Made by a program: the position numbers and the translations under genes. From Candidatus Peribacteria bacterium (lineage in GTDB: Bacteria > Patescibacteriota > Gracilibacteria > UBA1369 > 2-02-FULL-48-14): a stretch of 64,000 nt of DNA. This document shows, piece by piece, positions 1-64,000 of the stretch (position 1 is the stretch's first letter; the number at the start of each line of letters is the position of its first letter). The notes under the pieces were generated by a model, which saw only the letters and a list, made by a program, of their open reading frames with translations, was not told the origin of the DNA and searched no databases. The stretch covers positions 62,001 through 126,000 of the forward strand of contig CALQZQ010000001.1 of the NCBI GenBank assembly GCA_943349825.1. The letters are read 5' to 3'.

Positions 1-1
1 A

Positions 2-700
2 AAACCGATCATCACGAACTCCTCGCTGCAGCTGCTTTTAAAGCAATCGCCGTCGGCTATTGAGCCGCTCACCAAGATTTTCAACCTGACAGAAGGGGAG
101 AAGTACATGCTGCTCAACTCCGGAGTGGGGCAGGGACTCTTTTTTGCCGGGCTTAAACACGTGGCCATTCAGGTCATCGCTTCGTTTAGCGAAGATAAGA
201 TCGTGACGACCAACCCAGAAGAATTGCTGGCTCAAAACGCAGTCGCCGCTGAATTTGAAACGGATGAGACTGCGAGCGGAAGTGAAACAGCTCCTGCTGC
301 AGAACCTGCTGCTCCTGAAGCAGCCCCCGTAGTGTCCACTGAACCAGTGCCTGCAGCGCCGGTGGCTGAGGCTCCAATGATGACAGAAGTTCCAGCGCCG
401 ACTCCTGCGCCTGCTCAAGAATTGGAACCAGTGACTTTGCATGTGTCTGCTCCTCACGAGCCCTCTGAAGAAGACTTCACGGAAAATGTAGCGGCCGTTT
501 TGGATCAACCGATTGATGCACCGATCTCTGTGGTGGCACCTGAGCCAGTGGCGCCGACTCCAGTAGCTCCAGCAGTGGAGGCTGTTCCCGTGGCTTCTGT
601 TGCACCAGCTATTGAACCGGCTATCATGCCTGTCGCACCTGCCGTGACGCCAAATCCTTCTGCGCCTCAGGAGGTTCCTGTGGTGTTTGAGGCCAAATAG
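2..700 (+). CDS. VirB4/TraC-like type IV secretion ATPase, C-terminal fragment (runs off the left edge) with a long Pro/Ala/Val-rich tail
   Basis: Frame is open from base 2: KPIITNSSLQLLLKQSPSAIEPLTKIFNLTEGEKYMLLNSGVGQGLFFAGLKHVAIQVIAS, typical of the VirB4/TraC C-terminus, followed by a P/A/V/E low-complexity tail. Confidence 0.75.
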   Translation, partial: KPIITNSSLQLLLKQSPSAIEPLTKIFNLTEGEKYMLLNSGVGQGLFFAGLKHVAIQVIASFSEDKIVTTNPEELLAQNAVAAEFETDETASGSETAPAAEPAAPEAAPVVSTEPVPAAPVAEAPMMTEVPAPTPAPAQELEPVTLHVSAPHEPSEEDFTENVAAVLDQPIDAPISVVAPEPVAPTPVAPAVEAVPVASVAPAIEPAIMPVAPAVTPNPSAPQEVPVVFEAK

Positions 701-740
701 TTGGACATGCCGTGATTGACAGGGGTGTTTTTATTGCGCC

Positions 741-760
741 GCAACCCCACGTGGGGTTGC
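741..760. terminator. 20-bp perfect palindrome, likely terminator-like hairpin
   Basis: GCAACCCCACGTGGGGTTGC is self-complementary and lies just after the VirB4-like stop codon. Confidence 0.5.
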
Positions 761-828
761 CCTGAAACAATTCTTCTTTTGTCAAACTTGCCTTGATTTG
801 TGACGATTTTATATTAAAACTTTTATTT

Positions 829-1050
829 ATGGCAGATTTTAAGGGTGGTGAACGTCAACCGGTATCTTTGGATAGATTGAGTGATGGAGACCGAGCTGCC
901 TTCTTGGAACTCGATGCGAGTGGAGCGTTTGCTTCTTCAGAAGCACGAGTTACCTTTTTGAGAGATTTAACTGGTGAAGCGGTTATCACGGCTCTTAGTC
1001 GAGCTGGAGGAACAGATTGGCGTACGGCTGCACGTGTTGCGCGTCGCTAG
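829..1050 (+). CDS. hypothetical small protein
   Basis: ATG at 829 (MADFKGGERQPVSLDRL...). A promoter-like TTGATT/TAAAAC lies immediately upstream. Confidence 0.6.
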   Translation: MADFKGGERQPVSLDRLSDGDRAAFLELDASGAFASSEARVTFLRDLTGEAVITALSRAGGTDWRTAARVARR

Positions 1051-1066
1051 TGTTTAAGGCGGTATA

Positions 1067-1096
1067 TTGACAAAACTCCTAAACTTGTTATTATAT
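1067..1096 (+). promoter_or_regulatory. sigma70-like promoter
   Basis: TTGACA (1067-1072), 18-nt spacer, TTATAT (1091-1096), 19 nt before the ATG of the next ORF. Confidence 0.5.
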
Positions 1097-1114
1097 CCAA
1101 GTTGATTTTTCCCT

Positions 1115-1699
1115 ATGAATCAAGGCATTGAAGCCACTTTTAAAACGGATTTGTCGATTCCTAGATCGTTTCGGGCGGGATCGAACTCATTTTTGGAGAC
1201 CTTGAAGTTGCGTCACGCAGGTTCGCGTTTGGCCAATGGATGTTTTGAAGTTGAAATGGCTCATCCATCACCTTTGACTGTGAAGATGGATAGTCCTGAT
1301 GAAGATCTCGTGGCCAAGCTCACTGGGGGTTGGCAGCCGGGTTCTTTGGTGGCGACGAATATGGATCGTTTGTTTCCGCTACACATCTTGGAAGCTCTTT
1401 CCAGTTCTCCCCTACGTCGTTTGGAATTGGATAAAATTCAACAGGGAAGGTGCTCCTTCAGCCAGGAACGTGAAGCTCAACGAGCGGCGTTGGAGGCTTG
1501 GTTTACTCGTTATAAGGCTTTTGAACCGGGCAGTCCTACGGGAAGGCCAGCTTTAGAGGCTTTGGTGCGTGGTGTTGTGGCAAAAAATCGAGGACTTACT
1601 CGGCAGGATTCTGATTTTGTTACTCCTGATGACGTGCGAGTTTTGGTGGGAACCTCCATTTTTGAACAATTCAAGAAGGCTGGAGTGGTTCACTTTTAA
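1115..1699 (+). CDS. hypothetical protein (194 aa)
   Basis: Complete ORF with upstream promoter; family not recognised. Confidence 0.7.
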   Translation: MNQGIEATFKTDLSIPRSFRAGSNSFLETLKLRHAGSRLANGCFEVEMAHPSPLTVKMDSPDEDLVAKLTGGWQPGSLVATNMDRLFPLHILEALSSSPLRRLELDKIQQGRCSFSQEREAQRAALEAWFTRYKAFEPGSPTGRPALEALVRGVVAKNRGLTRQDSDFVTPDDVRVLVGTSIFEQFKKAGVVHF

Positions 1700-1734
1700 T
1701 TGGCGCTTTCCCGCGTTCCCGTTAGAATCCCCGC

Positions 1735-2217
1735 ATGCGCACCGATGCTTGGCTTCGTGAACAACTGGATCAGCTCCTTCGGGGGCCGTTTTCAGACATG
1801 ACGGTGGCGAATCGGCTCACTGTGCATTTTGGTCGTCGGGCCGGTCGGCGTTTTGGGTCTATCCTTATGACTCGAGATAAACGCGAAAGTCGCATTACCA
1901 TCAATGGGCATTTTAGAGATGAAACCGTGCCGGAGGCGATTGTTCAGGCGACTTTGGCGCACGAATTGTCGCATTATGCTCATGGATTTTCGTCGCCCTT
2001 GCCCAAGAAGTACAAGAGTCCGCACGCCGGCGGGGTGATTTTGCGCGAGTTTAAAAAACGCGGCCTCGAAATGCTCTATCATTATGAGAAGCAGTGGTCC
2101 AAAAGCCACTGGGGTGAATACCTGAAAGCTCACATGGAGCCTAGAGCTTATCGATCGCTTTCTCGGCGGCCTGCAGCCACGGGTCTACTCCAGCTTCTGC
2201 GTCACTTTGAATGGTGA
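1735..2217 (+). CDS. SprT-like zinc metalloprotease-type protein
   Basis: HELSHYAHG (HExxH-type) motif plus downstream K/R-rich segment. Confidence 0.6.
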   Translation: MRTDAWLREQLDQLLRGPFSDMTVANRLTVHFGRRAGRRFGSILMTRDKRESRITINGHFRDETVPEAIVQATLAHELSHYAHGFSSPLPKKYKSPHAGGVILREFKKRGLEMLYHYEKQWSKSHWGEYLKAHMEPRAYRSLSRRPAATGLLQLLRHFEW

Positions 2218-3820
2218 TGTCTGGAGTCACTCCTACGCCGTTGATGGAAGTGCCGTGAGAAGAAAGCCAGTGTGCGATGGTGATTTTGAGTTCGGAACCG
2301 TCCCAATACTGGGTGAGCGTTTGAGCGCTGCCTTTGCCGTAGGTTTGAGTACCGATCACCGTGGCGCCTGCGACTTCTTTCAGGTCTTGAGTCATGATTT
2401 CCGAGGCGGAAGCTGTGGTCTCGTTTACTAAAACATAGAGGGGCACCCCTACGAATATTCCGTCTGAGGAGTTCGTGATCGATTCTGTGAAATCTCCATA
2501 ATCCAGAGTGACTAGATTGGTGAGGTAGGGCACGTAGTCGCCTGTAATTTGGGCAGCGGAATTGATGTAGCCACCTCCGTTGCTGCGCAGATCAATGACG
2601 ATGGCTTTGGGACTAGGCACTTTAGTCCTTAGGGTCTCGACGGTGCTTAGGTAGTCGCCCACGGTGCTGCTGCCGAAAATATCGATGTCGATGTACCAAC
2701 TGTTTTTATCGAAGATTTCTCCGGTCACGGTGGTGATTTGGACGGCTGCGCGGGTGAGGGTGAAGTTCATGCTGGCTCCGTCGCGTTCAATGGTGATGGT
2801 CACTTTAGTTCCAGAAGCTCCTTTGATGCGATTGATGAGCTCTTCTAGGGTCATGGCTTCGGTGCTCACGCCATCCACTTCTAGGATGAGGTCGCCTTCG
2901 TGGAGTCCGGAGAGGGCGGCTGGAGAATTGGGGATGAAGCCGCCGAAGGAAAATGCTCCGGTGATTTCGTCTTGGTTCAAGTAGGCGCCGATGCCTTCGA
3001 AGTTGCCACTGAGGGTGTTCGAAAACTCATTGCTTTGGTCGGGAGTGAAATAGACGGTAAAGGGGTCGCCCAAACTATCCAGCATGCCTTTGATGGCCGC
3101 GTTGAAGAGCGCGTCGGGATCGATTTCTTGGTCACTGGGAAGGTAGTAATTGCTCATGATTTGAGCCCAAATATTCGCGAAAATATCGGATTTGTAGAAA
3201 TCGCTGGCGGCGACTTCTTGCTTGTAAATCTGCCATTTTTCGAAGTCTAAAATTAGGTTTGCAAAGTCTCCACGAGTGATTTTTTTGAAGGGGTCGAGGG
3301 CAGTTTCCGGATCAGCAATCAAAATGCCTTCGTTCACCAAACGAGCGATCACTGAATAGTAGGGGTGTACGCTGGGCACGTCGGAAAAAAGCGTTGTGCG
3401 GTTGCTCCATGGGATAATGCCTCCAGCCACGCCATAAGCAGTGAGCAGTTTTTTCATCGCGTCGATTTTATTGAGCTTTTGAGTGGGGCCAAAGGTGTTT
3501 TCTTCTTCGAGTCCGTTGTTTTGTGCCAGGTGGGCGTAAGGGGCAAACCAGGCATCGGTGGGGACGTCTGCAAAAGTGGTTTTTCCACTGGGGACTTCGT
3601 CTTGGAAGACTTTGAATAGAATTTTGTAAAATTCAGCCTTTGTCAGGTTCGCTGTAGGACGGAAAAGGTCGCTGTCGTCCAGGGCGCCGACTAGTTCTAA
3701 GTAATCTACACCTTCCTTGTAAGGGGAGTCGTCGGGCACATCCGTATAAGAGGCCTTGGCCAGGGAAGAGCTCCAAAAAAAGCCCAAAAGGACGGCCAGA
3801 AGGATGAGTTGTTTTTTCAT
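2141..3820 (-). CDS. S41-family C-terminal processing peptidase with N-terminal signal peptide, SLH-like repeats and PDZ domain
   Basis: ATG at 3820 gives signal peptide MKKQLILLAVLLGFFWSSSLAKA, then SLH-like DVPDDSPYKEGVDYLELVGAL, PDZ (GFIPNSPAALSGLHEGDLILEVDG) and the S41 core (IVIDLRSNGGG, ASASEIMTQDL, GTQTYGKGSAQ). Confidence 0.9.
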   Translation of the reverse strand: MKKQLILLAVLLGFFWSSSLAKASYTDVPDDSPYKEGVDYLELVGALDDSDLFRPTANLTKAEFYKILFKVFQDEVPSGKTTFADVPTDAWFAPYAHLAQNNGLEEENTFGPTQKLNKIDAMKKLLTAYGVAGGIIPWSNRTTLFSDVPSVHPYYSVIARLVNEGILIADPETALDPFKKITRGDFANLILDFEKWQIYKQEVAASDFYKSDIFANIWAQIMSNYYLPSDQEIDPDALFNAAIKGMLDSLGDPFTVYFTPDQSNEFSNTLSGNFEGIGAYLNQDEITGAFSFGGFIPNSPAALSGLHEGDLILEVDGVSTEAMTLEELINRIKGASGTKVTITIERDGASMNFTLTRAAVQITTVTGEIFDKNSWYIDIDIFGSSTVGDYLSTVETLRTKVPSPKAIVIDLRSNGGGYINSAAQITGDYVPYLTNLVTLDYGDFTESITNSSDGIFVGVPLYVLVNETTASASEIMTQDLKEVAGATVIGTQTYGKGSAQTLTQYWDGSELKITIAHWLSSHGTSINGVGVTPDITIQSDAEAGVDPWLQAAEKAIDKL

Positions 3821-3907
3821 AGGTGGGGGTTGGCGCAAAAATACCACGCTCTCCTCTTTTAAAAAAGCGCAAAATCTGGTATAATTTAGAGATTTAAAAC
3901 AGAAGAA

Positions 3908-6166
3908 ATGAGAAAAGGGCTTATCCTCAATGGGCTGGTACTCGCTCTGCTGGCTGCGGGAGTGGCAGGATTTTCCTTTGTGGCCTTTCCGGCCCAAGGA
4001 ATATCCACGACTCAAGGGTGGCAAATGGATGGGGAAATGGTTTTTGACCAAAATCTCCAGACCACAACGGACAGTGCGGCTCGGCTCAATGGCCGTGACA
4101 GCGTGACCTTACTGGGCAACAGTGAAGGAAGTGTCCACTACGAGGAAAGCACTCAAACGGTGACTGTGAACTTGGTCAGTGGGGGAGTGATTTTCTCCAC
4201 TCTTGCCGATGATTTCCAGGTCAGCATCGTGACTCCTTTTGCTCGCGTGAGTTCTCAGCACAGCACCGCGGTGGTGGCCTTGAGTGAAGATTCTAAGGCC
4301 CTCACGGTTTATGCCGTCACGCATCCTAGTTTAGTGACCTTCACCACTGCTTCCGGTGACTTGAACGCTTTGAGTGTGCCCAGTAATTATCGAATGAAGA
4401 TTCCCGCTTCCAAGGTCACTGACCTTTTGGGAAAGTTGCGTTTGACCAAATTGACCAAAGAATTCCCTGTTTTTGCTCTCATGGATGGCGACTTGAGCGC
4501 AGCGATGACGACTGTTTTGACTGCGGTTCAAAAGGCTTATGACGACAGTTCTGTGGCTTTCTTGAATGAAGTTCAGGAAGAAAGCGATTTTGGCCCCGCT
4601 TTGTCCGGGATTGGAGGAACGGTTTACGACAGTTATCGCTCTTTCCGCAATGCCCTGACGGTACTGCCGACCGCTCAAACGCATTTGGAGGAGATTCGTA
4701 AAGAAGACGCCCTGATTTTCGCCATGACCAACTATTTGTATGGAGATGCCAGTACGGCTCAGCTTTGGCTGACCGAGTGGAGTGCAGCCACCCAAGATGC
4801 CGCGGAGGTCCAAAAACTCTATTCTTCGCTGTTCTTTGTGCTTCCGGGGGACCAGCTTTACCCTGTGAAAGCTGCTGCTGCGACTATTTTGTACCCGCAG
4901 GAAGATCCTCTTACGGCTCTGCGTCGCCAATATGGGCAGATTGAAAGTCTGCTCGATCGAGCTTCGCAAGTGGAAGCGCAACAGGCTTATTTGGATTATC
5001 AAACTCAGTTTGAAATGGCCTTGGAAGCTGGGTCCTTCGACGATGCTTCCACCCTTTCCGATGTCAGTAGAGAGTACACTTTGTTGGAACTGATGCTCCG
5101 CAGCAATGCGGTGTTTTACAACGTGAATTCGACCCAGCTCCTCAGTGATCTGGAGGAGAAGATTTTGGCTTTGGCTGGATCCAGCCAGGATTTGGATGAG
5201 GAGCGCCAGGCTTTTGTACAAAGCAAACTGCGCTTCCTCGACAATCTGTTCACTTTCGTAGAAGAAAAGAAGGTGAGCGTCTCTGATGCCACCGACTTGG
5301 CCAACGAGCTCATTTTTGAGGCCAATGTTTACATGGGCAGCATTACTATTCAAGTGGCGGTGACCGACTACTTTAAGACTCAACTTCAAGAAGACGAACT
5401 GTCTGTGGGCTTCATGAATTCTCCGGAATTTTATAGCTATGCTTCGTTTGAAGAAGGTTTGGTGGCTTACAAAGCCAAGCAAGCCGACTTGGTGGAACTC
5501 AACGCTTATATCCAAAACATTCGTGCCGGAGAAACGGAAGTGGCTTCGCTCTCTGCGGAGGAAGCGCAACTTGCGGTGGAAGTGGACATGAACACGCACG
5601 GTATTCAGTTCAGTAGCGTGGTTTCCTTAGGCGACACGGCGAACCGTTTGTTCGAGATCAAAGGGGCACGTACGGGCGGCTATGCTTTTGAAACAAAATA
5701 CGACCGTGAAACCCAAATTTTGTACGATGTTTCTGTGGCGGATCTGCGCTTTTCTACCGGACTCAACTTGGCGGACGCCAATACTGTTATAAAGGAAGCC
5801 ATGGCGAGCCAAGATATCCCTGAAGAGACCGACTCCGGTGAAACCGAAACCGATGCGGCTAGCAGCGCTTCGCTGACTGAAACGGTGGCTTTGAACTTGG
5901 TGAAATCTCAGTTTGAAGCCGCGGACTTGGATCCCGATGACTTTGTGTTCACCGTTGTGGACACTGCCGACAATACCTTCACGTTTGAAGGAACTCTGAC
6001 CGTGGCCAACTTGCCCGTTTCCGGTTCTTACGATGCTGATACTAAGAAGGTCACTGAAATCGTGTGGCAGTTTTCCAGCACTCTACAGACTTTGCCCGAC
6101 ACGGATTTAACCAACTTCGAAGCCGCTCTGTTGGCGACTTACGAGGCTTTGGCCAGTGCGCAATAG
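3908..6166 (+). CDS. FecR-domain-like secreted protein (752 aa)
   Basis: N-terminal hydrophobic segment, then a FecR-like segment (GVIFSTLADDFQVSIVTPFARVSSQHSTAVVAL). Confidence 0.6.
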   Translation: MRKGLILNGLVLALLAAGVAGFSFVAFPAQGISTTQGWQMDGEMVFDQNLQTTTDSAARLNGRDSVTLLGNSEGSVHYEESTQTVTVNLVSGGVIFSTLADDFQVSIVTPFARVSSQHSTAVVALSEDSKALTVYAVTHPSLVTFTTASGDLNALSVPSNYRMKIPASKVTDLLGKLRLTKLTKEFPVFALMDGDLSAAMTTVLTAVQKAYDDSSVAFLNEVQEESDFGPALSGIGGTVYDSYRSFRNALTVLPTAQTHLEEIRKEDALIFAMTNYLYGDASTAQLWLTEWSAATQDAAEVQKLYSSLFFVLPGDQLYPVKAAAATILYPQEDPLTALRRQYGQIESLLDRASQVEAQQAYLDYQTQFEMALEAGSFDDASTLSDVSREYTLLELMLRSNAVFYNVNSTQLLSDLEEKILALAGSSQDLDEERQAFVQSKLRFLDNLFTFVEEKKVSVSDATDLANELIFEANVYMGSITIQVAVTDYFKTQLQEDELSVGFMNSPEFYSYASFEEGLVAYKAKQADLVELNAYIQNIRAGETEVASLSAEEAQLAVEVDMNTHGIQFSSVVSLGDTANRLFEIKGARTGGYAFETKYDRETQILYDVSVADLRFSTGLNLADANTVIKEAMASQDIPEETDSGETETDAASSASLTETVALNLVKSQFEAADLDPDDFVFTVVDTADNTFTFEGTLTVANLPVSGSYDADTKKVTEIVWQFSSTLQTLPDTDLTNFEAALLATYEALASAQ

Positions 6167-6209
6167 GAGTGGCGTAAAACAGCATGACAGCCTCGCGGGT
6201 CGGTGCTAA

Positions 6210-8138
<1,929 letters not shown>

Positions 8139-8155
8139 GGTTCAACTGAGCGAAC

Positions 8156-8184
8156 TTGACTTTCAATTAGTTTGGTTTTATAAT
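8156..8184 (+). promoter_or_regulatory. sigma70-like promoter
   Basis: TTGACT (8156-8161), 17-nt spacer, TATAAT (8179-8184). Confidence 0.7.
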
Positions 8185-8216
8185 GAGCTTCTCTTTTTCA
8201 TTTTACTCCAAAATCT

Positions 8217-8900
8217 ATGCGTCTCTCTGAAGGATTACTCCTCGTTGGTCTAACTGCTGGTTGCAAGCCTGGTAGTGTTGAGCTTGAGGCAAGGCTGGGG
8301 TCGCCTTATGAGGCTCCTGATTCTGAGGATACTGATGACACCGCTGGAGATACGGACACCAACGTCGATTCTGGCATGGACAGCGGAACGGATACTGCTA
8401 CAGATACTGCAGAACCTTGTGATACCGCTACGGAAGATCCTACCCGAGAAATTCTGACGACCACGGTGGATCGTTGTGAAGACCTTCTGGATGAAACCTA
8501 TCGCGTGAATGCTGCTGAATTTGTGGTTCGAAACAATGCTGAAGAACCTTCTATGAATTCTTCTTACCAGGTCAGCGATGTATTCAGAGCTTCTTTGAAC
8601 CCTGACTATCCTTCTGCAGAGTACGAATCTTTGATCGCTTGTGCTCGACTCACTCCAGTGGACCGTTCTCACCCTGTTCAAACTTTGGGAGCCACTACTG
8701 TTCAAAATTTGAACACTCGTATGCTCGATGTCGAACTGGAAGGCATGGATGTTGAAACCGGTTCTTTGAACGTCTGGATCGGGACTCAAGATACTGAAGC
8801 TGCTTTCACCGGGTTCACCACTCCTTCTGAGGAAGACGACAGTACGGCGCGTGCCTATACCGTTTTCTGGGATGGGGCTCGCTACACGGTGACTCGCTAA
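8217..8900 (+). CDS. putative lipoprotein with Asp/Thr-rich linker
   Basis: Lipobox-like LTAGC near the N-terminus; DSEDTDDTAGDTDTNVDSGMDSGTDTATDTAE low complexity. Confidence 0.65.
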   Translation: MRLSEGLLLVGLTAGCKPGSVELEARLGSPYEAPDSEDTDDTAGDTDTNVDSGMDSGTDTATDTAEPCDTATEDPTREILTTTVDRCEDLLDETYRVNAAEFVVRNNAEEPSMNSSYQVSDVFRASLNPDYPSAEYESLIACARLTPVDRSHPVQTLGATTVQNLNTRMLDVELEGMDVETGSLNVWIGTQDTEAAFTGFTTPSEEDDSTARAYTVFWDGARYTVTR

Positions 8901-8919
8901 ATTTCGCCCTTAGATTTCC

Positions 8920-8948
8920 TTGAAATCCCCCTGATTTTCAGGTATAAT
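8920..8948 (+). promoter_or_regulatory. sigma70-like promoter with very short leader
   Basis: TTGAAA (8920-8925), 17-nt spacer, TATAAT (8943-8948). ATG at 8960. Confidence 0.65.
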
Positions 8949-8959
8949 AATGAGATTTA

Positions 8960-9229
8960 ATGAATCTCATGATTGAGCTCGGAAACTTCAAAGATCTTCA
9001 GACTTTAGTGGGAATGCTCAACTCTGCGTGGAAGCAGTGGGAATACCGTTTGGAGCCCGTAGCCGGCGAAGACGGCGTATTTCTATTTGTGGAAGATCCG
9101 GTGAAGGAAGATGAATACGAATGTGGTGTGATCACAAAAAAAGGGAAGAAGGCTTATGCACTTTCCCAAGACGTTTATGAGCTCGTGATGGGCGCGTATT
9201 TGCGCTACAAAGACCAGTTTGGAAAATAG
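8960..9229 (+). CDS. hypothetical protein (89 aa)
   Basis: Complete ORF with strong promoter upstream. Confidence 0.65.
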   Translation: MNLMIELGNFKDLQTLVGMLNSAWKQWEYRLEPVAGEDGVFLFVEDPVKEDEYECGVITKKGKKAYALSQDVYELVMGAYLRYKDQFGK

Positions 9230-9535
9230 CGTGAATCTTGAAACCCCAAAACATAAGAATAGAAGTTCGTGCACCTTTTGTTCAGCATGGAGCGCTCTGA
9301 AAAAGTTCATGAACTTTTTCTCTGCTTCCTTTCATGGTTAATGCTTCTCACACGGTGCACGAACTCCTCTCTGTTGTGGAGTTTCAAACGCTCTTTCCGC
9401 CGTTTGGTACACACTGGTTTCTGAAACATAAACCTTAAGGAAGAAGGTAGGCGGATCATGCATCCGAGTACCTTCGCTCCTGGCTTCAGAAACCAGTGTG
9501 TACCTTAGAGCGAAATGAGGGTTTCAAGATTCACG
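9230..9535. repeat. 306-bp nested inverted-repeat element
   Basis: Outer arms CGTGAATCTTGAAACCC (9230-9246)/GGGTTTCAAGATTCACG (9519-9535). Inner arms GTTCGTGCACC (9265-9275)/GGTGCACGAAC (9354-9364) and GGTACACACTGGTTTCTGAA (9406-9425)/TTCAGAAACCAGTGTGTACC (9485-9504). Palindrome GAAAAAGTTCATGAACTTTTTC at 9299-9320. Confidence 0.9.
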
Positions 9536-9602
9536 TAAAAATAAGGTTGACTAAGGGGCATGGCCTCTCTTATACTCCACTTCGCTTAAGTGACTTTTTT
9601 AT

Positions 9603-9824
9603 ATGGCTCGACCCGCAAATTTCTGGGCTTCCGCTGATCAGAATGAATCTTCTGAGAAGCGTGTGGCACGTTTCAAACAATGGTTCAACCGTTCTCGTGT
9701 TGGTGATCTCGTGAAAGACCGACGTTACCACAAGAAGGCTTTGACTCCTCGTTTGGTTCGTATTGGTGCTCTCATGCGTGAAGGTTTCCGTACTGAGAAA
9801 GAACGAAATAAGTTCTATCAATGA
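9603..9824 (+). CDS. small basic protein, probably divergent ribosomal protein bS21
   Basis: 73 aa, basic, ...RVARFKQWFNRSRVGDLVKDRRYHKKALTPRLVRIGAL..., resembling the bS21 organisation; directly precedes prmC. Confidence 0.45.
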   Translation: MARPANFWASADQNESSEKRVARFKQWFNRSRVGDLVKDRRYHKKALTPRLVRIGALMREGFRTEKERNKFYQ

Positions 9825-10624
9825 CCTTGGGTCAGGTTCTCAATTCTGCACAAAAAGTACAGCTCCGCACTGAAATGGAGCTGTTTTTGAGTCATCTTTT
9901 AGGCTGTACTCGCTTGGATTTGATCGCTCACAGTGAACGCGAAGTCCCGGTGGAGCATTTGGCGGCGCTTCAGGCGGGGTGGCTCCGCATTCAAGACGGC
10001 GTTCCGGTGGCCTATTTGACACATTCCAAGGAATTTTATGGCCACGATTTTTATGTGGATGAGCGGGTTTTGGTGCCTCGGCCCTGCACGGAATTGCTGG
10101 TGGATTGGGTGGCCGCGGTGGCACAGGCGCGCGTGCTCGAAGTGGGCACTGGAAGCGGAGCTATAGCCGTTTCTTTGAAGCTCAAAAGGCCTGATTTACA
10201 GGTGGTGGCAACGGACGTCAGCCCTGAGGTCTTGGAAGTTGCGAGTAAAAATTGTGTTCAACTGGGCGCGGAAGTGGAATTGCTGGAATCCGATTTGTTG
10301 AAAGATCTGCCTCAGGGCGATTTTGATACGCTCGTGACCAACCTTCCTTACATTGGCACGGCTTCGCACGATGCCATCGCTGAAAATGTACAAAAACACG
10401 AGCCGGGTTTGGCTCTTTTTGGGGGAGAAAATGGACTTCAGCTCTATGGGCGACTTTTTCAGCAAGTTCAGGGCTGGTCTTTCCGCTTCATTTTGGGAGA
10501 GATTGGCTTCTCTCAGGCGCAGGACTTAAAAGCCTTGGCGGAGCGGCTTTTGCCAGGTTGGAAACTCACGCTGCGCCAGGATTTAGAAGGCCTTGATCGG
10601 CATTTTCTCCTGGAAAGGAACTGA
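9821..10624 (+). CDS. prmC: release factor glutamine N5-methyltransferase
   Basis: SAM motif VLEVGTGSGAIAVSL, then TNLPYIG in the NPPY position; adjacent to prfA. Confidence 0.9.
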   Translation: MTLGQVLNSAQKVQLRTEMELFLSHLLGCTRLDLIAHSEREVPVEHLAALQAGWLRIQDGVPVAYLTHSKEFYGHDFYVDERVLVPRPCTELLVDWVAAVAQARVLEVGTGSGAIAVSLKLKRPDLQVVATDVSPEVLEVASKNCVQLGAEVELLESDLLKDLPQGDFDTLVTNLPYIGTASHDAIAENVQKHEPGLALFGGENGLQLYGRLFQQVQGWSFRFILGEIGFSQAQDLKALAERLLPGWKLTLRQDLEGLDRHFLLERN

Positions 10625-10648
10625 TTTTTCTGATAAAACGAGCCTACT

Positions 10649-11713
10649 ATGCGTGAGAAATTAAAACAGATCGCCGACGAATACGCTGCTTTGGAAATCC
10701 AAATGGGGGATTCGGCCGTGATTGCGAATCAACCGGAATATCAAAAACTCAACCGTCGCCGCAAAGAATTGGAGCGTACGGTGGAGCTTTATCATGAATT
10801 GGTGCGTTTGGATCAGCAGATTACGGACAGCGAGGCGCTGATGAACGATTCCGATGAAGAAATGCGTGAAATGGCAAGAGAGGAGCTTCAAAATTCGAAG
10901 GAAGAATTAGAAAAAGTGGAAGAGGAACTCAAATTGGAATTGGTGCCCAAGGATCCGATGGATCTGAAAAACTGCATCATGGAAATTCGTGCGGGAACTG
11001 GTGGGGACGAAGCGGCTCTTTTTGCCGAAGAACTCTGCCGCATGTACTTGCGTTATGTGAAGGACAAGGGCTACCAAACGGAAATGATCAGCCAAAGTGA
11101 AGGAGAAAAGGGTTTGAAAGAAGTGATTTTTAAAGTGATTGGGGAGGGGACCTATGGACGCATGAAGTACGAAAGTGGGGTGCACCGGGTGCAGCGTATT
11201 CCCGAAACGGAAGCCAAAGGCCGCGTGCACACGTCGGCGGCTTCGGTGGTGGTGCTGCCGGAAGTGGACGAATACGAACTGGACATTCGCGATCAAGATT
11301 TGCGCATCGACGTGTACCGCTCTGGGGGAAGTGGAGGGCAAAGTGTGAACACCACGGACAGTGCGGTGCGCATCACGCATTTGCCGTCGGGCTTGGTGGT
11401 GACGTGTCAGGACGAACGTTCTCAGCTCAAAAATAAGATCAAAGCCATGGGTGTGCTGCGTGCACGTTTGTATGCTTTGGAGGAAGAAAAACGTACGAAG
11501 GAACTTGGGGAATCGCGACTTTCTCAGATTGGAACGGGCGATCGCAGCGACAAAATCCGCACCTACAATTTCCCTCAAGACCGCGTGACCGATCACCGCA
11601 TCGGTCAAAATTTCAGCAATTTGCCTGGCATTATGGATGGCGACATCGACGATATTATCGATGCGTTGCAACTCGACGATCAAACCCAAAAACTTTCTAG
11701 AACTGCGGAGTAA
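10649..11713 (+). CDS. prfA: peptide chain release factor 1
   Basis: GGQ motif in [42 protein letters not shown]. Confidence 0.97.
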
Positions 11714-11933
11714 AGTTCTGGAAGCCTTGCTGCTCCATGATCTCGGGGAGGTTTTTCATGGCGTCTTCTACGCCTTGGTAGAGGACGAAACTTCCCCAAA
11801 TGGTGAGACCGAGGAAAATGAGTGTGGGGAGCATGCCCAGTACCACTCGCGTGATGCGGTAGTGACGGGTGCGTTTCATTTCTTCTTTTTGCAGTCCGAT
11901 GAGTTCTTGCAGGAGGGCTTCGGTGGTGGCCAT
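11697..11933 (-). CDS. small single-pass membrane protein
   Basis: [54 protein letters not shown]..., one TM segment; end overlaps the prfA end. Confidence 0.6.
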
Positions 11934-11969
11934 GTTGTGCGGTTAGATTTCGCACGCTATTCTACACCC

Positions 11970-12734
11970 ATGTGGATCGATACGCATTGTCATCCGTTCG
12001 TGAATGCCAGCTTGGCTGAGCAGGAAGCGATTTTGGCTCGTGCTCGCGAGGCTGGCGTTGGGCAAATGATCGTGGTGGGTTTTGATAAGGTGGCGAATAG
12101 GGAAGCGGTGCGCATGGCGGAGGCTCACGAAGGGCTTTGGGCTGCGGTAGGCGTGCATCCGTGTGAGTGTGCGGCTTGGACCGATGAAGAAGAGGTTTTT
12201 ATCCGTGAAGCGGCCAAAAATCCCAAGGTGGTGGCACTGGGCGAGATGGGGATGGATTTTTACCACAAGGATTTCCCCAAAGACGTGCAGGAAGCCACGT
12301 TCCGTCGCCAAATTCGCTTGGCCAATGAGTTGGATTTGCCCTGCATCGTGCATTCGCGCGAAGCGGCGGAAGACACGCTGCGCATTTTATTGGATGAAGG
12401 CGCGAAGCGCGCGGTTTTCCACTGTTACAGCTACGACTATGAGTTTGGAAAGAAAGTCTGGGCCGCCGGGTATTACACTTCATTCAGCGGGGTTTTAACT
12501 TATCCCAATGCCAAGCCCATTCAGGAGGCGGCCGCGAAGGGCCCCTTGGACCTAATGCTGATTGAAACGGATTGCCCTTGGCTCGCCCCCCAATCCATCC
12601 GCGGCAAACCCAACGAAATGGCCTTTGTGGGGGAAGTGGGCAAGAAGCTGGCGGAACTCCGGGGTGTGGACTCAGAGGAGATTCAAGAGATCTGCCTTCG
12701 GAATGCAAATCGCTTATTCGTGAAGAATACTTAA
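11970..12734 (+). CDS. tatD: TatD-family metal-dependent hydrolase (DNase)
   Basis: MWIDTHCHPFVN; GEMGMDFYHKD; CIVHSREA; FHCYS; ETDCPWLAPQSIRGKPNEM. Confidence 0.93.
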   Translation: MWIDTHCHPFVNASLAEQEAILARAREAGVGQMIVVGFDKVANREAVRMAEAHEGLWAAVGVHPCECAAWTDEEEVFIREAAKNPKVVALGEMGMDFYHKDFPKDVQEATFRRQIRLANELDLPCIVHSREAAEDTLRILLDEGAKRAVFHCYSYDYEFGKKVWAAGYYTSFSGVLTYPNAKPIQEAAAKGPLDLMLIETDCPWLAPQSIRGKPNEMAFVGEVGKKLAELRGVDSEEIQEICLRNANRLFVKNT

Positions 12735-13709
12735 GCACTCTTCTGCAGATTGAGGGCGCGCTTCTGGTTCGTCTTCTAAGATGTGGTCCAGCATATTAAC
12801 GAAGCCTTTTACGTGTTGATTCCCGCTCAATGCCAGCCAGTTAGGGCTTTGCCTAATGATCTCCCAGTAGCCTTCTTTTTTAAAGCCTAGGCGTACTCTT
12901 TTTGAAAGGAGCTTGGCTAAGGTTCTTCCCGTATCGTCGTAGTCATCCCAGCCACGTACTTGCAGCGGTTTATCTTTAGCCTGTTGTCCTTGAGGGACAC
13001 CGCCCAGAATATAGGTTGCACCTATGACGCCTATGCTAAAAAGATCGGAAGTGGCGTGTATTCTTCCTTCACAAGCTTCCGGAGCTAAAAACCAAGCTTG
13101 GCCCAAGGGGCCTTCTCCTTGAAGCTCGTCGATTCTTCCCACGCCGTCTGGATCAATAAAAGTGCCCGCAGGCATGGTGTTTCTAAGCGATATATCTCTA
13201 TGAGCCAGTCCCCGTTTGGCTAAAATATTCCAGTTTTCAATCAAACGTAAAGTGTGTACCATCCCCCGATCTATGTCGGTAGCGGCATCTGCCTTTTCCT
13301 TAAATTGATGAGATAAATCCTTTCCATCTACGTAGCTGTAGAGCACCAGATTGTCTGCTCCCACTTCTTGACTGACGAATTTTTGAATGGTCCCGTCGGG
13401 GATGCTTGCCTCCTCGTGCAGTGTTCTCATCGCTCTATCTAAATCCTGTTTTTCTTTTTTGCTTAAATCTTTGAATACTTTTAGGGTGAATAATTCTCGA
13501 GTTTCCCAATCCATCACTAACCATGCGGTGCCGAAAGCACCTTCACCCATCCTCCCTAAGATCTTAAGTCGCTTACCTTCGAATTGAATCTCCGAATTCG
13601 GCTTGTAGATTCTTCCTTGATATCGAAAATGGTTTCGGGTGTCTCCACGTGCATGATCCACATGGGAGTGCTCTACCCCTAAATCTTTGAGATACTTGTC
13701 AGCAGGCAT
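12714..13709 (-). CDS. eukaryotic-like Ser/Thr protein kinase, divergent
   Basis: GEGAFGTAWLVMD (Gly loop), LKVFKD (Lys), LAHRDISLRNTMP (HRD...N), FIDPDG in the DFG region, FLAPEAC (APE), SDLFSIGVI. Confidence 0.85.
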   Translation of the reverse strand: MPADKYLKDLGVEHSHVDHARGDTRNHFRYQGRIYKPNSEIQFEGKRLKILGRMGEGAFGTAWLVMDWETRELFTLKVFKDLSKKEKQDLDRAMRTLHEEASIPDGTIQKFVSQEVGADNLVLYSYVDGKDLSHQFKEKADAATDIDRGMVHTLRLIENWNILAKRGLAHRDISLRNTMPAGTFIDPDGVGRIDELQGEGPLGQAWFLAPEACEGRIHATSDLFSIGVIGATYILGGVPQGQQAKDKPLQVRGWDDYDDTGRTLAKLLSKRVRLGFKKEGYWEIIRQSPNWLALSGNQHVKGFVNMLDHILEDEPEARPQSAEECLSILHE

Positions 13710-13731
13710 GTATATATTATATAATATATAC
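13710..13731. promoter_or_regulatory. 22-bp perfect AT-rich palindrome immediately upstream of the kinase start
   Basis: GTATATATTATATAATATATAC is exactly self-complementary and abuts the kinase ATG (13707-13709). Confidence 0.6.
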
Positions 13732-13759
13732 CGTCTTTGTCAATAACGCTCACATTCAT

Positions 13760-15583
13760 CTAAGCCGCCTGTCTAAAAAACTCCGGATTTTTGGCCAGGA
13801 ACTCTGTGCGAGCGGTGCCGGTGGCTTTTTGAAGAATTTCGATGCGGTCCAGCTCCCAGTTGCAGACGCGATGAGTGATGAGAGAAATGGATTGAGGTGC
13901 CAAGTCTTTGGCCATCTTGAATTCCAGTTGGCGTTCTTTCACTTTGTGGTGCATCCCAGAACCGTCGGCTTCTTCAAAGGCATGAGTGTCTACGCAGATG
14001 AGCATGACTTCAACTCGTACCCCTTTTTTTGTCACTCCCAGAAGAGAAATTTTGGGATAACGAGCGTGTTTGAAGTCTTTTTCTATAACGAATTGGCCGG
14101 GTTCGAGATCGGTAGGTTTTAAGGTTCCTGCTTCTAGTTCAGCAGTTCTATTGGTTTCCATTCCTAAGCCGTGGGCGGTAGCGACGAGGTTTTCGTACAC
14201 CATATTTTGTAATTCTTCATCGCTTTCGAGTTCGGTGGAAGTGATCCCGGCCAAGATTCCACGGGTTCGGATTTCATCGGGGAAACGATCGGGGCCTACA
14301 TCTCCGTAACTTTTCCCAAAATATTTATAAACACGAGATTTTTCCATTTTGTCGTCCACTTCCACAAGGTGGACCAGTTTTTGATATTCTGCCACACTTC
14401 GTGCGGTGCGGAGTTTTCTACAGCTTAAAATGGCACCGTTCCCAGTGGCTTCAAACTTTTTACCCGTGAATTTTAGCGTTGGGTAGCGCATTTTTTGATT
14501 GGGCTGCTGACTTTCAAACATGTTTTCGAGGATTTTTGCATCGGCGTCTTTCACTTTGTTCGTGGCCTCAATGTTTTGGATCCGACGATTTTGAATGAAA
14601 TGGATGAAACCGATCACCCACAAGATTTGGGCATCGTTGACGTCGCGTACGTCATCTCCGGTGTAGAGGTATTCTAAAATTTCATAGGGTGATTTGTTGC
14701 GCAGGGATTGATTGAGGTTGGGGGCTTCGTTGTCTTCTCCTTGGATTTGACCAGTGGCTTCGTAGTGCCGAATGAGGTCTCTTACGGAAAGCATGATGTC
14801 GCGAATGAAGTCGCCGGCCCAGTGTAAACTTTCTTGGATATCTGCTTCGAGGCTAGTCACGTTGTAGCCTTGGATCTCTTTGGGTTGAAGAGGCCTTCTA
14901 AGTAACGAGCTAAGTTCTGTTCCACCACTATGGACTTGAAGGTAGCTGGATACGGCACGAACTGTTGGGGTTTTTAGAATTTCGGTTTCCGGTATTGCTC
15001 CCAAAAGGTATAGGACAGCTGTACTGGCTTTGTCCCTGGGGAGTGCCTCTTTTCCTACTAAGATCTGTATTCTTTTGAAGGCTTCCCGGACCTCTAGAGG
15101 GGAGAAACTGCGACCTCCTTCTAAGTGAAACTGTGCGTTCTTGAAAATAGAGACCAAGCGGTCTCGTAAATGAGCTCTTTGAGCCAGGCCGATTTTATGG
15201 CGGATTCCATCTCTTTCTTCCTTGATGTCTGGAGCGGTTTTTTCTATCGCTGCCGAAATATTGTTTGCCGTTTCATCGAGGACTGTCTTCACCATTTCTT
15301 CATTTGGCGCTATGGTGATCAGCAACTGACGATGTCCCAGCTCTCTTTGGAGATCTTTTCCTCCCAATAAAATCCTGTAAATGTCGTTGGTACGAACGGC
15401 TTCAGGGAGAACTTCTGGTTTTTGGTCTACGATGGCGCCGGTTTGTTTGCCCAAATCTGTAAGCAGTTGAACCTCACTTTCACCCACTCCCACGCTAAAA
15501 TGGCGCCCAAGAACGGCTCTGCCAGAAAAACCGGCTAGCCCTTGGAGTAAGTCGGAATAGTCCTCTGCGCCTTCGGTTGACAT
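13760..15583 (-). CDS. uncharacterised 607-aa protein upstream of the kinase
   Basis: Long complete ORF, same strand as the kinase and 50 bp from it; family not recognised with certainty. Confidence 0.8.
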   Translation of the reverse strand: MSTEGAEDYSDLLQGLAGFSGRAVLGRHFSVGVGESEVQLLTDLGKQTGAIVDQKPEVLPEAVRTNDIYRILLGGKDLQRELGHRQLLITIAPNEEMVKTVLDETANNISAAIEKTAPDIKEERDGIRHKIGLAQRAHLRDRLVSIFKNAQFHLEGGRSFSPLEVREAFKRIQILVGKEALPRDKASTAVLYLLGAIPETEILKTPTVRAVSSYLQVHSGGTELSSLLRRPLQPKEIQGYNVTSLEADIQESLHWAGDFIRDIMLSVRDLIRHYEATGQIQGEDNEAPNLNQSLRNKSPYEILEYLYTGDDVRDVNDAQILWVIGFIHFIQNRRIQNIEATNKVKDADAKILENMFESQQPNQKMRYPTLKFTGKKFEATGNGAILSCRKLRTARSVAEYQKLVHLVEVDDKMEKSRVYKYFGKSYGDVGPDRFPDEIRTRGILAGITSTELESDEELQNMVYENLVATAHGLGMETNRTAELEAGTLKPTDLEPGQFVIEKDFKHARYPKISLLGVTKKGVRVEVMLICVDTHAFEEADGSGMHHKVKERQLEFKMAKDLAPQSISLITHRVCNWELDRIEILQKATGTARTEFLAKNPEFFRQAA

Positions 15584-15621
15584 GGAGAATTAATGTTTTG
15601 GCGCTAAGCTTACAATAGTTT

Positions 15622-16923
15622 CTACAGCTTTGGCAAGCTTTTCAGATCTGATAGCTTCTGGATTTTTAGGCCCATTTTCTCTACGGCCTTGCCGCGTTCT
15701 TTGTCTTTGTAGCTGGGGCGGACTTCTCCGGTGAGGCTGATTTCGCCGAAAAAGACACTGCCTATGGGAAGAGGTCTTTTTTGAATGCTGGAGGCGATGG
15801 CTGCACATACGGCCAGATCTGCGGTGGGATCGCTGAGGGTGAGACCGCCGGTGATGTTGATGTAGACGTCTTGGTCGGCCAGATTCAGGGTGGTGTGTTT
15901 TTGCAGGACGGCGATGAGGAGCTCCAGACGGTTTCTGTCGTAGCCGCTGGCCATGCGTTTGGGATAGCCAAAGTCTGTATGGTGAACGAGGGCCTGGACT
16001 TCCATGAGGAGAGGCCGATTGCCTTCCATGCTCATGGTGAGCGCGCTGCCGATGGCGGCTTCTGGGCGGTTTTTGAGCACGCGTTCGCCGGGATTTTTCA
16101 CTTCCGTGAGGCCTTCGCCGGTCATTTCGAAGAGCCCCACTTCGCTTACGGGGCCGAAACGGTTTTTGAGCGCGCGGAGCATGCGCAGTTCATGATCACG
16201 TTCGCCTTCTAGGAGAAGCACCGTGTCCACGAGGTGTTCCAGTACTTTAGGGCCGGCGATGTTGCCGTCCTTGTTCACGTGGCCAATGAGCAGGGTGGGA
16301 ATTTTAGCGGTTTTAATGGTGTTCATGATCATTTCCGTGACATAACGGACTTGGCTGATGCTGCCCGCTACACCTGGAATTTCTGCCGAAGACATGACTT
16401 GGATGGAATCGATCACTAGGAACTCCGGTTTTTCGTTCGCGATGGTGGTGAGTATGTTTTCGAGCGAAGTTTCGTAGAGGATTTGCAGATTGTTTTCACT
16501 GGCACCGAGGCGACGCGCGCGGTCTGCGATTTGATCCACGGATTCTTCGCCGGTGATGTAGAGCACGCGCTCTTTTTGAGCAGCCATGCGGCTGACCACT
16601 TGCAAGGTGAGGGTGGATTTCCCGATGCCGGGTTCGCCGGAAAGGAGAATGAGGCTGCCTTCCACGAAGCCGCCGCCCAGCACTTGGTCGAATTCGCTGA
16701 GGCCGGTGACGAGGCGAGCTTTGGGTGCTGCCTGGTCGGCGAGGCGGCGAGGCTTTTCTGCGGCGGTGCGCGGGATGCCGTGGCTAGAAAGGGTGTCGCT
16801 TTTGCCCACGTTCACCACGTCTTCCACAAAAGTATTCCACTCTCCGCAGCTCGGGCATTTCCCTTGCCACTTGGAACTTTCTTGGGAGCAGTTTTGGCAG
16901 ACGTAGATGGTTTTGAGTTTCAT
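15622..16923 (-). CDS. radA: DNA repair protein RadA
   Basis: N-terminal CQNCSQESSKWQGKCPSCGEWNTF zinc finger; LLSGEPGIGKSTLTLQ Walker A; KNRFGPVSEVGLFEMTGEGL. Confidence 0.96.
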   Translation of the reverse strand: MKLKTIYVCQNCSQESSKWQGKCPSCGEWNTFVEDVVNVGKSDTLSSHGIPRTAAEKPRRLADQAAPKARLVTGLSEFDQVLGGGFVEGSLILLSGEPGIGKSTLTLQVVSRMAAQKERVLYITGEESVDQIADRARRLGASENNLQILYETSLENILTTIANEKPEFLVIDSIQVMSSAEIPGVAGSISQVRYVTEMIMNTIKTAKIPTLLIGHVNKDGNIAGPKVLEHLVDTVLLLEGERDHELRMLRALKNRFGPVSEVGLFEMTGEGLTEVKNPGERVLKNRPEAAIGSALTMSMEGNRPLLMEVQALVHHTDFGYPKRMASGYDRNRLELLIAVLQKHTTLNLADQDVYINITGGLTLSDPTADLAVCAAIASSIQKRPLPIGSVFFGEISLTGEVRPSYKDKERGKAVEKMGLKIQKLSDLKSLPKL

Positions 16924-17010
16924 GGCCTTAGGGTAGTATATACTCACCCTATGTGTCCAGCCTAAATTCAGCCCTTGCCGCTCCAGAGGTGTTTTGCTAA
17001 AGTCTCCGCG

Positions 17011-17087
17011 TGGATCGGTAGCTCAGTTGGTAGAGCAGAAGACTCTTAATCTTTTGGTCGCGGGTTCGACTCCCGCCCGGTCCACCA
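17011..17087 (+). tRNA. tRNA-Lys(CTT), CCA encoded
   Basis: Cloverleaf with acceptor TGGATCG/CGGTCCA, anticodon loop CTCTTAA, T arm GGTTCGACTCC. Confidence 0.93.
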
Positions 17088-17102
17088 TTTTAACTTTACG
17101 CC

Positions 17103-17660
17103 ATGTCCGATCTACTCACGGTCATCTCTGGAATGTGTTTCATTCGTCCTTTGCCGCCTCTGCGCAGCACACCGAATGTGGAGTTCAATGTGATTCCTGT
17201 TTTGGATCAGCTCTCAGCCATCGACCGTGTGCGTCATGCGCCGGGGGCTTACAGTCCTTCTGTGCCTGGTACGGAGTTGCGGCCGTGGTACATGCATCCG
17301 GATCAAGAGGACAATTTATTGGTGTGTGAGGGAAGACGCGTGGTGGAACTCTACAATAAAGAACATGGCACCGTGGAAACTTTTGAAGTCACTCCCAATC
17401 GCTTGATGCAGTGCAAACCGAATCTTTCCGAATGCCGTGTGATTTACGAAGGCCCGCACATTTTCGGTTGGCCCAAAAACGTTTTCCATCGTGTATACAG
17501 CCCAGAAGGCAGTTTCTCCATCAATTTTGCTCGGCACTACGAGGGTTTTGACATGTCGACCAACTTCAACATTTATGAACTCAACACCGATACCGGTGAT
17601 TATTCCGTAGTGCGAGAAGGCCACCTGGATCAACCCAGCAACTTAGTGATGGGTGACTAG
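17103..17660 (+). CDS. cupin-like hypothetical protein
   Basis: 185 aa; MHPDQEDNLLVCEG...VFHRVYSPEGSFSINFARH suggests a double-stranded beta-helix. Confidence 0.6.
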   Translation: MSDLLTVISGMCFIRPLPPLRSTPNVEFNVIPVLDQLSAIDRVRHAPGAYSPSVPGTELRPWYMHPDQEDNLLVCEGRRVVELYNKEHGTVETFEVTPNRLMQCKPNLSECRVIYEGPHIFGWPKNVFHRVYSPEGSFSINFARHYEGFDMSTNFNIYELNTDTGDYSVVREGHLDQPSNLVMGD

Positions 17661-17704
17661 GGCTTGAGCTCGCGGGCTCTTCTGTGTAAAGTTCCTGCGG
17701 TTAC

Positions 17705-17779
17705 GGCAAGGTGGCGGAGTGGCTACGCAGCAGTTTGCAAAACTGTACCACATGGGTTCGAGTCCCATCCTTGCCTCCA
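17705..17779 (+). tRNA. tRNA-Cys(GCA)
   Basis: Acceptor GGCAAGG/CCTTGCC, anticodon loop TTGCAAA, encoded CCA. Confidence 0.93.
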
Positions 17780-17800
17780 TTCATTTTCGGATTCCACCGC

Positions 17801-17886
17801 GCCTGGGTGGTGAAATGGTATACACGCGAGACTTAAAATCTTGTGGCCGCAAGGCCGTGTGGGTTCGAGCCCCACCCCAGGCACCA
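17801..17886 (+). tRNA. tRNA-Leu(TAA)
   Basis: Acceptor GCCTGGG/CCCAGGC, anticodon loop CTTAAAA, long variable arm TGGCCGCAAGGCCG, encoded CCA. Confidence 0.93.
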
Positions 17887-18840
17887 TCAATAATCGTAGA
17901 AGTGTTCCAGCTGAACGCCTTCTTTCTCTAAGCTGGGAAGAAGATTTTGGAGTTCACCCACTGAGGCGCTGATGCCTACTCTTTTTCGTGTGGGATCCGT
18001 GAGGATTTTCATGGAAAAAAGCACAGAGGCGTTTTCCACTTGTTCATCCCATTCGTGCGGGGCCAGTACAGTCATAAAAAGAGTTTCGTTGCCGGCGATG
18101 TCGTGGAGCACGAGGCCTTCTTTGAGCAGCTGAGGCAGCGTTTCGGTGAAGAGGCGGTAGCGGGGGATTTGAATGACTTCTCCTGAAGTGCTGGTGGCGT
18201 AGATGGTGTCCGGTTGGATGCCGTAAACTCCGTGACTTGCTGCACCCACCAGTTTGGCGTAGAGGCTTTTTGTCCCGAGTTCTAAGGAAAGGGCAAAACG
18301 ACGTTCCCATTTTCGCAGCATGTGATCCCCTAATAATGGGGTTTCGGTCCAGAGTTGCTTCAGTTCAGTTCCGAAATCAAATTCGTACCAGGGGCGGTCG
18401 TAAATGAAACCGACATAATCTTGGTTGTATTGATACGCGAACAGGTCCTCTTCGGTTTTTTCGTTGTGAGCGCTCCATTCGCTGGCCCAACCTGTAGTGT
18501 GTTCGTAGGCATTTTTGATCAGCGCCTCTGCAGTGAAACTGCTCCCGATCACCCAGAGCATCAAATGGTCGCCGGCGTTGAAACCGTAACGGCTTTTGGT
18601 GATCGTGTAAACCTTGTAGTAACTGCTCCAAAACTGCTGAGCTGAGGCCAGGTAGGGAAATTCGCTGGGGTTTTGGTCTTGAATGAAATCCGCGTACTCT
18701 TCAGAACTATAAACAATGAACCACTCCGGAAAGGTGAGGTAAGTGCTTTCTTCGGAACGAGCGTAATCTTCAGGCACGTCTGCTAGGGCCGTGGAAGCGC
18801 TCAGGGCCAGTACGATGAGTGTGGCGAGAGTTTTTTTCAT
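17887..18840 (-). CDS. secreted hypothetical protein
   Basis: ATG at 18840 gives signal peptide MKKTLATLIVLALSASTALA; complete ORF. Confidence 0.7.
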   Translation of the reverse strand: MKKTLATLIVLALSASTALADVPEDYARSEESTYLTFPEWFIVYSSEEYADFIQDQNPSEFPYLASAQQFWSSYYKVYTITKSRYGFNAGDHLMLWVIGSSFTAEALIKNAYEHTTGWASEWSAHNEKTEEDLFAYQYNQDYVGFIYDRPWYEFDFGTELKQLWTETPLLGDHMLRKWERRFALSLELGTKSLYAKLVGAASHGVYGIQPDTIYATSTSGEVIQIPRYRLFTETLPQLLKEGLVLHDIAGNETLFMTVLAPHEWDEQVENASVLFSMKILTDPTRKRVGISASVGELQNLLPSLEKEGVQLEHFYDY

Positions 18841-19262
18841 GCGCGGAACATTTTTGTACGACTGAAGTAAAAACCAAGCAATGCGGCGCTGCCTCCCAGT
18901 ATCAAATGAGGTATGTTGACTTCTAGGCGGGTCAGCCAGCCAGACACGGCGACTTCTTGAAAGAAAACGCCCAAGTCCAGATAACCCTTTCCAATCAAAA
19001 GCCCCATCACTCCATCGAGACAATAGGCGAGGCCATACCATTTGAAGTAGAAGATGGTGGCTCCACGTGAGTAAAGACCAGCTGAAAGTGCCCATAGAGC
19101 GGAAGCTAGGTGAAGGCCATCGTCGATGGGATCCAGTTTGAAGAGGCCGAACATGAGCCCGTTTTCATCGTGAATGAAGGGGAGTGCATTCATGGCAACC
19201 ACTCCGAAAAATAGGAAAGAATAAAACCAAGCGAGCTTTTGCAGGCGGGAGTACTTTTTCAT
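18837..19262 (-). CDS. hypothetical membrane protein
   Basis: 141 aa, multiple hydrophobic segments, overlaps the downstream start (ATGA). Confidence 0.7.
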   Translation of the reverse strand: MKKYSRLQKLAWFYSFLFFGVVAMNALPFIHDENGLMFGLFKLDPIDDGLHLASALWALSAGLYSRGATIFYFKWYGLAYCLDGVMGLLIGKGYLDLGVFFQEVAVSGWLTRLEVNIPHLILGGSAALLGFYFSRTKMFRA

Positions 19263-19320
19263 AGTGGGGCGTGAAGAATTGTGCTAATACTAAAGCACCT
19301 TCCACTCCTCTACAACTCCT

Positions 19321-20910
19321 ATGAAGAAAACCCACGCTCCCCGTTCACGGAAGCTTCGCTATGTCCTTTTTTTAAGCGCGGCCTGCGCACTTTTGGTGGC
19401 TAAAAAAATCTATGATTTTGCGGTGCCTCCTTACGAAGCTAAGGATTGCACTTTTGCTTATCCTGAAGCTACGGATACGACCAAGGAAACGACCATCACC
19501 ATGCTTCCTGAGTCTCCTGTCGTCTTTGAACAAGAGGGAGGTGTGATCAATGACGCGAGTTGCCTCAATCAAACGGCGGTCTATGGAATTGTGGACGTGC
19601 AGAGCGAAGACGACATTAAAAATGCTTTGTTCTTTGCCCAGGAAAATGATCTCAAAGTGACGGCGGCGGGGCAACGACACAGCATGGGAGGCCAGAGTTT
19701 TACGGCCGGTGGCTTGGTACTGAATATGAAAACTTTCAATGAAATGACTTTGGATAAAGAAAACAAAGTGCTGCACGTGCAAACCGGTGCTCTGTGGCAA
19801 GACGTGCAGGAGCTTTTGGATAAAGAAGGCCTGTCCGTGAAGGCCATGCAGTCCATCAATATTTTTACGGTGGGAGGGACTTTGAGTGTGAATGCCCACG
19901 GCATTGCGCACGACCCTGGGCCCATTGCTCCCACGGTGCGTTCTCTACGCATCATGCTCAGCGACGGCACCATCAAAACAGCGAGTCCCACGGAAAATGA
20001 GGACTTGTTCCGCGCGGCTTTGGGGGGTTATGGCCTGGTGGGAGTGATTTTGGATGTGGACCTGGACGTGGTGGACAACGAGGCTTATGAACTTTCTAGT
20101 GAATACATGGATTACACGGAGTTTGCGGATTACTACGCTCAGCATGTGGAGGGCAATAAAGATGTGGGGCTTTTCTATGGTCGCCTTTCGGTGTCTCCTT
20201 TGAGCTATCTCACGGAGGCTGTGGTGCATGTGTATAAAAAAACAGAGGAAGAGGTGGAGATTCCGGTCCTGCAGCCCGATCAGCACGACACAATCAACCG
20301 TTTCATCATCAACTTTTCTAAGACGGGTTCCATCGGGCGTTGGTTCCGCTGGACCTTGGAAAAGTATGTGGAACCCTCTGTGCATCGCTGTTCTCGCAAT
20401 CAGGCCATGAGCCAAAAAGAAGTGTGTTTGGTGTCGCGCAATCAAGAAATGTACGATTCCATGGGTTATTTGAAGAATCGCCTTGAGGACACCGATATTT
20501 TGCAGGAATACTTTATTCCTCACGATCAAATGGCGGCTTTTGTGGATGGCCTTCGTAGCACCGTTCAAAAGAATGGGGCGAATTTATTGAATGTGACCAT
20601 TCGTATTGTGAGCAAAGATACGGTCACTTCGCTCCCGTATGCCAAGGAAGATATGTTTGCCTTTGTGCTCTACTTCAACCAAAAACTCAGCGTAGAAGAG
20701 AGCAAAACGTTACAACAAACCACGGTGGACCTGATTGATGTGGCTACCAATTTGGGGGGCACGTATTATTTGCCCTACCAGCTTTATTATTCTCCGGAAG
20801 AATTGCGGGCTGCTTATCCTGAGATTGACGCTTTCTTTGCTCAGAAGCAGAGCTTTGATCCGCTCGGACTCTTTAGCAATAAATTTTATCAAAAATATGG
20901 TCCCCAATGA
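19321..20910 (+). CDS. FAD-binding oxidoreductase (GlcD/aldonolactone-oxidase-like)
   Basis: FAQENDLKVTAAGQRHSMGGQSF, LHVQTGALWQDVQELL, TVGGTLSVNAHG FAD-binding_4-type features. Confidence 0.85.
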   Translation: MKKTHAPRSRKLRYVLFLSAACALLVAKKIYDFAVPPYEAKDCTFAYPEATDTTKETTITMLPESPVVFEQEGGVINDASCLNQTAVYGIVDVQSEDDIKNALFFAQENDLKVTAAGQRHSMGGQSFTAGGLVLNMKTFNEMTLDKENKVLHVQTGALWQDVQELLDKEGLSVKAMQSINIFTVGGTLSVNAHGIAHDPGPIAPTVRSLRIMLSDGTIKTASPTENEDLFRAALGGYGLVGVILDVDLDVVDNEAYELSSEYMDYTEFADYYAQHVEGNKDVGLFYGRLSVSPLSYLTEAVVHVYKKTEEEVEIPVLQPDQHDTINRFIINFSKTGSIGRWFRWTLEKYVEPSVHRCSRNQAMSQKEVCLVSRNQEMYDSMGYLKNRLEDTDILQEYFIPHDQMAAFVDGLRSTVQKNGANLLNVTIRIVSKDTVTSLPYAKEDMFAFVLYFNQKLSVEESKTLQQTTVDLIDVATNLGGTYYLPYQLYYSPEELRAAYPEIDAFFAQKQSFDPLGLFSNKFYQKYGPQ

Positions 20911-21289
20911 TTTCCTAAGAAAAGTGCTTTGGTTTTTCTTCTTGGCTTCTATTCTCACTTATGTGGAGATGTGTTTTCTTTTGGAAGCAGTGGTTTTGGA
21001 TGGAAGCAGTGGAGGTTTTGTGTTTGAAGATGGGGAAGTGGTGCCGAGTCTTATTTTCTACGGATTCATTGCGGCGGCTGTTTTTGCACTGGTCCTTCAG
21101 TTTGTGCTTCCGAATAAGATAAAAGATCCTTTCGCTCGCGATCTTTTACGTTACGCCTGTTTTGAAATGGTGGGAGTCCTTGGATTCACCCTCTTTTTGT
21201 TTGGTGGACATTATCAAGAACCCTTGGTGTTTATAGGAGTTGCTTTCATCGGTATGCTCTCAGTTTTTCCTCGCAATAAGGCTCTTTAG
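20897..21289 (+). CDS. hypothetical membrane protein
   Basis: ATG at 20897 (MVPNDFLRKVLWFFFLASIL), about four TM segments. Confidence 0.6.
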   Translation: MVPNDFLRKVLWFFFLASILTYVEMCFLLEAVVLDGSSGGFVFEDGEVVPSLIFYGFIAAAVFALVLQFVLPNKIKDPFARDLLRYACFEMVGVLGFTLFLFGGHYQEPLVFIGVAFIGMLSVFPRNKAL

Positions 21290-22033
21290 GAGCACTGCTA
21301 CTCCCAGCGTAAAGAAAGGGAGGCTCAGCATTTGCCCGGTGGTCAGGCTGAAGAAACTTTCGTGAAGCGGAAAATCTTTGAAGAATTCCACCGTGAAACG
21401 TAGGGCAAAGTAGAGGGTGAAAAACACACCGAAGAAGAAGCCCGGCTTCGCGGTTTTGCTATGGTTGTGCCAGAGCGCGAACATGATGGCAAACAGAGCC
21501 ATGCCCATGCCGAATTCGTAGAGTTGTGAGGGGTGGCGGGCGAGTTCGTCCACGCGCGTGAAGGTCACAGCCCAGGGCACATCGGTGGCGCGGCCCACGA
21601 GTTCACTGTTGAAGAAATTGCCCAGGCGAATGAAACTCACGGGAATACAGGCTACGACCACGATGAGATCGGCAAAGTCGAAGAATTTGAGTTTTTTGTG
21701 GCGCCATAAAAAGAGTCCGTAAGCGATGAGCAGTCCGATGGCCGCTCCGTGACTGGCCAGGCCGCCCTTCCATACTGCTAGAATTTCAATGGGGTGAGCG
21801 AGGTAGTAAGCCAGTTCGTAAAACACAATGTGACCGAGGCGCGCGCCCACAATGAGGCCAATCACCAAGTAAACGGTGAGGCTGTCGAGCAGCTCCAGCG
21901 GGAGTTTTTTTTCTTTGCACAGTTTGCGCGCCAGTTCGTAGGCCAGCAGCAGCGCTACCGCAAATAGGACTCCGTAATAACGGATTTCTAGCGGGCCAAG
22001 GTGAACGAGTACGGGATCAATGTTCCAAATCAT
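21260..22033 (-). CDS. lgt: prolipoprotein diacylglyceryl transferase
   Basis: GLASHGAAIGLLIAY, RLGNFFNSELVGRATDVPWAV, RHPSQLYE. Confidence 0.95.
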   Translation of the reverse strand: MIWNIDPVLVHLGPLEIRYYGVLFAVALLLAYELARKLCKEKKLPLELLDSLTVYLVIGLIVGARLGHIVFYELAYYLAHPIEILAVWKGGLASHGAAIGLLIAYGLFLWRHKKLKFFDFADLIVVVACIPVSFIRLGNFFNSELVGRATDVPWAVTFTRVDELARHPSQLYEFGMGMALFAIMFALWHNHSKTAKPGFFFGVFFTLYFALRFTVEFFKDFPLHESFFSLTTGQMLSLPFFTLGVAVLLKSLIARKN

Positions 22034-22608
22034 CGGACAGCGAAAGAGTTAAGCATGGTTTCCATTTGTTCCACGGTTGCGTCTTCTTCGTCCGGACGGT
22101 AGCTGGCGGTCACGACCCAGGCACGATCGGCTTTGCAGAGCACCAGTTGCATGAAGTTCAAGGTGGGCCCCTCAGTGGTGTTTTTTCCCGCGAAAATGTT
22201 CAAAATGGTGGCGCTGTCCGCTCCGGCCACAGTGAGGGTGAGTTCTTCCTGTGAAATCAGTTCGTAGTTGAGCAAGTGATCGTCGTGGTTTTGCAGCTTG
22301 GTTTGGGTGTAGTCCGCGCTGGTCAACTTCTTTGCGTTTTCTTCGCGCACCACGGTGACGTTGGCGGTGAAACTGGTATTTTGCACATTGTTTTTAAAAG
22401 CGATGCGTAGTCCTGAGGGGTAGTCGTCGGTGAAATCATTGAGGGTTTCCCAAGTGTCGGGCACGTCGATGTTGAAATCGCTGGTTTTGTAGGTCACGTA
22501 ACGGGGGGTTTCAGAATTACTGCTAGTGACGTCTATGACGGTGGAAGAACCTCCACAGCCGGTGAGCAGCAGAGAAGTGAGGAAAATGGTGGCGAGGAAC
22601 TTTTTCAT
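22030..22608 (-). CDS. putative lipoprotein
   Basis: LTSLLLTGCGGSS lipobox; overlaps the lgt start. Confidence 0.7.
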   Translation of the reverse strand: MKKFLATIFLTSLLLTGCGGSSTVIDVTSSNSETPRYVTYKTSDFNIDVPDTWETLNDFTDDYPSGLRIAFKNNVQNTSFTANVTVVREENAKKLTSADYTQTKLQNHDDHLLNYELISQEELTLTVAGADSATILNIFAGKNTTEGPTLNFMQLVLCKADRAWVVTASYRPDEEDATVEQMETMLNSFAVR

Positions 22609-22642
22609 GTGGGTATTTTAGCAGATTTTTTAGGGAAATCTC

Positions 22643-22671
22643 TTGACTTCATTTTACGTATTCTATAAATA
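22643..22671 (+). promoter_or_regulatory. sigma70-like promoter
   Basis: TTGACT (22643-22648) with TAAATA 17 nt downstream (alternative TATAAA at 15 nt). Confidence 0.55.
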
Positions 22672-22713
22672 TGTTCCACGTAAGTTTGCTCTTTGAAAAA
22701 TCATCTTTCTGTA

Positions 22714-22865
22714 AGAATTCTCTTTTTCTTCTCCTCGCGGAGAAGGAAGGGCCTAAGCCGGTAACGAATTCAGCAAGTCAAATAAGGTTTTCCCTGAAGA
22801 TCTCTTTGAATTTCTGAGCCTCGTCGGTTGCTTTTAGTAGGGGGAGTGAAGAATAGGAGAATTCT
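22714..22865 (+). ncRNA. candidate structured non-coding RNA or long structured 5' leader
   Basis: Closing arms AGAATTCTC (22714-22722)/GAGAATTCT (22857-22865), extended by TTCTTC/GAAGAA; internal hairpin TTCTCCTCGCGGAGAA; promoter at 22643. Confidence 0.4.
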
Positions 22866-22902
22866 CATCGTAAGGTGGGATTTTATTATTTTATTTTTAT
22901 TT

Positions 22903-23097
22903 ATGACGGATCGTTTACCTACGATAGGTGTTGATGAAAGCAATACTTTTGTTTCGCTTGAGCACCGTATTGGCATTGCAGTGGAAGCTGCTCGCTTGAG
23001 GAATCTTACGGGGCGTGAGCCAGAGGCAAGAGAAGTTTTGGAGGGTGTGACAGCTGGTGTGAGAGCTCGTTTTGAAGGGAATGTTGACCGCAGTTAG
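22903..23097 (+). CDS. hypothetical small protein (64 aa)
   Basis: ATG at 22903 (MTDRLPTIGVDESNTFVSLEHR...); ORF track start is upstream but this is the likely start. Confidence 0.45.
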   Translation: MTDRLPTIGVDESNTFVSLEHRIGIAVEAARLRNLTGREPEAREVLEGVTAGVRARFEGNVDRS

Positions 23098-23118
23098 TTT
23101 CTCCCCTTCAATAGAGGC

Positions 23119-24012
23119 ATGAAAATCGGTATTCTTTGTTTTCGCTCCTACGATTCTTACGAAGGGAAAAGTGAACGAGCGCTTCAAGAAGCTGCGAAAA
23201 ATTTGGGGTACGAAGGCTTGTTGATTCAAGTCCCGCTCCTCAGCTTTGAGCCCGATGGTGAAATTTTGTATGATGGCCAGCTTTTCCCTGCAGTGGATGG
23301 TCTGGTTTCTCGTGCGCGGGTGATCGACCAGGTGGAAAACCGACTTTTTGTACTCAAACTCCTAGAAGAAAAAGGATTTCCGATGGTGAACTCTTATGGA
23401 GCTTTGGTGGCTTCTAAAAACAAGTGGTTTGCCACTGAGCAGTTGCGAAAGGCGGGTGTAGCCACGGTGCCCACTTGGGTGGTGGAAGATGAAGCGATGG
23501 CTTTTCAGACTGCTGAAAAAATCGGCTACCCGGTGGTGGTGAAAATGTCTTATGGAACCTATGGATTGGGAGTCGCTAAGGCGGAGAATGAAGTGGAGCT
23601 GCGAGGAATTTTAGGGCGATTTTGGAAGGCAGATTTTATTCAACCTATTTTGCTGCAACCCTTTATTGCTGAAGCGAAAGGGAAGGATCATCGAGTGTTT
23701 GTGGTGGGTGACCGAGTGGTGGCGAGCATGGAGCGCAGGGCACCTGCGGGGGATTTTAGAGCCTACTCGCCTAAGGTGGAGAACGCCTTGCCTATAGAAA
23801 TTTCTGCTCAAGAAAAGGCCCTGGCCATTGCCGCCGTGGCTGCTGTGGGCTTGGATTATGCCGGAGTGGATATCATTGAAACGGCGACTGGCCCTGCGGT
23901 GCTGGAAGTGAATGGCAACGCAGGACTCATGCGTATTTCCGGTGTGACGGGGGTGGACGTGCCTCGCGCCCTCATTGAATTTGCCGTTTCACGCTTTCGG
24001 AAAGCCGCGTGA
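23119..24012 (+). CDS. RimK-like ATP-grasp ligase
   Basis: YPVVVKMSYGTYGLGVAKAEN, QPFIAEAKGKDHRVFVVGDRVVASMERRA, DYAGVDIIETATGPAVLEVNGNAGL. Confidence 0.9.
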   Translation: MKIGILCFRSYDSYEGKSERALQEAAKNLGYEGLLIQVPLLSFEPDGEILYDGQLFPAVDGLVSRARVIDQVENRLFVLKLLEEKGFPMVNSYGALVASKNKWFATEQLRKAGVATVPTWVVEDEAMAFQTAEKIGYPVVVKMSYGTYGLGVAKAENEVELRGILGRFWKADFIQPILLQPFIAEAKGKDHRVFVVGDRVVASMERRAPAGDFRAYSPKVENALPIEISAQEKALAIAAVAAVGLDYAGVDIIETATGPAVLEVNGNAGLMRISGVTGVDVPRALIEFAVSRFRKAA

Positions 24013-25057
24013 GGAGCTCGTAGGGAATAGTGCCGGCTTTGGAAGCTTGGCTCTGTATGCTGTTTTTGTCGGCGGGATTTTTGGAGTACACGGTGACTTC
24101 GTCGCCGACGCTGGCGGTGACGCCTTTTAGCGAAATGAGGGTGTGGTTCATGCAGACGCGGCCCAGGATGGGGCAGCTGATGCCGTTGATGTTGACCGTG
24201 CCTTTGTTGCTCAGGCTGCGTGGAATTCCTTCGTAGTAGCCCGCAGCTATGATTCCGATGACTTCGTTTTTCTTTGCAGTGTAGGTTTCGCCGTAGCTCA
24301 CACTTTCCCCTTTTTGAATACTCTGGATTCCGATCAAAGTGCTGCGGAATTCCAAAGTGGGGCGGAGGGATTTTAGCTCGGGCTGGATTCCATACATTCC
24401 AATCCCAATGCGGGCCATATTGAATTCGGGACTTTTGGCTTTGAGAGCGCCCGCCGAATTGGCGATGTGCACCCACTTGGGCTTGAAGCCGGCTTTTTTC
24501 AGTGAGGCAAGCACTTTGTTGAAACGCGTGATTTGGAGTTTGGTCAGGGGACTTTTTGCGTCGTCGGCGCTGGCAAAGTGGGAGTAAATCCCCTCAATTT
24601 TCGGATTGAGTTTTTGAATGTAGGGCAAGATCTTGGGCCATTCGTTCCAAGAAAATCCCATTCGGTTCATGCCGGTGTTGATCTTCAAATGGATGGGCAG
24701 CTTGAGTTTGCTCAGCACTTCCAAACTGTGCAGATCGTGCGCGGTGAAATGAAAGGGAAGTCCTTTGTGTAGGTTTTCCTCGAAGTTGTAGCCCAGGATC
24801 AAAATGGGGGTTTTGATGCGCGCTTTTTGGAGTTCGTAAGCTTCGTAGAGCGAATCCACGCAGAAAAAATCGCAGCCTTCGCGGTCTAGAATTTTGGCGG
24901 TGAGTGTGAGCCCATGGCCGTAGGCGTTGGATTTGAGCACGGGGCACACAGCAGTGCCGGGCAGCAGCTTCCTATATAAAGAGAGGTTGTGCTTCAAAGC
25001 GGATTCATCGATGAGAATCCGATTGAGCGTGCGGTATTTTTGCCAGGGAAGGCGCAT
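23972..25057 (-). CDS. alr: alanine racemase
   Basis: CPVLKSNAYGHG (PLP Lys), HLKINTGMNRMG, YGETYTAKK, IIAAGYYEGIPR, GRVCMNHTLI. Confidence 0.95.
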   Translation of the reverse strand: MRLPWQKYRTLNRILIDESALKHNLSLYRKLLPGTAVCPVLKSNAYGHGLTLTAKILDREGCDFFCVDSLYEAYELQKARIKTPILILGYNFEENLHKGLPFHFTAHDLHSLEVLSKLKLPIHLKINTGMNRMGFSWNEWPKILPYIQKLNPKIEGIYSHFASADDAKSPLTKLQITRFNKVLASLKKAGFKPKWVHIANSAGALKAKSPEFNMARIGIGMYGIQPELKSLRPTLEFRSTLIGIQSIQKGESVSYGETYTAKKNEVIGIIAAGYYEGIPRSLSNKGTVNINGISCPILGRVCMNHTLISLKGVTASVGDEVTVYSKNPADKNSIQSQASKAGTIPYELLTRLSESVKRQIQ

Positions 25058-25059
25058 TG

Positions 25060-25226
25060 AGGAACCTGTGAAAAAGTACATTCAGCATGTCTCAAGGGAT
25101 CTTTTTTCGCAAGTCGTCGTTAATTCTCCTCGACGTATCCATCTGATACGCCTTCGTCGTCTTGCCTAGACTTGCGAAAAAATCTCTACCTTTTTCCAAA
25201 GCAGAAGTACTTTTTCACAGGTTCCT
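25060..25226. repeat. 167-bp nested inverted-repeat element between alr and clpP
   Basis: Outer arms AGGAACCTGTGAAAAAGTAC (25060-25079)/GTACTTTTTCACAGGTTCCT (25207-25226). Inner TTTTTTCGCAAGTC (25102-25115)/GACTTGCGAAAAAA (25169-25182). Core CGTATC/GATACG. Confidence 0.9.
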
Positions 25227-25900
25227 TAGCGGCTGGTCACAATCGCGTCGATGAGGCCGTATTTCTTGGCTTCTTCGGCGGTCATGAAATTGTCGCGATC
25301 CGTATCCGCTTCCACTTTGGCGAGTTTTTGCCCCGTGTGTTTGACCAAAATGCCGTTCAAGAGGTTCTTGGTGCGGATGATGTGGTCGGCGTGAATGCGG
25401 ATGTCTGTGGCTTGGCCTTCTGTTCCTCCCAAAGGTTGATGAATCATGATTTCAGCGTTGGGAAGGGAGAAGCGTTTGCCTTTTTGTCCTCCAGTGCAGA
25501 TGATGGCGCCCATGGAAGCAGCCATTCCCATCACCACGGTGGAAACGTCGGGTTTCACGTATTGCATGGTGTCGTAAATGGCGAGACCCGCGGTCACGTG
25601 GCCCCCGGGGGAGTCGATGTACATGATGATGTCGCGTTTGGCATCCTCGTTTTCTAAGAAGAGCATTTGCGCGATCAAGAGCCCTGCCATATTGGATTCC
25701 ACTTCGGTGAACATGAACATCACGCGATCCTTTAAGAGGCGAGAGTAAATGTCGTAGGCGCGTTCTCCTTCGTGCGATTTCTCAATCACGGTGGGAACGA
25801 GCATTCCGGTGATCTCTTTGGAGATGCCGGTGTTGTTGGATAAACCTTTAACCTGACTTTTAAGAAGACTCGAACGAGTAAAATGAAAGAAGTTGGACAT
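25226..25900 (-). CDS. clpP: ATP-dependent Clp protease proteolytic subunit
   Basis: [56 protein letters not shown]. Confidence 0.96.
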
Positions 25901-26004
25901 AGGCGTGGTTAAGACTCAAAGATTTTAGCACCGATTGTTTTTGAAAGGCAGGCCGGACGGATTGACGCAATTTTTATTTATGTTTAGACTGGACGCTCTT
26001 TATT

Positions 26005-26451
26005 GTGTGTATGGTGGAAAGAACTGGTATTTGTTTCGGACTTCCAGAGAAAGAGACGGCTGATCTGCAGGCTTTTATAGAAAGAAGTGAACGCACGCTG
26101 CGTTTGGCCATTTGGCCCGATTTGCGTACTTTTAAGGCTTATGGGTTGAGCCGCTATATTGAACCCATAAGGGAAAAGGTGTCTTTGGTGGTTTTGCATA
26201 GAGATTTGGCGAGTGATCCTGTGGTGACGGGTGAATTGCCGCGTTTGTTAGAGGAGGTGGTGGCACTTTTCCCTGAAGCGCAGATCATTTTCGCGACCCA
26301 TGTTCCTTTTCGGCTCGAAAGGGAGTTGGAGCGTGAGTTTCCTGAGGATCTTCCCCCTGAAGTCTTTGGTGTTTTAGCCTATGCTTCGGCTTATTCCCCA
26401 GAACATCTGCATTCCCTGGCCCTTACTTTTAAGATTGAAGACCCGGTTTAG
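26005..26451 (+). CDS. hypothetical protein
   Basis: 148-aa ORF preceded by TTGACG/TAGACT promoter-like boxes; start could be the second ATG. Confidence 0.55.
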   Translation: MCMVERTGICFGLPEKETADLQAFIERSERTLRLAIWPDLRTFKAYGLSRYIEPIREKVSLVVLHRDLASDPVVTGELPRLLEEVVALFPEAQIIFATHVPFRLERELEREFPEDLPPEVFGVLAYASAYSPEHLHSLALTFKIEDPV

Positions 26452-26472
26452 ACGCTTTCCCGGAAAATCCTC

Positions 26473-26500
26473 TTGACTCTAAGACTAGGAAGGCTAAAAT
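26473..26500 (+). promoter_or_regulatory. rRNA promoter
   Basis: TTGACT (26473-26478), 16-nt spacer, TAAAAT (26495-26500), upstream of 16S. Confidence 0.6.
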
Positions 26501-26692
26501 CGTCTGGCACACTTCCCTGTAAAAAGGGTTCGAGTGCTTCAATTGACCTTTGACAGTTCAGATCTAATAGAGAGTTCCCAAATTTCAGGTTTTAATCTTC
26601 GGGCAGAAACTTGTTTCTGCAACGAATGAAATCAAAATTTTTGTAACTTTTTTATCTTTTTTTAAAAGATAAGAGAGCCATCAAATTCTACT

Positions 26693-28148
<1,456 letters not shown>

Positions 28149-28289
28149 AAGGAGTTAACAGGGCTTCGAAAGAAGCTATGTAACCATTCCTAGGTCGTCT
28201 CTGTCTTCGGACAGAGCTGGTCTGCCGCGAGGCATGACCACCCTGGAGTTTGGTCTCTCTACTAGATCTGGATTGTCATGGTCAATCAA

Positions 28290-28312
28290 AGAAAGTCCTT
28301 TGGGGCTTTTTT
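28290..28312 (+). terminator. rho-independent terminator after 16S
   Basis: AAGTCCTTTGGGGCTTTTTTT hairpin plus U tract. Confidence 0.7.
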
Positions 28313-28366
28313 TCGTTGTTTAAATTTACTATTTTGTATAGATTAACAATAATTTATCGCCTCTTC

Positions 28367-28699
28367 ATGGACACGTTCAAGCAATGGCTTGCTCAAGTTG
28401 CCTCGAATCCTAATGAACTTTTGTTTGTTTTTTTAATTTTTCTTAGTATTTTTTGCTTTGTTTTGACTGGGTTGCTGATGGGCAATCCTAAACGCTTTGC
28501 CTCGTCTTTCTCTGGTGTGCCCCTTAGACATGCGATTTATAATGAGATCGCCAATATTAAAGTTAAACCGCCAAAGAACCCTGTTCCATTGATGGTTATA
28601 GTGAATGTTCTTTTTACTTTTGGTCTTGGGCTGGGGTGTCTTATTGGGGCTTTGATGATGAAAGGCGTTCTCATTGTTGTGTCTTTGCCACAAAATTAG
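28367..28699 (+). CDS. hypothetical membrane protein
   Basis: MDTFKQWLAQVASNPNELLFVFLIFLSIFCFVLTGLLMG..., two TM segments. Confidence 0.6.
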   Translation: MDTFKQWLAQVASNPNELLFVFLIFLSIFCFVLTGLLMGNPKRFASSFSGVPLRHAIYNEIANIKVKPPKNPVPLMVIVNVLFTFGLGLGCLIGALMMKGVLIVVSLPQN

Positions 28700-28792
28700 C
28701 TATGTCACTCATTTTGTGTAACTTTTTTTTGCGAGCCTTGTTTAAGGGAATGACATGCACGTCTTTCTACTAGTTTTTTAACCCCCAAAACT

Positions 28793-30232
28793 ATGTTGCT
28801 CAAACGTTTTATTACTATAGCGCTTTTACTTGCGCTTTCCAGCAGTGCAGTGATGCCGCTGGCTGCTTTTGCAGAAGATGGTGAAGATACTGCTGCCCAG
28901 GCACAAGCCGATGCTGATGCCGCCGCTGCTGCCCAGGCACAAGCCGATGCTGATGCTGCCGCTGATGCTGCCGCTGCCGCTGCTGCTGAATCTGATGTAG
29001 TAGTGGAAGTTGTTTCTGATGAGGCTCAAGACGCTGTAGATGCAGTGGCCGACTATGCTGGAGAAAGTGAAGGTGAAGTTCAGGTGACGGAGGAAGGCAC
29101 TACGGTGACTTCTGAAGAAGTGGATGAAGAGGCCTTTACTACGGAGATGCAAGAAGATTTGGTGGCTTCAACTGAAGCTCCAGACCAATTTTTTGTGGCA
29201 GTGATGTGGGGTGCCTTTAGCGACGGTGACACCGACCTGCAAAGATCAAGTGAAGACACATCGACCATCGCTTCCACTACTTGGGACGGAATGATCACTA
29301 TAGATAATGATGCTGGTGAAGGAGTTTTCTCTCGTCCAGTGAAGACCCTTTTGTTTGAACGTGATCAGGATTCTCTGGATTTCGAAAACATGACTATCAA
29401 CGAATTACCTTTTGTTTCCACCATCTACAATCATCACGATGGGGTTCTCATTAAGGTTCGAACGGATCTCGACAGTTCTGACTCAGGAAAAATCTCCTTT
29501 GAGACCGCTTTCAGCACTGATGTGACCGCTGTTTATTTGGCTGATCTTGTGGGTGCCGGCAGTGCCGAATTCACTTATGGTGACTATAAGGTGGTCATGA
29601 CAGTGCTTTCCAGAGAAGACTGGATCAATGCGCAGGGCTCCGGCTCCAGCTCAACAGGTACTCGACCCACGGATGCTGAACCAGGTGCTTGGTATGAAGG
29701 GTTCATGAATTATAACTTGGCTCACAACATCATCAGTGGTTATGCGGATGCCAATGGAAGGTTCAATGGAAAAGTAGGTCCTGGGGACACTTTGACTCGT
29801 CTTCAACTCCTCAAGATTGTTTACGAAATTTCTGATAACACCTGTGACCCTAAAACAGTAGCGCAGGATTCTTCTACGGACTGGATGGGGGACAATTGGG
29901 CACGTGGCTATGTGGAGTGTACAGAGGGGCTTGGCCTCACTTTACTGGATGATGTGATTCAGAGTGATTTGAGCAAAGCACAGGCGCCAGCCTTTCGTTG
30001 GGAAGTAGTGGTGCTTGCTTGTGAACTGCTTGGTCTGGAATCTGCAGGAGCACCTGACACTACTCTTTCGGATGTTGCCAACAGTGGGTTGGATCCTGTC
30101 TTCATCGACATGATCGATGAACTGGTTGACCTGGGAGTCATCTCTGGAAATCCAGATGGCACTTTTAGACCTTACAACACTGTCAATCGAGCCGAAGCCT
30201 TTAAGATTTTGGCCCTCCTTGACGTCCTCTAA
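28793..30232 (+). CDS. secreted S-layer-homology (SLH) domain protein with Ala/Asp/Gln N-terminal repeats
   Basis: Signal peptide, AQAQADADAAAAAQAQADADAAADAAAAAAA repeat, C-terminal SLH-like VLLDVANSGLDPVFIDMIDELVDLGVISGNPDGTFRPYNTVNRAEAFKILALL. Confidence 0.8.
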   Translation: MLLKRFITIALLLALSSSAVMPLAAFAEDGEDTAAQAQADADAAAAAQAQADADAAADAAAAAAAESDVVVEVVSDEAQDAVDAVADYAGESEGEVQVTEEGTTVTSEEVDEEAFTTEMQEDLVASTEAPDQFFVAVMWGAFSDGDTDLQRSSEDTSTIASTTWDGMITIDNDAGEGVFSRPVKTLLFERDQDSLDFENMTINELPFVSTIYNHHDGVLIKVRTDLDSSDSGKISFETAFSTDVTAVYLADLVGAGSAEFTYGDYKVVMTVLSREDWINAQGSGSSSTGTRPTDAEPGAWYEGFMNYNLAHNIISGYADANGRFNGKVGPGDTLTRLQLLKIVYEISDNTCDPKTVAQDSSTDWMGDNWARGYVECTEGLGLTLLDDVIQSDLSKAQAPAFRWEVVVLACELLGLESAGAPDTTLSDVANSGLDPVFIDMIDELVDLGVISGNPDGTFRPYNTVNRAEAFKILALLDVL

Positions 30233-30250
30233 TTTACTTAAGGTTGTATA

Positions 30251-30291
30251 CGTCGGGGCTGCTCCGGGGAGGGAGTGGCCCCGATTTTTTG
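30251..30291 (+). terminator. rho-independent terminator
   Basis: CGGGGCTGCTCCGGGGAGGGAGTGGCCCCGATTTTTT. Confidence 0.75.
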
Positions 30292-30292
30292 T

Positions 30293-30563
30293 TAGGAGCT
30301 ATCTCCACAAAATTGCTCTAGATGGAAGCACTCCATTTCTTTCAGGCTAAGGAATGACAACGAAGGTGTGCCAGAGGCACATCAAGGAGGAATGACGCAA
30401 GAATGAATGAAATGGGAAGCTTCCCTTCGGGTTGATAAGTAAGTAGCTCATCTGCTTTGTCATTTGTCGCTCACGCACCACAGGGTGCGTCACGCTCCTC
30501 TTTCCGTGCATCTAAACTACTTACTTATCAACCATCAGAGCAATTTTGTGGAGATAGCTCCTA
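30293..30563. repeat. 271-bp nested inverted-repeat element
   Basis: Outer 27-bp perfect arms TAGGAGCTATCTCCACAAAATTGCTCT (30293-30319)/AGAGCAATTTTGTGGAGATAGCTCCTA (30537-30563). Inner 17-bp arms GGTTGATAAGTAAGTAG (30430-30446)/CTACTTACTTATCAACC (30517-30533). Confidence 0.93.
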
Positions 30564-31232
30564 TATGCAAAGTTGGTAGCCCAGGCAAGGAATGGTTCGG
30601 ATCAAGGGGTCGGTGCGTTTCACGTAGAGTTTTTTTCTGAGTCGACTCACGGTTACGTCCACGGTGTTGGACTCCACATAAGTGTTTTGATCCCACAAGT
30701 GATCGATGATCATGTCGCGACTGATGATTTGCCCCGGATGTTTGAGCAGTAGCTCCAGGAGAAAATATTCCTTTTTAGTGAGGACACTGGCTTGTTTCCC
30801 CACGCGCACCAGGCGCTGGCTGCGATCGAGCGTGAAGGCTCCCAGGTTGATTTGTTTGATGTTGTCCCCTGGCGGTGCTTTTTGAATCACGTCTTTCACC
30901 AACAAGGGAATTTCGTCGATGCTCAAGGTTTGATCCACTAGAATGCTTTGTCGTGCCAGGGAATGAAATTGGCGCTCTTTGAAGAGGAAAGGATCCACTT
31001 TGGTGAGAAAAATGAGAGGCAATTTGGGGCTGACATTCAACAGAAATGGCAGGAGGGCTTTCCAATCCTTTGCTTCTAAAATGTGGGGGAAGACGATGGC
31101 GTCCGTGGAAGGGCACCAGTCTTGCACGAGACTGCCTGGGGTGCAGACCAAACTTTTGATGTTTTGCCGCTGGAGGGCGCCGCGCAGTAAAGTGCTGTGG
31201 AGCAGGCGAGGGGTGATGATGAGCGTGTGCAT
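30561..31232 (-). CDS. OmpR/PhoB-type winged-helix regulator with degenerate receiver-like N-terminus
   Basis: LTKKEYFLLELLLKHPGQIISRDMIIDHLWDQNTYVESNTVDVTVSRLRKKL...IRTIPCLGYQL. Confidence 0.85.
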   Translation of the reverse strand: MHTLIITPRLLHSTLLRGALQRQNIKSLVCTPGSLVQDWCPSTDAIVFPHILEAKDWKALLPFLLNVSPKLPLIFLTKVDPFLFKERQFHSLARQSILVDQTLSIDEIPLLVKDVIQKAPPGDNIKQINLGAFTLDRSQRLVRVGKQASVLTKKEYFLLELLLKHPGQIISRDMIIDHLWDQNTYVESNTVDVTVSRLRKKLYVKRTDPLIRTIPCLGYQLCI

Positions 31233-31433
31233 GTGGGAGGGGTGTCAGTGGATTCTAGCTTAAGATGGCAGTGGAGTTTTGCCTAGCGCGGCCGACTTTT
31301 TCCAGATCAAAATCGCGCTGTCGGAGTTCCGACGACACCCTTTTTGCTGGCAGCTGTCATCAGCTCCTGACAACAGCTGTTGCTTTACAATTTAGTCTTT
31401 TCCCCACACACTGGGCTCGATAACACTACTGCC

Positions 31434-32153
31434 ATGTGTATCGATAAGCTCTCCAAACTCGGATTTTCCGAGAAAGAAGCTCAGGTCTATTTGATGTTGT
31501 TTAGACTGGGCCCTTCTCATGTTAGTGCACTGGCTCAGCGTTTGAATATGAAACGCGTGACTGTCTACGGCATTTTGGATATTTTGGCCGGGCGAGGGCT
31601 TGTGAATGTGGTGGATACGAATATCGGACGGCGCTATGTGCCCCAAGATCCTTCGTGTCTTTTGGAACATCTGGAAGAAGAAAGGATCATTTTGCAGCGC
31701 AAGGTGGAGATGGCGGAAGAATGTGTGCGTGAATTGGAAAATCCTTTTTTTGCCACTATCTCTGAACTCAAACGGGTGCGTTTTCACGAAGGGTTTCAGG
31801 CTGTGAAAAAGGCTTTACTGGAGTGTTTTTTGGAATCGACTCCTTTGAACGCCTTGATTTCTGTGGACGATTCGAGCTCTGCAGGGAGGTGTCTTGCGGA
31901 GCTTCTCTTGGAGCGCGGTAAACAAGCCCTTTCTACAATTTACCGCTCTGCGGAAGCTCAGCTTTTTTCGGAGGGATCGCTCTTGGTTCAAGAAGACACC
32001 GTGGGCTTTTTGGCTCAACGCGGTGAGTTGGAACTCATGGTGATTCGAGATCCTTTTTATGCTCAGTATGTGAAGCAGGTTTTGTTTTCGCCTTATTTCT
32101 CAAAAAAATCTGTGGGCGCCACAATTTCCAGAGCTACTCCGGTGAAAGGGTGA
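31434..32153 (+). CDS. TrmB-family transcriptional regulator
   Basis: LSKLGFSEKEAQVYLMLFRLGPSHVSALAQRLNMKRVTVYGILDILAGRGLV. Confidence 0.8.
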   Translation: MCIDKLSKLGFSEKEAQVYLMLFRLGPSHVSALAQRLNMKRVTVYGILDILAGRGLVNVVDTNIGRRYVPQDPSCLLEHLEEERIILQRKVEMAEECVRELENPFFATISELKRVRFHEGFQAVKKALLECFLESTPLNALISVDDSSSAGRCLAELLLERGKQALSTIYRSAEAQLFSEGSLLVQEDTVGFLAQRGELELMVIRDPFYAQYVKQVLFSPYFSKKSVGATISRATPVKG

Positions 32154-32773
32154 ATGGCGTTCCACTTCCAAGCGTGCAAAAAGAATTCACCGTGGCCTTT
32201 GTGTTTGCGCTGATACTCGTTGTCAAAATGGCGATCGCCGTAATCTTTGTCCAGAAGTAGCGGATTGCCGATCATGGCAAGGTGCTGGCGAATTTGGTGT
32301 TTGCGGCCGGTTTCAATCTGAACTTCGAGCAGGGAGACGTTGTCCATCAATTTGATGGTTTTGTAGTGCGTGATGGCGGGTACTTTTTTGTCCGTGGTGC
32401 GGGCTACCAGGGGAAAATCGATGGTGCCTTCGCGTTCCTTTGGAACCCATTTGACCAAGGCCAAGTAGGTTTTTTTGGTAGTGGGCTCTTTGAACATGTC
32501 CACCAGTTTTTGCCGGTCACGCGGAAACTTGCCGAAAAGAATGACTCCGGAGCTTGGACGGTCCAGACGGTGAAGGGGGTAAGGCTTGTAGCCTTTTTCT
32601 TCCCGCAGCGCCCAGTTGCGGAGCTTACCCTGTAAAGTGCGGTGTTCGGGAATGCGCGGGGCGGGCACGGTGGCGAGGCCACTAGGTTTGTTTACGGCCA
32701 AAAAATACTCGTCTTCGTAGAGGATTTCTGGATCTGCGTTTTTATTGACCGCTGAGGTCTTGGAGTTTTTCAA
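32093..32773 (-). CDS. RluA-family pseudouridine synthase
   Basis: LHRLDRPSSGVILFGKFP (HRLD), GRKHQIRQHLAMIGNPLLLDKDYGD. Confidence 0.92.
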   Translation of the reverse strand: MKNSKTSAVNKNADPEILYEDEYFLAVNKPSGLATVPAPRIPEHRTLQGKLRNWALREEKGYKPYPLHRLDRPSSGVILFGKFPRDRQKLVDMFKEPTTKKTYLALVKWVPKEREGTIDFPLVARTTDKKVPAITHYKTIKLMDNVSLLEVQIETGRKHQIRQHLAMIGNPLLLDKDYGDRHFDNEYQRKHKGHGEFFLHAWKWNAIHPFTGVALEIVAPTDFFEK

Positions 32774-33302
32774 GGGGTTTGCCGTTCAGGTTTATGATGA
32801 CAGTCATTTTTCGGTCGCTGTCGATGTTGTTTTCCACGGTTCCACGAATTTGTTCCACCATACGAGGATCGTCACATTCACCGCCGGACATCGTTTCGCC
32901 GCTGATTTCCACCTCTACAGTGCCGTCTTCAATGGTGACGCTATCCACGGTGAGGGTCGATTGGTAGAGGGCATTGTAGAGGCCGGATTCGCCTAAGAAT
33001 TGGTCTTTGTTCGAGAATAGGTTCTCCAGAGCCATCTTTATGCGCTCTTTTACGCTCACGTTGCCCGTGACAGTGACCGTGGTGAGAATTTCTGAATCGC
33101 CGCAGCCCACTAGGGGACCGCTGGCTCCGTTGTCCCCCATGGCAATGTAGGCAATTTCCATACTGCTCTCTAAAGTCGGATTGGTATCCGTATCCTCTTC
33201 AGAAGCCTCGGTAGGAGTTTCGATGGGTTCTGGTATGGGCACGCCACTACAAGCGGTCAAAAGGAGACCGCTGAGTAGTAGGATGGAAAGTCGAGGATGC
33301 AT
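32742..33302 (-). CDS. GerMN-domain-like lipoprotein
   Basis: LLSGLLLTACSG lipobox; KERIKMALENLF...LYNALYQSTLTVDSVTIEDGTVEVEISGE resembles GerMN. Confidence 0.65.
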   Translation of the reverse strand: MHPRLSILLLSGLLLTACSGVPIPEPIETPTEASEEDTDTNPTLESSMEIAYIAMGDNGASGPLVGCGDSEILTTVTVTGNVSVKERIKMALENLFSNKDQFLGESGLYNALYQSTLTVDSVTIEDGTVEVEISGETMSGGECDDPRMVEQIRGTVENNIDSDRKMTVIINLNGKPLEKLQDLSGQ

Positions 33303-33601
33303 TATTTACGTTTAGCCTTTTTGCCGGCTGGCTTCTTGGCTACGGGCATCATATCACAAGAACAGGGGTTGCTGCTACAGTCTTTGCAAGCACTGTCCAT
33401 GGTGCTGCAGCTGTCGCCGCTGCCGCAGGAATTGCCGGAGAGCATCCATTTGAGACCGCTCACTACGAGAATGCTGGGCCAGAGGTAATTCCAGGTTTCA
33501 TCAGGAACAACATCGAAACGTTGTAGGAGCACAACGGCACCAACAACAAAGGCAACGAGACCCCACCAAAGGCGATCATCTTTTGAGCAACAGGACATCA
33601 T
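33302..33601 (-). CDS. small membrane protein with Cys-rich, Lys-rich tail
   Basis: Two hydrophobic segments, then SGNSCGSGDSCSTMDSACKDCSSNPCSCDMMPVAKKPAGKKAKRK. Confidence 0.65.
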   Translation of the reverse strand: MMSCCSKDDRLWWGLVAFVVGAVVLLQRFDVVPDETWNYLWPSILVVSGLKWMLSGNSCGSGDSCSTMDSACKDCSSNPCSCDMMPVAKKPAGKKAKRK

Positions 33602-33657
33602 AGAGGGCGTGGTTAATGTGCATCCATTATCGTCTAAAAAAAAGTTTTTGCAAGGGC

Positions 33658-33760
33658 GTGGTTCCTAAGAGAGGGTGTTCACCCGGGAGCGGGAAAGGAC
33701 GGATCATGATTCGTCCTTTCCCTTCCTAGTTTATGGGTTCCACCCTCTCTTAGGAACCAC
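33658..33760. repeat. 103-bp nested inverted-repeat element
   Basis: Outer 20-bp arms GTGGTTCCTAAGAGAGGGTG (33658-33677)/CACCCTCTCTTAGGAACCAC (33741-33760). Inner GGGAAAGGACG (33691-33701)/CGTCCTTTCCC (33712-33722). Confidence 0.92.
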
Positions 33761-33859
33761 CGAAACTTTAGGCCAATGGACTTCTGTTCCAAAGGGCGTG
33801 ACCGTGGGTAAATTTTATGCTATACTTTAGTGAACAATAAAAATTAACCCCGTAATGCT

Positions 33860-34321
33860 ATGGCAGATGCCAACCCCAATCCGGCCGGTCAAGGCCAGAA
33901 CCAACAACTTCAAGTGAAGGTTCCTGACGATGTACAAAAGGGCGTTTATTCCAACGCTGTTTCTGTGAACGTGAATACCAATGAAGTGGTGCTCGATTTT
34001 GGCTATCTCTTGCCAAACACCGCTGCTCCGATCATCGAAGTGGTGAGCCGCGTAAACATGAATCAACGCACCGCGGAATCTTTCCTCGGAGTGCTTTCCG
34101 GCGCTATGGACGACTTCAAAAAGAAACAAGCCGCTCAAGCCCAAGCTCCTCAGGCTCCGATGGGTCCGGCTCCAATGGGTCCTCAGCCTATGGGACCCGC
34201 TCCAATGGGACCTCAAGCGATGGGTCCGGCTCCGATGGGTCCTCAGCCTATGGGACCCGCTCCAATGGGACCTCAACCGATGGGTCCGGCGCCTATGGCA
34301 CCTTACCCGACCAACGCCTAA
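33860..34321 (+). CDS. DUF3467-like protein with tandem (PMGP-A/Q) repeat tail
   Basis: VYSNAVSVNVNTNEVVLDFGYLLPNTAAPIIEVVSRVNMNQRTAESFLGVL, then PMGPAPMGPQPMGPAPMGPQAMGPA repeats. Confidence 0.75.
   Translation: MADANPNPAGQGQNQQLQVKVPDDVQKGVYSNAVSVNVNTNEVVLDFGYLLPNTAAPIIEVVSRVNMNQRTAESFLGVLSGAMDDFKKKQAAQAQAPQAPMGPAPMGPQPMGPAPMGPQAMGPAPMGPQPMGPAPMGPQPMGPAPMAPYPTNA
34176..34295 (+). repeat. 60-nt higher-order tandem repeat inside the DUF3467-like CDS
   Basis: ATGGGTCCTCAGCCTATGGGACCCGCTCCAATGGGACCTCAA(G/C)CGATGGGTCCGGC... occurs twice in tandem. Confidence 0.8.
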
Positions 34322-34344
34322 GCGGCGCTCTCCTTTGACTCTCA

Positions 34345-34384
34345 GGGTTAAGTCTCCTAAAATAGCGGGGCTTAACCCTTTTTT
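34345..34384 (+). terminator. terminator-like hairpin ending just before the glyS ATG
   Basis: GGGTTAAG...CTTAACCC followed by TTTTTT; ATG at 34387. Confidence 0.65.
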
Positions 34385-34386
34385 AA

Positions 34387-35754
34387 ATGTCCGCCAAGCT
34401 GATGGAAGATGTGATGTCCCTCTGTAAACGTCGCGCTTTTGTGTATCCGGGCAGCGAAATCTACGGCGGATTGGCGAATACTTGGGATTACGGACCTTAC
34501 GGTGTGCTCCTCAAAAAAAACATTCTGGATTTCTGGTGGAAGACCTTTGTGCAGGATCGCGACGACATGGTGGGTATCGACAGCGCCATTTTGATGAATC
34601 CTCGCGTGTGGGAGGCCAGCGGCCATGTGGCGAACTTTGCGGATCCTTTGATGGACTGCAAGAGCTGCCAAGAACGCGTGCGTGGAGATAAGATTTTGGA
34701 AGAACACCTCAAAACTACGATCGCCGGCCTTTCGAATGCGGAAATCTTTGCAAAAGTGATGGATGAAAAAATTCCGTGCCCCAAATGTGGCAAAGTGAAC
34801 TGGACAGAGCCTCGTGCTTTCAACCTCATGTTCAAGACTTATCAGGGAGTGGTGGAGGACACGGCAGAACAGATCTACCTGCGTCCGGAAACGGCCCAGG
34901 GGATCTTTGTGAACTTCAAGAATATTTTGGATTCCACTCGCATGCGTTTGCCGTTTGGAGTGGGTCAGTACGGGAAATCTTTTCGCAATGAAATCACTCC
35001 GGGAAACTTCATTTTCCGCACTCGTGAATTTGAACAGATGGAAATTGAGTATTTTGTGCGACCGGAAGAAAAAGAAGCCCTTTTTGACCAATGGGTGGCG
35101 GATTATAAGACTTTCTTTGAAAAATTGGGTATTCCGAATGATAAATTGCGACTTCGTTTCCATGAAAAGGACGAATTGTCTCATTATTCCAGCAAAACCG
35201 TGGATTTTGAGTACGAATTTCCGTTTGGATGGGGAGAATTGATGGGAATTGCAGACCGTGGGACTTTTGATCTCGATCAACACACCAAGTTTTCAGGTGA
35301 AAAACTCCAATATCGCGACCCTGTGACGAATGAACTTTTTGTTCCTCATGTGGTGGAACCGGCGCTCGGGCTCACTCGTACCTTCTTGATCACGCTGCTC
35401 AGCGCCTATGAAGAACAGAAGTTGGAAGGCGACGAAATGCGCACGGTGCTGCACTTCGCTCCTCAAATCGCTCCTGTGCAGGTGGCTGTGTTCCCGCTGC
35501 AAAAACAGCAAAGTGAAGAGGCTACGAAGCTTTACAAAGAACTGAAGCCTCTGTTCCGCGCTGAGTACGACGAAAGCGGGGCCATTGGGAAGCGTTATCG
35601 CCGCCAGGATGAGATTGGAACGCCCCTTTGCGTGACCATGGACTTCCAAACGGTTGAAGATGGCTGCGTGACGGTGCGTGAACGCGACAGCATGAAACAG
35701 GAACGGGTGAAGGTGGAGGAGCTCAAAACTTATCTGTTTTCAAAACTGATGTGA
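34387..35754 (+). CDS. glyS: glycyl-tRNA synthetase (single-chain, alpha2 type)
   Basis: SLCKRRAFVYPGSEIYGGLANTWDYGPYGVLLKKNI; RPETAQGIFVNFKNI; GKSFRNEITPGNFIFRTREFEQMEIEYF. Confidence 0.97.
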   Translation: MSAKLMEDVMSLCKRRAFVYPGSEIYGGLANTWDYGPYGVLLKKNILDFWWKTFVQDRDDMVGIDSAILMNPRVWEASGHVANFADPLMDCKSCQERVRGDKILEEHLKTTIAGLSNAEIFAKVMDEKIPCPKCGKVNWTEPRAFNLMFKTYQGVVEDTAEQIYLRPETAQGIFVNFKNILDSTRMRLPFGVGQYGKSFRNEITPGNFIFRTREFEQMEIEYFVRPEEKEALFDQWVADYKTFFEKLGIPNDKLRLRFHEKDELSHYSSKTVDFEYEFPFGWGELMGIADRGTFDLDQHTKFSGEKLQYRDPVTNELFVPHVVEPALGLTRTFLITLLSAYEEQKLEGDEMRTVLHFAPQIAPVQVAVFPLQKQQSEEATKLYKELKPLFRAEYDESGAIGKRYRRQDEIGTPLCVTMDFQTVEDGCVTVRERDSMKQERVKVEELKTYLFSKLM

Positions 35755-36026
35755 AGAATCATTTAGAACAAGCTGTGGATGAGCTTTTGGTGAATGGTAT
35801 GGCTCCTGACGAGGTGGAAGCTCTATTCAGAACGATGAGAAATGGAGTTTTAATGGATCCAGGAGTCGGTAAAAGTGTTCGTCGTCAGACTATTCCCGAC
35901 GGAGACCTGCGGTTTAGATTTATTGAACAGGCGGAAGGATGGCTAGAAACTTGGGAGCATCCAGAAGCATTGATTCCCCATGTACGCCATTTCGCCGTGC
36001 AGGTGGCCAATCTTTATCTGGCTTAG
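35751..36026 (+). CDS. hypothetical protein (91 aa)
   Basis: Overlaps the glyS stop (ATGTGA-type), complete ORF. Confidence 0.55.
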   Translation: MKNHLEQAVDELLVNGMAPDEVEALFRTMRNGVLMDPGVGKSVRRQTIPDGDLRFRFIEQAEGWLETWEHPEALIPHVRHFAVQVANLYLA

Positions 36027-36048
36027 TGGGATTGGCCTATACAAAGCG

Positions 36049-36077
36049 TTGCCAGTGTAGCGTTTATATGCTATAAT
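36049..36077 (+). promoter_or_regulatory. sigma70-like promoter
   Basis: TTGCCA (36049-36054), 17-nt spacer, TATAAT (36072-36077). Confidence 0.75.
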
Positions 36078-36101
36078 GATTTGATTTTAAAACAAAAAAA
36101 T

Positions 36102-36242
36102 ATGTCTCGTCTCAAAACCCTCGTCAACGGGAAGGCCGCTTCTGCACAGCAAAAGTACCATGTGCTTTTAGCACTTTTTGCCGCTACACTCTTTTCTCTG
36201 TTTTTGGTTGTGGTTGGTACCGACTACACGATTACGTTCTAA
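36102..36242 (+). CDS. small single-pass membrane protein (46 aa), absent from the ORF track
   Basis: MSRLKTLVNGKAASAQQKYHVLLALFAATLFSLFLVVVGTDYTITF*; consensus promoter upstream and terminator downstream. Confidence 0.6.
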   Translation: MSRLKTLVNGKAASAQQKYHVLLALFAATLFSLFLVVVGTDYTITF

Positions 36243-36257
36243 GCTTAGTCATTTTAT

Positions 36258-36290
36258 GGGAAGCCCTTCCAAAAGAGGGGCTTTTCTGTT
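36258..36290 (+). terminator. rho-independent terminator
   Basis: AAGCCCTTCCAAAAGAGGGGCTTTTCT. Confidence 0.6.
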
Positions 36291-36323
36291 ATAATTATAA
36301 GATTAAAACGCAAATAAAAACGT

Positions 36324-39029
36324 ATGGCTACGCTTATTGCATGGTGGGAAGCGCTTAAACTAAAGCTTGAGGTGGGCTGGGCTTGGTTTGAATTGCAGCT
36401 GCCTTTTATCCAAACCCATTGGAAAGAGGGGATTGCCGTGTTTATAGGATTTGTTCTTTTTGTACGCATTTTCCCTTGGTTCATGTGCCAAGTTTACGAT
36501 TACATCGTTTCTTTCCGCCGTGTTTACATTCGAATCATTTTGCCTCGTGAAGAATCTCAGAAGGATAAAGAAAATGCCACGGAGAAAGATTTTAAAGAGA
36601 AAATTGGAATTATGGATCAGTTTTACCGTGGGGTGAATGAAATCCACGAGCTGGATTGGGTGAATCACTTGATGGTGAAAATCTTCAAGCGCGACACCGT
36701 TTCTTTTGAGGTCCATGCCGAAAAAAAAGAAATCACGTTCTATTGTTCTGTGCACCCTTTCTATCGCGATATTTTGGAGAAGCAGATCACGTCTTTTTAT
36801 CCCAATGCCTCCATCGAATACACCCAAGCACCTTCGCTCACGCTCAAAGATGCGAAGGGCTGGATTTCTAAAAAGGGCTACTACTTATTCTTGAAGAACT
36901 TGAATTGGTATCCGATCAAGACTTACAAAAATATTGAAAATGACCCGATCAACGATTTGACCAATGTCTTGTCTCAACTTCAAGAAAATGAGAAAGCGGT
37001 GATTCAATTGATGATTCGTCCTCGCAGTGCCAACTGGCAAAAAATGGCTAACAAATTTGCCACGGACAAGTTTAAGAATGTGGCACCGACTTCTACGAAC
37101 CCTATCATTCGATTTTTTGGAATGTTTGGATGGTTGTTTACGGCCATGTTTTTTGGTTACGAATCTGCTGAGAAGAATAGTCCTCCGCCTGGAGCTTCTA
37201 AGGGAGATTCCTATGTGCGTATGCTTCAGACCGATGAAGAGGTGATGAAGCACGTGGGTGAAAAATCCAATCAAGTGGGATTTGATGTGGTCATTCGTTT
37301 GATGACCGCTTCTAAGGGCGGTGAAGCTCGTTGCGACAGTGTTTTGAATGGACTGATGGTGGCCTTCAACACGACCAAAGATGCAGCTTCCAACTGGTTC
37401 CAGGCGCGCCGTATCATCCCCATTGATTTCATCAACAACTGGTTGATGGTGGCTAACTTCGATCAGCGCAACTTCCAGTTTGGAGAAAAGAGTTCGATCA
37501 TGGTGCCGGAAGAATTGGCCTCGATTTTCCACTTCCCGAACAGCCGTTACAACTACACTCCAATGATCAAGTGGTTGTCTTACAAGGTGCTTCCTCCTCC
37601 CGTGGAAATGGGTACCGAAGGAATTTTGCTTGGAAACAACGTTTATCGTGGGCAGGTCAAACCCATTCACTTTGCCAGGAAGGATCGTTACCGCCACCAC
37701 TACATCATTGGACAAACCGGTACTGGTAAATCTTCCTATATCAGCCAGATGGCGCGCCAGGACATCATCAATGGCGACGGGGTCTGTGTGATCGACCCGC
37801 ACGGCGATTTGATTGAAGACATTCTGCAATACATTCCCAAAGAACGTGCCAAGGACGTGATCATCTTTGATCCTTCTGATGTGGAGCGCCCGATGGGACT
37901 CAATATGCTTGAGGCTAGAACGCCGGAACAACAGGATATGGCGTCCAGCCAAGCGACTGAAATTTTTATTAAGATTTTCGGAGACGAAATCTTTGGACCG
38001 CGTATTCAGCATTATTTCCGTAATGCGTGTTTGACTCTCATGGAAGATCAGGATGAAGGCGCCACGCTCATCGATGTGCCGCGTATTTTCGTGGACGAAG
38101 AGTTCATGCACTACAAGGTTTCTAAAGTGAAGAATCCGGTGGTGAAATCGTTCTGGGAACACGAATACGCCAACACGGGAGACCGTGAACGCCAAGAAAT
38201 GATCCCTTACTTCTCCGCGAAGTTTGGTCCGTTCATTACGAACTCCATCATGCGCAATACGATTGGTCAGGCCAAGTCCGCCTTCAACATTCGTGAAGTG
38301 ATGGATGGCAAAAAAATCCTCTTGGTGAACCTCTCTAAAGGTAAACTCGGAGGACTCAACACACAGCTGCTGGGGCTGGTGTTGGTGGCGCAGATTCAAA
38401 TGGCGGCCATGAGCCGTGTGGATACGCCGGAAGACGATCGTAAAGATTTCTTCCTCTACGTGGATGAGTTCCAAAACTTTGCTACGGACACGTTCTGTTC
38501 CATTTTGTCTGAAGCTCGTAAGTACCATTTGATTTTGATCATGGCGCATCAATACATTGGGCAGCTCACAGTCACGAAGGGAGGAAGCACGAGTACTGCC
38601 ATTCGCGACGCCGTATTCGGTAACGTGGGGACGCTACAGTCCTTTAAGATTGGTGCGGAAGATGCCGAGTACATTGCGAAGGAATATGCACCGGTGCTCA
38701 CGGAACAAGATGTGATTGGAATTGCGAACTATAAGGCCTACCTCAAACTCAATGTGGGGAATGCCACGTCTAGGCCGTTCTCTCTGGAAACCATTTGGGA
38801 TGAAACGGGCAAGAGCGACAAGATTCGCCAGATTGTGAAGGAATACTCTCGCATGAAGTTTGGACGCAAGCGCAGCTTCGTGGAACAGGAGATTGCGGCG
38901 CGCATTGGGATTGGTGTAGAAGACCTTGGAAAGGATGTGAAACCCGACTACACTGCGGATGTGCCGAAACCGGCCGAGGAAGCCCCTCATCAACCCTTAA
39001 CGCCGCCCAGTCCGAATGCCGGAACCTGA
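36324..39029 (+). CDS. VirD4/TraG-like conjugation-type ATPase with N-terminal TM
   Basis: YIIGQTGTGKSSYISQMARQDIINGDGVCVIDPHGDLIEDILQYIP; LLVNLSKGKLGGLNTQLLG; FFLYVDEFQNFATDTFCSILSEARKYHLILIMAHQYIGQL. Confidence 0.88.
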   Translation: MATLIAWWEALKLKLEVGWAWFELQLPFIQTHWKEGIAVFIGFVLFVRIFPWFMCQVYDYIVSFRRVYIRIILPREESQKDKENATEKDFKEKIGIMDQFYRGVNEIHELDWVNHLMVKIFKRDTVSFEVHAEKKEITFYCSVHPFYRDILEKQITSFYPNASIEYTQAPSLTLKDAKGWISKKGYYLFLKNLNWYPIKTYKNIENDPINDLTNVLSQLQENEKAVIQLMIRPRSANWQKMANKFATDKFKNVAPTSTNPIIRFFGMFGWLFTAMFFGYESAEKNSPPPGASKGDSYVRMLQTDEEVMKHVGEKSNQVGFDVVIRLMTASKGGEARCDSVLNGLMVAFNTTKDAASNWFQARRIIPIDFINNWLMVANFDQRNFQFGEKSSIMVPEELASIFHFPNSRYNYTPMIKWLSYKVLPPPVEMGTEGILLGNNVYRGQVKPIHFARKDRYRHHYIIGQTGTGKSSYISQMARQDIINGDGVCVIDPHGDLIEDILQYIPKERAKDVIIFDPSDVERPMGLNMLEARTPEQQDMASSQATEIFIKIFGDEIFGPRIQHYFRNACLTLMEDQDEGATLIDVPRIFVDEEFMHYKVSKVKNPVVKSFWEHEYANTGDRERQEMIPYFSAKFGPFITNSIMRNTIGQAKSAFNIREVMDGKKILLVNLSKGKLGGLNTQLLGLVLVAQIQMAAMSRVDTPEDDRKDFFLYVDEFQNFATDTFCSILSEARKYHLILIMAHQYIGQLTVTKGGSTSTAIRDAVFGNVGTLQSFKIGAEDAEYIAKEYAPVLTEQDVIGIANYKAYLKLNVGNATSRPFSLETIWDETGKSDKIRQIVKEYSRMKFGRKRSFVEQEIAARIGIGVEDLGKDVKPDYTADVPKPAEEAPHQPLTPPSPNAGT

Positions 39030-40197
39030 ACTTTATAACGTCCTCCATATTGGGCCTGAACACAGTAGCCCCATGGACCGTCAACTTGTTCGAGAAGCCA
39101 AGAAAGCTCGCATCTCCAAAGTGATACTGGGGCTCGGAGGTGGACTCATGTTGTTCGCGTTTTTTTTCATGAGCCAATCGGTACGTGGAGACATCGATAC
39201 CAATGAGCAACAGATTGAATCCTTGATTGACGAAGTGGGCTCGCTGAGCCAATCCAATTTTAATTTGCAACAGCAGGTGACTACTCAAGACGCGGTGCTC
39301 AAAAGCATCGCTGACGATTTTACAGGACTCGGCTCTGCCATTGAAGGCGGGGACAATGCTGAAATCGCCACTTTGTTCACGAACATTTTGCAAAAGTTTT
39401 CAGAAAGCCATGATACGAGTGTGCTTTCTACCGACGTTTCTTTGTCGGAATCGAGTGACAGCACTTACGACGTACTGATTTTGGGTACGAATGGATCCCT
39501 CACGGACACCATCATGGTGGCCAGCATCAATGACGCCAAGCAGAAGATCAGCTTGTTTTCGGTGCCGCGCGACCTTTACATCAATGGGCGCAAGATCAAT
39601 GGCTATTACAACGCTTACGGCGTAGATACTTTGGAGCGCATGGTGGAATCGGTGACGGGCCTCACCATCGATAACTATGTTCAAGTGGATTTGGCGGGTT
39701 TCGTGGAAGTGGTGGATTTGCTGGGTGGGCTGGATATTTACGTGGATAAAGCCATTTATGACGGGCTCTACCCTAACAATAAAGGAGGCTACGATCCTTT
39801 TTCTATTGAAGTGGGGCAGTACCACATGAGTGGAACCGAAGCGCTCAAGTACGCGCGCAGCCGCGAATCGACCAGTGATTTTGACCGTGCCGCGCGTCAG
39901 CAGAAAATTTTGGCAGCGCTGCGCACCAAGCTCATGCAGCTGGATACTGTGATGGAGATGAAAGAACTCACGGTCCTTTTTCAAACGGGAATGAGCCGCA
40001 CCACGACGGATCTCACCATTTTGGATATCGTTTCCTATTATTACGACTATCAAGATTACGATTTGAGCACCGGCTTTGTGCTCACCTCCAGCAACTATTT
40101 GTACTCCATGATCAACGAGAGTGGCGCCTACATTTTGCTGCCCAAAACAGGCAACTACGACGAAATCCATCAGGTTATTTCCGACCTTGTTAATTGA
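39016..40197 (+). CDS. LytR-CpsA-Psr (LCP) family protein
   Basis: GSLTDTIMVASINDAKQKISLFSVPRDLYI; VDLAGFVEVVDLLGGLDIYVDKAI; HMSGTEALKYARSRESTSDFDRAARQQKIL. Confidence 0.93.
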   Translation: MPEPELYNVLHIGPEHSSPMDRQLVREAKKARISKVILGLGGGLMLFAFFFMSQSVRGDIDTNEQQIESLIDEVGSLSQSNFNLQQQVTTQDAVLKSIADDFTGLGSAIEGGDNAEIATLFTNILQKFSESHDTSVLSTDVSLSESSDSTYDVLILGTNGSLTDTIMVASINDAKQKISLFSVPRDLYINGRKINGYYNAYGVDTLERMVESVTGLTIDNYVQVDLAGFVEVVDLLGGLDIYVDKAIYDGLYPNNKGGYDPFSIEVGQYHMSGTEALKYARSRESTSDFDRAARQQKILAALRTKLMQLDTVMEMKELTVLFQTGMSRTTTDLTILDIVSYYYDYQDYDLSTGFVLTSSNYLYSMINESGAYILLPKTGNYDEIHQVISDLVN

Positions 40198-40221
40198 GGT
40201 TTGCCAGCGTAAAGTGCTCCC

Positions 40222-40830
40222 ATGATTTCTCAAACGCCTTTTATTATTGTCGACCTGGAAACCACGGGGCTTGAGCCCAACTTGGATTCCATTGTGGAGA
40301 TTGGCGCAGTGAAAGTGGTGAACGGCGAAATTGTGGAGGAGATGAGCACCTTGGTGCATCCCGGAATTTTTGTTCCTCAGGAAACCACGGACATCACGGG
40401 GATCACGACGGAAATGCTGATCGGCCAGCCTAAATTTGAAGAGGTGATCCAAGGCTATTTGGACTTCCTTGGTTCGGATGGAGTTTTTGTGGCTCACAAC
40501 GCTGAATTCGACTTTGGATTTTTCAACAGCCATTTGCGTCGTATGAATAAGCCCGAGCTGCAAAATCCTTATGTCTGCACGTTTAAATTGGCAAAGGCCG
40601 TTCACCCCAATTTGGCTCGTTATGGGCTAGGGGCTTTGGTAGAGGTCTTTGGCATTGAACTGCCTCAGGCTCACCGTGCCATTCACGACGCTCGTGCCAC
40701 AGCCCACTTATTTACGAAATTCTTGAAGGTCCTTCAAGATGGTGGACTCAAGCATTACAAAGACATTCCAGGCGCCATGAACATCCCCAAGTTCTCCGCT
40801 TCAGTGGAAGGGCAGGGGAGTTTGTTTTAA
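40222..40830 (+). CDS. DnaQ-like 3'-5' exonuclease
   Basis: IIVDLETTGLEPNLDSIVEIGAVK; VAHNAEFDFGFF; HRAIHDARATAHLF. Confidence 0.92.
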   Translation: MISQTPFIIVDLETTGLEPNLDSIVEIGAVKVVNGEIVEEMSTLVHPGIFVPQETTDITGITTEMLIGQPKFEEVIQGYLDFLGSDGVFVAHNAEFDFGFFNSHLRRMNKPELQNPYVCTFKLAKAVHPNLARYGLGALVEVFGIELPQAHRAIHDARATAHLFTKFLKVLQDGGLKHYKDIPGAMNIPKFSASVEGQGSLF

Positions 40831-40905
40831 GCATTTCATTCTTTGTGCACTCACTTTTTCAAACATGAAAAATGTACAATTTTGTCCGTTAGTTGTGTTT
40901 GAGGA

Positions 40906-41205
40906 TCACATTGTTTGTCTGAGGGCCTCGAAACCGCCCTCGATATGGTAGACCTTTGGGTAGTTCCGTGCACTCAGAAAGTTGGCCGCCAGTTTGCTGC
41001 GGCTGCCGTGCAAACAGTAAATCACCAGAGTTTTGTCGGTGGGAATTTTATCGAGGTTCTGTGGGATGGAATCTACCGGAATGTTCGAGGCCCCAGGCAA
41101 ATGTCTTTCCGCAAATTCAGCTGGAGTGCGCACGTCTAGGACGAAGGGTCGTTCATTCTCAATGAAGGAGAGAGCGTCGACGGCTTGGAGGGTTTGGAAA
41201 GGCAT
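40906..41205 (-). CDS. rhodanese-like domain protein
   Basis: FVLDVRTPAEFAERHLPGASNIP; LVIYCLHGSRS active-site Cys loop. Confidence 0.92.
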   Translation of the reverse strand: MPFQTLQAVDALSFIENERPFVLDVRTPAEFAERHLPGASNIPVDSIPQNLDKIPTDKTLVIYCLHGSRSKLAANFLSARNYPKVYHIEGGFEALRQTM

Positions 41206-41220
41206 GGGATATGCAAAAAT

Positions 41221-41295
41221 TGGTTGCGGGGGTTGGATTCGAACCAACGACCTCAAGGTTATGAGCCTTGCGAGCTGCCACTGCTCTACCCCGCA
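41221..41295 (-). tRNA. tRNA-Met(CAT), initiator-like
   Basis: TGCGGGG...CTCATAA...CCCCGCAACCA; resembles bacterial tRNA-fMet around the D and anticodon arms. Confidence 0.85.
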
Positions 41296-41341
41296 GAGGG
41301 ACTATACGTAAATTGACGGGTTACGGCAAGGGGTTTAATCT

Positions 41342-41713
41342 GTGGATACATCTAACCCCTACGCCATGATGTACGGTTATAGCTCTGGTACTGGTCTTGC
41401 TGCTGTGGGAATGCATTTTCATATGCTTTTTGTTTTGCTCCTCTTATTCGGTTTTGTGGCCGGTTGGGTGTGGATGATGCGTTTTGCGAACAAAGAACAG
41501 GTCAAACAGTGGTTTTGGATGGCGGTGATTGCTGGAGCGCTCGGCATGATTTTTACGGCTCCAATGGCTTTTGCAGGCATGCAAAGCATGATGCAGGGTT
41601 GGGATGATTCTTCTGTCACCACTGACAATGAAGATCAGTTCCGTGGCATGATGGAGTGGTATTACGAAGATCAGGAAAACAGCGCGGATTCTAGTTCCAC
41701 GACTATTCAGTAA
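41342..41713 (+). CDS. hypothetical membrane protein
   Basis: Two to three TM segments; complete ORF between two tRNAs. Confidence 0.65.
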   Translation: MDTSNPYAMMYGYSSGTGLAAVGMHFHMLFVLLLLFGFVAGWVWMMRFANKEQVKQWFWMAVIAGALGMIFTAPMAFAGMQSMMQGWDDSSVTTDNEDQFRGMMEWYYEDQENSADSSSTTIQ

Positions 41714-41721
41714 AAGGAGAG

Positions 41722-41798
41722 TGGTAGCTGGGGGCGGACTTGAACCGCCGACCCCGGACTTATGAAGCCCGTGCTCTAACCAACTGAGCTACCCAGCC
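41722..41798 (-). tRNA. tRNA with CAT anticodon (elongator Met or Ile2)
   Basis: GGCTGGGTAGCTCAGTTGGTTAGAGCACGGGCTTCATAAGTCCG...CCCAGCTACCA. Confidence 0.9.
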
Positions 41799-41844
41799 AC
41801 GCCGAGCAGTCTAAAGAAAGGCTCTCGGTTTGGCAAGTCCCAGA

Positions 41845-42258
41845 TCAACTCTTAAACGGATTACTGGAAAAGAAGAATTTCCACCATTTTTTGGGATTGG
41901 GCCAGGAGGCACGGATCTGTTCGGACAGGGCCGCGGTGTCTTCGTCTTGGGAAAGTACGATCAAGTCTTCATCGGGGATGACGATTACTTTTTCACCGGG
42001 ATTGACCAGGTTCAGGTTCTGTTTGGCGATTTTGTCGATGTATTCCTCGGAAATGTAATAGGCCAGGTCGTCCTGCTTTTGCTTATTTTCGCTTTGGAGT
42101 TCCTCGTTGCGGGCCTCAAATTCGGCGATGTGCTTTTCGATTTGATAGTTTTCGTAAATGGAAACGGCCAGGTTGTAAAGCATGTAGGCGACGATGAAAA
42201 AGCCCACGATGAGTACGAGGCGCATCATTCCAAATTGGCTGTCGTAGCTTTCGTTCAT
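41845..42258 (-). CDS. FtsB/DivIC-like septum protein
   Basis: ATG at 42258: short cytoplasmic end, one TM, coiled coil (ENYQIEKHIAEFEARNEELQSENKQKQDDLAYY), NLVNPGEKVIVI. Confidence 0.75.
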   Translation of the reverse strand: MNESYDSQFGMMRLVLIVGFFIVAYMLYNLAVSIYENYQIEKHIAEFEARNEELQSENKQKQDDLAYYISEEYIDKIAKQNLNLVNPGEKVIVIPDEDLIVLSQDEDTAALSEQIRASWPNPKKWWKFFFSSNPFKS

Positions 42259-42297
42259 TGTTTTTGCTAAACTGGGTGGCACTACTATATAGGACAC

Positions 42298-43542
42298 ATG
42301 CAATTTTTTGAAGACACTTCTAAGGTTTATTTCATCGGAATCGGTGGGATTGGAATGAGCGGTTTGGCGCGCCTGTTTTTGGCTCAAGGAAAAGAGGTTT
42401 TGGGCAGTGATGCCCAGGATTCTTCCACTGTAGAGGAGCTGCGAGCGGAAGGCATTTCCGTGGCGCTCGGGCACGATCCCGATCAGGTGCCGGATGATGC
42501 CGAATTGGTGGTTTATAGCGAAGCGATTCCCGAAGACAACGAAGAATTGGTGGCGGCCCGCGACTTGGACATTCCCACCATGACCTATTTCCAGGCACTA
42601 GGCCGATTTACGGATGCTTACCATTTGGTGGCGGTGGCGGGTACTCATGGAAAAACTACGACTACCGCGATGCTCGCCCTGATTTTGGATCGGGCTGGAC
42701 TCGACCCCACGGTGGTGGTGGGCAGTAAGCTCAAGGAATTTGGAAACCGTAATGTGCGGGTGGGCGCCAGCGACATTTTTGTGGTGGAGGCGTGTGAATA
42801 CCGACGTAATTTTTTGAGTTTGAATCCGCAGCTTTTGGGGATCACGAATATTGAACTCGACCATGTGGATTATTTTAAATCTCAGGAAGATTATGAACTC
42901 GCTTTCCGTGAACTTTCTGACCAGAGCGACGAAGTGTTGTGGCCGGACGATGTGAGTGAATACGAGGGAGAAGTGGGCGTGCCCGGTGCGCACAATTTGA
43001 TGAATGCGGGCATGGCGGCGGCCCTCGCGAGGCGACTGGGAGTTTCTGAAGGGATGATCGCGGACAGCCTGAAGGAATACGAGGGCGCATGGCGACGTTT
43101 TGAATACCGTGGCACGGCCTGCGGGGCTTTGATTTACGACGATTATGCGCATCATCCTAGCGAGATCATGGCGACCCTGGAGGGTGCCCGTGAGAAGCAT
43201 CCAGATGCGCGGATTGTGGCGGTGTTTCAGCCACATCAGTACAGTCGCACGGCGGCCTTGCTGGATGCCTTTGCCGAAAGTTTTGAGTATGCCGATGAAG
43301 TGATTGTTCCCAACATTTATGAAGCCCGCGACACGGATGCGGACAAACACGCCGTTTCTCCGGAAGATTTGGTGGAAGCCATTACGACTTATCACGATGA
43401 CGTGCGTTTTGGCGACGGATTGGAAAATACCGCGGAATATTTGCTCGAAACCATTCAAGATGGCGACTTGGTGCTCTTCATGGGTGCAGGGGATGTGAAT
43501 TCCATCATTCCCAGGATTCTCGATGAGGGGAAGTGGCGCTAA
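42298..43542 (+). CDS. murC: UDP-N-acetylmuramate-L-alanine ligase family
   Basis: VYFIGIGGIGMSGLARL; VAVAGTHGKTTTTAML; YDDYAHHPSEIMATLEGAREKHP; FQPHQYSRT. Confidence 0.92.
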   Translation: MQFFEDTSKVYFIGIGGIGMSGLARLFLAQGKEVLGSDAQDSSTVEELRAEGISVALGHDPDQVPDDAELVVYSEAIPEDNEELVAARDLDIPTMTYFQALGRFTDAYHLVAVAGTHGKTTTTAMLALILDRAGLDPTVVVGSKLKEFGNRNVRVGASDIFVVEACEYRRNFLSLNPQLLGITNIELDHVDYFKSQEDYELAFRELSDQSDEVLWPDDVSEYEGEVGVPGAHNLMNAGMAAALARRLGVSEGMIADSLKEYEGAWRRFEYRGTACGALIYDDYAHHPSEIMATLEGAREKHPDARIVAVFQPHQYSRTAALLDAFAESFEYADEVIVPNIYEARDTDADKHAVSPEDLVEAITTYHDDVRFGDGLENTAEYLLETIQDGDLVLFMGAGDVNSIIPRILDEGKWR

Positions 43543-44855
43543 ATCCTCGGTTTAGTGAGAGTGCCGCTGGCGGAGTCCATCACTTCAATGCCGTCGGCTT
43601 CGAGGGCTTTTCGGAGTTCATCTGCTTTGGCCCAGTCTTTGGTTTGGCGAGCTTGGTCGCGGTCTGCCACGAGCTGTTCTTGGGTGGGCGTGAGGGCGAA
43701 GTCTGTGGGAAGAATTTGGAGGATTTCATTCACTTTTTCGAGTGTGGCCTGAATGTTTTCGGGTTCGTTTTTCATCCATTCAAAGAGCACGGCGAGGCCG
43801 CCGGCGATGTCGATGTCGTTGGCGAGTTTTTCGCCGAAGAGCTTGAGGACGTCCGGGTCGGCTTCGGTGCTGCCGTCTTTGTGAGTGAGGTAGAATTCGT
43901 CGAGATTTTTGAGAGTGTTGCGGGCTTGTTCCAGCAGTTCCATGGAATATTCAATCGGCGAGCGGTAGTGGCTGCCGAGGAGAAAGAACCGGATGATGCG
44001 GGGGTCGTACTTTTCAAAAATATCTTTGAGAGTGAAGAAGTTGCCTAGGGATTTGCTCATTTTTTCTTGGTCCACGGTGATGTAGCCGTTGTGCATCCAA
44101 ATACGGGAGACGGGTTTTTCGGTCGCCGCTTCTGTTTGGGCAATTTCACATTCGTGGTGGGGGAATTTGAGGTCGAGTCCTCCACCATGAATATCGAAGT
44201 TGGGGCCGAGCAAGGTGCCGGCCATGGCGCTGCATTCGATGTGCCAACCCGGGCGACCTTCTCCCCACGGGCTCGCCCAAAAGGGCTCGCCCTCTTTCTT
44301 CAGTTTCCACAGCACAAAATCTTGATGGTTGCGTTTGTCGGTGCGTTCTTCCACACGAGCGCCGGCTTCGAGCTCGTCCATTTTTTGGTGGGAGAGCTTG
44401 CCGTAGTCGCCAAAGCTGCTCACGTCAAAATACACGCCGTCTTCCAGAGTGTAGGCGTGGCCTTTTTCTTCGAGCGTTTTGATGAGAGCGATCATTTCGT
44501 CCACGTATTCGGTGGCACGGGGACGGAAGCTAGGCTCCTTCACATTGAGGGCGCCGTAATCGCGTTCGTATTCTGGGATCACACGGTCGGCGAGCTCGGG
44601 TACGGTGATGCCATCGCGGTCGGCGCGGGCGATCATTTTATCTTCGATGTCGGTGATGTTGCTCACAAAAGTCACGTCGTAACTGGACCATTCCAGAAAG
44701 CGGCGAATCACGTCGAAGGCTACGGCGCTGCGGCCATGCCCCAAGTGAGCGCTGTCGTAAACGGTGGGGCCACAGACGTACATTTTTATATTTTCACCGG
44801 GTTCTTTGCCGAGCGGAACTTTTCCTCCGCGGAGACTGTCATAAAGTTGAATCAT
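43539..44855 (-). CDS. cysS: cysteinyl-tRNA synthetase
   Basis: MYVCGPTVYDSAHLGHGRSAVAFDVIRR; WHIECSAM; HGGGLDLKFPHHECEIAQ; KMSKSLGNFFTL. Confidence 0.97.
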   Translation of the reverse strand: MIQLYDSLRGGKVPLGKEPGENIKMYVCGPTVYDSAHLGHGRSAVAFDVIRRFLEWSSYDVTFVSNITDIEDKMIARADRDGITVPELADRVIPEYERDYGALNVKEPSFRPRATEYVDEMIALIKTLEEKGHAYTLEDGVYFDVSSFGDYGKLSHQKMDELEAGARVEERTDKRNHQDFVLWKLKKEGEPFWASPWGEGRPGWHIECSAMAGTLLGPNFDIHGGGLDLKFPHHECEIAQTEAATEKPVSRIWMHNGYITVDQEKMSKSLGNFFTLKDIFEKYDPRIIRFFLLGSHYRSPIEYSMELLEQARNTLKNLDEFYLTHKDGSTEADPDVLKLFGEKLANDIDIAGGLAVLFEWMKNEPENIQATLEKVNEILQILPTDFALTPTQEQLVADRDQARQTKDWAKADELRKALEADGIEVMDSASGTLTKPRI

Positions 44856-45112
44856 AGAAAGGCTTGATTGATGATTTGGCGGAGGATGCTCAATATAAAA
44901 TAGGCGGCGATGGGCGAAAAATCCATCCCTCCCATGATGGGCAGCAGCCGACGTACAGGAGCTAAAATGGGTTCGGTGCAGCGCACAATGAACTCGGTCA
45001 GAGCGTTTTTGTCACGCACGAGCCAAGACAGCACCACTCGGATAAAAATCAGAGTGGTGAGGAGATCCACCAAAATGTTAAAGGTTTGTAAAAGAAAGGG
45101 CATAGTCTGCAT
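44852..45112 (-). CDS. YggT-family membrane protein
   Basis: FNILVDLLTTLIFIRVVLSWLV...TEPILAPVRRLLPIMGGMDFSPIAAYFILSILRQII. Confidence 0.88.
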   Translation of the reverse strand: MQTMPFLLQTFNILVDLLTTLIFIRVVLSWLVRDKNALTEFIVRCTEPILAPVRRLLPIMGGMDFSPIAAYFILSILRQIINQAFL

Positions 45113-45138
45113 AGTGTGCCCGGATCTTAGCAGAAGAT

Positions 45139-47268
45139 TTAGGCGCGTGCACGCTTTCTTAACAGCACGTAAGTAAGGGCAGCGGCAACGCTGATTGCTA
45201 TGAGAATATTTTCTGCCGGACCGGATTCTGGAGTTTCGGTGATGGCTGTTTCGTAAGTGGTGATGATGGGGGTTGTTTCTACAGGGGTGCTGATGTTTAC
45301 GAGAGCCAGGCTGGGGATGCCCACAGTAACTTCGCTTTGTTCTCCTTCGGTGCCTTCCACGTTTACGGCAGCGACCGTAAAGTAATATTGCTGATTGGCG
45401 GTGAGATCGGGAATGGTCCAGTGGGTGGAAGAGTCGTAGGTTTCAGAAACGGCGTAAAGAGATTCTGCGGAAGGGCCGTAGTAGATTCGGTAGTAAGCAA
45501 TGGTGCTGGAGCTTTCTGGTGTTTCCCAAGAAAGAGCGACTTTTTCTTCGCCACCGGTGGCGGTCACGCTGACGATTTGGCCTACTTCAGGTGCAGCGGA
45601 AGTGACGACTTCTACAGGCGTGGTACTTTCGCTTTCTCCACCCACAGTGAGGGTGAGTTGATCGCGGTATTGGGCTTCGTTTCCTACAGAATCGGAAAGG
45701 TTTACGTCCATTCCGTAGTCGCCTGCGGTGCTGGGCATTAGAAGAGTCACTTGGTATTTTCCGGCTGTGGCGGTTTCGGCCATGGTGTTCACTTGGTCTT
45801 GGAAAAGAATCGCTGCCGATTCCAGTTTGCTTTCAGAAAGCACGGTTATGGTTACTGTGCTTCCGGCTTCGATACCGGTGGCTGGATCTGAACTGATGGC
45901 GTTGAGCGTGGGGGGCGTGGTGTCGATGAGCACTTTCTCGGCGGTGGAGCTTTCGAGTACCGTGTCGGTGGCATCCACGATCTTTACATAGACTCCATAA
46001 GTGCCGTCGTCCATGTCTTGGAGGGTGTAGTCGAAACTGTTGTCGAAGGCGATGTCGGTGCGGCCGGCTTCTTCTTCGTTCACGATGATCACGGCGGTGT
46101 TGCCGTATTCTCCTTCTCCTTGAACTTCAATGGTACTGGAAGAGTAGCTGCCGGAAGCGGGACTGATGAGCGTGAACTCTCCCGTACGAGTGAAGTCTGT
46201 GGTTTCGAAATTGGTGTTGTAGGTAGTGGAGGAGGAACTCGTGCTGGTACTGGTAGTGGTGACGACTTCCGTGGCAGCCACTCCCGTGATGGTGATTTCT
46301 TCGGTGTCGGTCACGGTGAGGGTGGCTGTGCCCGGTGTGATGAGCTTCACGGAAAGACTGAAGGTGTGTTCTCCTTGATCGTCTGCGGTGAAGCTGTAAT
46401 CGTCGGGAAGCGCGGCTTCGCTGTCACTGGAGGAAAAACGGATGGTGCCGGTGTAGTCCACTACGGTGAAGCCGCTGGCATCCAGGGCTTTTACGGTGAC
46501 GCTTTGTTGTTGGCTGGCTAAAGTCTCGGCGGAGAGCCCGGAAATGTTGAAGGAAGCGATGGGGCCGTTTTCAGCTAGGGCAACGGATTCATTGTTGCCG
46601 GAAAAAGCCAATTGAGGTTGGCCCAAAATGCTAAGACCTTCGGTGGAATCGAAAATCGAAAAACTCACTACTCCGCTGCCGCTGCCTGAAATAGAAAAGT
46701 TCATTTGGCCTTTCTCGTTGGTGGCGAATTCAGAAGTATAAACTTCTACGGAGCTTTGGCTGGGGATCACCGAGAGGGAATGCCCGCTCACTGGATTGCC
46801 GTAATCGTCGGCGAGGAAAATCACCATTTGTGCGCTTTGACCATTTTCCAGTTTATTTTGACTGAAAGTAACCCGAGAATGGCTGGTAGAAGCGGCCCCG
46901 GCGCTGACTTCGAAACTTTCTTCATTGGCCGCGGACTTGCTGTACCAGCGTTGAGCGGAAAGCGTGTATGTGCCTGCGGTTTGGAGGTCTGTTCCGGGCA
47001 GGGTCACTTTGCTTTTTCCATTGTCTTTGATGGTGGTGGCGAGAGTCACGTCTGTGTCGTCGGGCTTGGTGAGGGTCAAAGTGATTTCTTCACCGGCATC
47101 GGCGCTCACGGTCACCATAGCGTCTGCTCCGGCGCGTGCATCAGAAAGAGTGGAGAGCTCCAGCGGGGCTTTCCATAAGAATGTTTTTCCCAAGAACAGA
47201 GTCCCCACGACACCCCCTACAATCAGGAGGAAGCGGTATTTTTGGAGTTCATAGAGAAACGGTGCCAT
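45139..47268 (-). CDS. surface Ig-like/FN3 protein with C-terminal tripartite sorting-like signal
   Basis: Repeated beta-sandwich-like segments, FN3-like VTATGGEEKVALSWETPESSSTIAYYRIYYG; C-terminus ETPESGPAENILIAISVAAALTYVLLRKRARA. Confidence 0.75.
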   Translation of the reverse strand: MAPFLYELQKYRFLLIVGGVVGTLFLGKTFLWKAPLELSTLSDARAGADAMVTVSADAGEEITLTLTKPDDTDVTLATTIKDNGKSKVTLPGTDLQTAGTYTLSAQRWYSKSAANEESFEVSAGAASTSHSRVTFSQNKLENGQSAQMVIFLADDYGNPVSGHSLSVIPSQSSVEVYTSEFATNEKGQMNFSISGSGSGVVSFSIFDSTEGLSILGQPQLAFSGNNESVALAENGPIASFNISGLSAETLASQQQSVTVKALDASGFTVVDYTGTIRFSSSDSEAALPDDYSFTADDQGEHTFSLSVKLITPGTATLTVTDTEEITITGVAATEVVTTTSTSTSSSSTTYNTNFETTDFTRTGEFTLISPASGSYSSSTIEVQGEGEYGNTAVIIVNEEEAGRTDIAFDNSFDYTLQDMDDGTYGVYVKIVDATDTVLESSTAEKVLIDTTPPTLNAISSDPATGIEAGSTVTITVLSESKLESAAILFQDQVNTMAETATAGKYQVTLLMPSTAGDYGMDVNLSDSVGNEAQYRDQLTLTVGGESESTTPVEVVTSAAPEVGQIVSVTATGGEEKVALSWETPESSSTIAYYRIYYGPSAESLYAVSETYDSSTHWTIPDLTANQQYYFTVAAVNVEGTEGEQSEVTVGIPSLALVNISTPVETTPIITTYETAITETPESGPAENILIAISVAAALTYVLLRKRARA

Positions 47269-47325
47269 GCGTGGAGATTGTTTTTATCTTAATAGTATAG
47301 CACGTTTTTAGGTAGAGGACAATTC

Positions 47326-48516
47326 TTAGGTGGTGGTTTGCCACTCGGTGGTGGTGTCCACAATTTTGGCGTGACGAGTGCTGTGTTTGAGCACAATCAA
47401 GGTCATATCGTCGAGTTGTACGCTGCCTCCCATGAAACGGCCCACTTCAATTGCGATTTTCTGGAAGAGTTGGTCTGGGGTCAGGTCCATGCTGGCTTGG
47501 CTTTGTATGAGGTCGCAAAGGCGTTTCAAACCGTAATCTTCTCCTTGGCGATTTTTGGCTTCGGTGATGCCGTCGGAGTAGAGGACCACGAAATCACCTT
47601 CTTCCAGGGTTATATTTTTTTCTTTCACTAGTTTACTGTTGTCGGCCAGCATGCCTACGGCTATTCCTCCGGCTTGGATGCTTTCTATTTGCCCCTGTTT
47701 GGTCTTCATGTGGACCAAGTATTCATGACCGCCACCGACCCAAGTGAGTAGGCTGGTTTTGGGATTCCACTCCATCAAAATCATGGTCATGAACATGCTG
47801 GGTTTGAGATGGGGCTTTAGGTATTTGTTCAATGAAATCATGATGTCTGTGAGACTTTCCTTGATGTCGATGAAGGTTTCGAGTAGAGCGTCCACCATGA
47901 CCATCACGATACCGGCGGGCAGGCCGTGGCCCGTGGAGTCACCGATATAGAGGATGTGGCGATCGCCCTTGTTGTAAAAATCAAAAGTGTCGCCACCAAT
48001 TTCTGAGGCGGGACGCGTTTTGGCCACCACATCTAGTCCTGGAATTTCTGGTGCGAGCTTGGGAATCAGCATGCGTTGAATGTCTTGGGCAGAATCGATT
48101 TCTTTGCGAAGACGAGCATGTGTTTTGACATCGCCGGAGATGTTTTCCAAATTGCGAGTGATTTCATTGAAGAAGTGCGCCAAGATGCCAATCTCATTTT
48201 CCTTCGTGGTCATTACGCGGCGGTAGGGTTTGCCGGTGAGCAGGGCTTTCATTTCGTGAATGATTTTGCGGAGCGGCCTATCCACTTCCCACCAGTAAAT
48301 GAAAATGGTGAGCAAGAAAAAAGCTCCCAGGGCGATGAGAGCACTTTGCTCTTGAGTGAGTGTGTTGAACTCCATTATGTCGTAGACTAAGCCAAAAGAA
48401 GCACCCGCGGCAATGAGCAAAAGCAAGAAGAATGGTCCGAAAAGGGAGCGGCGTAGGAAGGACATTGGCCCCATTCTATCAGGACTCCTTCGAGTCATCC
48501 AGAATTTTTTGCACAT
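47326..48516 (-). CDS. HAMP plus SpoIIE/RsbU-type PP2C phosphatase
   Basis: Two TM, HAMP-like linker, AQDIQRMLIPKLAPEIPGLDVVAKTRPASEIGGDTFDFYN...DSTGHGLPAGIVMVMV...VLYSDGITEAKN. Confidence 0.9.
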   Translation of the reverse strand: MCKKFWMTRRSPDRMGPMSFLRRSLFGPFFLLLLIAAGASFGLVYDIMEFNTLTQEQSALIALGAFFLLTIFIYWWEVDRPLRKIIHEMKALLTGKPYRRVMTTKENEIGILAHFFNEITRNLENISGDVKTHARLRKEIDSAQDIQRMLIPKLAPEIPGLDVVAKTRPASEIGGDTFDFYNKGDRHILYIGDSTGHGLPAGIVMVMVDALLETFIDIKESLTDIMISLNKYLKPHLKPSMFMTMILMEWNPKTSLLTWVGGGHEYLVHMKTKQGQIESIQAGGIAVGMLADNSKLVKEKNITLEEGDFVVLYSDGITEAKNRQGEDYGLKRLCDLIQSQASMDLTPDQLFQKIAIEVGRFMGGSVQLDDMTLIVLKHSTRHAKIVDTTTEWQTTT

Positions 48517-50860
48517 GCTGTGCTTCTTCGTGCGCGCTCAATTTGCTGTAGAGATTTTTGAGGTATTCCAGGGTGCTTCTTTCCCATTCGTGCAGAGCCA
48601 GCCCTTTGTGGTGGGTGAGCAGCTCATGAATGGCTTCCACAAAGCGCATGTGGAGTAAGTACCGAGCCTCTTCCTGGAACTTTTTAGGCAGTCCGGAGAG
48701 GATGACTCCACTTTTTTCAAACCACTCGTGCAAAGGATTGGAGAGTTGGTCCACGAAGCTGGGTAAAATGGAATGTTCTTCCAAACGAGCAAGCGTGAGC
48801 AGGGCTTCTTTTTGAATCGTCGGATCTTTGTGCTCTAAGGCGGCAAGCACTTCCGCTTTGCCCTCTTCCCAGCCCACGTGGCCTAGCACTTGGAGGCCAA
48901 TTTTTAAGATTTCAGGTTTGGGGCTGCAGAGCATTTGCTTGAGGCGGTGTTGCAAGGAACCCCCTAGCTCTTTGAATTGCCAGAGTGCGATGAGTGCGGC
49001 GCCGCGTACCTCCGGATTGCTGTCGTCGAGGCAGGGAGTGAGGTAGTAAGTCAAATTGGGATCGGGAAAGAGTTTGAGCATTTGTACGAAGGAAGCTTTC
49101 CTGTCCGGTTGAATGTCGATGCTCTTCAAAATGAACGAAGTGAGGTCTTCGGGAGCGATTTCGTAAAAACATTGGACGATTTCTTCGCGCACGTTTTCGC
49201 TGTCTTCTTTGAGCAAGGCCTCTTTAAGTGCTTCGATCACACGATGGCGAGTGAAAGCTTGTTTCATGAGATGCTCCTGCAGGTCTTTGAATTGGCGCAG
49301 GGCTTGAATGGCGCTGAGGCGTAGACGTTCTTCGCGGTGACTCAGCATGTCCAAAATCACCCCGATGCTTTGCATTTCTTCACGTAGGCCCAGCGTATTT
49401 AAAATAGTTTCTTTCACCACGAGAGGTTCTTGTGGACGTTTTAAGAGTTTTTCCAGGGCTGGAAAATCTTTTTCGTGACCCTTTTGTCCTAAAATCTCAA
49501 TGGCGTTGAGGCGAGTGGGGAGCGCTACTTTGTGGCTCAAGTTTTGTTCACACATTTCCGAATATTTTTTGGAAAGAGTTTGCATGGTGATCAGCATTCC
49601 CACGCTGCCCAAAAGCACGAGCGCATTGAGAGCTAGGGTTTGTTGAAGATCGCTGAGCCAGAATCCGGCGAGAAGCATGGTCAAGGTTCCTAAAATGGCT
49701 CCCAATGGGCGAATCAAGCCTTGTAGAATTTCGCGGGCTTCTTCTTCCATGGAGTGAGTGAGCGCGTAGGCGGAGGAATCGGTGGCGTTTTTGAAGAGAA
49801 CGGAGGTGAGTTCGTAAGAACCGCGGGTGAGGGAGGCGGTGAAGATGTTGAAACGTAGACTCATGGCGAGCACGTTCAGAATGGTGAGGATGGGGTGGAG
49901 CATCATAGTGGGAACCACTCCGAGGGAGCTCAAAATGCGGCTGGCAAAAATGAGTTGAAGCAGCAAGGCAGCCGAGTAGAAAACAATATGCAGCATACCC
50001 AGTTTTTCGGTGAGGTCTTCCTCGCGACTGCTTTCTTCTGCCAGTACTACAGATTGGTCGCCCGCGTGCACTAGAGTTTGCTCTTCACGCTGATAAACAT
50101 TTTGTTCTACGGCTTTCATGGACTGGAATTCCACTACGTTCATCATTCCCCAGTGTAGAAGGGTGATGACCATCAAGCCTTTGAGGAAGGGAATTTTCTT
50201 GAGATCCTGAAGGCGCTCTTTGAGTGGACGAGTGGAATGAACGCTTTCCGGGGTCAAGCGAGGAATGTGCAGTGTTTTGGCGTTGTACTTCAGCACGATG
50301 GGTAGCACCAGTAGCAGTAGCAAAACTCCCAGAATGATGAACTTGTAAGGAGGAAGGTCGTGGGAGAAAAAGCTGAGTACGATTCCTCCGATGATTCCTC
50401 CAATGGTTTCGGCAGACTCGATGATGGGGAAGATGCGTTGACTTTCCAATGGTGAGAACAGGTCTTCGTTGAAAAGAGCAATCAAAATGGCGAGTTGGCC
50501 GATGAAGACGCCTTGGGCCAGGAGGAACAAGAGGAAAAAGAGGGTGTTGCTGTACTGCATCAGGCCTGCTGCCGCGATGAGGAAGGCTGCTCCCCATAGG
50601 GTGGTGAAGGTGATGAGGACTTCGCGTTTGATCTTGTGGACGAAGTGCCGGTAGACCAGGGTGCCCATCATCACGAAGATGGCGTTTCCTAGGAAGAGAA
50701 GTGGAAGCAAGGGGATCCCAACGCGGCTGAGAAAGCTGGCGATGAGAATGGTCCAACCCACAATGAAGCCGATTCTGGTGAGGAAAGTCAGGCTCCAGGC
50801 CACCAGAATGCGCGGCCATTCTTTTTGGGAGACATTGAGGAGTTGATTGAGGCGGTTCAC
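48479..50860 (-). CDS. multi-TM NTT/MFS-like transporter fused to HEAT-like repeats
   Basis: About 12 hydrophobic segments, then HEAT-like repeats (AIEILGQKGHEKDFPALEKLL..., LRLSAIQALRQFKD...). Probable GTG start at 50860 (MNRLNQLLNVSQKEWPRI). Confidence 0.75.
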   Translation of the reverse strand: MNRLNQLLNVSQKEWPRILVAWSLTFLTRIGFIVGWTILIASFLSRVGIPLLPLLFLGNAIFVMMGTLVYRHFVHKIKREVLITFTTLWGAAFLIAAAGLMQYSNTLFFLLFLLAQGVFIGQLAILIALFNEDLFSPLESQRIFPIIESAETIGGIIGGIVLSFFSHDLPPYKFIILGVLLLLLVLPIVLKYNAKTLHIPRLTPESVHSTRPLKERLQDLKKIPFLKGLMVITLLHWGMMNVVEFQSMKAVEQNVYQREEQTLVHAGDQSVVLAEESSREEDLTEKLGMLHIVFYSAALLLQLIFASRILSSLGVVPTMMLHPILTILNVLAMSLRFNIFTASLTRGSYELTSVLFKNATDSSAYALTHSMEEEAREILQGLIRPLGAILGTLTMLLAGFWLSDLQQTLALNALVLLGSVGMLITMQTLSKKYSEMCEQNLSHKVALPTRLNAIEILGQKGHEKDFPALEKLLKRPQEPLVVKETILNTLGLREEMQSIGVILDMLSHREERLRLSAIQALRQFKDLQEHLMKQAFTRHRVIEALKEALLKEDSENVREEIVQCFYEIAPEDLTSFILKSIDIQPDRKASFVQMLKLFPDPNLTYYLTPCLDDSNPEVRGAALIALWQFKELGGSLQHRLKQMLCSPKPEILKIGLQVLGHVGWEEGKAEVLAALEHKDPTIQKEALLTLARLEEHSILPSFVDQLSNPLHEWFEKSGVILSGLPKKFQEEARYLLHMRFVEAIHELLTHHKGLALHEWERSTLEYLKNLYSKLSAHEEAQHVQKILDDSKES

Positions 50861-50923
50861 TATTTCAGGTGGATTAATCTGTATATTATAACATAAAAAT
50901 GGAGTTCTGAAAAGTCCCTGAGG

Positions 50924-50951
50924 GCGAAATGAGGGTTTCAAGAGATTCACG
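50924..50951 (+). repeat. solo copy of the outer arm of the 9.2-kb nested element
   Basis: GCGAAATGAGGGTTTCAAGAGATTCACG versus GCGAAATGAGGGTTTCAAGATTCACG at 9510-9535. Confidence 0.8.
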
Positions 50952-50995
50952 TCCGGAGTGGTCGTGCGTCCGCTCTTCTGCTAAAATTCACTCAT

Positions 50996-52510
50996 ATGTC
51001 CTTACGGTTTTCTCTGTCAGCGGTGACTTTTGGAGCTGTTTTACTCTCAGCCTCCTCACTTTTGAGCCGAGTGCTGGGAGTGTTTAGAGACTTTGTTTTT
51101 GCCAAGACTTTTGGAGTGGGCTCGGAAGGAGGTCTTTTTGCTTTGGATGCCTATTACGTGGCTTTTAAGATTCCGGATTTTCTTTATGTGCTGCTGATTT
51201 TTGGAGCCATGTCTGCGGCCTTCATCCCGATGTATGCCCAGATCATGAAGAAAGACGGGAAAGAAGAAGCGTTTCAGTTTGCCAGTTCGGTAATGCGCTG
51301 GCTTTTTCTGTTTTTGTTTGGGGTTTCTGCTCTGTGTTTTATTTTTGCGCCTTGGTTGGTACCCCTTTTGGCGGGAGGCTATTCGCCGGAGCTTCAAGAT
51401 CTTTCGGTGCAGCTCACGCGTATTTTACTCTTGTCGCCTCTGTTTTTGGGCCTTAGCGGAGTTTTGCAAGGGATTGAAAACGCACACAAGAGTTTTTGGG
51501 GAGCGGCTTTGGCGCCGCTGGTTTACAACGGAAGCATTATTGCCGCCGCGTATTTTTATGCGCCGACTTATGGAGTTTACGCTTTGGCTTGGGGCGCGGT
51601 GTTGGGGACTTTCTTGCACTTTGCAGTGCAGTTGCCGGGAACTTTGCGTACGGGATTTCACTTTTCCTTTGTGACTCGTTCCAAAGAAATCAAAGAATTT
51701 TTTGCTTTGATGCTGCCGCGACTTTTTGGGGTTTCCTCTTCGCAAGTGGGAATCTTGTTCCATACTTTTTTGTGCAGCTTACGGCCCCTCGGCAGCTTGT
51801 CCGTTTATAACTACGCGTTTAATCTCCAGAGCATCGTTTTTGGAGTGGTGGCCATCTCTATTTCTACGGCAGTGTTTTCGACCCTCGCGGAACAGGCCGA
51901 TACTCCCGAACCTTTTATTCGTACACTGCGCAGCAGTTTTTCTACTATTTGGTTTTGGGTTTTGCCTGCAACGGTAGGTTTGTTTTTGCTCCGCGAACCG
52001 GTGGTGGATTTGATTTTGAAGGGTGGTAAATTCGATGCAGAGGCGGCTGCGCTCACGGTGAAGACGCTTTCGGTTTTTGTGTGGGTGGCTTTGCCGCTCA
52101 GTTTTGTGCCTCTGCTCAGCCGAGCTTTTTATTCCCTGCGTGAAACCTGGTTGCCCGTCAAAATCGCCTTCGTCTCCGTGCTGGCTGACCTTGCATTGAG
52201 TTCACTGCTCATTCTGGTTTTAGGCCAATCGGTGGGCTCTTTGCCTTACGCCGATCTCATCAATGCCGCCCTGAATGTTTTACTGTTGGGCTTCTTCTTA
52301 CTGCAGCGCACGAAAACTTCGCTTCATCATCTGATGGATTGGAAGTCGTGGGGAAGAACCGCCGTGGCCACGGGTGGAATGCTGGGAGTGATTTTGCTCA
52401 CGCCGGGCTGGATTTTGCAGTTTGTTTTGGGGGCTACCGCGTATTTTGTTTTCCAGCTTTTACTCGGCGCTGAACTCCGGAATCGCCTGAAGCAAAAGAT
52501 CTTTGCCTAG
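50996..52510 (+). CDS. murJ: lipid II flippase MurJ/MviN
   Basis: SLLSRVLGVFRDFVFAKTFG...LDAYYVAFKIPDFLYVLLIFGAMSAAFIPMY; 14-TM pattern. Confidence 0.94.
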   Translation: MSLRFSLSAVTFGAVLLSASSLLSRVLGVFRDFVFAKTFGVGSEGGLFALDAYYVAFKIPDFLYVLLIFGAMSAAFIPMYAQIMKKDGKEEAFQFASSVMRWLFLFLFGVSALCFIFAPWLVPLLAGGYSPELQDLSVQLTRILLLSPLFLGLSGVLQGIENAHKSFWGAALAPLVYNGSIIAAAYFYAPTYGVYALAWGAVLGTFLHFAVQLPGTLRTGFHFSFVTRSKEIKEFFALMLPRLFGVSSSQVGILFHTFLCSLRPLGSLSVYNYAFNLQSIVFGVVAISISTAVFSTLAEQADTPEPFIRTLRSSFSTIWFWVLPATVGLFLLREPVVDLILKGGKFDAEAAALTVKTLSVFVWVALPLSFVPLLSRAFYSLRETWLPVKIAFVSVLADLALSSLLILVLGQSVGSLPYADLINAALNVLLLGFFLLQRTKTSLHHLMDWKSWGRTAVATGGMLGVILLTPGWILQFVLGATAYFVFQLLLGAELRNRLKQKIFA

Positions 52511-53431
52511 AGTTTTAGTGTGCACGTGCTTGAGGTGGAGAGGCTTTTTTAGTTCTGCAAAAGGCACGGCTTTTTTGCCCAAGAATGTGGGGGCGAGGAA
52601 GAGTTGGAGTTCATCCACGAGCTGGGCGGCCAGGAAGGATTCGAAGATTTTTTGTCCGCCTTCCACGAGCACGGAAGTGATTTCTTTTTCGTAGAGTTCG
52701 TGGAGAACTTTGGGGATGTTTTTGTCTGAAAGCAGCAACACGTTTTCATCGCGGAAAATCGCCAGTGTTTTGGGGAGTTTGCGTAGGCCGGTGAGTACCA
52801 CGCGGAGCGGATCGCGGCCTTCCACGTGGCGGACTCCCAAATGAGGATTGTCCGTGAGCACGGTGCCGGCGCCCACTAAAATGGCTTGGTGTTCGTGGCG
52901 CAGCCCGTGGAGGTAACGTTGCGCTGGCATGCCGGTGAGAGCGGTTTGCTCGCCGGGAGCCTCAGCGATTTTCCCATCCAAACTGATGGCGGCTTTGAGT
53001 GTGACGAAGGGGCGTTTCTTTTCGTGATAGGTGAAGAAGAATCGGTTGAGTTCACGCGCGTCTTTTTCAAGTAAGCCCACTTCCACTTCAATGCCTGCTT
53101 CGCGGAGCGCTCCGATTCCTTTGCCGGATACTTTCTCAGAAGGATCTCGCACAGCCACAATCACTTTGCTGATGCCGGCTTCGATGATCGCTTCGGTGCA
53201 AGGGCCGGTTTTCCCTTGATGGCAGCAGGGCTCCAGCGTCACGTAGAGAGTGGCTCCTTCGGGTGAGGCTGTGGCATTTTTGATGGCTTCCACTTCTGCA
53301 TGAGCGGCCCCGAATTTAGTGTGATAACCCTCGCCAATGCGTTCGCCATCTTTCACTAAGATCGCGCCCACCATGGGGTTTGGCGAAGTCCAGCCCTGGG
53401 CTTGTTCAGCCAAGCGTAGCGCTCTTTGCAT
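52460..53431 (-). CDS. ribD: bifunctional diaminohydroxyphosphoribosylaminopyrimidine deaminase/reductase
   Basis: MQRALRLAEQAQGWTSPNPMVGAILVKDGERIGEGYHTKFGAAHAEVEAI; LEPCCHQGKTGPCTEAI; DGKIAEAPGEQTALTG. Confidence 0.95.
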   Translation of the reverse strand: MQRALRLAEQAQGWTSPNPMVGAILVKDGERIGEGYHTKFGAAHAEVEAIKNATASPEGATLYVTLEPCCHQGKTGPCTEAIIEAGISKVIVAVRDPSEKVSGKGIGALREAGIEVEVGLLEKDARELNRFFFTYHEKKRPFVTLKAAISLDGKIAEAPGEQTALTGMPAQRYLHGLRHEHQAILVGAGTVLTDNPHLGVRHVEGRDPLRVVLTGLRKLPKTLAIFRDENVLLLSDKNIPKVLHELYEKEITSVLVEGGQKIFESFLAAQLVDELQLFLAPTFLGKKAVPFAELKKPLHLKHVHTKTLGKDLLLQAIPEFSAE

Positions 53432-53453
53432 GTGCCAAGATGGGTGGGGCGCA

Positions 53454-54653
53454 TTAAACACGGTCGAGGAGGTGACCGAGTTTGTCCTTTTTGGTTTTGA
53501 GATAGTTTTTGCTTTGCGCGCTCGGGTCAATTTCCAGTGGCACACGTTCGGTTACGAGTAAGCCATGGCCTTCGAGTCCGATGATTTTTTGCGGATTGTT
53601 GGTGAGCAGGCGAATGGTGTTGAGTCCGATGTCCTTGAGCATCTGAGCCCCGATTCCGTATTCACGCAGGTCCGCCTTGAAACCGAGTTTTTGGTTGGCT
53701 TCCACGGTGTCCAGCCCTTCGCGCTGCAATTTATAGGCTTTGAGTTTGTTGATGAGCCCGATGCCGCGGCCTTCTTGGCGCATGTACAAAATCACTCCGC
53801 TGCCTTCTTTGCTGATGAGTTTCATGGCGGCATCCAGTTGGGCGCGACAGTCGCAATGCACGCTGTGGAAGACATCCCCGGTCATGCATTCAGAATGGGC
53901 GCGCACGAGCACATTTTCTTTTCCGGCCACGTCTCCTTTTACGAGCAGCACGTGCTCGAGTTGGTCGATGGCATTGGAATACACAAAAATGCGGAAGGGA
54001 CCGTATTCGGTTTCGAGCGTCGTTTCCACTTCCCGCTGCACCAGTTTTTCTTTGAGGCGACGGTAAGCAATGAGATCTTTGATCGTGATCATCTTGAGCT
54101 CGTGCTTTTTCGCGAATTTCTCCAAGTCGTCACGGCGAGCCATTTCTCCGTCGTCTTTGGCGATTTCACAAATCACACCCACCCCTTTGAGTCCGGCGAG
54201 TTGAGCCAAGTCCACGGCGGCTTCGGTGTGGCCGGCACGCACCAGTACTCCGCCCTTGCGCGCGCGCAGCGGGAAGATGTGTCCGGGGCGTATAAAGTCG
54301 CTGGGCTTGGACTCGGAACTGACCAAAGCTTGAATGGTTTTGGCACGGTCGCTGGCGGAAATGCCGGTGGAGACGTCCCATTTGTAATCCACGGAAATGG
54401 TGAAGTTGCAGCGCTTGGATTCAGAAATGTCTGCAGCCATCGGGGGAAGGTCCAGGCCTTCGGCCAGGGATTCCTCCATAGGTACGCAAATCAGGCCGCG
54501 GCCTTCTTTCATCATGAAGTTCACGGCTTCGTTGCTCACAAATTCGGCCGCCATAATAAGATCGCCTTCGTTCTCACGGTCCTCGTCGTCGAGAACAATG
54601 AGCATTTTTCCGGCCCTAAGGTCGGCGAGCGCGTCTTCTATAGTGGTCCACAT
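53454..54653 (-). CDS. ribBA: bifunctional DHBP synthase/GTP cyclohydrolase II
   Basis: [98 protein letters not shown]. Confidence 0.97.
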
Positions 54654-54724
54654 GCCTGCACTATACAGGTTGAAAGCTGGGGTGGGAAGAGGGCATTGGG
54701 TTGCGAAAATTCTTCGCGTTTTGC

Positions 54725-55090
54725 CTACGCGTAGGCTGAGAAAAACCTTTTAAGTTGTTTTTCTGAAATTACTAAAGCAAATAGTCCGACCATTAGGGGA
54801 ATAATGAAAAGAGGAGACCAGTAGTCCTGTATCGGAGTTTGAGCTGGACCAGTCATAACATATTTGAGGGCTGCGATGTCATCTATAAACAATCCTGCTC
54901 CTATCCCAAATAATATGTACGCGAGTTTCATTTTTCTTAAAAATAACGACATGACAACAAGGAGCAGCCCATAATAAAAGTGATACGATTGGTCCTGAAA
55001 AATGAATTGTAGTTGAGGACTGCTTGCGGCAATTGCCACAAAAATTTTCATCACGATCACAGTGATAATAGCTGTCGTAGTAATTTTCAT
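54725..55090 (-). CDS. hypothetical membrane protein (possible cassette ORF)
   Basis: 121 aa, about four TM segments, AT-rich, downstream of attC-like site 2. Confidence 0.65.
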
Positions 55091-55178
55091 AATTTTTTTT
55101 TGCCTTGTAGGCTTACAGATTACTTCCTTTATCTTGAATTATCTTTGTTTTACCTCTGAATGTCCATAAAAGTACGGC

Positions 55179-55248
55179 ACTTAACGTCCAATTTGGGGGA
55201 GTGAATGGAGCACAGTGCTATGAACGAACCTCATATGCCTTGTTAGGT
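55179..55248 (-). other. attC-like recombination site 2 (70 bp)
   Basis: Minus strand: ACCTAAC(55248-55242)...central hairpin AGCACTGTGCT...GTTAAGT(55185-55179); both ends match RYYYAAC/GTTRRRY. Confidence 0.55.
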
Positions 55249-55290
55249 GAGGTGTGGCCAAATTTTTTATGAATTAAGGATGAAAAGTCG

Positions 55291-55821
55291 CTAGTAGTCG
55301 TTGATTAATACTCCATTAAGGTGGTCTATTTCCTGCTGGAGAACGGCGGCTTTTGAACCAATTATGGTTTCTTCAAAATCATTGCCCTCAATATCTTGGT
55401 ATTGGACTTTGACCCAAAAATATCGCTTTAAAAAGTGACGACCATCTAAACTAAAACATTTTTCCGTCCACGGTAATTGCAATTTTTGCTCAACGATTTT
55501 TGGGTTTACCATTATTTGGTAGTCGCCATATGAACTTTTGAGGGCAATGATTCGTTGGCTATATCCCAGTTGTGGAGCAGCAAGACCGAGCCCAAATATA
55601 TGACCACGAAAATCTGTTTTTTTTATAACTTCTTTAAGCTCTTCTGATATTTGTTTGGTCTGTTCATCAAAAGCAGTAACTTCTTCACTCACTGAAGTGA
55701 GTATTGTATTTGGCTCCTGTAAAATTTCTGCTGGAACAGTGCGAGGCCATGCTGCGTATACAACGTAGATAGCCGCCGTGACTAGAATGATTAAACCGGT
55801 GATTTTCTTGCGACTTTTCAT
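55291..55821 (-). CDS. membrane-anchored peptide deformylase-like protein with QEIDH instead of HEIDH
   Basis: GLGLAAPQLGYSQRI (motif I), WTEKCFSLDG (motif II with Cys), VLQQEIDHLNGVLI (motif III, first His replaced by Gln); N-terminal TM. Confidence 0.85.
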   Translation of the reverse strand: MKSRKKITGLIILVTAAIYVVYAAWPRTVPAEILQEPNTILTSVSEEVTAFDEQTKQISEELKEVIKKTDFRGHIFGLGLAAPQLGYSQRIIALKSSYGDYQIMVNPKIVEQKLQLPWTEKCFSLDGRHFLKRYFWVKVQYQDIEGNDFEETIIGSKAAVLQQEIDHLNGVLINDY

Positions 55822-55845
55822 ACCTATAAAATTTGGCCACCTTTC

Positions 55846-55951
55846 ATATAACGTTCGTGAATAACCGAAGCTTGCTAATGGTAAAATAAGCCGAAGGCGG
55901 ACCATTAGCAACTTTGAGCGAACGAAGTAAGCCGGTTATTCACTGTTAAGT
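55846..55951 (-). other. attC-like recombination site 1 (106 bp)
   Basis: Minus strand ACTTAAC(55951-55945)-A-GTGAATAACCG...TTGCTAATGGT...ACCATTAGCAA...CGGTTATTCAC-GAAC-GTTATAT(55852-55846). Confidence 0.6.
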
Positions 55952-55967
55952 GATTTTTGGCTGGTTT

Positions 55968-56396
55968 TCAGCGAAGCATTTCAGCTAATTCCCCTTCAAA
56001 GGGACCATAAACAGCATCCCTTGGGCCTTCAATTCCTCTCAAATAGAAAGATGCGAAGCTGTCTGTTTTTGATTCGTAGCCTGATTCTGCATAAATCCAG
56101 AAAAACGCATTCTCATATTGTGCCGTTTGATCATTTTCGAAACTCATCGGATCCCCATTTTTATCTGTAATCAATTCATATCCTTCGATAGAGTAGCCTG
56201 CTCTGCTCTCTTCAAAGAGGAACTTATTTTCTCCTGGATACTCTGCTTCAATAGCATCGATATATTCTTCGATGGAATCAAATGTGATTACTTCATTGGA
56301 AGGTTCATTAACTTCTTGAATTACGTCTTCAGTTGGTGTGATAGTGGAGCATCCAGCTAATAGCAGGATGACAATGATCGAGAATGAGTTTTTCAT
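55968..56396 (-). CDS. putative lipoprotein (possible cassette ORF)
   Basis: MKNSFSIIVILLLAGCSTITPTED lipobox; AT-rich. Confidence 0.7.
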   Translation of the reverse strand: MKNSFSIIVILLLAGCSTITPTEDVIQEVNEPSNEVITFDSIEEYIDAIEAEYPGENKFLFEESRAGYSIEGYELITDKNGDPMSFENDQTAQYENAFFWIYAESGYESKTDSFASFYLRGIEGPRDAVYGPFEGELAEMLR

Positions 56397-56454
56397 AATC
56401 TTTTGTTACAGGATGATGGTATTTGTTAGCAGAAAAGAAAACCAGCCTAATTTC

Positions 56455-56461
56455 ACTTAAC
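56455..56461 (-). other. solitary GTTRRRY core-site-like heptamer at the upstream boundary of the putative cassette array
   Basis: Minus-strand GTTAAGT (plus ACTTAAC), identical to the 3' heptamer of attC-like site 2. Confidence 0.3.
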
Positions 56462-56474
56462 TCCACTCTAAACG

Positions 56475-56524
56475 AAAACACTTCGGTATTCCATCACGAT
56501 GTGTGGGAGTATGCGAAGTGTTTT
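56475..56524 (-). terminator. terminator-like hairpin after tsf
   Basis: AAAACACTTCG (56475-56485)/CGAAGTGTTTT (56514-56524). Confidence 0.55.
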
Positions 56525-56549
56525 TAGAATTTTATTCTTCGGGGGATTC

Positions 56550-57311
56550 TTAGGCCTCAAACCTCCAGAAACCGTCAATCTTTTCGCCGCTGAGTAAGTC
56601 TTTGATGAGTTGGTCGGGGTTTTTGACGAAGGCTTGAGTGAGCAAAGCGGATTCCTCGCGGAACTTCTTGGCTTTGCCCTCCATGATCTTTTCGACGATG
56701 GCTTCAGGTTTGCCTTCGGCCTTGAGTTGTTCGGCCCAGATTTCTTTTTCTTTGGCGAGGAGTTCATCGGAAATGTCTTCCGGAGAAAGGTTCTTCGGGT
56801 TCATGGCGGCCACGTGCATGGCGATGTCCTTGATCAGTTCGTTGCTACCTCCAGAGGCTGCGATCACTACTCCAATACGGTTGTTGAGGTGGATGTAGGA
56901 ACCGAGTTTGGCGCCGGTCACGACTTTTTTGTCGTTGAGCACAACTTTTTCGCCCATTGCCATTCCAAGATTGGTGAGATCTTCTTCGAAATTAGCGTCT
57001 TCACCTTCTTTGAGGAGCTTTTCAGCGAGTTCTTGAGCGCGTTTGAGGAAGTCCGGGTTCTTAGCCACGAAATCGGTTTCGCAACCGAGGGAGATCATGG
57101 CGGCCTTGTTGTCTTTTTCAACGATGGCTACCACGCCGTTGGCGGTGGCACGATCGGAACGTTCAGCAGCCTTGGCAGCACCCTTCTTGCGAAGGAGTTC
57201 AATGGCCTTGTCTTCGTCGCCCTCGGCTTCTTCCAAAGCGGTTTTGCAGGCGGTCATAGAAATACCGGTGCGCTCGCGGAGCGCCTTAATCTGATCAATA
57301 GAGACGGACAT
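56550..57311 (-). CDS. tsf: elongation factor Ts
   Basis: IKALRERTGISMTACKTALEEAEGDEDKAIELLRKKGAAKAAERSDRATANG; LGCETDFVAKN. Confidence 0.97.
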   Translation of the reverse strand: MSVSIDQIKALRERTGISMTACKTALEEAEGDEDKAIELLRKKGAAKAAERSDRATANGVVAIVEKDNKAAMISLGCETDFVAKNPDFLKRAQELAEKLLKEGEDANFEEDLTNLGMAMGEKVVLNDKKVVTGAKLGSYIHLNNRIGVVIAASGGSNELIKDIAMHVAAMNPKNLSPEDISDELLAKEKEIWAEQLKAEGKPEAIVEKIMEGKAKKFREESALLTQAFVKNPDQLIKDLLSGEKIDGFWRFEA

Positions 57312-57331
57312 TGTGTTGAAAAATTAATGGA

Positions 57332-57895
57332 TTAAGCAGCAGGAGTTTGAGGGGGAGTCGGTTCGGTCGGAGCGCTCGGGGTTGGTGCAGGGGTAGGCAT
57401 AGGTTCAGGCATGGGAGCTGGAGTGGGTGAGGGCATCGGTGCAGGTTCAGCCATGGGGGCTGGAGTTGGCGTAGCAGCAGGAGTGCTGGCGGCCATAGGA
57501 GCTGCGGCACCTTTGTGGAACCACTTTTCCAGAGGAATCTTTTGTCCGATGTTCGTTACTACAGGGATGGTCCATTGTTTTCCTTTCCAAGCGTTCCAGG
57601 CTGCCCAAAGGGAAGCGAGGCCCACGGCAAGGTTCACGATCATCATGATCATTCCGAGGAGAGCGAGCATTCCCACGGGGAGAACGGTCACCAAGATGTT
57701 CATGATGATGTAAACTCCGAGGTAGATCACGAAGAGGCCGGCGCCGTTTTTAGCGTGCCACATGTGGGAAGGGCTGTCGCTCTTTGCCCAAGCGGTATAA
57801 ATCCAAAGGAAGCTGAAGTAAGCAATAGCTGCTTGCCAGTCACCCGCAGTGGCGGGAGTAGAAGTAGGAGCTGAATTGGTCATTGCGTCTGCCAT
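57332..57895 (-). CDS. DUF4870-like membrane protein with Pro/Ala/Met-rich tail
   Basis: Three TM segments; AAPMAASTPAATPTPAPMAEPAPMPSPTPAPMPEPMPTPAP tail. Confidence 0.65.
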   Translation of the reverse strand: MADAMTNSAPTSTPATAGDWQAAIAYFSFLWIYTAWAKSDSPSHMWHAKNGAGLFVIYLGVYIIMNILVTVLPVGMLALLGMIMMIVNLAVGLASLWAAWNAWKGKQWTIPVVTNIGQKIPLEKWFHKGAAAPMAASTPAATPTPAPMAEPAPMPSPTPAPMPEPMPTPAPTPSAPTEPTPPQTPAA

Positions 57896-57913
57896 AGAGC
57901 GTGGAGGTTAGGG

Positions 57914-58609
57914 TTATTTTTTCATCTTGCGGCCTTCCTGAATGGCTTCAGAGAGGTGACCGATCAAGAATGTGATAGATTTGATGGCGTCATCATTTCC
58001 AGGGATAGGATACTGGATTCCGTCGGGATCCACATTAGAATCTACAACGGCGACCACGGTGGTCTTCATTTTTTGAGCTTCTTGAACGGCAATGCGGTCA
58101 CGCATGCAGTCCAGAACGAGCACTACGTCGGGCACTTTTTCGAGATTGGCCACACCCCCGAGGGCGTTTTCCAATTTTTCGATTTGCTTTCCGAAATCGC
58201 TGGCTTCTTTTTTGGTGAATTTTTCAAAGCCTCCGTTTTCACGCTCTTCCTTGAGAGCGAGCATGTATTTCACACGAGAACGGATGGTCTTAAAGTTGGT
58301 GAGCAATCCTGGAATCCACTTGGAAGTGACGAAAGGCATGCCGCATTTTTCGGCTTCCTTGCGAACGAATTCCGTAGCTTGAGGCTTGGTGCTCACGAAG
58401 AGTACCGTTTTGCCTTGAGCTGCTGCGCCGCGGAGGAATTCCGTAGCGTTCATCAGACCTTGGTAGGACTGATTAAGGTCGAAAATATGCACCCCGCTTT
58501 TCTTGCTGAAAAGGAAGGGAGCCATTTTGGGGTTCCACTTAGCCGTTTTGTGGCCAAAGTGTACTGCGTTTGCGAGCATCTCTCGCATCATGGTTTTCTG
58601 ATCGGACAT
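57914..58609 (-). CDS. rpsB: 30S ribosomal protein uS2
   Basis: MLANAVHFGHKTAKWNPKMAPFLFSKKSGVHIFDLNQS; FVTSKWIPGLLTNFKTI; upstream of tsf. Confidence 0.97.
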   Translation of the reverse strand: MSDQKTMMREMLANAVHFGHKTAKWNPKMAPFLFSKKSGVHIFDLNQSYQGLMNATEFLRGAAAQGKTVLFVSTKPQATEFVRKEAEKCGMPFVTSKWIPGLLTNFKTIRSRVKYMLALKEERENGGFEKFTKKEASDFGKQIEKLENALGGVANLEKVPDVVLVLDCMRDRIAVQEAQKMKTTVVAVVDSNVDPDGIQYPIPGNDDAIKSITFLIGHLSEAIQEGRKMKK

Positions 58610-58819
58610 GGTATCCTTGGGGTTAGCGCCTTGCTTCGTCGTTTCTACCCGTGTTTCCTCTCGAGGAGAGGACAGGAAGGGAGATCAGAAGAAAGACTGA
58701 TATAAGTACGCGGCGATTATACCTAGAACTTAGGGTTTGGCAAGGACTTTTTAGGGCCTCCGCGGCGCTTGAGTCTTTCTGTAAACTGTGGTACAATGCT
58801 AAGAAGTAATTTCACTGAA

Positions 58820-59410
58820 ATGGATCCCACACCTCAATCTCACCAGCTCGAAGAAACCCCTCAAGATGCTCAAGCAGCCTTGGGCCAACCTGTAGTTTTG
58901 CCTTTGGATGAACGTCCTACGGAAATCATGATTCAAATACCGACTCAAGCATATTTTCTATCTGGAATCCGTGATTTTGTGGTCAATTTGACTAAGAACA
59001 TGACCGGATTTTCCACTCAGTGGGCTTTCCGTTTTCAGGCTGTGGTGGATGAACTCTGCAACAACGCCATTGAACACGGCAGCAAACCGGGTGAATTCAT
59101 TAGGATCACCATGATCAGTACTAAAGGTAAGTCTTTAGAGGTGATAGTGGAAGACACGGGAACAGGTAGAGAAAAAATCAATGCGGCGCAACTCACGGCC
59201 CTTTATCAAGAACGTCGCCAAATGATGACCCAACAGTATTTGGGCTTCCGTGGACGAGGTCTTCCTAAAATCGTGGGAGAATGGACCGATGAAATGGTTT
59301 TTGAAGACGTTCCTAGCGGAGGTCTTCGCGTTAAAGTGAAAAAATATTTACGAAAGGAAGAGGACAAGGTACTGTCTACCCAGAAAAATCCTAGCCACCT
59401 CGTTGTATGA
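58820..59410 (+). CDS. RsbW/SpoIIAB-like anti-sigma ATPase
   Basis: FQAVVDELCNNAIEHGSKPGEFIRITM...VEDTGTGRE...YLGFRGRGLPKIVGEWTDEM (HATPase_c). Confidence 0.85.
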   Translation: MDPTPQSHQLEETPQDAQAALGQPVVLPLDERPTEIMIQIPTQAYFLSGIRDFVVNLTKNMTGFSTQWAFRFQAVVDELCNNAIEHGSKPGEFIRITMISTKGKSLEVIVEDTGTGREKINAAQLTALYQERRQMMTQQYLGFRGRGLPKIVGEWTDEMVFEDVPSGGLRVKVKKYLRKEEDKVLSTQKNPSHLVV

Positions 59411-59778
59411 CCCCTGTACAGATTACCATTGAAGATGTTGCGGGTGCTCCAGCCGGAAAAACGGTGAAGCTCATTCGTATCATTGGGCAGCTTGATGAAA
59501 GCAATGTGGACGAACAGGCCAAGAGTATTTATCAAGTGATTGAAGCTGTTCCGCAAGGACTCAGTTTGGTTTTTGATTTCACCGGCCTCGAATACATGAA
59601 CAGTAAGTCCATCGGCTATTTGACCGATTGGTACAGCAAAGTTTCCGCCAGTGGTGGAAAAGTGGTGATCGCTGCTGCCCGCGACAATATTTTGGATATT
59701 CTTCAGGTGGTGGGGCTCACTCAACTCGTGAATGCTTACGCTAGCCTTGACGAAGCAAAAGCGGTTGTGCTGCAATAG
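59407..59778 (+). CDS. STAS-domain anti-anti-sigma factor
   Basis: LSLVFDFTGLEYMNSKSIGYLTDWYSKVSASGGKVVIAAARDNILDILQVVGL. Confidence 0.9.
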   Translation: MTPVQITIEDVAGAPAGKTVKLIRIIGQLDESNVDEQAKSIYQVIEAVPQGLSLVFDFTGLEYMNSKSIGYLTDWYSKVSASGGKVVIAAARDNILDILQVVGLTQLVNAYASLDEAKAVVLQ

Positions 59779-59784
59779 CAGCCT

Positions 59785-60900
59785 ATGCTCGATAAGTTAA
59801 AAATAGCAATTGTCTGTGACTGGCTCACTGTTTTTGCCGGTGCCGAACGAGTGGTTTTGGAGATGCATCAGCTCTTCCCGGAGGCCCCGATTTTTACCAG
59901 CGTCTATAATAAGAATGGCTGCAAGGTTTTTGCTCAGGCCGATGTGCGCGAGTCTTTTTTGAAGTGGATTCCTGGGGCGCGCTCGTTTCACCGAGTGCTT
60001 TTGCCTTTGATGCCGCTGGCTTTTGAAAACATGAATTTGGACGCCTATGATTTGGTGATTTCTTCTTCGCATTCGGCGGCGAAGGGCATTGTGACTCGGC
60101 CGGAAACGCTGCACGTGAGCTATTGCCATTCCCCGATGCGCTATGTGTGGGATCAGTCCCACGGTTACCAAAATCAGTTTTCTACTTTTTCGCCGCTGCG
60201 CTTTTTGTATCAGCCTTTGCTCCATCGTATTCGGCTCTGGGATCGGTTGGCCGCAGAGCGTGTGGATCGGTTTGTGGTGAATTCGGCTTATGTGGGTGAA
60301 CGTGTGAAAAAATACTATGGAAAGGAAAGCACTGTGATCGCTCCGCCGGTGGATTTGTCTTATTTCAGTCCTGGTGAGGAAGAGCGAAAGGGTTATATTG
60401 CCGTGGGGCGACTCATTCCTTATAAGCGATTTGAACTGGTGGTGGAAACTTTCAATACACTGAAGAAGCCGCTGACGGTGGTGGGGGAAGGGCCCTTTGA
60501 GAAAAAACTGCGCAAAATGGCTGGGCCGCATATTCATTTTGCGGGGCGCGTGAGTGATGAGGAATTGCGCGGCTATTATAGGAAAGCCAGGGCTTTGATT
60601 TTTCCGCAAATGGAAGATTTTGGGATTGTGCCTTTGGAGGCAATGGCTTCCGGTACGCCGGTACTCGCCTATGGGAAAGGTGGCGCTCTGGAAACGGTGG
60701 AAAGTGGAGTGAGTGGACTGTTCTTCGATGAGCAGACCGTGGATTCTTTGTCTGATGTGGTGCGTCGCTTTGAAAGGCGAGAATGGGATTCAGCTAAAGT
60801 GGCGGCTTCGGTGCAGCGTTTTTCCAGTGCCCGTTTCAAAGCGGAACTCCGGCACTTTTTAGAGAGTGCTTGGAAGCAGCATCAGGATATGTTAGCCTAG
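59785..60900 (+). CDS. group 1 glycosyltransferase
   Basis: GYIAVGRLIPYKRFELVVETFN; FAGRVSDEELRGYYRKARALIFPQMEDFGIVPLEAMASGTPVLAYGKGG. Confidence 0.93.
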   Translation: MLDKLKIAIVCDWLTVFAGAERVVLEMHQLFPEAPIFTSVYNKNGCKVFAQADVRESFLKWIPGARSFHRVLLPLMPLAFENMNLDAYDLVISSSHSAAKGIVTRPETLHVSYCHSPMRYVWDQSHGYQNQFSTFSPLRFLYQPLLHRIRLWDRLAAERVDRFVVNSAYVGERVKKYYGKESTVIAPPVDLSYFSPGEEERKGYIAVGRLIPYKRFELVVETFNTLKKPLTVVGEGPFEKKLRKMAGPHIHFAGRVSDEELRGYYRKARALIFPQMEDFGIVPLEAMASGTPVLAYGKGGALETVESGVSGLFFDEQTVDSLSDVVRRFERREWDSAKVAASVQRFSSARFKAELRHFLESAWKQHQDMLA

Positions 60901-60904
60901 GCGC

Positions 60905-61453
60905 ATGAAATTCAAAGCGTGGCAGGGCTGGATTTTGGGACTCACCGCAGTAGCGGTTTTTCTAGGTAGCGTGGCCTACCAAGGTCATTTCGAGTCCACG
61001 GAAAATCAGGCGGTGGCTTTTGTGAGCATTGGGCTCGATCAAAGCAAACTGCCCATGGAAACATCTTCCTACGAAATTTTGCGCGCGACCGAACACTTTT
61101 CGGACATTGTTTTGGGCTGGACGGCAGAGCCGAGTTTTGCCAAAGATTTTGCTCAGGCTGTGGGGGAACAGTATTCTTTTTCGGCTCGTCGCCAAGAAAA
61201 ATCCAACCTCCTGTTTACGGTGAGTGGACCTGTGGAGACGGAGGGAACGGCGATTACTCTGGTGAGTTTGATCAAAACCCATTTGGCTGAGTACAATGCG
61301 GCGACCAATGCGGGCTATACGATTGCTTTGGAGCGAGAGACTATGGTGACTTCCACGACGTCGAACTGGCGCTCGGCAGCGGGATTCACTTTATTCGTGC
61401 TTTTAGTGGAAGCTGTATTGCTTGCCGGCTTTGAATATGCGCGTCGCCGTTGA
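60905..61453 (+). CDS. hypothetical protein with two terminal TM segments (Wzz-like topology)
   Basis: 182 aa, N- and C-terminal TM, between two glycosyltransferases. Confidence 0.6.
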   Translation: MKFKAWQGWILGLTAVAVFLGSVAYQGHFESTENQAVAFVSIGLDQSKLPMETSSYEILRATEHFSDIVLGWTAEPSFAKDFAQAVGEQYSFSARRQEKSNLLFTVSGPVETEGTAITLVSLIKTHLAEYNAATNAGYTIALERETMVTSTTSNWRSAAGFTLFVLLVEAVLLAGFEYARRR

Positions 61454-62525
61454 TCTTCGGTGTCTTTTGGAACCCTTTGAAAGTGGGGTGACCATTTATA
61501 CCAAAGCCATGGTGGACGAGTTTTTGAAAATTCCTGATTTGGAACTGGATTTGTTTTATCAGGCACGGGAACGTTGTGTTGCGGTTCACCGCCTTTACCC
61601 GCAGGTGAGGCATCTGGCTTTATCGAATACGGTTTTTCATCTGAGGTCTTTGTTTCGGTTTCCCGCCTTGCCCGCGAACTATTTTTTGCAGGAGCCGGAT
61701 TTGATCTGGCTTCCGGACCGCCGGCCCTTTTATCGCACGACTATTCCTGTGGTTTTGACCGTGCATGATCGAGTGCCGGAGAAATGGCGCAGCACCTTGT
61801 CTTTGAAAGGGCGGCTCTGGCATCGCTTGTTTTCACTCCGACGACTTCAGGCTTTTTGTTCCGGACTCTTATTCCCTTCACTCACCGTGGCGCAGTCGGT
61901 GCGCACGCGACTTCCGTGGGAAGTGACTTACGAAGGAGCGCAGCTGGCCAAAGCCATGGTGAAACCGAAAGGAGTGCCGATGGGGAACTTCGTTTTGAGT
62001 TTGGCTCCGCTCGATCCACGCAAACGCCTTTCTTGGACCTTTGCCTCGGCTCGTCGTTTTCCTAAAGTTTCTTTCGTTTGTGCCGGGCTCAAAAAGCAGG
62101 ACAGTCGTTTTTCCCGACTGCGTGTGCCGGATTTGCCGAACCTTTATTCTTTGGCTTCCGTGACGGAAGAAGAGAAAAAATGGCTGCTCAAAAATGCGAC
62201 AGCCTTACTCGCGCTCAGTGCTTATGAAGGCTTTGACCTACCGGTTTTGGAAGCGATTTCGGCTAAGATCCCGGTGATTCTTTCAGACATTTCGGTGCAT
62301 CGGGAGCTCTATAAAAATGCTGTGTTTGTGAGCGATCAATCTGAACTCCAGGCCGCGCTCTATTCCGCCTTGCAGGGTGATGGAAAGATCCCTCAGCTGC
62401 GCGGAGACTATTCTTGGAAGAAGGCAGCGGATCGAGCCTTACTTTTCTTTTTCCGCGTACTCCTTCACAAAGATCGAAACCGTGGTGGCGACCGGCACGG
62501 CCATGATCATTCCCACAATGCCTAG
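61422..62525 (+). CDS. glycosyltransferase
   Basis: MRVAVDLRCLLEPFESGVTIYTKAMV; VLSLAPLDPRKRLSW; ATALLALSAYEGFDLPVLEAISAKIPVILSD. True start probably 61437. Confidence 0.85.
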   Translation: MPALNMRVAVDLRCLLEPFESGVTIYTKAMVDEFLKIPDLELDLFYQARERCVAVHRLYPQVRHLALSNTVFHLRSLFRFPALPANYFLQEPDLIWLPDRRPFYRTTIPVVLTVHDRVPEKWRSTLSLKGRLWHRLFSLRRLQAFCSGLLFPSLTVAQSVRTRLPWEVTYEGAQLAKAMVKPKGVPMGNFVLSLAPLDPRKRLSWTFASARRFPKVSFVCAGLKKQDSRFSRLRVPDLPNLYSLASVTEEEKKWLLKNATALLALSAYEGFDLPVLEAISAKIPVILSDISVHRELYKNAVFVSDQSELQAALYSALQGDGKIPQLRGDYSWKKAADRALLFFFRVLLHKDRNRGGDRHGHDHSHNA

Positions 62526-63656
62526 GGTTTCGAGCCCGGTGAGCATCGCCAGGATGATGATGATGGGGCTGAGTCCTACGGCCTTGCGCATGACGAGTGG
62601 AATCAAAACGTGACCTTCAATTTGTTGAATCAAGATGATGAGCCCGATCACCCACACGGCGAGCCAAGGAGATTCGTTGAAGGCCACAAGTACAGCAGGG
62701 ATACCGGAAGCAACAGGGCCTACTACGGGAAGCAGTTCTCCGATTCCTGTCATCATGGCCAGAGTGAGTGCATTGTCGACTCCTAAAATCAATAAGCCGA
62801 TCCACGTGAGCAGGAACATGAGGAACATCAGCATCAATTGTCCGTTGAGCCAGTAGCCTACTTTGGTTTGGATGGCGTGAATTTTTTCTGCGATGTAAGC
62901 GCCGTGTTTAGAAGGGAAAAGGGAAATGAAGAATTCGTTCACGTCGCTATCGTTCACTACGAGGAAGAAAGTCAGCACCAGTACTACGATAAAGTTCAGG
63001 ACTCCATTGAATACAGTATGGATCACTTCGAGGGTGTTTCCTGCAAAGAATTCCAGTTGGCTGGCTGCTCTTTCCAGACCGAGCTTGAGTTCGGCGATCA
63101 CTGATTCCTGATCGACTTGTTGTAAGAAGTCGTTCAAAGGACCTTCAAGACTTTTGCCAAAGGGAAGGGAAATGGGGCCTTCGTTCAACTTCCCGAGTAT
63201 GCTGCTGAGACTTTTGCCCAACTCCACGAGTTGAGTGGCCATGAGCGGTATGAGCTGAGAAATGAAGAACACTATTGCTAGAAGCAAGAGCAGGTAAATG
63301 AAGGAGACGCTGAGGGCTCGTGGTACGCGGTAGCGCTTTTCTAGAGCGTTGACGGTGGGGTTGAGGGCGGAAGCGAAGAGGATTGAAATGAAGAAAATGA
63401 GGAGGATGTGGCTGATCTCTCCCAAAAATTGGCTGAGGACCACCATGGCGATCACCACGATGGTGGCTTTGGCTACGTTCAGTAATGAAAAATGAAAGAT
63501 GACTTCTTCAGCATCGTCTTTCTCCGCCTTCTTACTGACCTGTGGTTTGAATTTAATCTGCTCTTCCCGTTCTTTTTTTAAATCACGCAGCGTTTTGCGC
63601 AGATTTTTGAACTTCTTGGTGGTGAAATCGACGATTTTGGAAAGATTTTTTTCCAT
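62439..63656 (-). CDS. AI-2E family transporter
   Basis: ALNPTVNALEKRYRVPRALSVSFIYLLLL; GIGELLPVVGPVASGIPAVLVAF; IQQIEGHVLIPLVMRKAVGLSPIIIILAML. Confidence 0.9.
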   Translation of the reverse strand: MEKNLSKIVDFTTKKFKNLRKTLRDLKKEREEQIKFKPQVSKKAEKDDAEEVIFHFSLLNVAKATIVVIAMVVLSQFLGEISHILLIFFISILFASALNPTVNALEKRYRVPRALSVSFIYLLLLLAIVFFISQLIPLMATQLVELGKSLSSILGKLNEGPISLPFGKSLEGPLNDFLQQVDQESVIAELKLGLERAASQLEFFAGNTLEVIHTVFNGVLNFIVVLVLTFFLVVNDSDVNEFFISLFPSKHGAYIAEKIHAIQTKVGYWLNGQLMLMFLMFLLTWIGLLILGVDNALTLAMMTGIGELLPVVGPVASGIPAVLVAFNESPWLAVWVIGLIILIQQIEGHVLIPLVMRKAVGLSPIIIILAMLTGLETLGIVGMIMAVPVATTVSIFVKEYAEKEK

Positions 63657-63657
63657 A

Positions 63658-64000
63658 TCAGCTGGTGAGGGCTAGAAGGATGAGGTTGACGACAAACCAG
63701 GAGGTGATGACCATAATGAAACCGCCCAGGGCGTAAGTGATGATGTGCTTGCCTTTCTCTTTGTCGTCCGTGATTCCGCCTGCAATATAGTAGTAAGCGC
63801 CCACCACTACCATCATCACCGCGATGAGACCGGCGAGTTGGATCACAAACTGCAGCGCATAGATCACAAAATAAGGAATCATCCAGAATTTGACGTAACC
63901 TGTTTTGAGAGCACAGGCAAAGAAGTCTTTAACCACATCTACTCCTGCATTTTCTATGATGGTCTTGTAGGCCGAAGAACCGGCGTTCACTTGAGATATG
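63658..64000 (-). CDS. TrbC/VirB2-like membrane protein (partial; frame stays open to the window edge)
   Basis: FVIQLAGLIAVMMVVVGAYYYIAGGITDDKEKGKHIITYALGGFIMVITSWFVVNLIL, two-TM pilin-like layout. Confidence 0.65.
   Translation of the reverse strand, partial: ISQVNAGSSAYKTIIENAGVDVVKDFFACALKTGYVKFWMIPYFVIYALQFVIQLAGLIAVMMVVVGAYYYIAGGITDDKEKGKHIITYALGGFIMVITSWFVVNLILLALTS

Follow-up and report, generated by a model that had tools for sequence, protein, structure and literature searches.

Between the housekeeping genes tsf and ribBA of a Candidatus Peribacteria bacterium lie three small open reading frames (ORFs), carried on a 64,000-nucleotide stretch of DNA (the window) that lacks an integrase gene. 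How these genes came to be there is the question raised by this locus. The first-pass annotation proposed that they form an array of integron-like gene cassettes, separated by attC-like sites with the ends ACTTAAC...GTTATAT (55951-55846) and ACCTAAC...GTTAAGT (55248-55179) and preceded by a further GTTAAGT heptamer (56461-56455), all on the minus strand. These letters and coordinates are correct, and the three co-oriented ORFs exist as described (Table 1). The region is also AT-rich, as had been remarked, with a GC content of 0.37-0.41 for the insert compared to 0.53-0.56 for both flanks.

Comparison with related genomes, which had been suggested as a check, indicates that no relative in the family shares the locus. 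All five available relatives from the same family lack the three ORFs and hold tsf and ribBA together. The two genes are separated by only ~10-20 bases in four of these genomes (L101, L103, L104, L105), and in the fragmented genome G001 the end of tsf is located directly before ribBA (L106), with the remainder of tsf on another contig. Because tsf adjoins ribBA in relatives, the three window ORFs represent an insertion of ~1.9 kb in this genome. A 90-bp spacer that follows tsf is likewise missing from the relatives. Contamination was rejected as the source of the window locus on the grounds of its tsf and ribBA flanks. Among 14 named genomes, nearly all of them CPR, the full-length EF-Ts is most similar (48%) to that of a Peregrinibacteria metagenome-assembled genome, which would place the host in Patescibacteria (CPR), probably in Peregrinibacteria. 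A near-duplicate block in L107 (92% identity over 615 bp) was also considered and was set aside because its G|TT boundaries are not clean.

Table 1. Features of the tsf-ribBA interval, in window coordinates.
Feature	Position	Strand	Evidence or remark
tsf (EF-Ts), upstream flank	56550..57311	-	Pfam EF_TS, 172 bits; ribBA directly next in relatives
attI-type site	56446..56495	-	core GTTAAGTG at 56461-56454; insertion point G|TT after 56461
Cassette 1, complete	55852..56460	-	from TTAAGTG... up to the G of site A; GTTAAGTG complements R'' CACTTAAC exactly (8/8)
Cassette 1 ORF, small lipoprotein, 142 aa	55968..56396	-	ORF list
Site A, intact attC	55845..55952	-	R'' CACTTAAC, 11-bp L stem GTGAATAACCG/CGGTTATTCAC, R' GTTATATG; fold, covariance models, stem covariation
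Cassette 2	55185..55851	-	core GTTATATG against R'' CACCTAAC, 6/8
Cassette 2 ORF, membrane-anchored peptide-deformylase-like protein, 176 aa	55291..55821	-	Pfam PF01327, 110 bits
Site B, degenerate attC	55178..55249	-	left arm and R' present; distal stem and L' arm deleted
Cassette 3 remnant	54725..55184	-	terminal attC absent (no further covariance-model match)
Cassette 3 ORF, membrane protein, 121 aa	54725-55090	-	ORF list
ribBA, downstream flank	53454..54653	-	Pfam DHBP_synthase and GTP_cyclohydro2

The proteins encoded by the insert are of mixed character. A Pfam profile search matched no family to the lipoprotein of cassette 1, and its proposed homology to an ORF on contig C3 of the same genome was rejected, as the match covers just 25 residues (E 0.006). 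The usual deformylase metal-binding motif is HEIDH. The deformylase-like protein of cassette 2, which carries an N-terminal membrane anchor, has QEIDH at this position and may not be an active deformylase. An Rfam search of positions 54000-57500 returned nothing relevant.

Of the two attC-like sites that had been proposed, only site A proved to be intact. Its predicted fold is far more stable than expected (z -5.4, with none of 200 shuffles as good), whereas no such fold is seen for site B (z +0.5). A first alignment of 21 sites from this genome and its relatives served as the source of a covariance model (R1), which scores site A at 91.9 bits and site B at 21.5 bits. In this alignment, compensatory changes are present at nine of the 11 base pairs of the L stem, and paired cells amount to 97% compared to ~20-39% in slid controls. 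Because site A was part of the R1 seed, an independent model (R2) was made from 94 sites in 20 other genomes, with the family of this genome excluded. R2 recovers site A with 74.6 bits (E 9e-17, a rough E-value), essentially on the minus strand only, and scores site B at 25.8 bits with its pairs broken. The missing fold and weak scores of site B are explained by the deletion of its right (L') arm. Likewise, the expectation that the third ORF had lost its attC was borne out by the covariance searches (Table 1).

The sites collected from other genomes share the architecture of site A. Paired R and L boxes were found in site A, in the attC of contig C12 of the same genome, and in the 94 further sites, among which L-stem covariation again extends to nine of 11 pairs and the bottom strand forms the more stable fold in 89. 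Site A has no bulge in its 11-bp L stem. Within the attC interior, both the side segment (z -1.4) and the distal segment (z -3.9) form more stable folds than shuffled sequences. A three-way junction was considered as well. The minimum-energy fold is branched in 77 of the 94 sites, yet also in 224 of 282 shuffled interiors, and because shuffled sequences branch almost equally often we do not claim such a junction.

Searching the rest of the genome proved informative. At E <= 1, R1 yields four matches in the whole 1.25-Mb genome (site A, site B, and one each on contigs C12 and C3), all in cassette contexts, and a BLAST search of the window region against its own genome identified related copies on the same two contigs. 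By our reading of its sequence, the C3 attC retains ~6 of 11 stem pairs, and the integron sites of this genome are thus partly decayed. Neither R1 nor R2 matches anything in two class 1 integron plasmids or at four loci with canonical IntI.

In an integron, each cassette opens with a core (after G|TT) and closes with an R'' box, both of which stem from one circular attC. Core and R'' box should therefore complement each other, while the two halves of any one site in an array come from different cassettes. Both cassette 1 of the window (core GTTAAGTG, R'' CACTTAAC) and the first C12 cassette obey this rule at 8/8 positions. Among 20 cassettes, an average of 3.6 of the four variable positions match within the same cassette and 1.95 within one site, a difference reached by none of 100,000 shuffles. 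The values for 55 cassettes from independent arrays are 3.47 and 1.82 (0 of 20,000 shuffles). This complementarity is the strongest sequence evidence that the cassettes have probably circulated.

The GTTAAGT heptamer upstream of the array, reported at first as a lone motif, is instead the core of an attI-type site. In 13 other integrons, attI could be located through a GTTR core that complements R'' of the first cassette, and the 13 sites share a consensus of roughly AAAACACTTCGCATANAAACGAG|TTRNNNGAAA. The two elements are complementary at 8/8 positions in 13 of 16 integrons. A matrix trained on the 13 sites, with this genome left out, places the window site at 56461 first among 127,900 positions, with 20.7 bits. 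The runner-up in the window scores 15.0 bits, and the background has a mean of -30.6 and a standard deviation of 9.4. With the same matrix, the genome's own attI on C12 scores 21.3 bits. Given this top rank, the array consists of an attI and cassettes without an integrase. The initial CALIN-like label was thus right regarding integron cassettes and the missing integrase, but an array that opens at an attI-type site is an attI platform without intI and not a plain CALIN. Neither of the two outcomes named in advance as refuting the proposal was observed, as a covariance model does recover site A and the three ORFs are absent from relatives. The attI-like sequence overlaps a terminator-like inverted repeat 3' of tsf.

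An integrase is encoded elsewhere in the same genome. A tyrosine recombinase of 289 aa lies at C12:4940-5809, adjoined by its own attI and two more attC. It is situated amid pyrimidine genes, with ORFs read as pyrD, pyrK, pyrE, and pyrF on one side and pyrC and pyrB beyond the cassettes; this main integron (L008:4940-6826, L009:1-3219) therefore sits within the pyrimidine biosynthesis genes. Contigs C12 and C3 share 149 identical overlapping bases, which gives the order pyrD, intI (divergent), attI, cassette 1, attC, methyltransferase cassette, attC, further ORFs, and pyrC. Past the second attC there are at least five co-oriented ORFs without attC (AHSA1-like, methyltransferase, and others), apparently an eroded array. 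The pyrD gene adjacent to intI shares 89% identity with its counterpart in a genome from the same genus, and a single clade (99/88) unites the integrases of the family. On these two grounds the C12 integron is host DNA and contamination was rejected. A second empty site was sought at the pyr genes, but within the 1.2-1.5 kb covered in genomes G003 and G002 pyrC does not adjoin pyrD, so this locus gives no clean empty-site comparison.

The C12 integrase possesses all of the expected catalytic residues (R135, K160/K163, H224/R227, H250, and Y259), which are invariant in 21 relatives. However, it lacks the additional domain specific to IntI proteins (the I2 helix): the corresponding region numbers 58 residues, compared to 100 in IntI1 and in four further canonical IntI, and a block of 42 residues is absent. 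In the I2-less relatives this region spans 52 to 64 residues, without intermediates. Accordingly, the match to the IntI model TIGR02249 is split and reaches 187 bits, compared to a curated cut-off of 265 bits. The predicted structure of a relative (L029, pLDDT 89.7) is nearest to Vibrio cholerae IntI4 (2a3v). Identity with the Xer housekeeping recombinases was rejected, since Xer genes and all integrases are split at 100/100 in the tree and the C12 integrase stands apart from the XerD-like genes of the same genomes; this genome carries its own XerD-like gene on contig C9. Canonical IntI form one clade (100/100), and the tree does not resolve the order of IntI and the I2-less groups. One patescibacterial integrase (L132; G147:C5:2411-3307) matches the IntI model nearly end to end (235 bits) with the I2 block absent, and it is a possible bridge in integrase evolution.

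The same combination of parts recurs across the phylum. In a sample of 384 phylum genomes of ~0.4-2.0 Mb each, R1 detects attC at E <= 0.001 in 67, and at least 53 have a split TIGR02249 match, which marks an I2-less integrase. None of the 384 passes the IntI cut-off among the matches listed. Also among the matches listed, 43 genomes carry both attC and integrase, 10 only an integrase, 24 only attC, and 307 neither, which corresponds to an odds ratio of 55 (p 5e-30). Within the family, both are present in four genomes and neither in two. The attC of each fetched locus all lie on one strand, and in 16 of 16 fetched loci where the integrase is adjacent to the array it is divergent from it. In many genomes (L020, L022, L023, L028, L030, L034, L035, L040-L043, L049) the contig stops right upstream of the integrase, as might happen where short-read assembly fails at repeated attC arrays. 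Such breaks mean that these prevalence figures are probably too low.

Similar arrangements exist beyond the phylum. The cassette rule also holds beside I2-less integrases in Flavobacterium, Arundinibacter, another Bacteroidota metagenome-assembled genome (MAG), and Saccharibacillus, where integrase and cassettes share a strand, inverted relative to Patescibacteria. Arrays of ~132-bp attC-like sites are located downstream of same-strand I2-less integrases in L060 (Flavobacterium difficile), L091 (Arundinibacter roseus), L082, and L095 (Flavobacterium palustre). The rule is obeyed by five of five cassettes in L060 and nearly perfectly across this group. Some of these genomes derive from isolates, making tests in culture possible. 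In Paenibacillaceae, attC-like sites of ~97 bp were observed in L048 (Saccharibacillus kuerlensis, 7307-8672; cassette rule 2/2) and in L045, L046, L037, and L052 (Paenibacillus). They consist of a TATTCACG/CGTGAATA stem around three small tandem hairpins, an unusual attC shape in Bacillota. A member of the DPANN archaea (Candidatus Nanoarchaeia, L081, 3125-3544) encodes an I2-less integrase with two attC-like sites upstream, both of the patescibacterial type. Among plasmids and phages, only canonical IntI1 or distant integrases were found.

We conclude, with a probability of roughly 0.85, that the insert of 1.9 kb represents an integron platform lacking its own integrase, made up of an attI, a pair of captured cassettes, and what is left of a third, and that it is most likely served in trans by the I2-less integrase of C12. 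This reading draws on the sites, the cassette boundaries, the complementarity expected of circles, the empty site in relatives, the catalytic residues, and the linkage of integrases to arrays, all of which are features of sequence. From these we infer that the integrase is active, that attC would fold as a single strand in the cell, that the enzyme could act in trans on the window array, and that it would recognize attC without I2. In the proposed mechanism, a cassette circle or an array would become single-stranded and the bottom strand of attC would fold into the R/L hairpin. The integrase would then pair this hairpin with a double-stranded attI and exchange one strand at G|TT. Resolution of the junction through replication would leave the cassette at attI in its coding direction. 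The window array may be inert today, given that only one intact attC is left. Also counting against this explanation are the partial decay of the genome's own integron sites and the fact that the C12 integrase lacks a domain that IntI proteins require.

Two other histories would leave much the same insert, and we regard each as rather unlikely. The tsf-ribBA locus could have lost its own intI, so that an attI and decaying cassettes remain and the C12 integron is a separate entity with no activity here. The attI-type sequence is indeed genuine rather than a random GTT, and both site B and the third attC have decayed; yet there is no trace of intI in the 90 bp between tsf and attI or past cassette 3, nor does any relative have anything at this position. 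Cassettes might alternatively have been inserted by the C12 integrase at a chance attI-like sequence derived from the tsf terminator hairpin. An off-target route of this kind to CALINs was proposed by Cury et al. (as reported in PMC8618304), and it would accord with the overlap between the attI-like sequence and the inverted repeat behind tsf and with relatives that have no integron at tsf-ribBA. Its appeal is reduced by the height of the attI match over the rest of the window (20.7 against 15.0 bits) and by the absence from relatives of the 90-bp spacer itself.

The remaining alternatives fare far worse. A canonical integron, made by a standard IntI (with the additional domain) that the assembly failed to capture, is very improbable. 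At 98.8% completeness such a gene could have been missed, but none of the 384 phylum genomes passes the IntI cut-off and the single near-full-length IntI match in the phylum also lacks the domain, both among the matches listed, and the local attC models match nothing in class 1 integrons. Ordinary terminator hairpins between unrelated small genes, with attC-like ends by chance, have a negligible probability. Intergenic hairpins are common and site B does not fold; against this stand the independent covariance match, the covariation seen across 94 sites at nine of the 11 stem pairs, the exact agreement with the cassette rule, and the linkage to integrases.

Beyond the window, the platform and its presumed C12 partner likely belong to a broad integron class that has not been described, whose integrases never had or have lost I2 and recognize folded attC in another way. 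This class would be common in Patescibacteria, would also occur in DPANN archaea, Bacteroidota, Paenibacillaceae, and Spirochaetota, and may preserve a state that predates I2. Surveys recognize IntI through the additional domain (PMC8352920, PMC9668308), and selection on this feature renders an I2-less class invisible to them. This blind spot takes in cultured relatives among Flavobacterium and Paenibacillus. In the literature searched, with most subscription journals and preprints outside its scope, we found no report of Patescibacteria integrons or of I2-less integron integrases. Acquisition of the I2 helix has been described as the innovation that enabled recombination of folded single-stranded DNA (attC), with intermediates lacking (PMC7790495). 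Arrays that bear the marks of cassette recombination beside I2-less integrases make this model directly testable with natural enzymes. How Patescibacteria gain genes is poorly known, and the findings point to a gene-capture system in about one-sixth of their sampled genomes (67/384).

Among known systems, the closest parallel is the sedentary chromosomal integron. The shared features are a divergent tyrosine recombinase, an attI with G|TT, co-oriented single-ORF cassettes mostly of ~0.3-1.8 kb, attC with R''/L''/L'/R' boxes and bottom-strand folding, and the complementary R boxes of circular cassettes. Differences lie in the integrase, which has no additional domain or I2 helix, and in the attC, which has 11 uninterrupted L-stem base pairs, separated from the R boxes by 1 nt and 4 nt and followed by a side segment and then a distal stem-loop. 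The host phylum, moreover, is outside the integron phyla listed in a 2021 review (PMC8618304).

The window array resembles a CALIN in having cassettes without an adjoining integrase. Two traits set it apart, its start at an attI-type site and the presence of a single intact attC. IntegronFinder defines a CALIN as at least two attC within 4 kb in the absence of an integrase, and here the second attC is degenerate. The integrons of archaea (Ghaly 2022, PMC9668308) are similar in their non-classical hosts and reliance on MAGs, but archaeal IntI has been described with the additional domain. In sequence and fold, the integrase class most closely matches V. cholerae IntI4 (PDB 2a3v) and archaeal XerA (4a8e, 5hxy). 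A stretch of 66 residues in IntI4 corresponds to 23 residues in the C12 integrase. XerA, a chromosome recombinase of the dif type, is not known to be associated with cassettes. Judged by its sequences, the system would function like an integron, with an integrase that is not an IntI by the strict IntI criterion.
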